Shown: piece after piece, positions 1 to 30,580 of the stretch | Numbering within the stretch: the first letter of the stretch is position 1 | How the letters are laid out: each line of letters begins with the position of its first letter | Virus record (IMG/VR): IMGVR_UViG_3300036859_000557 | Location: 1-30,580 of that record | Source of the DNA: a virus | DNA length: 30,580 nt | Reading direction: 5' to 3' (one strand) | Notes under the pieces: model-generated | What the model was told of the DNA's origin: nothing | Databases searched by the model: none | Seen by the model: only the letters and a program-made list of their open reading frames with translations | Program-made: the position numbers and the translations under genes

Positions 1-2
1 AC

Positions 3-827
3 ACCGCTACTGACGCCACGGTGACCTTCTTCAGGAACCTGCTCACGCCTGTGGTCGAGCCGCCACCGCCACCCCCACCGCCGCCCGAACCGGAGCCGGA
101 GCCCGTCGAGATAGCGCCTGGCATCTGGGACGCGCGACCGTGGGTAAGTAACCCCGCCGGCAACGGGCCGATGGGCGTCGTCGAGGGAATTGCCAGCCAC
201 CATACCGTGACGGCGCTGGTTGAATCCGGGGGAGAGATTAGTCTAGCTGCTGTAGCTCTGGCTCTTGGTGAAAGCCTCGCCTTCGACTCCACGATGGAGC
301 GAGAGATTGCCCACATTGAGGCCATCGATGCCTACCATAAGTCGCTAGGCTGGGGCGGCTTCGCCTACCACGGCATCGCCTTCGCTTCCGGCCGCGCCTA
401 CCTCTGCGGTGACCCGACGGCCCGTCGTGCACACGTAGCGAACATGAACCATCTGCTGCACGGGCTGGCATTCAACGGCGACTTCTCAAATGTCTTGCCG
501 CCAGGGGCGATGCTGATAGCAGGAGCCAACTTCATCAAGTACGTTCGGCAGTCGTGGGGCGCACACCCTATCAAGGGGCATTCTGAGTGGGGTACGGCAA
601 CGGCTTGCCCTGGACAGTTGGCCGGCTTCGACTGGACGCCCTACCTCGACCCCGGCTTGCCACCGCCGCCTACAGGAGTGCGAGTGTCTCAGGTGGTCAG
701 GACGTCGGCTGGCTACCTGATCCGCTTCGCCGGTTCCGGCACGGTCGAGATACCCGAGGGCGCCGAGTGGCCGCTGGAGATCGTCAGCGAGGACGGCGCT
801 CTGACGGCAGAGATCAGGGCACCGTGA
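3..827 (+). CDS. Peptidoglycan amidase (PGRP/Amidase_2-like), partial at 5' end
   Basis: This is likely an N-acetylmuramoyl-L-alanine amidase that cleaves the peptide stem from glycan during lysis or entry. Counting from the GTG at 21, a proline/glutamate linker (about residues 14-28) precedes the catalytic domain. That domain shows ASHHTVTA (first zinc His), an AYHGIAF segment, LAFNGDFSN and GHSEWGTATACPGQ (later His and Cys ligands), as in PGRP-type amidases. The C-terminal ~55 residues look like a small beta domain. The frame has no stop back to base 3, and the residues before the linker (TATDATVTFFRNLL) look like the last strand of a beta-sandwich. I therefore think the gene starts outside the window and the GTG at 21 is internal. 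The amidase call is firm; the start is not. Confidence 0.8.
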   Translation, partial: TATDATVTFFRNLLTPVVEPPPPPPPPPEPEPEPVEIAPGIWDARPWVSNPAGNGPMGVVEGIASHHTVTALVESGGEISLAAVALALGESLAFDSTMEREIAHIEAIDAYHKSLGWGGFAYHGIAFASGRAYLCGDPTARRAHVANMNHLLHGLAFNGDFSNVLPPGAMLIAGANFIKYVRQSWGAHPIKGHSEWGTATACPGQLAGFDWTPYLDPGLPPPPTGVRVSQVVRTSAGYLIRFAGSGTVEIPEGAEWPLEIVSEDGALTAEIRAP

Positions 828-879
828 ACCGCCGCATGTAGTTTCCGCAAACTGTCAGGATGTTGGCAGGAAGTCCCTA

Positions 880-907
880 TTGACACGCGTATGCTCATAG
901 GTAAGAT
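880..907 (+). promoter_or_regulatory. Sigma70-like promoter for the early plus-strand genes
   Basis: The box TTGACA (880-885) is a perfect -35 match. It is followed by a 16-base spacer and TAAGAT (902-907) as -10. It lies in the only gap between the amidase and the next gene. The expected transcription start (about 914) falls on or next to the ATG of the zinc-ribbon gene, so that message would be leaderless or nearly so. Confidence 0.6.
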
Positions 908-1072
908 ATGGGCATGGCAATCGTCATCGTTCAAACCCTCACCTGCCAGAAGTGCGGCCACACATGGGCTCCGCGCCAGTCTGACGTGCGCATCTGTCCA
1001 CGCTGCAAGACGGCCAAGTGGGACGTACAGAGAACTCAGAAGGAAGGAGGTCAAGCCAGCCCCACTACTTGA
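908..1072 (+). CDS. Small zinc-ribbon protein (54 aa)
   Basis: This short protein has two CxxC pairs: TCQKCGHTWAPR near the N-terminus and ICPRCKTAKWD about 16 residues later, so it should fold as a single zinc ribbon. Such mini zinc ribbons are common in phage genomes; they probably bind nucleic acid or protein partners, but no function is established here. It is the first gene after the 880-907 promoter. Either ATG 908 or ATG 914 could be the start. The promoter -10 box abuts 908, which makes 914 the better candidate for a leaderless start. A similar zinc ribbon is encoded on the minus strand at 14778-14939. Confidence 0.7.
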   Translation: MGMAIVIVQTLTCQKCGHTWAPRQSDVRICPRCKTAKWDVQRTQKEGGQASPTT

Positions 1073-1130
1073 CGCTTATATCGTTACGTCGAGTAGTCCT
1101 CCCCCTCCCCCACGTCTGTAAGCACGTGAG

Positions 1131-1150
1131 CATCTTCGTCATTGAAGATG
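1131..1150 (+). terminator. Small hairpin after the zinc-ribbon gene
   Basis: CATCTTC and GAAGATG form a perfect 7-bp stem with a 6-base loop. It is followed by TTAAG but no real T tract, so termination is only a possibility. It sits in the 109-base gap 1073-1181, where I see no gene. Confidence 0.3.
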
Positions 1151-1181
1151 TTAAGTAAACCAGAGGGGCTGGCCGAGATGA

Positions 1182-1493
1182 ATGACGAAGCCCGTCACTC
1201 CTGCCTACGAGCGCTTTCTGAAACTGATCTCTTACGGCGGTCTCTCCAAGTACGCACCGACCCTTGGCCCCTGCTGGCTGTTCGGTAAGGGCAACCGCAA
1301 GGACGGCTATCGTCAGTTCTCGCCGGATAGCACCAACGCCAAGAGTGTCTATGTTCACCGCTGGTCCTATGAGTATCACAAAGGGCCGATACCCCCATTA
1401 ATGCGCCAGGCATTGAGGGCTTGCAAGGCTTTAACGAACGCGGTGATGAGCCTGAAAGACAAAGACGGAAATGAGTCAGGAGAACGGCGTTGA
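1182..1493 (+). pseudogene. HNH endonuclease N-terminal remnant
   Basis: The first ~70 residues match the lead-in of phage HNH homing-type endonucleases: GPCWLFGKGNRKDGYRQF, then VYVHRWSYEYHKGPIPP. In the family this is followed at once by the catalytic segment (DHLCRN...CVNPxHL). Here the frame continues with an unrelated basic tail (LMRQALRACKALTNAV...) and no HNH histidines or zinc cysteines, and I did not find the missing half in the other frames nearby. The likely history is a deletion that fused the remnant to foreign sequence at about 1395. The product should be inactive as a nuclease. It overlaps the next gene by four bases. Confidence 0.6.
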
Positions 1494-1771
1494 TTGGGAT
1501 GACCAGCGACATTCAGGCAGAGATTGCCTACGCCGACTACCTGGCCTCGCGTGCCGACCCCGACTGCTGCGAAATCTGTGGCGGTTGGCTGTCGGAGGGC
1601 GAGCGCTGGCCTACGGGCAGGGCGCATCGGGGCTGCGTAGAGGAAGTGCTGCGGGAGTGGCTGTTCGATGGAGGCTTCGGCGATGACGATGAGCCAAAGC
1701 ACCAAGACTGCGGTCCGCTCTGTCCCATACACGGTGATCCGCGCGACACCAGCATGGGAGCGCTGCCGTGA
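1490..1771 (+). CDS. Small putative zinc-binding protein (93 aa)
   Basis: Function unknown. The cysteine pattern DCCEICGGWL...RAHRGC followed by DCGPLCPIHG suggests one or two zinc knuckles, separated by a helical stretch (VEEVLREWLFDGGF). The TTG at 1490 has AGGAGA (about 1480-1485) five bases upstream, so I prefer it to ATG 1499. Either start keeps all cysteines. The gene overlaps the preceding HNH remnant and is followed by a 14-codon ORF (1768-1812) that is too short to judge. Confidence 0.6.
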   Translation: MIGMTSDIQAEIAYADYLASRADPDCCEICGGWLSEGERWPTGRAHRGCVEEVLREWLFDGGFGDDDEPKHQDCGPLCPIHGDPRDTSMGALP

Positions 1772-1815
1772 CCGCCGAGCGCCTCCAGCGCTGGTGCGCG
1801 AGGGAGGCGTAGGGC

Positions 1816-2013
1816 GTGGCTCTCATCGTGACTCGCCAGATCGATCAGGGTGTCATCGTCTGCACACCAGACGGGCAACGCATTCGCATCTTCATTGCGA
1901 ACATCACGCAGCAGGTAGGGCGATGGCCTCAAGTGAAGCTGGGCATCGACGCGCCGCGCGATTGGAACATCTATCGGGAAGAGCTGCCGCAGCCGCATCG
2001 GGCGACTGCCTGA
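1816..2013 (+). CDS. csrA: CsrA-like RNA-binding regulator
   Basis: CsrA family proteins are dimeric beta-strand proteins that bind GGA motifs in mRNA leaders and block or stabilise messages. This 65-aa protein has the family length. It has the N-terminal strand (MALIVTRQIDQGVIV, compare MLILTRRxGExxxI) and the signature GIDAPRDWNIYREEL (compare GVxAPxxxxVxREEI), including the conserved Arg-Glu-Glu near the C-terminus. The central strands (RIRIFIANI, QVKLGI) are in register. GTG 1816 is preceded by AGGGAGG (1801-1807). Phage-borne CsrA homologues are known but uncommon. It probably rewires host or phage translation; its targets cannot be read from the sequence. Confidence 0.75.
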   Translation: MALIVTRQIDQGVIVCTPDGQRIRIFIANITQQVGRWPQVKLGIDAPRDWNIYREELPQPHRATA

Positions 2014-2045
2014 GTAGCAGGCGCAATAAGCAGAGAGGCAGGCTC

Positions 2046-2879
2046 ATGACAACGTTGAACGTTGAAACAATCGAGATCAAACACGGCTCCCATTCATCGC
2101 CGGAAGACGGCGCCTGTGTCATGGAGTGGGTGAGTATCTTTGCTGGGTTGCCCTTCTCTGACTCGCCAGAATGCACCGATCCCGTGGTGGCCTCTTATGC
2201 CCGTGCGCTGAATGACGCGATGCCAGATGAGCAGCGCTGGCGTTTGCGTCCGTTCATTCCATTGCTCGCTGCTACTCGGAACGGATGTCCAGCAGAGAAA
2301 CGGGCTTTGCTCTGTGCCGACTACGCCGTACGAGTCTTTGCCGTAGCAGCCCTACGCAGCGCTGGGTTGGAAGAGTGGGCGGACAAGTTGTCGGGACTTG
2401 ATCCAATAACGAGCCCTGCCGCCGCCAGTGCCGCCAGTGCCGCCAGGGCCGCCGCCAGTGCCGCCAGTGCCGCCTGGGCCGCCGCCAGTGCCGCCTGGGC
2501 CGCCGCCAGGGCCGCCGCCAGTGACGCCAGTGCCGCCGCCAGGGCCGCCGCCAGGGCCGCCGCCAGGGCCGCCGCCAGGGCCGCCGCCAGGGCCGCCGCC
2601 AGTGCCGCCGCCAGGGCCGCCGCCAGGGCCGCCGCCAGTGACGCCAGTGCCGCCGCCAGTGACGCCAGTGCCGCCGCCAGGGCCGCCGCCAGTGACGCCG
2701 CCTGGGCCGCCGCCAGTGCCGCCGCCTGGGCCGCCGCCAGTGCCGCCGCCAGGGCCGCCGCCAGTGACGCCAGTGCCGCCGCCAGTGACACCACCGCCAC
2801 CGCCACCGCCACCGCCAGGGCCGCCGCCTGGGAGAAACCACTAGAGCTGCTCGCAGCCCTCATCGAACTGAAGGAATAA
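2046..2879 (+). CDS. Conserved phage protein with long alanine-repeat tail (277 aa)
   Basis: Residues 1-124 form a conserved-looking domain: HGSHSSPEDGACVMEWVSIF, then AGLPFSDSPECTDPV and a helix pair. I recall similar domains in hypothetical proteins of phages and actinobacteria; function unknown. Residues ~125-261 are almost purely Ala with Arg, Ser, Asp or Trp at every third or fourth position (AAARAAARAAASDAS pattern), predicting one long continuous helix. The protein ends with a normal amphipathic helix (WEKPLELLAALIELKE), so the repeat is read through in frame. ATG 2046 follows AGAGAGG (2032-2038). A strong hairpin follows the stop. Upstream in-frame sequence belongs to the csrA region and is not part of it. 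Confidence 0.75.
   Translation: MTTLNVETIEIKHGSHSSPEDGACVMEWVSIFAGLPFSDSPECTDPVVASYARALNDAMPDEQRWRLRPFIPLLAATRNGCPAEKRALLCADYAVRVFAVAALRSAGLEEWADKLSGLDPITSPAAASAASAARAAASAASAAWAAASAAWAAARAAASDASAAARAAARAAARAAARAAARAAASAAARAAARAAASDASAAASDASAAARAAASDAAWAAASAAAWAAASAAARAAASDASAAASDTTATATATARAAAWEKPLELLAALIELKE
2418..2830 (+). repeat. Degenerate 12-base GCC-rich tandem repeat inside the alanine-repeat gene
   Basis: About 410 bases are built from units of three GCC codons followed by AGG, AGT, TGG or AGTGAC. All six frames stay open over much of it, giving proline-rich and Arg/Trp-rich shadow translations. Expect replication slippage and length variation between isolates. Confidence 0.9.
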
Positions 2880-2882
2880 GAA

Positions 2883-2912
2883 GCGCCCCGCCGTCCCTTA
2901 ACGGCGGGGCGC
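2883..2912 (+). terminator. Perfect 12-bp GC hairpin downstream of the alanine-repeat gene
   Basis: GCGCCCCGCCGT pairs with ACGGCGGGGCGC around the loop CCCTTA, starting three bases after the stop codon. There is no T tract after it, so it may stop polymerase only weakly, or protect the 3' end of the upstream message. Confidence 0.6.
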
Positions 2913-2952
2913 ATGAGCCAGCCGGGAATACGGACCGGCAAGCGAGGACAGC

Positions 2953-3339
2953 ATGACGCAAGAGACCAAGGTAGGCAAGCACACGCCAGGACCGTGGATG
3001 GCTGACCTAGAGCTTGAGAACTCCGAAGTATGGGGCATCTTTACGGAAGATGAGGGTTACCCCCTTGCTTATTTGATGTCGCGTGCCCTAGACCCCTTGC
3101 GGGCGTATGAGGAAGACAGAGCTAATGCCCGCCTCATGGCCGACGCACCACGGCTGAAGCAGGTCAACGAGCAGTTGCTGGAGGCGCTGGAGGCTCTCAC
3201 GTTGGCCCTAACTCCATGGCTGTATAGCGCAAGTGGCCGCGCACACATCGATGCTGATCCAGTTGCTCAAGACATTCCTGGCGCTTACGCGGCTGGTTGT
3301 TTAGCCATCGCCGAGGCCCGTGGTGAGGTGACAGCGTGA
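2953..3339 (+). CDS. Conserved phage hypothetical, HTPGPW family (128 aa)
   Basis: The N-terminus GKHTPGPWMAD and the later segment RANARLMADAPRLKQ are the hallmarks of a very widespread phage protein of unknown function (family pattern HTPGPW...NARLIAAAPELL). The C-terminal half is helical and ends with AIAEARGEVTA. ATG 2953 has GAGGA nine bases upstream. It is the first gene of a tight plus-strand chain: its last bases overlap the start of the next gene. It has no catalytic motif. Confidence 0.75.
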   Translation: MTQETKVGKHTPGPWMADLELENSEVWGIFTEDEGYPLAYLMSRALDPLRAYEEDRANARLMADAPRLKQVNEQLLEALEALTLALTPWLYSASGRAHIDADPVAQDIPGAYAAGCLAIAEARGEVTA

Positions 3340-3683
3340 CCTCCCCAGCCGTTTTCTTGGACGCTTCTGTCGCCGAGATGGTACTCGCTGCCGCCGAACG
3401 CAACGCGCGCAAGACCAAGGAAGAGATCATCGCGCTCACGCCGTTCTTGAGCCGTTGGGAGCATCTGCACTCAACGCCCCTGGCCTACGCGCTTTATCTG
3501 GGCCTTGCCTACACCCGCCCGTCGCGCCATGACGTCATCGAGGGCCTAACGGGCTTCCGTTATTGGCTCTCCGGCGACGACGTGCACTTCGACTACCTCT
3601 CGCGTGGCGCCGCGCTGCTGGCGCTCCAGGGCGAGCTGCCGGAGCCGCGTGACGTGCAGTTGACCGTGGGGCTAGGACGATGA
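3336..3683 (+). CDS. Hypothetical protein (115 aa)
   Basis: I do not recognise this protein. It is mostly helical (AEMVLAAAERNARKTKEEII, then PLAYALYLGLAY), with a middle stretch RPSRHDVIEGLTGFRYWL and no cysteines. It starts with GTG in a four-base GTGA overlap with the previous stop and ends in an ATGA overlap with the next gene, so it is translated as part of the chain 2953-6262. It could be a small DNA-binding or structural factor, but nothing visible decides this. Confidence 0.6.
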   Translation: MTSPAVFLDASVAEMVLAAAERNARKTKEEIIALTPFLSRWEHLHSTPLAYALYLGLAYTRPSRHDVIEGLTGFRYWLSGDDVHFDYLSRGAALLALQGELPEPRDVQLTVGLGR

Positions 3684-3853
3684 GCGTCTACCTTGTGCAG
3701 CTCGCTGGCGATCCCGACGTCGTTGAGGCGTCGGACATCGTAGAAGCTATCCGCATCTGGAAGGCCCACATGAAGGTTATCGACGAGAACTTTGACGATG
3801 AGCCTGAGAGCGTGACTCTGCTTAACGATGGTGATGTTGTGAGGGCGTCATGA
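3680..3853 (+). CDS. Small acidic hypothetical protein (57 aa)
   Basis: The translation begins MSVYLVQLAGDPDVVEAS and ends LLNDGDVVRAS, giving a strand-helix-strand outline with a strongly acidic middle (IDENFDDEPES). It is joined to both neighbours by ATGA overlaps, which is the main support that it is translated. No family was recognised. Confidence 0.55.
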   Translation: MSVYLVQLAGDPDVVEASDIVEAIRIWKAHMKVIDENFDDEPESVTLLNDGDVVRAS

Positions 3854-4020
3854 GCCTGGCCCTCCGCCCCACAGCGCATGGCCTCGCCCTGGGGCACCCG
3901 ACGCGTCGGCGTCAGGTCATGCGCCGCACTGACGCCTGGGCGCTCTACAACAGCGTGCTGCTGGGCGTCAGCCTGGGCGTGGCGTTGCTGGCGGTGGTTC
4001 TTCAGGTGGGGGCGCGATGA
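3850..4020 (+). CDS. Small single-span membrane protein (56 aa)
   Basis: A basic N-terminal half (HPTRRRQVMRRTDAW) precedes one hydrophobic span (SVLLGVSLGVALLAVVLQV), with a very short C-terminus. The positive-inside rule would place the N-terminus in the cytoplasm. It is joined to its neighbours by ATGA overlaps on both sides. Superinfection or inner-membrane roles are possible for such phage peptides, but nothing specific can be claimed. Confidence 0.55.
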   Translation: MSLALRPTAHGLALGHPTRRRQVMRRTDAWALYNSVLLGVSLGVALLAVVLQVGAR

Positions 4021-4385
4021 GCGAATACGGCGAGCCGTGGGCGTGGGCCATCTTCCATGAACTCGGGAACCTGCCGAGCATCACTGAGTGCCACGGCGAG
4101 GTCCTGGCCGATGTCTGCGACGAGGATTACGCCCGCCGCATCGTCGCCTGCGTCAACGCCTGTCTCGGTTTGAGCAACACGGTACTGGAGGCAATGGGCT
4201 TGGACGCCGCCGTGTTCTACGACAAGCAGCAGCGCGCTACCGTCGACAACCGCCTCACCAAGGCCGAGCGCCTGTTGCATCGATGGCTCTCGTATCCAAT
4301 AACTGAAGCTCAACGCGGCGGGTGTCTATGTTCTGCTTGTACTGTCAATCGAGATACGTCTGCCTTCCTGGAGACCGCCCGATGA
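4017..4385 (+). CDS. Conserved phage hypothetical (122 aa)
   Basis: The stretch DEDYARRIVACVNACLGLSN resembles a common phage protein of unknown function in which a RIVACVNAC segment follows a short beta-rich N-terminus (here ITECHGEVLADVCD). The C-terminal third carries CLCSAC, possibly a metal site. ATGA overlaps link it to both neighbours. Confidence 0.6.
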   Translation: MSEYGEPWAWAIFHELGNLPSITECHGEVLADVCDEDYARRIVACVNACLGLSNTVLEAMGLDAAVFYDKQQRATVDNRLTKAERLLHRWLSYPITEAQRGGCLCSACTVNRDTSAFLETAR

Positions 4386-4624
4386 CCAGTCGTGACCCGT
4401 TCTACAGCGACCGCTCGCGTTACGACTTCGACGAGGCTTACGTACAGAGTTGTCTCGAAACAATAGCGTATGACTCGCAGATGCTGATCGACGCTGAAGA
4501 GCGCGCGCGTAAGGCGCAACGCCGCCTGCCGGGCGACGCAGAGATCGATGGCGAGGTCGAGACACCACACCTAACTCCACATATGAAGGGCTGGCTGGAC
4601 GAGCAGGAGTACGGCCGTGGCTAG
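4382..4624 (+). CDS. Hypothetical protein (80 aa)
   Basis: I do not recognise this protein. It is hydrophilic and helical (FDEAYVQSCLETIAYDSQ, then DAEERARKAQRRLPG) and ends MKGWLDEQEYGRG. I chose ATG 4382 because it makes an ATGA overlap with the preceding stop. The frame is open further up to 4322, but that part lies inside the previous gene. It overlaps the next gene by eight bases. Confidence 0.55.
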   Translation: MTSRDPFYSDRSRYDFDEAYVQSCLETIAYDSQMLIDAEERARKAQRRLPGDAEIDGEVETPHLTPHMKGWLDEQEYGRG

Positions 4625-5039
4625 GCGTACAGACCTGCCAACGATGACCGCCTGCACATCCTGCGGCAAATGTTGCGGACCTGCTCATGCCAGCCCAGAG
4701 GAGGCCAAGCGTATCAAGCGCTTACTCAAAGACAGCGGCGAATCATGGCAGATACCGGCTGCTGACCATCCCTTGGATTGTGGGTTCTTGAGACTCGCCG
4801 GCGAAGGCCGTTTCGTGTGTGCGATTTATGAAGCGCGGCCCTGGATCTGTCGAGCCTTCGGTGTAGTGAAACAACTGCCCTGCGAGTTCTTTCCTGACTC
4901 AGCCGTCGTCGACTTCCCGGCAAGCTTGGCGGTTGGCATGGGACGGATGCCCAACTCGGGCCGGTTGTTGGGAGAGTGGTTTGAACCGGGCTATCACTTG
5001 CGTCTTGAAGCCGTGGGATTGCGAGCACGGAAGCTATGA
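4617..5039 (+). CDS. YkgJ-type cysteine-cluster protein (140 aa)
   Basis: The N-terminal CTSCGKCCGP (Cys 13, 16, 19, 20), a middle DCGFL (Cys 55) and FVCAIYEARPWICRAF (Cys 68, 78) match the YkgJ/UPF0153 family. Its cysteines are thought to hold zinc or an iron-sulfur cluster; the biochemical role is not settled. The central segment (SPEEAKRIKRLL...) is as expected for the family. It starts with GTG 4617 inside the end of the previous gene and stops in an ATGA overlap with the SWIM-RecT gene. Translation coupled to a recombination gene hints at a DNA-metabolism role, which is inference. Confidence 0.75.
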   Translation: MARRTDLPTMTACTSCGKCCGPAHASPEEAKRIKRLLKDSGESWQIPAADHPLDCGFLRLAGEGRFVCAIYEARPWICRAFGVVKQLPCEFFPDSAVVDFPASLAVGMGRMPNSGRLLGEWFEPGYHLRLEAVGLRARKL

Positions 5040-6262
5040 CCAACGCCGCCATGCGCCGCCGCGCTTTCCATGACGCCAGCAGGCCGCTGGCCGAGGCGCT
5101 GGGGCAAACGATGCGCGTTGAAGGCAATGCTTACCTCGTGCCGTCACGCACCACGTCCGGTCATTACTACGAGATCCGCATTGCCCTGGACGGCGTGCCG
5201 ATCTGCAACTGCCCGGCTGCGGGCAACAACATTGAATGCTGGCACGTCAAATACGTGCGGGAGGAAATACAGATGACGACAGAAACAACGCTAGTTCCTT
5301 ATGAGGTTCATCCGCCGAAATCGTTAGTACCCTCGCGCGACGTGCTAGCGTCGATCAAGGAAACGGCAGCGATGGCCTTAGCCGGTGCCGTAGCGCTACC
5401 AGAAGGCGTCAGGACGAAGGAACAGGCTGCCGCCTTAATGCTGTACGGCTGGGAGTTGGGCATCCCGCCCATGACATCGCTACAGAAGCTTTTCATCCTC
5501 AATGGACGGATAGCGATGTTCGCGGAAGTCATGGCCGGCCTCGCCATGAAAGCCGAGCCCGACTGCCGCCTGCTGGTCGAAGAACTAACGGACGAAGTCT
5601 GCACCATGCGGATTCAGCGGCCGTCGCGACACATCAGTGAGACCTATACGGTCGATTGGGACGAGATCAAAAAGGCTGGGCTGGCGCGCGGTAACAACCT
5701 CACGTACCCACGCGATCGTCTGCGCTACCACTGCACGAAGCGCATCCTGCGCATCTATGCACCGGACCTCATCAACAACATGGAAGGACCCGTCCTGGGT
5801 GGTGCTGGTGAGGAGATTTACGAGGGTGCGTACCTAGACAGCGAGACGGGCGAAATACACGAGCCAGCAGCCCCAGAGAGGCCCATGACGCCCATCACGG
5901 ACGAGCAGCGCAAGGCCATCGCCAAGGTTTGGAACCCACGGCATCACAACATCGAGAAGGTTAGGGCGGTCAACCCGCGCGCCTTCCCCCAGCCGGGGGC
6001 GGGTAGCAACGACACGAAGGTCCTTAGCTACGACGAGGCCAGCGCGGTGATCGCGCTGCTCAGCGAGAAGCCGGAGACGCCCGTTAGCGCGAGCGCGGGA
6101 GTGGTAGATGCGGGTCCGCCATTGACTACGTCTCCGGCTTGTCCGGCTTGCGACCACGAGTATGCCTTCAACGAGGACACGACGCTGCTGACGTGCCTGC
6201 TCTGCGGTGACGTACAGGACGCGCCGCCCAGCGAGCAGCCAGCGCAAGGGGCGCTAGTTTAG
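5036..6262 (+). CDS. RecT-like single-strand annealing protein with N-terminal SWIM domain and C-terminal zinc ribbon
   Basis: Residues ~25-75 carry a SWIM-type zinc motif (CNCPAAGNNIECWH, pattern CxCx(n)CxH). From residue ~80 the protein looks like phage RecT-type annealing proteins: GWELGIPPMTSLQKLFILNG, then MFAEVMAGLAMKAEPDC, DWDEIKKAGLARGNN and the Arg-rich RDRLRYHCTKRILRIYAPDL. A C-terminal zinc ribbon (CPACDHEY...LTCLLCG, ~361-383) follows a flexible linker. RecT-like proteins anneal complementary strands during phage recombination. The frame is continuous from ATG 5036. A second ATG at 5273 (residue 80), with GGGAGGA seven bases upstream, could yield the 329-aa RecT part alone. It begins in an ATGA overlap. 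Confidence 0.75.
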   Translation: MTNAAMRRRAFHDASRPLAEALGQTMRVEGNAYLVPSRTTSGHYYEIRIALDGVPICNCPAAGNNIECWHVKYVREEIQMTTETTLVPYEVHPPKSLVPSRDVLASIKETAAMALAGAVALPEGVRTKEQAAALMLYGWELGIPPMTSLQKLFILNGRIAMFAEVMAGLAMKAEPDCRLLVEELTDEVCTMRIQRPSRHISETYTVDWDEIKKAGLARGNNLTYPRDRLRYHCTKRILRIYAPDLINNMEGPVLGGAGEEIYEGAYLDSETGEIHEPAAPERPMTPITDEQRKAIAKVWNPRHHNIEKVRAVNPRAFPQPGAGSNDTKVLSYDEASAVIALLSEKPETPVSASAGVVDAGPPLTTSPACPACDHEYAFNEDTTLLTCLLCGDVQDAPPSEQPAQGALV

Positions 6263-6271
6263 GAGGGCACG

Positions 6272-6703
6272 ATGACGACACGACTCTATCAACGCGAGGT
6301 GACGGTTCAGTCCGTGGCAATTAACGCCCACGATTGTCCCTCGTGCGGCGTGATTTATGGGCTGGCTGACGACTACGAACAGCGCCGCCGGCAAGATGGC
6401 GCGACATGGTATTGCCCCAATGGACATTCGGTCAGTTACAACGGCACTCATGAAGCTGAATTGAAGAAGGCTCGCGCTGAAGTTGAAGCCGCCAAGGAGA
6501 GGTTGGAAGCGGAGCAAGGCTGGTCCGCCCGCCTATCGACCAGCCTTGAAAATGAACGCAAACAGCACGCCTCCACTAAGGGCCAGCTAACCAAGACGCG
6601 GAAGCGGATACAGGGCGGCGTCTGTCCCGATTGTAATCGTCACTTTGAGAACGTCGAACGCCACATGCAAACGAAGCACAAGGCGTTGATGCCTATGACC
6701 TAA
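6272..6703 (+). CDS. Double zinc-finger coiled-coil phage protein (143 aa)
   Basis: The order is a zinc-binding half (CPSCGVIYGL...WYCPNGHSVSY), a coiled coil (ELKKARAEVEAAKERLEAEQ onward) and a C-terminal C2H2-like finger (CPDCNRHFENVERHMQTKH). I recall this architecture as a frequent phage protein lying next to recombination or replication genes; its molecular role is not established. ATG 6272 has AGGAGGG (6262-6268) upstream, one of the best ribosome sites in the region. Confidence 0.75.
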   Translation: MTTRLYQREVTVQSVAINAHDCPSCGVIYGLADDYEQRRRQDGATWYCPNGHSVSYNGTHEAELKKARAEVEAAKERLEAEQGWSARLSTSLENERKQHASTKGQLTKTRKRIQGGVCPDCNRHFENVERHMQTKHKALMPMT

Positions 6704-6738
6704 CGAGCGCGGCGTGCGCAGGCGGAGAGGGCTTGCGC

Positions 6739-6841
6739 CGTCGCGTTGAGGGCTGAAGGTTGCAGGTGAGTTTGGCCTTGGCTTTCCGACGGGGGACTTA
6801 AAGGGATTTGTAGCCTGGGAATTTCAGCCCTCGACGCGATG
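6739..6841 (+). ncRNA. Long imperfect RNA hairpin (about 20-bp stem, 64-base loop)
   Basis: Bases 6739-6757 pair fully with 6823-6841: 17 Watson-Crick pairs and two G-U pairs, plus one more possible G-U at 6758/6822. The two mismatches are G-U only if the plus strand is transcribed, which suggests selection on plus-strand RNA. It fills most of the 165-base gap between the zinc-finger gene and the metallopeptidase gene and ends 27 bases before ATG 6869. It could be a structured leader, a processing site or a small RNA. No known riboswitch was recognised. Confidence 0.5.
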
Positions 6842-6868
6842 CAGAGGAAGGACAGAAAGGAACGCAGC

Positions 6869-7405
6869 ATGGTGACAGCAGAACGGGCGCGCAGCCTCAT
6901 TACGGGCGGTGATCCCGACGCTCCCGCTGGCGTGCCGGTGTTGGAGCAGTTCATAGGGCTGGACTTCTTGCCCGACAAGCGCCTGTCAGACATCGGCCAA
7001 CTCGTCGTTGCCAAGAAATTCATCCAACTAGACGGAGCCGTGACCATCGACTTTCTTTGGAAGGCAAAGGGTGGCACTTCTGGAGGCAATCTAGTCCTCG
7101 GTAAGTGCATCAAGAACAGTGGCCTGGCACGTCACTACAGCAACTATACCGATTACACGGTCTGGATTGCTGCCGATCACTCGCGCTCTTACGGCTTCAA
7201 TCGCTGGCAGCTTGAAGCGCTGATATTCCATGAGCTCCTTCACATCGATTACGAAGAGCCAGAGGAAGAGGGAGCCGCGGCGGTCAAGGGCACTAAGGGG
7301 CATGATGCTGAGCTTTTCTACTCCGAAATCGAGGAATACGGTTTGTGGAGACGCAGCCTTCAACGGCTATCCGAAGTGGTACAGCCCGCCCTACCACTGG
7401 ACTGA
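6869..7405 (+). CDS. Putative phage metallopeptidase (178 aa)
   Basis: HELLHID (residues 121-127) is a zinc-protease HExxH motif. It is followed by GHDAELFYSEIEEYGLW, where the His (145) and Asp could complete the metal site, as in the putative phage metallopeptidase family. The N-terminal half has a YTVWIAADHSRSYGF strand region before the active helix. I chose ATG 6869 because AAAGGA lies upstream; the alternative ATG 6839 sits inside the hairpin arm. Its substrate is unknown; antirestriction-type metalloproteins are one comparison, not shown here. Confidence 0.7.
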   Translation: MVTAERARSLITGGDPDAPAGVPVLEQFIGLDFLPDKRLSDIGQLVVAKKFIQLDGAVTIDFLWKAKGGTSGGNLVLGKCIKNSGLARHYSNYTDYTVWIAADHSRSYGFNRWQLEALIFHELLHIDYEEPEEEGAAAVKGTKGHDAELFYSEIEEYGLWRRSLQRLSEVVQPALPLD

Positions 7406-7434
7406 ACGAAGACAGAAAGAGGCTCCCCCGCCCA

Positions 7435-7836
7435 ATGACCCTAAGACGCGCAGCCCTCAAGAGAACGCCCTTCGGTGAGAAGGCGCGCGCCCGGACCAAT
7501 AGCGAGGCCCAGCAGATGCGCGTCCTTGAGGACCTCATGCGTCCGTTGGGACTGGACTGGTGGCACAACACCAACACCGGCAAAGAGCACTTCTTCCGTG
7601 CAGGCTGGCCGGACTACGTGATCTTCGGCGTCAACTGGCACGCCTTCCTCGAGCTCAAGGCCTCTAACGCAGAGACAGGCAAGCGCGGGCGCTTGAGTCG
7701 TGAACAGATCCAGTGGCAGGCAATCATCGAGGCCGGTGGCGGCGAGTGGGTAACGTTCTGTCTGCCTGACGACATGCGGCAGTTGTGCGCTTGGCTATCG
7801 ACGCGTACGGGCAAGCAGATCAGGAGCGTCGTATGA
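7435..7836 (+). CDS. VRR-NUC-type nuclease (133 aa)
   Basis: The motifs GWPDYVIF (Asp 60), FLELKA (Glu 73, Lys 75) and LSREQIQWQ (Gln) are the PD-(D/E)xK core of virus-type replication-repair nucleases, which cut branched or flapped DNA. Length is normal for a stand-alone phage VRR-NUC. The N-terminus is basic (TLRRAALKRTPFGEKARAR). I chose ATG 7435, preceded by GAAAGAGG; the open frame further upstream lies in the previous gene. It overlaps a 19-codon ORF (7833-7892) by four bases. Likely role: recombination or replication fork processing with the RecT-like protein. Confidence 0.75.
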   Translation: MTLRRAALKRTPFGEKARARTNSEAQQMRVLEDLMRPLGLDWWHNTNTGKEHFFRAGWPDYVIFGVNWHAFLELKASNAETGKRGRLSREQIQWQAIIEAGGGEWVTFCLPDDMRQLCAWLSTRTGKQIRSVV

Positions 7837-7892
7837 GCGTGCTGCGCCTGGAGGCAGTGCGGGCAGATGGGCGCGCGAGGGTGGGGCTGTGA
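7833..7892 (+). CDS. Tiny ORF between nuclease and methyltransferase fragment (19 aa)
   Basis: MSVLRLEAVRADGRARVGL is linked by ATGA and GTGA overlaps to both neighbours. It may be only a coupling relic left by deletion of the front of the methyltransferase gene. Confidence 0.25.
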   Translation: MSVLRLEAVRADGRARVGL

Positions 7893-8119
7893 GTCAACCA
7901 GAGAAGAACGGCCATCCATGTCCCAAGCCACTGAAGGCGTGGCGACGTTTACTCAACAACATCTCTCAGCCTGAGCAGACTGTCCTCGATCCCTTCATGG
8001 GCTCTGGCACAACTCTACGTACAGCGAAGGACTTAGGGCGCAAGGCTATCGGCATCGAGATCGAGGAACGCTACTGCGAGATCGCGGCGAAGCGTCTGGC
8101 GCAGGACGTACTGCTATGA
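7889..8119 (+). pseudogene. DNA methyltransferase C-terminal fragment (76 aa)
   Basis: The protein matches the C-terminal part of amino-group DNA methyltransferases: HPCPKPLKAWRRLL, then the S-adenosylmethionine motif LDPFMGSGTTLRTAKDLGRK and IGIEIEERYCEIAAKRL. The catalytic DPPY-type motif, which lies upstream in this order of motifs, is absent, and I do not see it in the 50 bases before. The start GTG 7889 is joined to the tiny upstream ORF by GTGA. Most likely a deletion remnant, although a stand-alone SAM-binding domain cannot be excluded. It opens the cassette run leading to the transporter and DpdA-like genes. Confidence 0.65.
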
Positions 8120-8391
8120 CGCTCGCCTGCTTCGTCTCCGGCTGCCCGGAGCGCGTCGTCATGAGCCGCAGTTGGCGAGAGTCCGTCACGCTACACGCCT
8201 GTGCCTGGCATCGGGAGTTTCTTCCGCGACTACAGCCGCCGGGCAGGGAAGCCTACGAGATTTGTCCCGACTGCAAGAAGGACTACGGTGTTTACTTCCG
8301 CCAGTATCCGCGAGTCCTGGAGGTCTACTGCCAGGGCTGCACGCGCGCGCTGGTGCCAGTTATGGGCCACGCACAGGCAGTCTTGCTATGA
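8116..8391 (+). CDS. Small zinc-binding protein (91 aa)
   Basis: CPDCKKDYG and, 18 residues on, VYCQGCTRA give a CxxC...CxxC zinc ribbon in the C-terminal half. The N-terminal half has CFVSGCPERV and HACAWHREF, possibly a second site. Function unknown. It lies between the methyltransferase fragment and the transporter, with ATGA overlaps on both sides. Its end (QAVLL stop) and start share the junction sequence repeated three times in this cluster. Confidence 0.6.
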   Translation: MTLACFVSGCPERVVMSRSWRESVTLHACAWHREFLPRLQPPGREAYEICPDCKKDYGVYFRQYPRVLEVYCQGCTRALVPVMGHAQAVLL

Positions 8392-8924
8392 CCAGGCCCG
8401 TCTGCCTCGTCCCGTTTGTAGCTTATATTGGGACGGTCTACGGCGCTAACTGGGCGCTCAAGGAATTCGGCTTCATCCACATCGGCTTCGGCCTTACTGC
8501 TCCTGCTGGCGTTCTATTCGCTGGGCTCGCTTTCACATTCCGAGACCTGACACACGAAGCGCTGGGTCGTTGGTGGTGCATTGTTGCCATCCTCGTTGGT
8601 GCTGCCTTGTCCTACGTCCTAGCCGACGTGGGGCGGATCGCCGTTGCTTCGGCAATTGCCTTCAGTCTCTCCGAGTTAGCAGATTTGGTGGTATATGAGC
8701 CGCTGCGCCGCCGCCATTGGTTAGGCGCAGTGGCTATCTCTAATTTTGTCGGCCTAATAGTTGACTCTGCCTTATTTCTCTGGTTGGCCTTGGGCTCTCT
8801 GAACTTCATTGAGGGCCAGATTGTCGGCAAGGCATACATGACGGTGTTGGCAATAGCAGCGCTATGGGCATGGAGGAAGTGTGCAGTTCTATCTCGGAAC
8901 GCATCATCCGTCCTGGCTGAGTGA
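8388..8924 (+). CDS. VUT/YhhQ-type membrane transporter, probable 7-deazapurine precursor importer (178 aa)
   Basis: This is a multi-span membrane protein with VUT family features: YIGTVYGANWALKEFGF, LTAPAGVLFAGLAFTFRDLT (the conserved FRDL segment), then several hydrophobic spans and FSLSELADLVVYEPLRRRHW. Members such as YhhQ import queuosine precursors (preQ0/preQ1). I chose ATG 8388, which forms an ATGA overlap with the upstream gene; the open frame before it belongs to that gene. It overlaps the DpdA-like gene by 44 bases, so the two are probably coupled. Import of a modified base for DNA is inferred from this pairing. Confidence 0.75.
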   Translation: MTRPVCLVPFVAYIGTVYGANWALKEFGFIHIGFGLTAPAGVLFAGLAFTFRDLTHEALGRWWCIVAILVGAALSYVLADVGRIAVASAIAFSLSELADLVVYEPLRRRHWLGAVAISNFVGLIVDSALFLWLALGSLNFIEGQIVGKAYMTVLAIAALWAWRKCAVLSRNASSVLAE

Positions 8925-9642
8925 AGTTGACGTGCCGCTTTTTGTTTCACGCCGCCGGTTGCAAGAGCGTCGAACCCTGCCGCGCGCTAGAGCACTGTGG
9001 GCTTTGGACTCCGGGGGATTCTCTGAATTGTTTATGTACGGTGAGTGGCGGCTATCACCTACTGAATACGTGATCCAAGTGCGCCGCTACCGAGAAGACA
9101 TCGGCGCCCTTGCTTGGGCGGCGCCGCAGGATTGGATGTGCGAACCGTGGCTAGTTCAGAAGACAGGACTATCAGTGGAGGAGCATCAGCAGCGGACAGT
9201 GTCCAACTTCCTTGACTTGAGAGGGAAGGCACCTGATCTGCCCATTATTCCCGTACTTCAGGGTTGGAGTCCAGATAGCTACTTAGAGTGCTGGCAGATG
9301 TACGACAAAGCAGGCGTCAATTTAAGCACTGCACCGTTAGTGGGATTAGGTAGTATGTGCCGGCGTCAGAACACGGCGGAAGCCACGAGGATCATTGCCT
9401 CACTTCTGCGTAAAGCGCCGCTCAATCTACATGCTTTCGGTTTCAAACTGAGTGGTCTAAGGCGTACAGCTCATCGCTTAGTATCAGCCGACTCTATGGC
9501 ATGGAGTTATCGAGCCCGGCGCTCTGCTCCCCTTGTCGGCTGCACCCACCGCAGTTGCGCCAATTGCCAACGTTGGGCATTGGCTTGGCGTGAAAGCGCC
9601 TTACTTGCGATTCTTTCTCCTAAGCAGGAGGTCTTGTTGTGA
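8881..9642 (+). CDS. DpdA/TGT-like transglycosylase for 7-deazapurine DNA modification (253 aa)
   Basis: This matches the short phage/actinobacterial DpdA-like family related to tRNA-guanine transglycosylase. Motifs are WALDSGGFSEL (43-47, the TGT DSGGF signature), WAAPQDWMCEPW (~79-90), PVLQGW (124-129), PLVGLGSMCRR, HAFGFKL and SADSMAWSYRAR, where the Asp is a candidate nucleophile. Cys 221, 226 and 229 (CTHRSCANC) would hold zinc. DpdA exchanges guanine in DNA for preQ0-type bases, protecting phage DNA from restriction. GTG 8881 has GGAGG four to five bases upstream, inside the transporter gene. Synthesis genes for the base are absent from the window, which fits scavenging. Confidence 0.75.
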   Translation: MQFYLGTHHPSWLSEVDVPLFVSRRRLQERRTLPRARALWALDSGGFSELFMYGEWRLSPTEYVIQVRRYREDIGALAWAAPQDWMCEPWLVQKTGLSVEEHQQRTVSNFLDLRGKAPDLPIIPVLQGWSPDSYLECWQMYDKAGVNLSTAPLVGLGSMCRRQNTAEATRIIASLLRKAPLNLHAFGFKLSGLRRTAHRLVSADSMAWSYRARRSAPLVGCTHRSCANCQRWALAWRESALLAILSPKQEVLL

Positions 9643-9731
9643 CTCGTAGGCCCGTCTGCCTTGACACGTTCTCCTGCGCCAGCGGTACGGCTTACATCGG
9701 GGCGTGGGCGCTGAATGCGGTGCAGCCGTGA
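9639..9731 (+). pseudogene. Thirty-codon gene remnant after the DpdA-like gene
   Basis: It starts with GTG in a GTGA overlap and an AGGAGGT site. The first residues (TRRPVCLDTFSCASGTA) resemble the first SAM motif of cytosine-5 DNA methyltransferases (RPVxLDLFSCAGGAA) and also resemble the start of the transporter gene (MTRPVCL...AYIG...WAL). It stops after 30 residues, and a 15-codon ORF (9728-9775) follows in overlap. A decayed methyltransferase or duplicated gene start is likelier than a functional peptide. Confidence 0.4.
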
Positions 9732-9786
9732 GCGCCTACATCTTCCGCGAGCTGACGCCGCGCGAGGCCGAGTAAAGGAGCAGCCA

Positions 9787-10089
9787 ATGGACGCGGCCCC
9801 CGCCGCTGCTGAAAATGACTCAATCGAGACACTCAAGGCCGACATCCTCGCTGATTCCGAGGGGCAAGCCGCAGCGCAACGTGCTGTCGATGCAAAGGCC
9901 GAGGAGTTCCTTGTCGCCTGCGTTAAGTTCGCCAAGTTGTGGCAATTGTCGGGTGATCCTTTCCTCGGTATCCGCAACCTGGCCCAGGCGATACAGAACA
10001 TCAATGAGACAAGCAAACTAGCAGACAAGGAGATCAAGGCTCGACGTGAACCACTAGCGCCAAGAGGACAACGGGGTGGGGTTGAATAA
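9787..10089 (+). CDS. Hypothetical helical protein (100 aa)
   Basis: I do not recognise this protein. It is alanine- and acid-rich at the N-terminus, with a central helix (RAVDAKAEEFLVACVKFAKL) and a basic C-terminus (KEIKARREPLAPRGQRGG). AAAGGAG lies six bases before ATG 9787, a clear start. It directly precedes the helicase-like gene (two-base gap), so it may be an accessory factor for replication; that is positional inference only. Confidence 0.6.
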   Translation: MDAAPAAAENDSIETLKADILADSEGQAAAQRAVDAKAEEFLVACVKFAKLWQLSGDPFLGIRNLAQAIQNINETSKLADKEIKARREPLAPRGQRGGVE

Positions 10090-10091
10090 CG

Positions 10092-11330
10092 GTGCCCCTG
10101 CCTGCGCCCAACTCGACCTTTTCCGATGACCTCTATCGTTTCCATTGGCCGGAGTTGGGTGTTGAATGCTTACTCGAACGCTTCTCGGAGAGGAAGGATG
10201 ACATTGCCGCCGAGCTCACTGTCAACGTCGATGACCCTCTGCGGGGCGGGCGCCTCTACAGCGGCCGGCTGCTGCTCATTGGACCCAACTCCCGGCGCGA
10301 CGTGCAGCGTAATCTTGAGGAGCGCATCGACATTGATTGGGCTGGCGTCCTTGAGCAATTGTGTTTGCTTGCGCGAGATCGTTATCGCAAAGGCGAGCCG
10401 CCAGTGGACCTCAGTCAGGTCGAATATCAGGAGCAAGCTCATTTCCTATTGGCCCCGTTCGTGGTTCGAAAGGGAATCACGATCCCATATGGCGACGGCG
10501 GCACGGCTAAGAGCCTGCTGACCTTACATTGGTGCGTGAGGTTGGCGTTGGAGGGGATCAAGAGCCTGTATTTGGATTGGGAAGATGATGCTGCGACCCA
10601 TGCCGAGCGCTTGTACGCCATCTGTGCGGGCATGGAGATCGACGTACCTCAAGAGATGATCTTCTACCAGCACCGCAGCGTCCCTCTTGCTAGTTCAGTG
10701 CGTGAAGTCCGGCGCTTTATTGCCGAGAAAGGCGTCGAGCATAGCGTGGTAGATTCGGTGGGTATGGCGGCGGGAGACCCGAACGATCATGGGTTGATGA
10801 TTGAAGCAGTGCGTGCAGCTCGCTCGCTCGATGTCGCTGCTACGCTGGTACACCATCTGCCGAAGGACGCGCGCGATAAGACTAAGCCTTTCGGATCGGT
10901 CTATGCATCGAATGAAGCGCGCATAACCTGGCTGGTAGAGAAGGCACAGGAGGAGGAGACTGACGAACTCGCCATTGCATTGACCAATCACAAGTACAAC
11001 CGCGGCCGGCTCCAGGGTAAGAGAGCCTACCGCCTACGTTTCATCAACGACAGAGACACGTTGCTGTCCGTCTCGTTCGATGAGACAGAGGTGGGTCAGG
11101 TGTCGGCGTTCAGGTCAAAGCTACCTCAACGGCGCCTGATAGCGGACGCGCTTAAGAGCAATGGACCTTTGAGCGTGGGTCATATTCAGTCTTGCCTTGA
11201 AATCGAAGGGGTAGTTGTAACTGCGGATCACGTTCGCGCGGTTCTCAGTAGGTATAGGGATTTGTTCGCCAAGAGGGGCGATACCTGGATTCTCTTAAGT
11301 GACAGGGTGGAACCGCAACATGTTTCGTGA
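10092..11330 (+). CDS. RecA-fold replicative ATPase (RepA/AAA_25-like helicase) with C-terminal winged helix
   Basis: The Walker A loop is PYGDGGTAKSLL (~132-143). It is followed by the typical LYLDWEDDAATH (~159-170) and the Walker B region HSVVDSVGMAAGDP (~217-230), then a VHHLPKD sensor stretch and GSVYASNEAR. This is the order seen in RepA-type hexameric helicases and related phage AAA_25 proteins that unwind DNA at replication origins. The last ~70 residues (RRLIADALKSNGPLSVGHIQ, then an HVRAVLSRY helix) look like a winged helix. GTG 10092 follows the previous stop by two bases. It faces the minus-strand wHTH gene, with a hairpin between. Confidence 0.75.
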   Translation: MPLPAPNSTFSDDLYRFHWPELGVECLLERFSERKDDIAAELTVNVDDPLRGGRLYSGRLLLIGPNSRRDVQRNLEERIDIDWAGVLEQLCLLARDRYRKGEPPVDLSQVEYQEQAHFLLAPFVVRKGITIPYGDGGTAKSLLTLHWCVRLALEGIKSLYLDWEDDAATHAERLYAICAGMEIDVPQEMIFYQHRSVPLASSVREVRRFIAEKGVEHSVVDSVGMAAGDPNDHGLMIEAVRAARSLDVAATLVHHLPKDARDKTKPFGSVYASNEARITWLVEKAQEEETDELAIALTNHKYNRGRLQGKRAYRLRFINDRDTLLSVSFDETEVGQVSAFRSKLPQRRLIADALKSNGPLSVGHIQSCLEIEGVVVTADHVRAVLSRYRDLFAKRGDTWILLSDRVEPQHVS

Positions 11331-11334
11331 GGTT

Positions 11335-11350
11335 GCGCAACAAGTTGCGC
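11335..11350. terminator. Hairpin at the convergent junction
   Basis: GCGCAA-CAAG-TTGCGC forms a compact 6-bp hairpin directly between the stops of the plus-strand helicase-like gene and the minus-strand wHTH gene. No T tract is present; two-way termination is plausible from position only. Confidence 0.35.
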
Positions 11351-11775
11351 TAGTCTCGCGGTCTAAGAACTGGCCAGCCGTCCACGGTGTAATAGAAGCC
11401 TTGCGAATCACGCCGCACGGTCCGAAGCCGCTCAAGTTCAGTATCAGCTTCGGCCTGAGTGCGGATAACCCCTTGTTCGTCCTTGATGACTTGTGGGCTT
11501 TGTGGCAACCATCTATCGATATCCTCCAATGCTTCGAGGTTGAGCACATAACGCCCTCGATGTTGGCGCTCAAGCAAGCCAGAATCCAGGAACGAGTTGA
11601 TGATGGTGTGGATGGTGCGCCGACTGGAAGATGCGCGTTCCGCCAACTCACCAAGTCCGAGACGCACGACGCCCTTGCGGTCGGCAGCGTAACAAATGTC
11701 AAGCAAGACTGCTCTTTCGGCAGGCGTACGGCAGGCCACGGTCTCGATTACCTTAGTCAGGTGTTGCACAGTCAC
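11350..11775 (-). CDS. Winged helix-turn-helix protein (141 aa)
   Basis: The segment RTPAERAVLLDICYAADRKG, then LGELAERASSSRRTIHTIIN and SFLDSGLLERQHRGRYVLNL is a classic winged HTH (recognition helix SSRRTIHTIINSFLDSG, wing HRGRYVLN). The C-terminal ~55 residues are a separate charged region. It reads opposite to the early genes. On the minus strand AAGGAG lies seven bases before the GTG start. A repressor or replication-initiator role is likely, and the palindromes just upstream (11858-11916) are candidate binding sites. Confidence 0.75.
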   Translation of the reverse strand: MTVQHLTKVIETVACRTPAERAVLLDICYAADRKGVVRLGLGELAERASSSRRTIHTIINSFLDSGLLERQHRGRYVLNLEALEDIDRWLPQSPQVIKDEQGVIRTQAEADTELERLRTVRRDSQGFYYTVDGWPVLRPRD

Positions 11776-11805
11776 TTCACAACTCCTTCACAAGTGCTTC
11801 ACGCC

Positions 11806-11835
11806 AATGTAGTTCATACATCGGTTAAAGTGCAA
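11806..11835 (-). promoter_or_regulatory. Possible promoter of the wHTH gene
   Basis: On the minus strand TTGCAC (11835-11830) and TACATT (11811-11806) are separated by 18 bases, about 30 bases before the gene start. The match to sigma70 boxes is moderate. Confidence 0.35.
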
Positions 11836-11857
11836 GACGTAGATTCAAATGCCCCTA

Positions 11858-11873
11858 GTTCCCTAAAGGGAAC
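11858..11873. promoter_or_regulatory. Perfect palindrome, candidate operator
   Basis: GTTCCCTAAAGGGAAC is a perfect 16-bp dyad in the 278-base gap between the minus-strand wHTH gene and the next plus-strand gene. A dimeric wHTH protein could bind it and autoregulate; this is inferred from position and symmetry. Confidence 0.45.
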
Positions 11874-11885
11874 CCTTATAGCAAC

Positions 11886-11916
11886 GGGCTACGCAACTTT
11901 GAGAGTTGCTACGCCC
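11886..11916. repeat. Near-palindrome, second candidate operator or hairpin
   Basis: GGGC-TAC-GCAACT, TTGAG, AGTTGC-TAC-GCCC: two paired arms interrupted symmetrically by TAC on both sides. It lies 13 bases from the perfect palindrome. Confidence 0.4.
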
Positions 11917-11945
11917 TCATAACAAGAAAAGAGAGGTGCCAAGGA

Positions 11946-11972
11946 ATGAGTGAACAAGGATTGGGGATCTGA
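11946..11972 (+). CDS. Possible eight-residue leader peptide
   Basis: MSEQGLGI with GAGAGG and AAGGA upstream, ending ten bases before a strong hairpin. The arrangement recalls an attenuator, but the peptide has no run of a regulated amino acid, so this is weak. Confidence 0.2.
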   Translation: MSEQGLGI

Positions 11973-11981
11973 GGTGCCTCA

Positions 11982-12022
11982 CCCGGCTAGCGCTCTGCCT
12001 CGTCACGATAGCGCTAGCCGGG
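11982..12022 (+). promoter_or_regulatory. Perfect 13-bp hairpin before the next gene
   Basis: CCCGGCTAGCGCT and AGCGCTAGCCGGG pair perfectly around a 15-base loop. It ends 31 bases before ATG 12054, ahead of its ribosome site GGAAGGAGAA. It could be an attenuator, a transcript end or part of a replication origin. No T tract follows. Confidence 0.5.
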
Positions 12023-12053
12023 CTTGTAACCGCCACGGAAGGAGAACCTGCCC

Positions 12054-12185
12054 ATGACACAAGAGCAACCGCAAACGATTTGCCGATACTGTCAGAAGCC
12101 CTGCAAGGTTTACGTCAGTCGAAGCCGCATCTTCGGGCTGCTTTACCTGAGCTCGTGCTGCCGAGCGGTGCTGAGGGAGGGATAG
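12054..12185 (+). CDS. Small cysteine-rich protein (43 aa)
   Basis: CRYCQKPC and a later SSCCRAVLREG give five cysteines in 43 residues, suggesting a zinc knuckle. AAGGAG (about 12038-12043) makes ATG 12054 a firm start. It ends TAGATG with the next gene's start one base after the stop. Function unknown. Confidence 0.6.
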   Translation: MTQEQPQTICRYCQKPCKVYVSRSRIFGLLYLSSCCRAVLREG

Positions 12186-12611
12186 ATGGCGATTTCGGCG
12201 GAGCGCTGGGAGGAGCGCTGGGAGAACGAGCTGAGGTTCACGGTAGGCTTGGCGAAGAGGATCAACCACCTGGAGCGGTGGCTTCTGAACCAGGGCTGGA
12301 TGCAGGACGAGCAGGAGGAGTGGTTCAACGCGGAGATGGAGGACGCGGAGACTACAGAGACCTCATCTGTTCCTACGAGTGGCCGTGTGCTGAAGCCTTA
12401 CACATCGTGTCATGCGAGTCTGGAGGAGATTCAGCGGCTTATAGCCTGGGGAATTACGGGCTCTTCCAGATCAATGCCGTCCACCGAGCTAGAGTTCTCA
12501 ATGGTGACCTGGCCCGACTCTTCGACGCTGCAACTAACGTTGCGGTGGCCTTCCAGCTATGGAGTGAATCCGGCTGGCAACCTTGGGCATGCAGGCCATG
12601 AAGACGCCTGA
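12186..12611 (+). CDS. Charged helical protein, reliable only in its N-terminal half
   Basis: ATG 12186 directly follows the previous stop. The first ~55 residues (ERWEERWENELRFTVGLAKR, then LNQGWMQDEQEEWFNAEMED) look like a genuine amphipathic, acidic helical protein. From about 12350 the same frame becomes unconvincing, while the minus-one frame encodes a clear lysozyme-like domain. Either this gene is followed by an overlapping one, or a frameshift (programmed, mutational or sequencing) joins the two parts into one protein of about 135 residues. Confidence 0.45.
   Translation: MAISAERWEERWENELRFTVGLAKRINHLERWLLNQGWMQDEQEEWFNAEMEDAETTETSSVPTSGRVLKPYTSCHASLEEIQRLIAWGITGSSRSMPSTELEFSMVTWPDSSTLQLTLRWPSSYGVNPAGNLGHAGHEDA
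12320..12601 (+). CDS. Lysozyme/transglycosylase-like domain protein (start uncertain)
   Basis: The translation shows RDLICSYEWPC, then ALHIVSCESGGDSAAYS (with the catalytic Glu of ESGG), NYGLFQINAVH, and a closing NVAVAFQLWSESGWQPWACR. These are the conserved blocks of small lysozyme-like (SLT-type) domains that cut the glycan backbone. It ends in an ATGA overlap with the next gene, showing that this frame is in the operon. No ATG lies in frame. GTG 12320 has AGGAGG, but only one base away; GTG 12278 is the other option. It may be reached by a minus-one shift from the 12186 frame. With the amidase it would make two wall-cutting activities. Confidence 0.65.
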   Translation: MVQRGDGGRGDYRDLICSYEWPCAEALHIVSCESGGDSAAYSLGNYGLFQINAVHRARVLNGDLARLFDAATNVAVAFQLWSESGWQPWACRP

Positions 12612-13074
12612 GATCGATAAGGTGTGGTTTCGTGCGTGGCCAGACGCACCAGGCCGGTGTCCTCCAGAATGGCATTGGCATGACCGAGGTGACGATGCCT
12701 TGATTGAGAAAGGGCATGGTGAAGACTGGTTCGCGGGAAAACAGGGGCCGGCAGCCGACCATGCTTGTGAGATATTGAACGCACTCCAAACAGCGGTCGG
12801 AGGCGTCATGAGTGACGATACAGGCGCGGCGGAGACGGAGGATGAGGGAATGAACAGCATTTCTCTTGAAGGGTGGGCTGATGAGATTCAGCGCCGCAAT
12901 CCCGGCTTCCCCCGTGAACGCGCGTTGGAGGCAGCAGCTTTTGGTAAAGAGACACTCGATGCCTTGATTGGGGAATACGGCAGCATTGAGGCTGCGTTGG
13001 AAGCGCCTGGCCGACCGTGGTCTGAAGTCAGGAAGGAGTTGGGGTTAGATGTGACGAAGGCTGAGGAGGGGTAG
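12598..13074 (+). CDS. Hypothetical protein (158 aa) with internal start
   Basis: No family was recognised. The N-terminal part (VWFRAWPDAPGRCPPEWHWH) and the C-terminal part (LEGWADEIQRRNPGFPRERA, then WSEVRKELGLD) look like two units joined by an acidic linker. The start ATG 12598 makes an ATGA overlap with the lysozyme-like stop. An internal ATG at 12808, with GGAGG upstream, begins MSDDTGA, the same peptide that starts the gene at 13371. It could therefore yield a shorter product or mark a past fusion. Confidence 0.5.
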   Translation: MKTPEIDKVWFRAWPDAPGRCPPEWHWHDRGDDALIEKGHGEDWFAGKQGPAADHACEILNALQTAVGGVMSDDTGAAETEDEGMNSISLEGWADEIQRRNPGFPRERALEAAAFGKETLDALIGEYGSIEAALEAPGRPWSEVRKELGLDVTKAEEG

Positions 13075-13374
13075 ATGAGAGTCAAAGTAACCGCAGAGAT
13101 TGTAGCCGCGGCGGTTGAGGAAACAAGGAACTCTGATGTTCCCGAGACTTGTTGCCCGTTGGCGCTAGCGCTGGCTGCTACTTACGGAGGCGTCTGGCAT
13201 GTTTGCACCTGGTCTGATGGCTCCGGGAAGATGGCGGAGGATGGCACAGTCATGTGGGAATCCGGTCCTCGTTACTACCGATTGTCAAAAAAAGCACTTG
13301 AGGAGGCTGTTCGCTTCGATTATGTGAAGGACTTCGTGCCGGGAGTTTATGATTTGAGGGAGCTCCGACGATGA
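13075..13374 (+). CDS. Conserved phage hypothetical (99 aa)
   Basis: It begins with a strand-helix (MRVKVTAEIVAAAVEETRNS), then ETCCPLALALAATYGG, a CPxALAL segment I recall from small phage proteins of unknown function, and ends with a beta-rich region and a helix (SKKALEEAVRFDYVKDF). ATG directly follows the previous TAG. It overlaps the next start by four bases. Confidence 0.55.
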   Translation: MRVKVTAEIVAAAVEETRNSDVPETCCPLALALAATYGGVWHVCTWSDGSGKMAEDGTVMWESGPRYYRLSKKALEEAVRFDYVKDFVPGVYDLRELRR

Positions 13375-14054
13375 GCGACGACACAGGCGCGCGGACTACG
13401 GAGAACGTATTGCTTTGGCACATGCGCACTGCTTGGCAAGGCGTCGGCGGTACGCCCGAGGAGGCAGTTGGTAAGTCTTTCAGTGAGATGATCATATCGA
13501 AGTTCACGGTTCTCCAGGCAGCGCTGACCGCTGCTGAGGCAGAGCGAGACGATTACAAGTCTCGTAATAAGGCCGAATATTACCGTAATCAAGAACTAGA
13601 CGAGCAGCTTAGCACAGTAGGATCGCAACTCAAGGCTGCTACCGAGAGCGCTGAGGCGGCAGAGCGAGAGTTAGTGATACAGAGGGAATACAGCATAGCT
13701 GCTACACAACATCTGGAAGAACAAGACGCTGAGCTTGAGGCGCTGCGGGCGAAGGCAGCGTTGACAGACTCGTTGTATACGTGGAGTGATTTACGAGCGA
13801 CTGATCTACCTGCTAGGGTAAAAGACTGGCTCAGTCGTTGGCGCGCTCGCTACGATGCTCTGACGGCGCTGGCGCCGTCAGAGACGGAGGCAAAGGATGG
13901 GATAGATGAGCCAGATGAGGAAGAAAGAAGCCGTGACTCTTTGTATTTCAAGTTGAGAGACGAGGGCATGACTAGAGAACAAGCACGGCGGTTGGCCGAT
14001 GACCGCGTCGAGACTCCGTCGGAGCGCATTGAGAGACTGACGAGAGAGCAGTGA
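13371..14054 (+). CDS. Coiled-coil protein (227 aa)
   Basis: Residues ~50-125 form a long heptad-rich stretch (LQAALTAAEAERDDYKSRNK, then KAATESAEAAERELVIQ, QHLEEQDAELEALRAKA). Flanking it are a globular N-terminus (MSDDTGARTTENVLLWH) and an acidic C-terminus with a helix (FKLRDEGMTREQARRLADDR). It may be a scaffold or DNA-organising protein; no motif decides. ATGA overlap upstream and GTGA overlap downstream keep it in the operon. Confidence 0.6.
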   Translation: MSDDTGARTTENVLLWHMRTAWQGVGGTPEEAVGKSFSEMIISKFTVLQAALTAAEAERDDYKSRNKAEYYRNQELDEQLSTVGSQLKAATESAEAAERELVIQREYSIAATQHLEEQDAELEALRAKAALTDSLYTWSDLRATDLPARVKDWLSRWRARYDALTALAPSETEAKDGIDEPDEEERSRDSLYFKLRDEGMTREQARRLADDRVETPSERIERLTREQ

Positions 14055-14224
14055 ACTACTACCGATTGGTCCGCATTAAAAGGGCTTGGGTTCCCGAATG
14101 GTTGTGGTGGTGGGCGTGTAACCCGATCCCGTTCTGGAATCAGGCTATGCCGATGTATCGCGTGTCGTTTAGGTGGGCGACATGGTTACTTAGCACGCCA
14201 GCGCCGGCAGAGACGGAGGGGTAG
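14051..14224 (+). CDS. Small tryptophan-rich basic protein (57 aa)
   Basis: VRIKRAWVPEWLWWWACNPI and FRWATWLL carry seven tryptophans in all, suggesting a membrane-interface peptide. It starts with GTG in a GTGA overlap. Its last residues (PAPAETEG) repeat an APxETE element found inside the preceding gene. It overlaps the tail of a minus-strand gene. No family was recognised. Confidence 0.45.
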   Translation: MNYYRLVRIKRAWVPEWLWWWACNPIPFWNQAMPMYRVSFRWATWLLSTPAPAETEG

Positions 14225-14401
14225 AGGAATGAGCGCCCCGCTCGTGGGTATCGAGCGAGTGATGGGCCCGCCTTTCAGCCCGCACCTGAGGCACTCAGGG
14301 TACTCAATGATCCAATGGGTTGAGTTGGTTGTGTCCAGGTACGACGACCTGAAGTAGGAATACCAGCGGTGGTCGATGAGCCAGCACCAGAGTTTAGTCA
14401 T
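14186..14401 (-). CDS. Small hypothetical protein with possible zinc site (71 aa)
   Basis: MTKLWCWLIDHRWYSYFRSS and YPECLRCGLKGG recall short phage proteins with an aromatic N-terminus and a CxxC pair. It follows the 114-aa minus-strand gene by 29 bases, with AAGGA upstream on that strand. The C-terminal third is basic. The plus strand also has a 42-codon ORF here (14229-14357), which I find less protein-like. Confidence 0.45.
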   Translation of the reverse strand: MTKLWCWLIDHRWYSYFRSSYLDTTNSTHWIIEYPECLRCGLKGGPITRSIPTSGALIPLPLRLCRRWRAK

Positions 14402-14430
14402 GACCTTGTTCCTTGTTTGTCTCGGGTGAG

Positions 14431-14775
14431 TCAGGCATCAAAGGTGTCAGGCAGGGGTGGGTAGCGTTCAAAGCCAGTGTCAGCTCGACCAGCCCAGAGG
14501 TTGAGCATTCGTACACGTAGTTCGTGCTGCTGCTCGGGTGTAGCGGAAGCAATCCACTGCCAGCATTCGCCGTGGCGCGAGCCCATGAGGCCGACCTGAA
14601 TACGTCCGTCGTCATAGTGGAGCCAGACAGGAATATTCCAGCGTCCAAAAAGGGCATCTTCGGCGTACTGTTGCCAGCAATCGAGTAGGTCAGCGAATGA
14701 TCCAAATTCAGTAGCGGTGTAGCTATCCTCCCAGGCTTCGTGTTGGATACCGAAGTGTGGAATTTGTGTTGTCAT
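14431..14775 (-). CDS. Hypothetical protein (114 aa)
   Basis: No family was recognised, but the translation is convincing: EAWEDSYTATEFGSFADLLD, then LHYDDGRIQVGLMG and a C-terminal helix (SATPEQQHELRVRMLNLW). I chose ATG 14775, two bases after the upstream zinc-ribbon stop, because AGAAGGAG lies seven bases before it on the minus strand. It is the middle gene of the only minus-strand cluster besides the wHTH gene. Confidence 0.6.
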   Translation of the reverse strand: MTTQIPHFGIQHEAWEDSYTATEFGSFADLLDCWQQYAEDALFGRWNIPVWLHYDDGRIQVGLMGSRHGECWQWIASATPEQQHELRVRMLNLWAGRADTGFERYPPLPDTFDA

Positions 14776-14777
14776 TA

Positions 14778-14939
14778 CTATGCTCCTTCTCTCTTGATTG
14801 GCTTCTGCCACGCCTTGCTGTTGCAGTGAGGGCAGGCGACGGGCAGGGCGCCGTGCTGCAGGCGGCCCGGGCGTGGCGTCCAGGTCCAGCCGCAGCGGTT
14901 GCAGTGGAGAAGGGGCTGAGCAGGCGTGGGGTTAGGCAT
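14778..14939 (-). CDS. Small zinc-ribbon protein (53 aa)
   Basis: LHCNRCGWTWTPRPGR and, 14 residues on, VACPHCNSKAWQKP give a zinc ribbon built like the one at 908-1072 (TCQKCGHTWAPR...CPRCKTAKWD). The two are probably distant paralogues with the same unknown role. It is the first gene of the minus-strand cluster and starts inside the divergent region facing the late promoter. No strong ribosome site is visible before ATG 14939. Confidence 0.65.
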   Translation of the reverse strand: MPNPTPAQPLLHCNRCGWTWTPRPGRLQHGALPVACPHCNSKAWQKPIKREGA

Positions 14940-15020
14940 CGTTGTTTTCTGCCTACATCCTACTGCTGCTGCTGATGAATGTCACTGACAAGATCCTGAC
15001 AATTTGGTCACGCCAGGCAC

Positions 15021-15050
15021 TTGTCAAACTCATGTCTTCATATTGATAAT
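15021..15050 (+). promoter_or_regulatory. Sigma70-like promoter for the packaging/head operon
   Basis: TTGTCA (15021-15026) and GATAAT (15045-15050) are each one base from consensus and 18 bases apart, in the 216-base divergent gap 14940-15155. The leader to ATG 15156 would be about 100 bases. On the opposite strand the same segment holds TTGACA, a possible box for the minus-strand cluster. I see no gene in this gap. Confidence 0.55.
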
Positions 15051-15155
15051 TGGCTGGCATCACTGCGAAGGTAGGTGCTCCATCGCTACGAACTATAGAA
15101 CCAGGCGCGAGGGCAGGAGCGAATCACGGCGCTGGAAGCCTAGGCCAATCCCAGC

Positions 15156-15617
15156 ATGACCATCGACGACATCCTGCGTGAAGAGCTGGCAACATCGCCC
15201 TCGGACCTACCTGAATATTCCCCTCTCGCTCGCGACAATCCTGCACAATTCAGCACGCAGTCTCGCCTAGCTCCTTACAACTTCCCGCCTGGCGTCTCCG
15301 GCAACCCCGGCGGCGTGCGCAAACGGCCCCTCAGTCTGCAAGAATTGAGTCTGCAGTTGCCCGAAGAACGGCTGCGCAAGGCCGTTGATGCCGTCGCACG
15401 CAAGGCTGAAGGCGGGGACCTGCGAGCGTTCGCAGAACTCAGAGACACCCGCGACGGCAAGCCGGCGACTCGAGTAATCGTCACGGCGGGCGACGGCGAT
15501 AGCCCGCTGGTCAACGCCCTGCAGCGCATCGCCCAGCGCATCGCCGAGGCAGAGGGCGCGGTCATCGAGGGCGAGGCGAGAGTTATCGCCGAACCACAAA
15601 GCGCGGTGGAGGAGTAG
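15156..15617 (+). CDS. Terminase small subunit-like (DUF5681-type) protein (153 aa)
   Basis: FPPGVSGNPGGVRKRPLSLQ matches the F-PGxSGNPxGR signature of the DUF5681 family, which lies next to large terminase genes. The rest is helical (LRKAVDAVARKAEGGDLRAF) with a DGKPATRV segment. It probably recognises phage DNA for packaging. It is the first gene behind the 15021-15050 promoter; the large terminase follows after three or four small genes. The disordered N-terminus and lack of a clear HTH leave the exact role open. Confidence 0.65.
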   Translation: MTIDDILREELATSPSDLPEYSPLARDNPAQFSTQSRLAPYNFPPGVSGNPGGVRKRPLSLQELSLQLPEERLRKAVDAVARKAEGGDLRAFAELRDTRDGKPATRVIVTAGDGDSPLVNALQRIAQRIAEAEGAVIEGEARVIAEPQSAVEE

Positions 15618-15700
15618 GGCGACATAAGAATCCTAGGGCGAACATGACCGATTTGCAGCCTGCAGCCTTGTGGCTGAACCACCAATGATGAGGAGAAGCC

Positions 15701-15811
15701 ATGCCTAGTGAGTCGTTTCTTGAATGGTTCACTGCCATCTGTCTGACGATTACCGTCCTGGGCCAAGTCGTAATATTCATCCTGAATAGGATGCGTCGAG
15801 ACGATGCCTGA
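15701..15811 (+). CDS. Single-span membrane peptide (36 aa)
   Basis: WFTAICLTITVLGQVVIFIL is one membrane span, with a basic tail (NRMRRDDA). GAGGAGAAG just before ATG 15701 is a strong ribosome site, supporting a real gene. Size and topology would allow a holin-like or membrane-anchoring role, unproven. Confidence 0.5.
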   Translation: MPSESFLEWFTAICLTITVLGQVVIFILNRMRRDDA

Positions 15812-15890
15812 ACTGGCGCGTCAGAAGCGATGGGAGGCTGGAGCGAGCAGCCGAGAGCCGCCTGCAGAGGATGCAGCGCAGCCAGGTTGA
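15804..15890 (+). CDS. Possible 28-residue peptide
   Basis: It starts in an ATGCCTGA overlap with the membrane peptide stop and is hydrophilic. It may be chance. The remaining 93 bases to 15984 hold no other ORF of note. Confidence 0.2.
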   Translation: MPELARQKRWEAGASSREPPAEDAAQPG

Positions 15891-15983
15891 GGCGCAGCAA
15901 GCAGCGAGCGAGAGAAGTGCGGTATCGTGGTTGTCTATTACAGTATAGATAAGCGTAGCGAAGAGCGAAGAGGGTAGAAGCCT

Positions 15984-16235
15984 ATGGCCACGCAGGCAGA
16001 GGAGCAAAATAACACCGCTGCATCGTGGAGTGAAGGGTCGGTACGCGGCCTGAACTCGCAAGAGTGGCAGCAGAAACCCGATGGTATACCTACCCCTCCC
16101 GACTTTGCGCTCACGGTCACATTGCCACCTGAGTTGCAGGCGCAGCTAGCTCACATCGAGCACGCGTTACAGCGGATTGAGGGAATGTTACGGACCGGCT
16201 ACGTGCGCGCTTCAGTGACTTCGGACCCAGCCTGA
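15984..16235 (+). CDS. Hypothetical protein (83 aa)
   Basis: I do not recognise this protein. It has a polar N-terminus and a C-terminal helix pair (PPELQAQLAHIEHALQRIEG). GAAGAGGG lies upstream of ATG 15984. It sits between the small terminase-like gene and the amber-broken gene, one base ahead of the latter's start. Confidence 0.5.
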   Translation: MATQAEEQNNTAASWSEGSVRGLNSQEWQQKPDGIPTPPDFALTVTLPPELQAQLAHIEHALQRIEGMLRTGYVRASVTSDPA

Positions 16236-16236
16236 A

Positions 16237-16452
16237 ATGAGCGCTGGCATGCAGGCGAGGTACGCGGCAGTGCGGTAGGTCCTGGAAGCAGAGCGAGCGG
16301 CACAAGCCATACATGATTTCCTCGTGACGAACTCACCGCAGGCGACCGGAGATGCTGAGGCAGACCAGCGGTTGGCGCAAGATTTACTCGATTTTTGGAC
16401 AAGGGGTCTCGATTACTGGATCAAGGGTGGTGAGGCCGGGCGTGATCATTAA
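16237..16452 (+). pseudogene. Small gene interrupted by one in-frame amber codon
   Basis: Reading from ATG 16237, 13 sensible codons (MSAGMQARYAAVR) are followed by TAG at 16276-16278. The frame then continues for 57 codons (VLEAERAAQAIHDFLVTN ... DLLDFWTRGLDYWIKGG) to TAA at 16452. The two parts make one continuous amphipathic helix if the TAG is Gln, one C-to-T change from CAG. Many other genes in the window end with TAG, so general amber recoding is unlikely. A nonsense mutation, or restart at GTG 16324, is likelier. Confidence 0.5.
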
Positions 16453-16537
16453 GAAAATACGGCTCGGCTTCCTCGGCTTTATCTGGGCCTTTGCGTTCAC
16501 AATCTGGACGATCAATCTAATCATTTACCTGCTGTGA
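16442..16537 (+). CDS. Membrane peptide (31 aa) before the large terminase
   Basis: MIIKKIRLGFLGFIWAFAFT followed by IWTINLIIYLL is one long membrane span with a basic N-terminus. I prefer GTG 16442 (GGTGAGG upstream, short overlap with the previous gene) to ATG 16352, which would overlap that gene by 100 bases. It overlaps the terminase start by four bases. Confidence 0.5.
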   Translation: MIIKKIRLGFLGFIWAFAFTIWTINLIIYLL

Positions 16538-18153
16538 CAACCCCGTCGCAGACCTTAACCTCCCAGTCTGCTCCTCCCTCGGTACTGACGCCGCAGCGCA
16601 CGCGGATCATTGCTGAGGAGTTACTGACTGAGGTTGGCGTGCGGCTGGACGGCGCCCTGTTTCGGGAGGCGTGCCTGGCGGAGCACTCGGAGCAGATCGT
16701 TACCGGCGGCGTGCGTGCTGGAAAGTCAACGGAGGGGGCGAGCGCGATCCTGCGGGATGTGGGCAAGCACCTGGTGCGCGGGACTTATACGAGCCTGTTG
16801 TACTGGATAATCGGGCCGGATTATGCGCAGACGCGCGAGGAGTTCCGCTATTTGCAGGAGTGGTTCAAGGTGTTTGCGACGGGGCTGGAGGAGGTGGTGT
16901 TCGAGCGGACGAGCATTCCTCACGAGGGACCGCGGGCGCTGGTGATGAGAATGCTGAACGCTCAGCGGCAGACGGTGACGGTTCAGGTGGATACGAAGTC
17001 GGCCGGGCACATAGAGAGACTCGGGACAGTCGCGCCGAACGGAATATTGGTGGTGGAAGCAGGACAGTGTGCTGGCACGCGGGAAGACGGCATACGCCGG
17101 ATATGCCTTGAAAGAGCCGCGGAGAAGGGTGCATGGGTCAAGTATACGGGAACGCTGGAGAACGACGAGCAGAAGCCAATCTGGGCCTGGTACTCGGAGC
17201 TGGCGGAGGAGTGGAAGGACAACCCGACCGCCTCTCATGCGGCCTACTCGCTGCCTTCCTGGGAGAACGTGGCGATTTACGGCAGTTGTAAGGAGCAGAT
17301 CGAAAATGACCCGGCACTCGCGCAATTTTGTCCCGATGACGCCCACGGCACAGGTCACAGCGGCTGGCTTCACCCATCTATCGTTCGAGCTAGAACTGAA
17401 TTACCACCTGATGTGTTCGACCGCCGTTTCGCCGGCAAGCCCACTGGGTTACAGAGCGTCGTTTATCCTCAGCTCAGATACCGGGAGCAGCTCGAACAAC
17501 CGCTCTTGAGGGCAATGCCGCAGGATTTAAGGTGGGTCGATGCGACCGGCGGTATCGATTACGGCACGGTCCATCCCACGGCGCTGGTGGTCATCACCTG
17601 GACGCCGCTAGAGGGGCCGATAGCGCAGAACGCACCCAAAGACATCGGCTGGGTGAGGGAGGTCTGGTTCAATGACGGCGAGCAGGCAGGCAACACAGAA
17701 TACCTTAACCTTAACCGTAGCCGACTTGAACGGAAATATCGTGTACGTATATGGGGGGTTGACCCTAACGAAAGATTCCTTGCACGAAGCGATCCAACAA
17801 CTGGAATCCGCCATCTCCAAAGTGCTGACGCACTTAATGTTTCAGGATCGCAACGTTCGCGTGACTATCGAATTGGACTCACCGGCACCAGACTAGACTC
17901 CTGCCTGCTGCTCTTCGATAAGAATGGGCCTGGCGTGCCTGAGTTGTACGAGGAGCAAAAGCGTGTCCACTATTACAAGAACCAGCTCGGTCAGCTCGTG
18001 CTCAGGCGGGAGAAGGACGACCGCACCGCCGCTGAGGAGAACGCGGTCGAGGTCAAGGACGGCACCCGGCGGCTCGTGCCGCCCCAGCCCGGCAGGATCA
18101 CAATTAGTAACAGCGCCCGCCGGCGAAGTCGGGCCGTCAGGAGGGTGGCGTGA
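16534..18153 (+). CDS. terL: Terminase large subunit (539 aa)
   Basis: This is the ATPase-nuclease motor that packages and cuts phage DNA. The Walker A is TGGVRAGKST (57-66), Walker B ILVVEA (171-176), and the motor coupling region is VKYTGTLEN. The RNase H-like nuclease has GGIDYGTVHPTALVV (Asp 342) and WGVDPNERFLA (Asp 410), then GVPELYEEQKRVHY and a disordered basic tail. Length is normal. GTG 16534 makes a GTGA overlap with the membrane peptide. Residues 380-455 are encoded with unusually AT-ending codons, where another frame holds a candidate overlapping gene. Confidence 0.9.
   Translation: MTTPSQTLTSQSAPPSVLTPQRTRIIAEELLTEVGVRLDGALFREACLAEHSEQIVTGGVRAGKSTEGASAILRDVGKHLVRGTYTSLLYWIIGPDYAQTREEFRYLQEWFKVFATGLEEVVFERTSIPHEGPRALVMRMLNAQRQTVTVQVDTKSAGHIERLGTVAPNGILVVEAGQCAGTREDGIRRICLERAAEKGAWVKYTGTLENDEQKPIWAWYSELAEEWKDNPTASHAAYSLPSWENVAIYGSCKEQIENDPALAQFCPDDAHGTGHSGWLHPSIVRARTELPPDVFDRRFAGKPTGLQSVVYPQLRYREQLEQPLLRAMPQDLRWVDATGGIDYGTVHPTALVVITWTPLEGPIAQNAPKDIGWVREVWFNDGEQAGNTEYLNLNRSRLERKYRVRIWGVDPNERFLARSDPTTGIRHLQSADALNVSGSQRSRDYRIGLTGTRLDSCLLLFDKNGPGVPELYEEQKRVHYYKNQLGQLVLRREKDDRTAAEENAVEVKDGTRRLVPPQPGRITISNSARRRSRAVRRVA
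17672..17896 (+). CDS. Candidate overlapping gene inside terL (74 aa, +1 frame)
   Basis: The ORF starts at ATG 17672 with GGGAGG about nine bases upstream. It reads as a plausible small protein: strands (TLTLTVADLNGNIVYVYGG), an amphipathic helix (KDSLHEAIQQLESAISKVL) and a final strand (RNVRVTIELD). By hand count, G or C at third positions is about 60% in this frame but only about a third in the terminase frame over the same bases, the reverse of the rest of terL. That is what dual coding would give. Terminase motifs run unbroken through it, so it is not a frameshift. Function unknown. Confidence 0.4.
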   Translation: MTASRQATQNTLTLTVADLNGNIVYVYGGLTLTKDSLHEAIQQLESAISKVLTHLMFQDRNVRVTIELDSPAPD

Positions 18154-18344
18154 CGTATGTCCGCCCGCGTCTTGAATCCTGGGTCGAGGAGACCGAACGC
18201 AAGGTGCGCCTGATCATCGACCACTACCCCCGCTGCCAGCGATGCGCCAAGGTCATCCTTGGTTCCGCCGCCCGCCCCTGGTCCCAGACTTGCCGCCACT
18301 GCGGCAGCCTGAACGCCACGATGGAGGAAGTCGTAGTAAGCTAA
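18150..18344 (+). CDS. Small zinc-ribbon protein (64 aa)
   Basis: CQRCAKVIL and CRHCGSLN give a CxxC...CxxC ribbon after a helical N-terminus (WVEETERKVRLIIDHYP). CAGGAGGG upstream and a GTGA overlap with terL fix GTG 18150. It is placed between large terminase and portal; function unknown. Confidence 0.65.
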   Translation: MTYVRPRLESWVEETERKVRLIIDHYPRCQRCAKVILGSAARPWSQTCRHCGSLNATMEEVVVS

Positions 18345-18356
18345 CGCCAACACCGC

Positions 18357-20366
18357 GTGCTCCCTCGTGAGCCTCCAGGGGATGCACGCTTGCCCAATAC
18401 CCTGCTTCAGGCCCAGATCGAGAAAGCCCGCAAGCCCTTCACGGGCCAGTTCAAGGAAGCCCGCGAGGACTGGCTCGCCCTCATCGACCGCGAGGTCGCC
18501 CCTGACGTAGAAGACCACCTCAAGAAGCTGGCCGAGGGCTTTGACTACCGCACACCTGACCTCAAGAAGCAGGTGCGCGACTGGATTTCGATCAACAAGA
18601 CCGACACTACCTACCTGGACGTGATCTCCACCGACCCCTCGGCCGAAACCCGCAAGAAGCTGCGCAATGTCCTGCACTGGCTCGGCCGAGGCTGGGAGTA
18701 CGAGAACGAGGGCCGCGTCTGGGACCGCATCTGCATCGAATCTCAGGCCACCACCGGTGTCATGGTCGCGCGTCTCTGCTGGCATCCTCAACTCGACCCC
18801 AAGATCGACCGCGACCTCGAGCCCGACGCCTACATGAAGAAGCGCAACGAGCTGCTCAAGAAGCGCAAGCACCCCTTCTACTGGACCTACCCCTCGATCT
18901 TCGGCTGCGGCTGGCTGGGCGACGACGACAACGAGTACGGCCCCGACTTCTTTGTCTACGAGTCGGAAGTGCCCTACCTGGAAGCGGTCGGCAAGTATCG
19001 CAAGGACGGCCAGAAGCTCGGCTACCTGGACGGCAAGACCTGCTGGATCGGCCGCGACGACGCCGTGGACGAGACCTGGCATACCAAGACGGTCAAGGTG
19101 ACGATCATCGACGCTCGCGACCTGGACGGCGGCGAATGCCCCTGCGCCGAGTACGGCTGCGATCACCCCGTGCGCAAAATCTGCGTCTACATCTGTGACA
19201 ACGGTTCCTACGCCTCGGAGGATGATCTTTACGAGGAGTACCCGTCACCGTTTCCCGGCTGCTCCTTCTTCATTGTCGGCGGTGATATCCGCAACTCGCG
19301 CGACCCGCACAAACGCTTCATGCCGGTCATGTACGAGTCTTTTACTGAGGCGGAATGGACCAACGGCCTGACCACCCGCCTGGCCGCGCAGATGTCCGAG
19401 GACTACGGCCCCAACCGCTACTACCTCGATTACTCCCAGACGGCACGCGAGTTGTTGACTGGTGAAGATGGCCAGATCAAGCTCGACTTCCCTTACAACG
19501 CTTCCGCCGAAGGGACAATTCACGGCCTGCCGGGCGAACTCAAACGCCCTCCTTCCAGCATCTCGCCTCACATGATCTCGCTGATCAACCTGCACCGCGA
19601 ACGCCTAGAGCGCTTTTCGATCAACCGCTTCCTTACCGGCGATACCGCCCACGAGGCCAGCAACGCCACCGGCACTGCCTTTCTCCAGACCACGGAGCAG
19701 GCCGGCGTCTTGCCCTCCATGCTCCTGGGCGAGAGCGACCGGGCGCAACTCAGACGCGCCAAGTACGTCATCCACGCGACCAAGTACTGGGGCACCTTCG
19801 ACCCGCCCGGCGTTGTCACGCCCTACACCCTCGTCCACACCGGCAACGACTCTTACCTGAAATATCGCAACGCCACGCCCCAGGCCGGCGAGGTGGCGGA
19901 AGTGTCGGCGCAGTTGTTCTACGACCTCGACTTCGACATCGTTATCACCAGCAAAAGCGAGACTTTGCAGGAACAGGGCGCCCGCTACTTGCAGGCCAAG
20001 GACAAGCGCGCCGAAGGACTGTGGACTCTCGAGCAGGAGTTGCGCGACTCCGGCGTCGATGACGTCGAGGGTCAGCTAGAGCTGCTCGATCTGCAACAGA
20101 TACGCCAGAACTTCGCGCCCCAGCAGGCCATGCTCGACAACCTGGAGATCGTGCGTATCTTTGAGAGTGCGACCGGCATCAGTCTCGGCGGTGCCCTCGG
20201 CGGCGTACCACCGCCCCAGCAGCCGCAGAACGGCAACGTTGCGCCTACCGCCGTGATGGGCTCGCCGGGGACGGCGATCGGGATCCCTGGAAACAATCTC
20301 ATCGGTCGCACCATCAACCAACCCCGTGGCGGCAGTTCGCCGACCAGGGGGCCGGGTCAGGCATGA
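18357..20366 (+). CDS. Portal protein (669 aa)
   Basis: Position directly after terL, length, and the order of charged helical and beta regions fit a tailed-phage portal, the dodecameric ring through which DNA passes. Visible features are an N-terminal helical region (REDWLALIDREVAPDVEDHL), a FYWTYPSIFGCGWLGDD segment, a four-Cys insert (GGECPCAEYGCDHPVRKICV) and a long C-terminal helix (ETLQEQGARYLQAKDKRAEG). A Pro/Gly-rich tail ends it. No single signature proves it; context carries weight. GTG 18357 has no clear ribosome site. TTG 18390, with CAGGGG upstream, is an alternative start. Confidence 0.7.
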   Translation: MLPREPPGDARLPNTLLQAQIEKARKPFTGQFKEAREDWLALIDREVAPDVEDHLKKLAEGFDYRTPDLKKQVRDWISINKTDTTYLDVISTDPSAETRKKLRNVLHWLGRGWEYENEGRVWDRICIESQATTGVMVARLCWHPQLDPKIDRDLEPDAYMKKRNELLKKRKHPFYWTYPSIFGCGWLGDDDNEYGPDFFVYESEVPYLEAVGKYRKDGQKLGYLDGKTCWIGRDDAVDETWHTKTVKVTIIDARDLDGGECPCAEYGCDHPVRKICVYICDNGSYASEDDLYEEYPSPFPGCSFFIVGGDIRNSRDPHKRFMPVMYESFTEAEWTNGLTTRLAAQMSEDYGPNRYYLDYSQTARELLTGEDGQIKLDFPYNASAEGTIHGLPGELKRPPSSISPHMISLINLHRERLERFSINRFLTGDTAHEASNATGTAFLQTTEQAGVLPSMLLGESDRAQLRRAKYVIHATKYWGTFDPPGVVTPYTLVHTGNDSYLKYRNATPQAGEVAEVSAQLFYDLDFDIVITSKSETLQEQGARYLQAKDKRAEGLWTLEQELRDSGVDDVEGQLELLDLQQIRQNFAPQQAMLDNLEIVRIFESATGISLGGALGGVPPPQQPQNGNVAPTAVMGSPGTAIGIPGNNLIGRTINQPRGGSSPTRGPGQA

Positions 20367-20548
20367 CGCACGACAGCGGCTGCATGTGCCATGAGTGCCG
20401 GACGTGGTTTCAACGTCACGCCAACGGGCCTAACGTTGAGGTCCGTCTGCACCCTGGCTGCGGCCAATGCGGCAAGCCACTCGATGATCACCAGATCACA
20501 AAAGATGGTGCAGTGCTCTCCTGCCCAAAGCTGGACTTCCACCGATGA
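20363..20548 (+). CDS. Small zinc-binding protein (61 aa)
   Basis: CMCHECRTW, then CGQCGKPLDDHQ and a last Cys (VLSCPKL) give enough ligands for one or two zinc sites. ATGA overlaps tie it to the portal gene and to the next gene. Function unknown. Confidence 0.6.
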   Translation: MTHDSGCMCHECRTWFQRHANGPNVEVRLHPGCGQCGKPLDDHQITKDGAVLSCPKLDFHR

Positions 20549-20910
20549 CCAATGTCACCGCCGAGGTTCACAACAAAAACCTCAAGCGCTTTGCAGACGA
20601 GCTGGTCGCCAAGCACAAGGACCGTCTGCAAAAAGCCTTCCCTGGCAGGCTGGGGCCGCAGATCAGCCCGATGGTGCCCAAGCCGCCTCACGAGCGCCTG
20701 GCCTTCTACACCACGATCACCCAGCCCGACGACTTCCCACTGCTCACGGACGAGTTCTATGTCAGGAAATGGCGGCGCGGCTGGCTGCCGCCGCCGGTAT
20801 CTCCCTACTGGCTCAACCTGCTGGCCATCCCCTGGGCTTTCGAATTCTTCAGGTCGGACATGATGTCCCTCTACAAGCGCATGGTCCAGACAGCAAGCGA
20901 CCAGGCGTAA
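20545..20910 (+). CDS. Hypothetical virion-operon protein (121 aa)
   Basis: I do not recognise this protein. The N-terminus is a basic helix (NLKRFADELVAKHKDRLQKA). The C-terminal half is aromatic (FYTTITQPDDFPLLTDEFYV, then YWLNLLAIPWAFEFF). ATGA overlap upstream. Its place between portal and the giant virion protein suggests a head or connector role, by position only. After its stop a 7-bp dyad (AAGGCGG/CCGCCTT, 20909-20940) precedes the giant gene. Confidence 0.55.
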   Translation: MTNVTAEVHNKNLKRFADELVAKHKDRLQKAFPGRLGPQISPMVPKPPHERLAFYTTITQPDDFPLLTDEFYVRKWRRGWLPPPVSPYWLNLLAIPWAFEFFRSDMMSLYKRMVQTASDQA

Positions 20911-20973
20911 GGCGGTGTAATTACGGTTTTCTCCCGCCTTTCAGACAAGAGCGTCGAGGACAACCGCGACTGG

Positions 20974-23900
20974 TTGCCCGGCCGCAAGCGCCCGACCGAG
21001 CCCGCGTCGCCCTACGCTGCCATCCAGCGCTTCCAGGAAGGCGGCGAGGTCGGTTTCGAGGGCTTCGACACGAATTACACCGACTACACCGACCCCTTCC
21101 AGGACGTGGGCTACGATGAGGAACGGCGTCAGCGCGAAGAGGAACGCAACGTCTGGGACGAGAACACCGGCACCTGGTACGACCCGATCTACGGCAACAC
21201 CTTCGACCCTAACGAGGGCGTCTGGCACTCGCCCGACGGCATGGTCTACGAGAACGGCGTCTGGCAGTACCCGGCGCAGTACACCGGCCCCATAGGCCCC
21301 GTCTCTGCTGGCTATTACCCGCAGTTGCCACCTGCGCAGTACGCCGAACCGGCGGGCCCCGTATCGCCCTATCTGGGACCAACGGGCGAGTTCCGCGAGC
21401 CGCAGAACCTGCGCGAGCAGTTGGACATTCAGCGCCAGGGCGAGTCGCAGTACGGCGGCATCCCAGGATCGCTCTTGGGTGCGGCCGGTAACGTCTTTCA
21501 GGCAGCAACACGCGGCATAGAACCCCTTGAGGATGTCCGCAGTTTCGTAGGTGACATTGCTGAGCCTGTTGGACGTGCCGCTGCCTTTGGCTTGAACCCG
21601 TTTGGCAATCTGCTCGCGGAACAGTTGGGACTTCCGAGCATCCCAGATATTACGGGTGATGTGTTCAGGTTTGGTGCGCAGACGGCAGTACCTACCACGC
21701 CGCTTGAACTAGCCCTGGGTGCGGGTTTCGGCGTCGCAGGCGCTGCTGGTGGACTCAGGGCTGGCGAAAGCTTGGGCCGCGCTGGGCTACGTGGCGTGTT
21801 GGAGGCGTTTGCGCTTGATCCCACGCGACCCGGCGTCCGTGAAGCGGTGGAGCAAGCCCTGACGCCGACCGTGACCCGTCTTGCCGTGTTCGAGGACGCG
21901 CTGGGGCCGGTGCCGGAGACGCTGGCAGGCTCACGCGGCGCGCGCCAGATCGAGAACCCCGCCTTCGCCCGCATCCTTGAGCCTGACGAAGCGCCGGTAG
22001 CGGGCGAGCAAATCTACCTGCACGGCAACGTCAACGGGCTGGTTGGCGAGATACAGCCCGGCACCTTCGTCACCACCAACGTCGATGACGCCTGGGGCTA
22101 CGCCAATCTGGCAGAGCGCTCGATACGCGCGGGACTTCAGGAAGCGCCGCTGTCGCTTTCGGCCTACACGGGCGGGCCAGGGACGGGCGTCCCCCGTCTC
22201 GGCGACTTGGGTGCGGAGGCGGCGCAGATGCGGCGCCAGGGCTTGGGCGGCGCGCTCACGGGCGAGCCCGGCGCATCTCAGTTGCGCGTTGCGGGCGGGG
22301 CACCTATCGATGAGAGCTTCGAGGAGGCTGCGCAGCGCGCAGCCTACGTGCAGCGTGGTATAGACGACGCCGCTGTGCGCGAGGCTCAGCGCCAGGTGCG
22401 CGAGTTCTCGTCGGACGTAGCGCCAGCGAACGCCTTGCCGGCACAAGCCATGCCGGAACCAACACCATTGGCTACCGAGCAGGAAGCAGCCATCCGTTTC
22501 CTCGACGAAGGAAGTACGACTTACTGGCCTGAACTGCGTCGTGAGTTCACGCAGCCACAGTGGGATCAATGGAATGCCTGGAAGGGCAGCCTCGCGGGGC
22601 CTGAAGCAGCAGCCCGTGGCAAGGATTGGCTTGACTTGCTCGATACTGTGTATGCCGCGCCTGACCAGGAGACGCGTCTCGCCCTGGAAACGGTCGGGCT
22701 GGAAAAAATGCGCTCCGAGATGGCGAAATCGCAGATCGACAACCTCATGCGTGAGGCGGCGAACCTTCAGCCCAACGAGATCGTCGAGCGCTTGCAGACT
22801 ATCGACGAGCAGATGAGCCGTCTCGCTCTGGCGCAGGCGAAGATGGCAGAGAACCAATGGCGCCTGATGCCCGGCGGCTATCCCGGTAGAGGCACAGGCA
22901 CGGCAGCAGAGGCCGGACCGCGCTGGTCGCGCCAGGCCGCCGATTATTGGATGGGCGGTGCCAGACAGGGAGCGAATACACCGGAACGCTTGCGGGCGAT
23001 CGCCGGCGGTGGCGAGTCGGGTGTGCGCGAAAACTTCATCACCATGCTGGCGGAAGCGGCCAACGTGCCGCGCGCGCTCATGGCCGGCGCCGACTTTAGC
23101 CAACTCGTGACACACACGGCGCCACTAGTGGCTGCGCATCCGGAACTGCTCGGTGCGGCGCGGCGGGCGGCAGGCGTGATGTTTGACCAGCGCGCATTCA
23201 GTGAGTTAATGACCGAGTACAACGTTGGCAGCAAGTGGGCGCAATACGGCCTCGACCTCAGATTGCCCTCCATTGCGGGTGAGACCAGGGAAGGCGCTCT
23301 TACGCCGTCACGCTTCGTCGCTGAGAAGGTGCCGGTCTACAGAGAGACCGCCAGATTTACTACGGCCAATGTCGCCGGCGTGCGTTCGCAGGAGTTAGAC
23401 CGCTTTATCACCAAGCTGGAAGGGATGCCTAAATACAGCGATGCGGGGGGCAAACTCAACGAACGTGGTCTGACTGAAGCCAAGAAATACGTGCGCGGTG
23501 TCGAATCGATAACCGGACGCGGCAACCTCGGCAACGCCCAGTTCCTCGACCGCTATCTGTCGGGTATTTTCTTTTCACCTTCCTACACCATCTCTCAGGT
23601 GCAACGCTTTGGTCCTTTGCTCAACACGCCCTTTACTCCGGCTTGGAATGAGACGGCCCGCAACCTTGGCGCTTACGTCGCTACCGGCGCTGGTCTGATG
23701 GCAGCCGCCGCTACGGCCGGTCTGACCGTGGACTTCGACCCGGGGGCCAACTTCGGCAAGATAACCGATGCAGCAGGCAACCACATCAACATCTGGGGCG
23801 GGCAGCAGGCGTTGGCGCGCCTCATCTATCAAGAGGCCACGGGTAAGAGCGTCACTGAAGCAGGCGCTGTCTACCAGGCTGATCGGGGCGCTTTGCCGTT

Positions 23901-25272
23901 GGCCTACGGTGTTAATCGGCTGTCGCCGCAGGCCAGCATCCTGCTGCGCTCCGTGCCCCAGAGCGTGCGCGAGAAGATCGGCGACCCGGACTTGCAACGT
24001 GCCCTCTGGCCTACGGGACGGGCTGACCTTCCCGGCAGCCTCTACAACTTCGCCAAGAACCCGAGCCAGGCAACGCGAGACAAGGCGTTGAGCGCTATGG
24101 GCGACTTCTTCACACCGCTCTGGGTACAGGATACCGTGGCCGGCTACCGTCTGGACGGGCTCAAGGGCGCGGCCTTGGCTGGCAGTCTCAACATCATCGG
24201 CGCCTCAAATATTCCCTACGCGCCTTCAGCCTTTACCCAGCAGGCGCGTCAGTACGGCGAGCTTGGCAGACAGATACCCTTCCCCGAAACCTGGGCAGGA
24301 CTGATACAGGGAGACAAGTGGTTCGACCTCAGCAGCCGCGAAAAGGAGTTCGTCAAGGAGTCGAAGCCGGAGATATTCGAGCGCTTGCAGCAGCAGAGCG
24401 TCGAGGCAGCACGAGGGCGGGGTGATCCGTTTCAGAAGGCGCTGGATGAGCAGACTTCCATCCGCCAGACCTACCGGCCTGCGGACGATGAGATTCAGCG
24501 CCGCCTTAATGCTGGTGAGATCGACCCTTACACGGCCCGCAAGGCGCTCGAACTGAACAAGGACCTCATGGATAAGGAACTGAGGGCCGTCCAGTTTCCC
24601 GAATCACAGAGCAGCCGTGAGCGCTCGCAAATCCAGAACTTGATCAGTGCTTACAACGGTATTTACGACCGCACTCAGCGCCCAGACGGGAGCGTCGATT
24701 GGGAAGGGCGCGCTCAATTACAGCAGGCGATGTTGGCCGATGTTGCTCAGCGCTACGGCCAGGAGTGGGCCGAACGTCTACACTGGAACACGGAGCAGCG
24801 TACCAATGCCAACGCCTCGCCTTTGCAGCAGATGAATGAGGCGGCGCGGCCGTTGGTCAGCCAGTACAACTCGATACCGCTGGGGCCGGAAGGCAACCCG
24901 AACCGCTACGATGCACGCAACGCCTGGCTGGTCAATAACGCTCTGGAGAACGCTAACCTTTTCTACATCGGCAGAGTTACGGAGCTAAAGACACCGGAAG
25001 CGCAGCAATATTTAGAGATGATCTCGCCCGGCGTCAAGCCGGTGGTGGACTTCTATCTCGGCTTCGAGCAGAAGGGCAACGTGCCCCGTGGCGAACGCGA
25101 TGCTGCCGCTAACCGCTACTTTAACCTGCCTGGGGATGTTGACCGGCAGGACTGGCGCCGCGATCACTGGGAAGTAGACGCGGTTTTGTGGCGCAGCGGC
25201 TACTTGCCAAACGTAGTATCTTTGGAGGCGTGGCGGCTGATTGGCTCGCCACCGATAGCGCAGGCACGTTAA
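20974..25272 (+). CDS. Giant internal virion protein (about 1430 aa)
   Basis: Probably a virion protein ejected with the DNA. Regions: an acidic Tyr/Pro-rich N-terminus (~1-150); a Gly/Ala-rich hydrophobic stretch (~165-275); an ADP-ribosyltransferase-like patch YLHGNVNGLVGEIQPGTFVT (~348-367); helical and coiled parts (~500-640); a segment like the domains of large polyvalent phage proteins (~697-880: MAGADFSQLVTHTAPLV, then FFSPSYTISQVQRF); a hydrophobic span (~901-918); and a Gln/Arg-rich helical C-terminus. No ATG or GTG start exists: the frame opens at 20911, with TTG 20974 or a rare ATT at 20920 as candidates. The motif FQEGGEV (21031) recurs in the 811-aa protein. Confidence 0.65.
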   Translation: MPGRKRPTEPASPYAAIQRFQEGGEVGFEGFDTNYTDYTDPFQDVGYDEERRQREEERNVWDENTGTWYDPIYGNTFDPNEGVWHSPDGMVYENGVWQYPAQYTGPIGPVSAGYYPQLPPAQYAEPAGPVSPYLGPTGEFREPQNLREQLDIQRQGESQYGGIPGSLLGAAGNVFQAATRGIEPLEDVRSFVGDIAEPVGRAAAFGLNPFGNLLAEQLGLPSIPDITGDVFRFGAQTAVPTTPLELALGAGFGVAGAAGGLRAGESLGRAGLRGVLEAFALDPTRPGVREAVEQALTPTVTRLAVFEDALGPVPETLAGSRGARQIENPAFARILEPDEAPVAGEQIYLHGNVNGLVGEIQPGTFVTTNVDDAWGYANLAERSIRAGLQEAPLSLSAYTGGPGTGVPRLGDLGAEAAQMRRQGLGGALTGEPGASQLRVAGGAPIDESFEEAAQRAAYVQRGIDDAAVREAQRQVREFSSDVAPANALPAQAMPEPTPLATEQEAAIRFLDEGSTTYWPELRREFTQPQWDQWNAWKGSLAGPEAAARGKDWLDLLDTVYAAPDQETRLALETVGLEKMRSEMAKSQIDNLMREAANLQPNEIVERLQTIDEQMSRLALAQAKMAENQWRLMPGGYPGRGTGTAAEAGPRWSRQAADYWMGGARQGANTPERLRAIAGGGESGVRENFITMLAEAANVPRALMAGADFSQLVTHTAPLVAAHPELLGAARRAAGVMFDQRAFSELMTEYNVGSKWAQYGLDLRLPSIAGETREGALTPSRFVAEKVPVYRETARFTTANVAGVRSQELDRFITKLEGMPKYSDAGGKLNERGLTEAKKYVRGVESITGRGNLGNAQFLDRYLSGIFFSPSYTISQVQRFGPLLNTPFTPAWNETARNLGAYVATGAGLMAAAATAGLTVDFDPGANFGKITDAAGNHINIWGGQQALARLIYQEATGKSVTEAGAVYQADRGALPLAYGVNRLSPQASILLRSVPQSVREKIGDPDLQRALWPTGRADLPGSLYNFAKNPSQATRDKALSAMGDFFTPLWVQDTVAGYRLDGLKGAALAGSLNIIGASNIPYAPSAFTQQARQYGELGRQIPFPETWAGLIQGDKWFDLSSREKEFVKESKPEIFERLQQQSVEAARGRGDPFQKALDEQTSIRQTYRPADDEIQRRLNAGEIDPYTARKALELNKDLMDKELRAVQFPESQSSRERSQIQNLISAYNGIYDRTQRPDGSVDWEGRAQLQQAMLADVAQRYGQEWAERLHWNTEQRTNANASPLQQMNEAARPLVSQYNSIPLGPEGNPNRYDARNAWLVNNALENANLFYIGRVTELKTPEAQQYLEMISPGVKPVVDFYLGFEQKGNVPRGERDAAANRYFNLPGDVDRQDWRRDHWEVDAVLWRSGYLPNVVSLEAWRLIGSPPIAQAR

Positions 25273-25500
25273 ATGGACGAATGCCCTTCGGGTTTGCACC
25301 CTGTTGCTGGAGCCAATGGCATCATTCATTGCGTTTCGGATACTGCTGACCCACTGGCTGTTTATTTGGTACTCGCCTGGTTTGCCCTCATTTTCGGTCT
25401 CGCCTTAGCAGGCTGGCTGCGCGGTAAGCTAACGCGTAAGCCCTTAAGTGTCGATGGTTGGACTTTACGCAATGGGTTTTGGGAAAAGGACGCGCAGTAG
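25273..25500 (+). CDS. Small membrane protein (75 aa)
   Basis: One membrane span (LAVYLVLAWFALIFGLALAG) follows a short N-terminus with two Cys (CPSGLHPVAGANGIIHC) that could form a disulfide. The C-terminus is basic-aromatic. ATG 25273 directly follows the giant gene's stop, and its own stop abuts the next ATG. It may anchor or assist the ejected proteins; this is inferred. Confidence 0.55.
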   Translation: MDECPSGLHPVAGANGIIHCVSDTADPLAVYLVLAWFALIFGLALAGWLRGKLTRKPLSVDGWTLRNGFWEKDAQ

Positions 25501-27936
25501 ATGCCGCCTCGTCCCGGCGATCCTGATTACCTGGACTGGCTGATCAGTCAAGCCGGCGGGACTGCGAGACCGCCTGCAACGCCAACGGTGACTGCGCCCC
25601 AGGCCAGCGGTGGCCGTACAACGACACCTTCTCCAACGCCATCACGCGCTCCGACGCCTAGCCGCGACTTCGCGCAGGAGACCTACAACCAGCGCGTAGC
25701 GGCGGGTAGGCAAGGCGGCTACGCCTTCGCCCGCGACCTGCTGCGCGAGGGCTTCGTCGAGCTGCCTAACGGTTCGCTGGTCAACCCGCAGACCGGCGTC
25801 CAATACAATCGCCTAGCTTCGTCTGCCGCCGGCGACCCGCTCTATCAGCGCGACACTTACGGCGCATCGCGTGCAGAGATAACTCAGGCCAGTGCGGTGG
25901 CCGCCACTCAGCCTCGGGGCACAGCCGCGGGTCCGCTCCCGCCGGGGCTTAATGCGGCTGCCCCGTCCAACCCCAACATGATGGGCTCCTTCTTCCCCGA
26001 CCCTTTCGCCTTGCAGCAGGCCCAGGCCCAGGGCTACCAGCCGGGCAGGCTCCTCGACGTGGGCAACTACCGCACCCTGCCTACGTCCGTGCGCGACACG
26101 CTGGCCGATTACCGGCTTGTCTCAGGTCTGTCTCAGTACCCGCTGAACATCCCCGGCGGTCCCGGCCGTGCTGGCTACCAGTCGCTGACCAACACCGCGC
26201 GCCAGGGCGTTAGCGCCTACAACCGCGCCGCGCGCGAGTTCGCCCCTGTGCCGCGTAACGTGCGTGATGCGGGCATCCTGGAAGCGCCCGGCTACAACTC
26301 GCTCGACCCCTACGCTGGAGGCGCGCCCTCCTTCGCCACGTCCTACTACGGCCAACCTGCCACGGCCTCTTTCGGCACGGCGGGCGCGGAGATACGCGGC
26401 GGTGCGGCCGGCGGCATCGGCCTCGACGCGGGTCAGATACTCGCCGCTCACGGCATCGCACCATCCAACGACCCGGCGGTGAACATGGCGACTGCGCTGG
26501 CCATCGCCGCCGGTCAGGGCCAGTACGACCCCGGCCAGCTCGCGTCGCCCTACGGAGCGGCGGCGGTAACGGGCACGGCGCTCGACGAGACGATACCGGA
26601 TTATGGCAACGAGGATACCGTGGCCGGATTCCAAGAGGGCGGCGACATAGCGGCGGGCGATTACATGCCACCGCAAGACCCTAAGCCACCTACGGATAAT
26701 CCACCGCCCTCAGGCGATATCCCAGAGCCGACAGGTGCGCCTTATCCACCACCCGGTTCCCCGGGAGCACCGCCCTCTTATCCGCCTGACCCCAACGCAC
26801 CGACCCCAGGGCCTGGCCCATCCAACCCACCACCGCCACCGGTTCTGCCGGGGCCACCATCCTACACGGGCTACGCGCCGGGACAACAGGGCGTATCGCC
26901 TTATGAGCAGGACTATGCCCAACGGCTCTATGCTTATCGCCGCGCTGCTGGCGGCCTACCACAACTAGAAGCATTGCAGCTCGGCCCTAACGACGCTCCC
27001 GCTGGGCCAGCGCCGGCGGGCGCCTACTACCGCAACTTCGACCCTGCGGCGGTGCAGCGCTCTCTCGAGCAGCAGCAGTACGCCTGGCAGGCGGGCTTGC
27101 CCTTCCAGCAGGCGCGCATCCCCGGCGAGTTGGCGCTCGACCAGTTGCAGTGGCTGGCACAACTGCCCTACCGCGAGCAGCGCATCCCCGAGGAGACGCG
27201 GCTTGACCAGCTCTACAGCGCGGCGCGCGGGTTCAACGCGCCCGCGCCGCAAGTAGACCCCCTATATCCGGGAACGCCCGGTATCGTCTCGGGCTTTGTA
27301 TCGCCTACCGGCACTGAAAGTTATTACTACCCCAACAAATACACGGGCTTTGCTCAGGGCGGCGACCTCGGTTACGGACAGCCGGTAGTCAACGAAGGGC
27401 CGGATGGCGCGGGCGGGCGCAAGTCCATGCTCGTGCCCGAGCCCTCTTTAATAGTAGGGCAACGCTCAGGCACGCCTTACGGTCAGATGTCCGAGGCCGG
27501 CGCCGAATTGCTCAGCGACACTGGCAACCAGTTGCGCATCGATCCTATATTAGGCGCGGGTGGGGCGGGCGCCGTTAACACTGCGGGTGGAGTTGGCGCT
27601 ACCCCGCCCAGGCAGGGAACGCTGCCCAACGTCACGCCCCAGGAGTTCAGCTATCTGCTCAGGACTGCGCCCGACGTGGCGACTTCGCTGGCCCAGCTCG
27701 ACCTGGCCCTGATGCGCACCGGCAACGCACCCGCGGCACAGATGGAGACGGCGCTGGGCAAGGTCGAGAGCATCGTTGATCCTAACGTTCGGCAGCGGGC
27801 GGAAGGCACCTATCGCAACATCGTCAGCCGGGTCAACTCGCTGCGTAGACCACCGCCGGACCTGTCGCAACCTGCTCTGCCGGAAGACCCCGTGGCGCTC
27901 GCGGCCGCTATTAAGTTTGCTAAGGTAGCGGCATGA
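25501..27936 (+). CDS. Proline-rich structural protein (811 aa)
   Basis: Low-complexity regions dominate: a Thr/Pro N-terminus (about 20-60), Gly/Ala/Tyr-rich middle (about 150-370), and a Pro-rich stretch (about 390-455). After these come a Gln-rich helix (SLEQQQYAWQAGLPFQQARI) and a C-terminus with VGQRSGTPYGQMSEAGAELL, resembling the V-GE-GPEL element of tape-measure-type virion proteins. The motif F(Q/A)(E/Q)GGD appears twice (26629 and 27348). It probably works with the giant protein as an internal or tail structural component; no enzymatic motif. ATG 25501 directly abuts the previous stop. Confidence 0.55.
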   Translation: MPPRPGDPDYLDWLISQAGGTARPPATPTVTAPQASGGRTTTPSPTPSRAPTPSRDFAQETYNQRVAAGRQGGYAFARDLLREGFVELPNGSLVNPQTGVQYNRLASSAAGDPLYQRDTYGASRAEITQASAVAATQPRGTAAGPLPPGLNAAAPSNPNMMGSFFPDPFALQQAQAQGYQPGRLLDVGNYRTLPTSVRDTLADYRLVSGLSQYPLNIPGGPGRAGYQSLTNTARQGVSAYNRAAREFAPVPRNVRDAGILEAPGYNSLDPYAGGAPSFATSYYGQPATASFGTAGAEIRGGAAGGIGLDAGQILAAHGIAPSNDPAVNMATALAIAAGQGQYDPGQLASPYGAAAVTGTALDETIPDYGNEDTVAGFQEGGDIAAGDYMPPQDPKPPTDNPPPSGDIPEPTGAPYPPPGSPGAPPSYPPDPNAPTPGPGPSNPPPPPVLPGPPSYTGYAPGQQGVSPYEQDYAQRLYAYRRAAGGLPQLEALQLGPNDAPAGPAPAGAYYRNFDPAAVQRSLEQQQYAWQAGLPFQQARIPGELALDQLQWLAQLPYREQRIPEETRLDQLYSAARGFNAPAPQVDPLYPGTPGIVSGFVSPTGTESYYYPNKYTGFAQGGDLGYGQPVVNEGPDGAGGRKSMLVPEPSLIVGQRSGTPYGQMSEAGAELLSDTGNQLRIDPILGAGGAGAVNTAGGVGATPPRQGTLPNVTPQEFSYLLRTAPDVATSLAQLDLALMRTGNAPAAQMETALGKVESIVDPNVRQRAEGTYRNIVSRVNSLRRPPPDLSQPALPEDPVALAAAIKFAKVAA

Positions 27937-28136
27937 CTACTTACCGCATCTGGTCGGTCAGCAGCTCCGGTAGACGCGTCGAGGCGATCGTGCCCGAGCC
28001 TTCAGTGGAAGCGTGGCAGGCACTCTGGGCACAACGATCTGAAGAGGAAATTTGGCCGGAGTCTGGCTGCGACGACATTGACGCGATTGCTGCCGCCATG
28101 ACGGCGAACGCAAAACTTGTCAACATTGTCCCCTAG
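27933..28136 (+). CDS. Small hypothetical protein (67 aa)
   Basis: The start ATG 27933 overlaps the previous stop (ATGA). The translation has a strand (TTYRIWSVSSSGRRVEAIV), a Trp-rich helix (SVEAWQALWAQRSEEE) and a C-terminal helix (DDIDAIAAAMTANAKLV). No family was recognised. Confidence 0.55.
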   Translation: MTTYRIWSVSSSGRRVEAIVPEPSVEAWQALWAQRSEEEIWPESGCDDIDAIAAAMTANAKLVNIVP

Positions 28137-28160
28137 CGCATAGACTCTCAGCAATTAAGT

Positions 28161-28202
28161 GTGCCCGCCGTGAGTGGCCTAAAAACCGGCGCTCAAGGGC
28201 AC
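28161..28202 (+). promoter_or_regulatory. Hairpin over the ribosome site of the scaffold gene
   Basis: GTGCCC-GCCG (28161-28170) can pair with CGGC (28187-28190) and GGGCAC (28197-28202), with an unpaired GCTCAA. The 3' arm includes the AAGGG ribosome site ahead of TTG 28204, so folding could limit translation. Confidence 0.3.
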
Positions 28203-28203
28203 A

Positions 28204-28986
28204 TTGACGACAGAGACCCTTCCTGAAGTCGAATCTCCCTTAACTCAAGAGCCAGAGCTACAGGTAGACACGTCTACCGAGGCCCCTCCTGCTACAGAAC
28301 AGGCTGACGATTCTCCCGACGTAGACGCCCTCCTGGGCGGCTTCCTCAAGGAGAAGGGCGTTGACCCAACCGCGGGCGGTGAGGGAGCACAGGATGGCGC
28401 CGAACCCAAGGCTCTTACCCCGGAAGAAGCAGAGGCCAGGGGCCGCGAGCAGGCAGAAGCCCAGTTCAAGGCCCAGCAGCAGGAAGGTCTACGCCGCACG
28501 GCGGCAGTGGGCTACCGCAACGCCATTGATGAGATCGACCGGCTGACCAAGGAGTTGCCCGAGGAAACATCGGCGCGCATCCGCACGCTGGTCAACCAGA
28601 TGCACTCGCAGTCGGCTCAGGCTCACACGACTGGCTGGCTCGACACCCTGCACGCTGCCCTCGCGCAGTCTATTCCCGAAGTAGAACGCCGTCCTTTTCT
28701 CGGCCGCAGGGGCGAGGACAAGAGCTATGGCGACCTAATCAAGGACTACACCGCCACCGTCCGCAAGGGTTATATCTCCGAGGCGGACGCGGTGAAGCGC
28801 GAGAAGGCGTCCTACTCCAAGGGCGCGACCGAGGCCAAGGCTTTCTTCCAGGAGAAGGGCATCATCCCCGGCTCCAAGGCGCCAGCCGCAGAAAACGGGC
28901 TGGCCGCCGCAAGAAGGGGGCCGCTCACACTCGAAGAAGCTTTAACCCTGCCCATAACCGAGGCGCGCAAGCGCCTGGGCAGTTGA
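28204..28986 (+). CDS. Scaffold-like capsid assembly protein (260 aa)
   Basis: An acidic, disordered N-terminus (PEVESPLTQEPELQVDTSTE onward), a Glu/Gln-rich helix (PEEAEARGREQAEAQFKAQQ) and a helical C-terminus with basic patches are typical of phage scaffolds, which sit directly before the major capsid gene as here. Scaffolds guide procapsid assembly and are then lost. There is no protease motif. I chose TTG 28204, with AAGGG upstream; the region before it holds no better start. Confidence 0.65.
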   Translation: MTTETLPEVESPLTQEPELQVDTSTEAPPATEQADDSPDVDALLGGFLKEKGVDPTAGGEGAQDGAEPKALTPEEAEARGREQAEAQFKAQQQEGLRRTAAVGYRNAIDEIDRLTKELPEETSARIRTLVNQMHSQSAQAHTTGWLDTLHAALAQSIPEVERRPFLGRRGEDKSYGDLIKDYTATVRKGYISEADAVKREKASYSKGATEAKAFFQEKGIIPGSKAPAAENGLAAARRGPLTLEEALTLPITEARKRLGS

Positions 28987-29001
28987 CGGAAGGATTAAAC
29001 A

Positions 29002-29883
29002 ATGCCAGCAGGGGAAACCCTATCAAGTACCCTCGGTGATGCCCTGCCAGAGATGGTGATCGAGGCACGTACCGTCGCCGAGTACGCAGGCTCCTGGGAA
29101 CGCACCTGCACGGTCAAGCGTCAACAAGAAGGCACCGGCCTTGCCTGGACGCAGTTCCAGATCGCCCAGATCGAGGCTCAGGACATCGGCGAGTCGCAGG
29201 ACAACCGCAACTACCAGCAGTTTGCCGGCACGTTGCTCAGTTCCGAGCCAGTGATGTCGCAGGTGATCATCAAGGTCACCGACCGCACCTACCGCAAGGC
29301 GGCAAAGGTCGTCACGCAAGAGTTCGGCAAGGCGGCCGGCCGCGCGATGGAGCGCAAGAAGGACGAGGATTACCTCTCCTTGTTCTCCACCTTCTCGACC
29401 ACCGCGAGCCCTGGTTCCGGCAATCCGCTCAGTCATGGCCATATCGCCGCTGCGGTCTCCAACGCCATGTCCAACGTCACCGAGCCCGGCATGACTGCCG
29501 CCAGCACGACGCTGCACGGCTTCCAGATTTACGACCTACAACTGGAGATACTGGCGCCGGTCGGCACCTACCAGGTGCAGGGCATGACCGAGGAAGTCTA
29601 CCGGCGCGGTTGGCGGGGCACGGTAGCGGGCTCCAACGTGTTCGAGGACGGCAACATCGGCATCGTCTCGAACAACGCCCGCGGAGCAACCCATCTCAAG
29701 GAAGGCGTCTTCGCCATCATGGCCATGACGCTCAAGACGGAAAGAGACCGCGACATCTATTTCGGCGGCGGTGCCGATGTCGTGTCGATGGTCGATGAGT
29801 ACAGCTTCGCCGAGAACACGTCGCGTGGTACGCAGGTCTTCGCGTACCAGCATCTCAGCGACGCCGTGGCTCCGGCCAGCTAG
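29002..29883 (+). CDS. Major capsid protein (293 aa)
   Basis: Position after the scaffold, length and composition fit an HK97-fold major capsid protein. There is an N-terminal arm (LGDALPEMVIEARTVAEYAG), an E-loop-like polar stretch (IGESQDNRNYQQFAGTLLSS), a spine helix (VTQEFGKAAGRAMERKKDED), and late beta/P-domain elements (GVFAIMAMTLKTERDRDIYF). GGAAGGA before ATG 29002 is a strong ribosome site, as expected for the most abundant protein. I judge it from context and pattern; no diagnostic short motif exists for this fold. Confidence 0.75.
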   Translation: MPAGETLSSTLGDALPEMVIEARTVAEYAGSWERTCTVKRQQEGTGLAWTQFQIAQIEAQDIGESQDNRNYQQFAGTLLSSEPVMSQVIIKVTDRTYRKAAKVVTQEFGKAAGRAMERKKDEDYLSLFSTFSTTASPGSGNPLSHGHIAAAVSNAMSNVTEPGMTAASTTLHGFQIYDLQLEILAPVGTYQVQGMTEEVYRRGWRGTVAGSNVFEDGNIGIVSNNARGATHLKEGVFAIMAMTLKTERDRDIYFGGGADVVSMVDEYSFAENTSRGTQVFAYQHLSDAVAPAS

Positions 29884-29912
29884 TTAGATAAGAAAGGACT
29901 CTGGGTAGAGAA

Positions 29913-30580
29913 ATGCCCGAGATTCAGTCAGTTTTCGGTAAGGTCCAGGTCTTTGAAGACTTCATGGGCCTCCTAGCAACCACGACCATCTCCGACGCAA
30001 CCGCTCTGCGCTACAACGACCTCAGCCTCATCGCCATCTCGGGCGATACGGATGTCTTCAGTACGGTAGACGAGTCAGGCGGCGTCTTGAGCGCTACCGG
30101 CGCTGGCGGCGCTGCCGATGGCCTCGTAATTATCACGTCGCCATTAACGCCCGCCGGCAACGGTACGGTGGTAGTCGAGGTGCGGTTCAAGAACAGTTCC
30201 GCTACCGACTTCCGCTTCTTCTGCGGTTTCCAGGAGACCGTTTCGTTAACGGAGACGGTCAACCCCTACACGCTGTCGGGCACAACCCTGACGGCCAACG
30301 CGGCCGGCGAGGTCGTGGGCTTCTATTACGACTCGCAAGCCACAACCGACGATTTCCGCTTCATGGCGGGCGCCAACTCCTCGGCTTCGACCAGCGCGCG
30401 CGCGCGGGCCGGTTGGAAGGTGGCGGGCCTCAATAGCAACCCGACCACCCTTGGTGCGCTGGGCATTCGCGCGGGCGCAACTCTCACGGCCGACCGCTGG
30501 ATGATCTGCCGCGTCGAGTTGGACACAGACGGTACGGCGAGGGGCTACTTCGGCGAGGTGTCGATGGCGGGCAGCAATGC
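29913..30580 (+). CDS. ConA/LamG-like capsid surface protein, partial at 3' end
   Basis: The visible 222 residues are beta-rich: QVFEDFMGL near the start, GLVIITSPLTPAGNGTVVVE, FRFFCGFQETVS, WKVAGLNSNPTT and WMICRVELDTDGTARGYFGE. This is the strand pattern of a ConA-like jelly-roll, as in phage head decoration or fibre proteins. It continues past the right edge. AGAAAGGA lies ahead of ATG 29913. The left-edge protein ends its upstream part with a similar last strand before its amidase domain, so both could be one gene in a circular genome. Confidence 0.65.
   Translation, partial: MPEIQSVFGKVQVFEDFMGLLATTTISDATALRYNDLSLIAISGDTDVFSTVDESGGVLSATGAGGAADGLVIITSPLTPAGNGTVVVEVRFKNSSATDFRFFCGFQETVSLTETVNPYTLSGTTLTANAAGEVVGFYYDSQATTDDFRFMAGANSSASTSARARAGWKVAGLNSNPTTLGALGIRAGATLTADRWMICRVELDTDGTARGYFGEVSMAGSN

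Follow-up and report, generated by a model that had tools for sequence, protein, structure and literature searches.

Phages that carry the base-exchange enzyme DpdA without the genes for synthesis of its 7-deazaguanine base formed the largest group of DpdA phages in 2019, with 76 members, and the source of their base is unexplained. The question returns at a locus of the IMG/VR virus record IMGVR_UViG_3300036859_000557, where the gene of a compact membrane transporter runs into the gene of a short DpdA: could such a phage import the base and insert it into its own DNA? The whole 30,580-base record, hereafter called the window, was analyzed; it is classed as 'linear' and may be a fragment. An earlier note on this DNA had read the two genes as a VUT/YhhQ-type transporter and a short DpdA/TGT-like enzyme with 44 bases in common, and had proposed that they form a two-gene scavenging module.

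The layout of the pair was found as described in that note. The transporter gene occupies positions 8388-8924 of the plus strand (ATG start, 178 aa) and the enzyme gene positions 8881-9642 of the same strand (GTG start, 253 aa), the 44 bases at 8881-8924 being coding in both. This overlap suggests translational coupling. A Shine-Dalgarno-like GGAGG lies inside the transporter gene at 8872-8876 (plus strand), four bases 5' of the GTG, and homologues start near the same residue. On the upstream side, the stop codon of a 91-aa CxxC/CxxC protein (8116-8391, plus strand) overlaps the transporter start by four bases (ATGA at 8388-8391), and the CxxC protein also shares four bases with a methyltransferase fragment before it. 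By these overlaps the genes appear to form a single translation-coupled run. The CxxC protein is without a family match and without a relative among the fetched loci, and is at most a candidate member of the module.

The methyltransferase fragment (window 7889-8119, 76 aa) is the C-terminal part of an N6/N4 DNA methyltransferase, corresponding to profile positions 156-221 of 221. No N-terminal half was recognized nearby, which suggests a remnant or a split gene. Elsewhere in the window, positions 1668-2941 hold a long open reading frame with an Ala-rich (AAR/AAS)n repeat, in which the open frames are long on both strands and include Pro-rich and Ala-rich alternatives.

Profile searches placed both proteins in the families that the earlier note had named. 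The transporter, of the VUT/COG1738 (DUF165) family, matched Pfam Vut_1 (PF02592) with 45.2 bits and an E-value of 1.7e-11, above the cut-off of 27.2, and PHROG 4899 with an E-value of 4.7e-37. Kyte-Doolittle windows gave several hydrophobic segments, as in a polytopic membrane protein, and the alignment of relatives identified R52-D53, E96, D99, D126, Q144 and K148 as family residues. As a queuosine-precursor transporter the protein scored too low for either NCBIfam equivalog (TIGR00697, 34.6 bits vs a cut-off of 50.95; PRK11212, 30.1 vs 252), and a sequence search of solved structures gave nothing useful. A preQ1 riboswitch lies upstream of some QPTR/YhhQ genes and is not required; the Rfam search gave no match to one in window positions 7000-11000 or in 17 bacterial loci.

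The enzyme matched Pfam PF23859 with 317.2 bits and an E-value of 1.1e-94 (cut-off 27) and PHROG 1279, 'queuine tRNA-ribosyltransferase', with an E-value of 1.3e-97, while it missed the cut-off of NCBIfam NF041059, the bacterial dpd-island DpdA (13.9 vs 200 bits). Its AlphaFold2 model, built on an alignment of 61 relatives (A2), is a TGT-type (beta/alpha)8 barrel with a mean pLDDT of 95.5. The best PDB match found by Foldseek was the DNA preQ0 insertase DpdA (7ui4, E-value 8.9e-7), and many TGTs, from bacteria and eukaryotes, came next. At 253 aa the protein is short against the about 360-390 aa of the tRNA TGTs among the PDB matches.

The barrel retains the aspartates that the earlier reading had called for. 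D43, D84, E88, Q127, G155, G157, H184, G187 and D204 are invariant in 61/61 relatives, and S44 and C87 nearly so (59/61 each). By motif order, D43, D84, Q127, G155, G157 and D204 would comprise the active-site Asp pair and residues that bind the base. D43 opens the DSGGF motif (9007-9021, plus strand), the counterpart of the TGT DSGGF; D84, C87 and E88 lie in the QDWMCEP motif, part of the QDWMCEPW noted before; and D204 (9490-9492, plus strand), in SADSMAW, is the candidate nucleophile by motif order. From motif order and family knowledge, we take D43 to be the TGT general base and D204 the nucleophile. A DpdA with a lost active site was rejected as an interpretation, as the key positions are retained when compared with the 61 relatives. 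The Cys cluster is also present as a putative zinc cluster, C221-x-H223-x-x-C226-x-x-C229 (9541-9567, plus strand), kept in most transporter-linked DpdAs and lost in many others: C229 occurs in 34/61 relatives overall and in 16/17 transporter-linked members. By this distribution the cluster is only a subfamily trait.

The pair proved to be conserved far beyond the window phage; two of the three refuting outcomes named in the earlier note, on structure and on synteny, thus did not occur. Scanning IMG/VR with one conserved VUT motif yielded 80 loci, or 60 once near-copies were taken out; the alignment behind the motif includes some members from DpdA loci, which makes for a mild bias. In 57 of the 60 non-redundant loci a TGT-like gene lies at most 600 bases from the VUT gene, on the same strand in 56. 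The same pairing was found in named phages by a single-sequence transporter search (PEAT2, Bhagsy, Aoka, Pam5, RHph_N3_2, phiLM21 and ReqiPine5), and the Mycobacterium phages Bhagsy, GreaseLightnin and Majeke carry the transporter with its partner. Taken singly, the TGT-like families are rare, with 400, 104 and 24 of the 50,697 phage records, 0.8% at the most. Three loci had no partner in their 5-kb flanks (L138, L116 and L101). Of these, L138 lies at the edge of its contig; L116, with none of the three partner families across its 59-kb record, is a real exception. Seen from the transporter side, the pairing of VUT and a TGT-like gene in phages is thus near-obligate.

From the enzyme side the picture differs: VUT lies within 5 kb in only 11 of 77 IMG/VR loci with a PF23859 DpdA. 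As most of these DpdAs occur without VUT, the enzyme does not depend on the transporter. The VUT-linked DpdAs cluster among the closer relatives, with 10 of 34 at an identity of at least 43% and 1 of 43 below it (Fisher p about 9e-4, indicative only, since related contigs are not independent).

The partners of VUT belong to three families, two of them without a Pfam match: PF23859, as in the window, a PHROG 887-like family, and PHROG 15826, which is of unknown function in PHROGs. The three partner labels are intermixed in a tree of 104 transporters, in which most branches are weakly supported; the rows with a TGT-like partner require at least 17 label changes. Between L122 and L086 the transporters show 91% identity (149/163), yet their partners are of PHROG 15826 and PHROG 887 type, respectively; on these figures this is apparently a recent partner swap. 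Similarly, the 80% identical transporters of L160 and L085 accompany a PHROG 887-type and a PF23859 enzyme. Such a mix of partners would be expected if transporters and enzymes had been re-paired repeatedly for one joint function.

How far the three families are related was approached by profile and structure comparison. With hhalign, the PHROG 887-like and PHROG 15826 families link with 91% probability, and the comparison of PF23859 with these two was not significant. A second AlphaFold2 model, of PHROG 15826 and with an input alignment of IMG/VR loci only, is a TIM barrel with a pLDDT of 92; its top matches are other TIM barrels, and DpdA 7ui4 follows at rank 20 (E-value 9.9e-4). Members of this family (L088 4479-5123 and L146 5779-6390) share conserved motifs (D, Q, GG, D) that follow the order of TGT, and some mycobacteriophage records label members 'DpdA-like'. 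We call PHROG 15826 TGT-like because of the motif order, the hhalign link and the record annotation; on that footing it is a likely TGT. For all three enzyme families, the sequence search of solved structures gave nothing useful. In Bhagsy, the annotated start of the PHROG 15826 gene may be 36 bases too late; an upstream GTG would give a 44-base overlap with the transporter gene, as in the window.

The earlier note had seen no folE, queD, queE or queC, and this was reproduced: neither the QueC, QueD and QueE profiles nor a FolE query sequence gave a match in the window, and the same probes recover the genes of L101. For the genome beyond this possible fragment, the absence of synthesis genes is judged from relatives whose records are long or complete, and which likewise lack them. 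Among 49 VUT-bearing phage records (23-131 kb, five complete named phages included), QueC and QueD scored over the cut-off in one, L101, where positions 4273-8838 form a complete queC-VUT-queD-queE-(phosphoribosyltransferase::folE)-DpdA cluster with a DpdA of PHROG 887. The idea that VUT replaces the synthesis genes specifically in VUT-carrying DpdA phages gained no support, as no contrast was seen: PF23859 phages without a nearby VUT are also without QueC/QueD (1/40 has them). DpdA phages without a nearby transporter presumably use a base made by the host, or are unmodified where the host makes none.

Bacterial homologues of the compact VUT, scanned with alignment A7, have queC within 4 kb in 28 of 80 loci. 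The gene adjoins queC in Afipia, Microvirga and Acetobacteraceae, it lies near queCDE in Streptomyces, Saccharothrix and Nocardiopsis, and the phage-type pair is present in three bacterial loci. From the linkage with queC, queD and queE in L101 and in these bacteria, it follows that the compact VUT subfamily belongs to 7-deazaguanine metabolism. At the same time, the synthesis-gene neighbours in L101 and the actinobacteria are a caution that VUT may have roles besides import. In three Streptomyces loci (L185, L186 and L191) the compact VUT is near queC, queD and queE in genomes without a TGT match; preQ0 could be made there without tRNA queuosine, and VUT could export preQ0 or have a role in DNA or secondary metabolism.

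Taken together, the reading that we consider probable is that the two genes form a salvage module through which phage DNA acquires a 7-deazaguanine. The compact VUT would enter the inner membrane of the host during infection and import a 7-deazaguanine base, most likely preQ0, otherwise preQ1 or queuine. The translationally coupled DpdA would then swap guanine in the phage DNA for the imported base through a covalent Asp-DNA intermediate, and the modified DNA would be protected against host nucleases. The genomic part of the earlier scavenging proposal is well supported. Which base is moved and in which direction, and that DNA and not RNA receives it, we infer from family knowledge; protection of the DNA is an inference as well. 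Against the module speaks VUT beside full synthesis genes in L101 and Streptomyces, where import looks redundant, as do the low equivalog scores of the window VUT, the many PF23859 DpdAs without VUT and the very small amounts of modified base in DpdA-only phages. As a wider and tentative proposal, which we place a little short of probable, phages may have assembled such a minimal 'import and insert' system repeatedly, from one compact transporter subfamily and at least three interchangeable TGT-like families. They would thereby modify their DNA with an environmental nutrient even where the host makes none, and their protection would hinge on release of that nutrient by neighbouring microbes.

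The enzyme could instead act on RNA, in which case an imported queuosine precursor would modify host or phage-relevant tRNA (or rRNA or mRNA) and tune translation. The fold is common to the tRNA TGTs, which come close behind DpdA in the Foldseek list, and phages with preQ0 genes but without DpdA are thought to raise tRNA Q (PMC6884629). However, PF23859 is a DpdA family, the best PDB match is a DNA insertase, the window protein is far shorter than a tRNA TGT, and the Q pathway is wholly absent from Mycobacterium hosts (PMC6884629), so RNA is an unlikely acceptor. Slightly less likely again is that VUT carries, and the TGT-like enzyme inserts, a purine other than preQ0, preQ1 or queuine. In favour of this, the window VUT falls under the equivalog cut-offs, and COG1738 is heterogeneous, with no universally conserved residue and with substrates that vary between preQ0/preQ1 and queuine (PMC5372724, PMC11130926). 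Nevertheless, the compact subfamily sits in queC/queD/queE clusters of L101, Streptomyces, Saccharothrix, Nocardiopsis and Microvirga and beside queC in Afipia, which points to 7-deazaguanines.

We regard it as very unlikely that the pair builds no DNA mark and serves counter-defence or export, removing or diverting the 7-deazaguanines of host defences such as dpd islands or deazaguanylation by the QueC-like Cap9/QatC. Type IV CBASS and Qat do use QueC-like proteins (PMC13329287), and the Streptomyces VUTs next to complete synthesis genes without a TGT would suit export, but the pair matches no PADLOC defence profile, TGT chemistry swaps bases in nucleic acid, and E. coli YhhQ is by genetics an importer (PMC5372724). 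Scarcely credible, finally, is a pair of chance neighbours or a decaying remnant without joint function, even though PF23859 genes mostly stand without VUT and a methyltransferase fragment lies two genes upstream: the active sites are intact, and the TGT-like neighbour recurs in the VUT-selected loci, almost always on the same strand, with partners exchanged. Chance adjacency was rejected on this linkage, and conservation over hundreds of relatives rules it out.

In the proposed salvage module, the conserved transporter next to the enzyme would give DpdA-only phages a way to obtain the base. If the reading is true, a shared micronutrient governs the protection of phage DNA, DpdA-only phages grown without the base wrongly appear unmodified, and PHROG 4899 and PHROG 15826, the latter listed as 'unknown function', gain functions. 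Bhagsy, GreaseLightnin and Majeke grow on M. smegmatis, which lacks the queuosine pathway (PMC6884629); if their DNA held a 7-deazaguanine, it would need to have been taken up from the medium.

The nearest known enzymes are the singleton phage DpdAs (PF23859/PHROG 1279), found in group 3 of Hutinet 2019 with Mycobacterium phage Orion and Salmonella phage 7-11, and also in MED16. Like the window enzyme, which shows about 53-63% identity with its closest members from mycobacteriophages and IMG/VR, they are TGT-fold DpdAs without preQ0 synthesis genes; unlike them, the window dpdA is overlapped by a transporter gene. In MED16 (PMC8306585) and 7-11 (PMC6884629) dADG can occur despite the missing synthesis genes, while Orion, whose host is without the pathway, carried no dADG (PMC6884629). 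The DpdA-only phages so far seen to be modified contain very little modified base, 0.02-0.13% of G (PMC6884629, PMC8306585). The DpdA of bacterial dpd islands (7ui4) is the best structural match, yet it is about 15% identical over the structural alignment and has 413 aa against 253. No other dpd genes were recognized among the window neighbours scanned; YhhQ occurs in about 9% of bacterial dpd islands (PMC11888242).

Among transporters, E. coli YhhQ/QPTR (PF02592, COG1738, TC 2.A.88) shares the Pfam family of the window VUT and is genetically needed for preQ0 salvage (PMC5372724). The compact phage form differs from it in its 160-190 aa, as compared with a 221-position E. coli-type profile, and in scoring under the two NCBIfam equivalog cut-offs. 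According to Hutinet 2019, YhhQ occurs in some phages without correlating with any group, and DpdA-only phages might rely on uptake (PMC6884629). Salvage by phages had also been proposed for Pantoea phage Vid5 in 2018 (PMC6266253) and for Enterobacter phage EC151 (PMC8310023), both with synthesis genes. The near-obligate transporter/TGT-like pair and the exchange of partners seem to be new, whereas the idea of phage salvage itself is older; we found no earlier report of the pair or the exchange in the literature consulted, and priority is not certain.

The preQ0/G+ clusters with a transporter (Vid5, EC151, Seuratvirus/CAjan) resemble the window in joining a VUT-family transporter to a DpdA/TGT. 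Vid5 has three of the four synthesis genes and EC151 all four, in contrast to the window and nearly all compact-VUT phages, which have none. The window fragment likewise differs from group 2 of Hutinet 2019, defined by preQ0 synthesis plus DpdA, in having none of folE, queD, queE and queC. The bacterial QPTR-bTGT fusions (PMC11130926) also join a transporter and a TGT physically, but these are cellular fusions with a tRNA TGT, unlike the phage pair with its DpdA.

Follow-up and report, generated by a model that had tools for sequence, protein, structure and literature searches.

Background

Viral genes overprinted out of frame on other genes include Rz1, which lies within Rz in phage lambda, and E, which lies within D in phiX174. 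Large terminase genes offer a related case, gene 17 of T4, which contains internal in-frame starts. Annotation programs overlook genes that lie out of frame inside core phage genes. The candidate described here is a 74-codon ORF in the +1 frame of the large terminase gene (terL) of a viral record of 30,580 bases (IMG/VR IMGVR_UViG_3300036859_000557), which was analysed over its whole length and is referred to below as the window. Like Rz1 and E, it is a same-strand, shifted-frame ORF nested in an essential gene, with its own start and no homologues elsewhere. It differs from them in that the host gene is terL, its expression is putative and the product is predicted to fold. Moreover, codon usage here has ceased to be genome-like in the ancestral frame as well as in the new one. 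With T4 gene 17 it shares internal initiation in a large terminase gene, putative in the present case, but the T4 products are in the terminase frame whereas the candidate ORF is out of frame.

Overlapping (overprinted) viral genes have been reviewed (PMC8227390). Spurious ORFs provide a second point of comparison: 17 of 131 AntiFam sequences of fewer than 100 residues (about 13%) exceed a pLDDT of 70, and the AntiFam models above pLDDT 80 are single helices (PMC9710616). The candidate resembles the AntiFam ORFs in being short, in lacking homologues and in overlapping a real gene, a setting in which moderate pLDDT values are possible; it differs from them in its mixed alpha/beta model and non-random codon order.

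The terminase gene and the candidate reading frame

The gene at positions 16534-18153 (+ strand) starts with GTG and encodes 539 amino acids, with an ATPase domain and an RNase H-like nuclease domain. It matches the terminase large subunit family phrog_2 (PHROG, E 1.5e-7). A Walker A motif, GGVRAGKS, occupies residues 58-65, and three aspartates invariant in the alignments follow in the same frame: catalytic Asp 342 of motif I (GIDYG, 17557-17559), catalytic Asp 410 of motif II (WGVDP, 17761-17763), which lies inside the ORF span, and Asp 496 (18019-18021), probably the third catalytic residue. Judged by these motifs, the gene is a large terminase gene. The motifs are intact across the span, as the preliminary description had maintained, the motif II aspartate (VDP) being in frame and aligned with relatives. 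Compensating frameshifts in terL were considered and ruled out, since the terL frame keeps motif II and aligned flanks throughout. Between terL and the presumed portal gene lies a small Cys-rich, zinc-ribbon-like ORF of 64 amino acids (18150-18344), whose GTG start overlaps the terL stop and which is preceded by an SD-like AGGAGG.

The candidate ORF runs from ATG to TAG at 17672-17896 (+ strand), +1 relative to terL, exactly as first reported. The accompanying ribosome site exists as well: a Shine-Dalgarno-like GGGAGGT (17657-17663) ends 8 nt before the ATG. The window has 381 ATGs, of which less than 1% are preceded by a match of 6 or more; two others with such a match begin ORFs regarded as real genes. 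This rarity was downgraded as support once it was conditioned on the terminase protein, because GGGAGGT also encodes the conserved terL residues R-E-V and the conserved stretch W-V-R-E-V-W-F-N-D makes an ATG with a match of 5 or more rather likely (P = 0.15). The probability of some start with an SD nearby, given the same residues, is 0.47. The site is thus largely forced by terminase residues and carries little weight.

The openness of the frame depends on the reference chosen. Other +1 runs in terL reach 164 and 85 codons (run list: 164, 85, 79), and when the terL codons are permuted, 65% of trials contain at least one ORF of 74 amino acids or more. With the terL residues of the span itself held fixed, the probability of an open frame is 0.0024 with the codon usage found outside it, 0.0003-0.004 under any plain third-base bias and 0.085 with the codons of the span. 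In the first two cases openness is unlikely because eleven junctions can make stops, leucine being CTT at five of them. Among 80 alternative-frame runs in the window, 7, the candidate included, have a P of 0.005 or less.

Codon composition over the span

The low terminase-frame GC3 noted at the outset was confirmed. GC1/GC2/GC3 of terL is 0.63/0.48/0.73 before the span, 0.63/0.49/0.38 over codons 380-455 and 0.67/0.44/0.83 after it. The dip covers codons 391-450 (17704-17883, + strand), where GC3 is 0.27-0.40 per 15 codons. Within it leucine is CTT in 5 of 7 cases (2 of 41 in the rest of terL) and arginine CGT in 5 of 11 (3 of 41). Scored against each gene's own codon usage, this is the most extreme 60-codon GC3 dip among 115 ORFs of the window and related records (z -7.4); its centre lies on the ORF. 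The companion claim, that GC3 in the ORF frame is high and opposite to the rest of terL, does not stand: the third position of the ORF is the first position of terL, so that its GC content of 0.63 in the span is the terL norm (0.63 and 0.67 outside) and provides no evidence.

A dip of this kind may have arisen independently of a second gene, and there is a substantial possibility, somewhat under an even chance, that the span is a 180-bp terL tract with foreign or drifted codon usage in which an untranslated ORF is open by chance. Homologous exchange with a divergent phage could produce such a patch, as could relaxed codon bias in a variable loop. The runner-up dip (L002:14244-14945, z -6.3), from a related phage, shows that a sharp dip can occur without dual coding, all other frames there being interrupted by stops; terL itself contains a second, weaker dip around codons 241-315 (z -3.3). 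The start with its SD-like site, expected from terL residues, and the probability of 0.085 for an open frame with local codons likewise speak for this explanation. On the other hand, the amino acid composition lacks the shift expected for a GC-poor donor: the terL residues in the span include 11 arginines and 1 lysine, with a GARP fraction of 0.34 against 0.31 in the rest; they remain typical of a GC-rich phage, a point against an origin in an AT-rich genome.

That a nucleic-acid element (promoter, terminator, structured RNA or repeat) lowers GC3 is scarcely credible. The span contains no promoter-like or terminator-like site and no Rfam match, only two inverted-repeat pairs were found, both short, and the RNA folding z is -1.0.

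Codon usage was compared in both frames. Within the span the terL frame correlates with genome usage at r 0.04 and the ORF at r 0.21; real-frame windows give 0.57 (sd 0.13) and other +1 windows 0.10, 18% of the latter matching genome usage as well as the ORF or better. According to the criterion of Pavesi, a tendency for telling the older frame and not a strict definition, codon usage stays closer to that of the genome in the ancestral frame than in the new one (PMC8227390); here the terL frame fits worse than the ORF frame, which is opposite to the pattern that overprinting usually leaves. Since usage is un-genome-like in both frames and the terL frame is not the closer one, the whole patch is atypical, in favour of foreign or drifted codon usage.

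Codon order and predicted fold

In the codon-order test, synonymous terL codons were shuffled within the span, so that the terminase protein and the codon set are kept and only the placement of +1 residues varies. The helical hydrophobic moment of the +1 peptide in an 18-residue window gives p values of 0.0005, 0.0002 and 0.0096 on three scales, with a metric of the author's choice, picked after the natural-looking peptide and the fold model were known. Weaker signals are seen for 14-residue helices (p 0.01-0.09) and for strands (p 0.007-0.09), and a binary hydrophobic/polar pattern score gives p 0.04. Moment combined with helix propensity reaches z 4.6-4.7, and codon-order z values overall are 3.7-4.7. 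The candidate ranks first of 91 runs in the window and first of 388 runs in 117 genes; the test is well calibrated across control runs (sd about 1.0), and after correction for about 90 runs p is about 0.03. Only the +1 frame, of the five alternative frames of the span, carries the amphipathicity signal; an antisense gene was accordingly rejected, the minus frames having no comparable codon-order signal. The synonymous sites of terL thus carry protein-like information in the +1 frame. The likelihood ratio is modest, only about 5-15, because real 74-residue blocks seldom reach such values (z > 3 in 1-2% and z > 3.9 in 0.2%). This result counts against a chance ORF in an atypical patch, since the amphipathicity (z about 4-4.6) arises from codon order with the same codons kept.

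The AlphaFold2 model obtained from the single sequence is beta-beta-alpha-beta, with strands at residues 10-18 and 23-32, a helix at 37-56 and a strand at 62-69 (pLDDT 72.3, pTM 0.52). For a single control, a 75-codon +1 ORF of the capsid gene selected for ranking second in the codon-order test, the model had pLDDT 57.8, pTM 0.13 and no secondary structure. The natural-looking fold outline of the preliminary description gains support in so far as the model is far better than this control, which also speaks against a chance ORF. The look of the peptide is nevertheless partly a by-product: terL position 3 is ORF position 2, so low terL GC3 produces a natural-looking +1 peptide by arithmetic. The folded part, residues 10-69 (17699-17878), coincides with the GC3 dip, a match that is partly circular because the low GC3 itself gives the peptide a normal composition. 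A structure search with the ORF model returned no match at an E of 0.001 or less in the PDB or among viral structures.

Relatives of terL and of the +1 peptide

The nearest terL found, in record G009, is 37% identical and the others 22-28%; the six distant relatives compared in the +1 frame are 24-37% identical in terL. No closer terL, within about 40% identity, was found among IMG/VR and GTDB contigs with terL, portal and capsid queries and alignments, or with terL as query among phage records and the genomes of one phylum, 395 in number. The capsid-like protein (29002-29883) has counterparts of 57-71% identity in several IMG/VR contigs, yet terL identity to them does not exceed 37%. On this comparison of the same records the packaging module is mosaic, a further point for exchange as the source of an atypical patch. 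The 74-residue peptide has no homologue in phages, plasmids, 12 related records or the 395 genomes. In five of the six distant relatives a stop interrupts the aligned +1 stretch; in the sixth (G003) it is open but would encode an unrelated R/S-rich peptide. At 24-37% identity this indicates only that the ORF is not ancient.

In the comparison with G009, the 46 residues after motif II lack significant similarity (z 0.5), against z 9.3 and 8.4 for the flanks. An illegitimate insertion or replacement could account for this gap, if the stretch after motif II were a fragment of another gene whose native frame is +1 and terL tolerated the in-frame junk. A weak local match of the +1 peptide to the C-termini of class III aminotransferases would agree with such an origin (NCBIfam E 8e-4 over 41 residues, far below the cut-off; PDB E 1.2); none of ten codon-permuted versions of the peptide produces it. 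Local and weak, it was nonetheless treated as a chance helix-motif match, and aminotransferase homology was not adopted. The same 46 residues are about equally dissimilar between other distant terLs (z 1.0 for the G009-G001 pair), the spacing of terL is kept, the dip begins upstream of the clearly homologous RVRIWGVDP, and codon usage in the +1 frame is unlike that of a real gene of this genome. An insertion is therefore improbable. Given this gap in similarity, the ORF covers motif II together with the part of the nuclease domain that is conserved least, a stretch in which overprinting would be tolerable.

A possible overprinted gene

An overprinted small gene at 17672-17896 is a credible but unproven reading, with a probability a little below one half. 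Dual coding, which had been offered as the explanation of the pattern, gains from the fold model against its control and from codon order, while ORF-frame GC3 and the ribosome site weigh little. It best unites the dip, the codon order and the fold model, at near even odds. The odds are no better because close relatives are lacking, codon usage is atypical in both frames, one ORF was picked out of many and dips also occur where there is no ORF. The fuller proposal, that the +1 frame of the terL nuclease domain has given rise de novo to a folded alpha/beta microprotein, under constraint strong enough to rewrite terminase codon usage, is put forward tentatively. Translation of the ORF, selection on it and any function are what we infer from these observations.

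If the ORF is an overprinted gene, a ribosome on the terL message would initiate internally at GGGAGGT...ATG (17657-17674) and read the +1 frame. The product would be a soluble protein of 74 residues, a beta-beta-alpha-beta domain preceded by a short, floppy N-terminus, and translation of terL through this DNA would preserve its nuclease motifs. The second frame would be of recent origin, around and after motif II and largely in the poorly conserved stretch. Selection on it may have shifted terL third positions off genome-preferred codons, leucine to CTT for example, thereby avoiding +1 stops. Nothing points to a specific activity of the protein; its role would most likely be that of a late accessory protein, made with packaging and head genes. 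Should this hold, a folded protein was born inside a packaging nuclease gene, and single-genome codon-order tests can flag overprinted genes where relatives do not exist. Should it not, the locus serves as a worked example: a local drop in GC3 can lend a shifted frame the look of a protein.

Other features of the window and of a related record

In the ORF of the related phage that has the runner-up dip (L002:14244-14945), GC3 falls sharply in the C-terminal part, which contains a C2H2-like zinc-finger sequence; the drop looks like a domain exchange. In the window, a DpdA-like gene (8881-9642; Pfam DpdA E 1e-94, phrog_1279) lies near a short DNA methylase-like ORF (7889-8119; N6_N4_Mtase E 1e-23, C-terminal part only), and together they suggest 7-deazaguanine or methyl modification of the phage DNA. 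An alanine-rich 12/24-bp tandem array at 2417-2828, with about 37 copies of the 12-bp unit, sits inside a long ORF (1668-2879) and is open on both strands.
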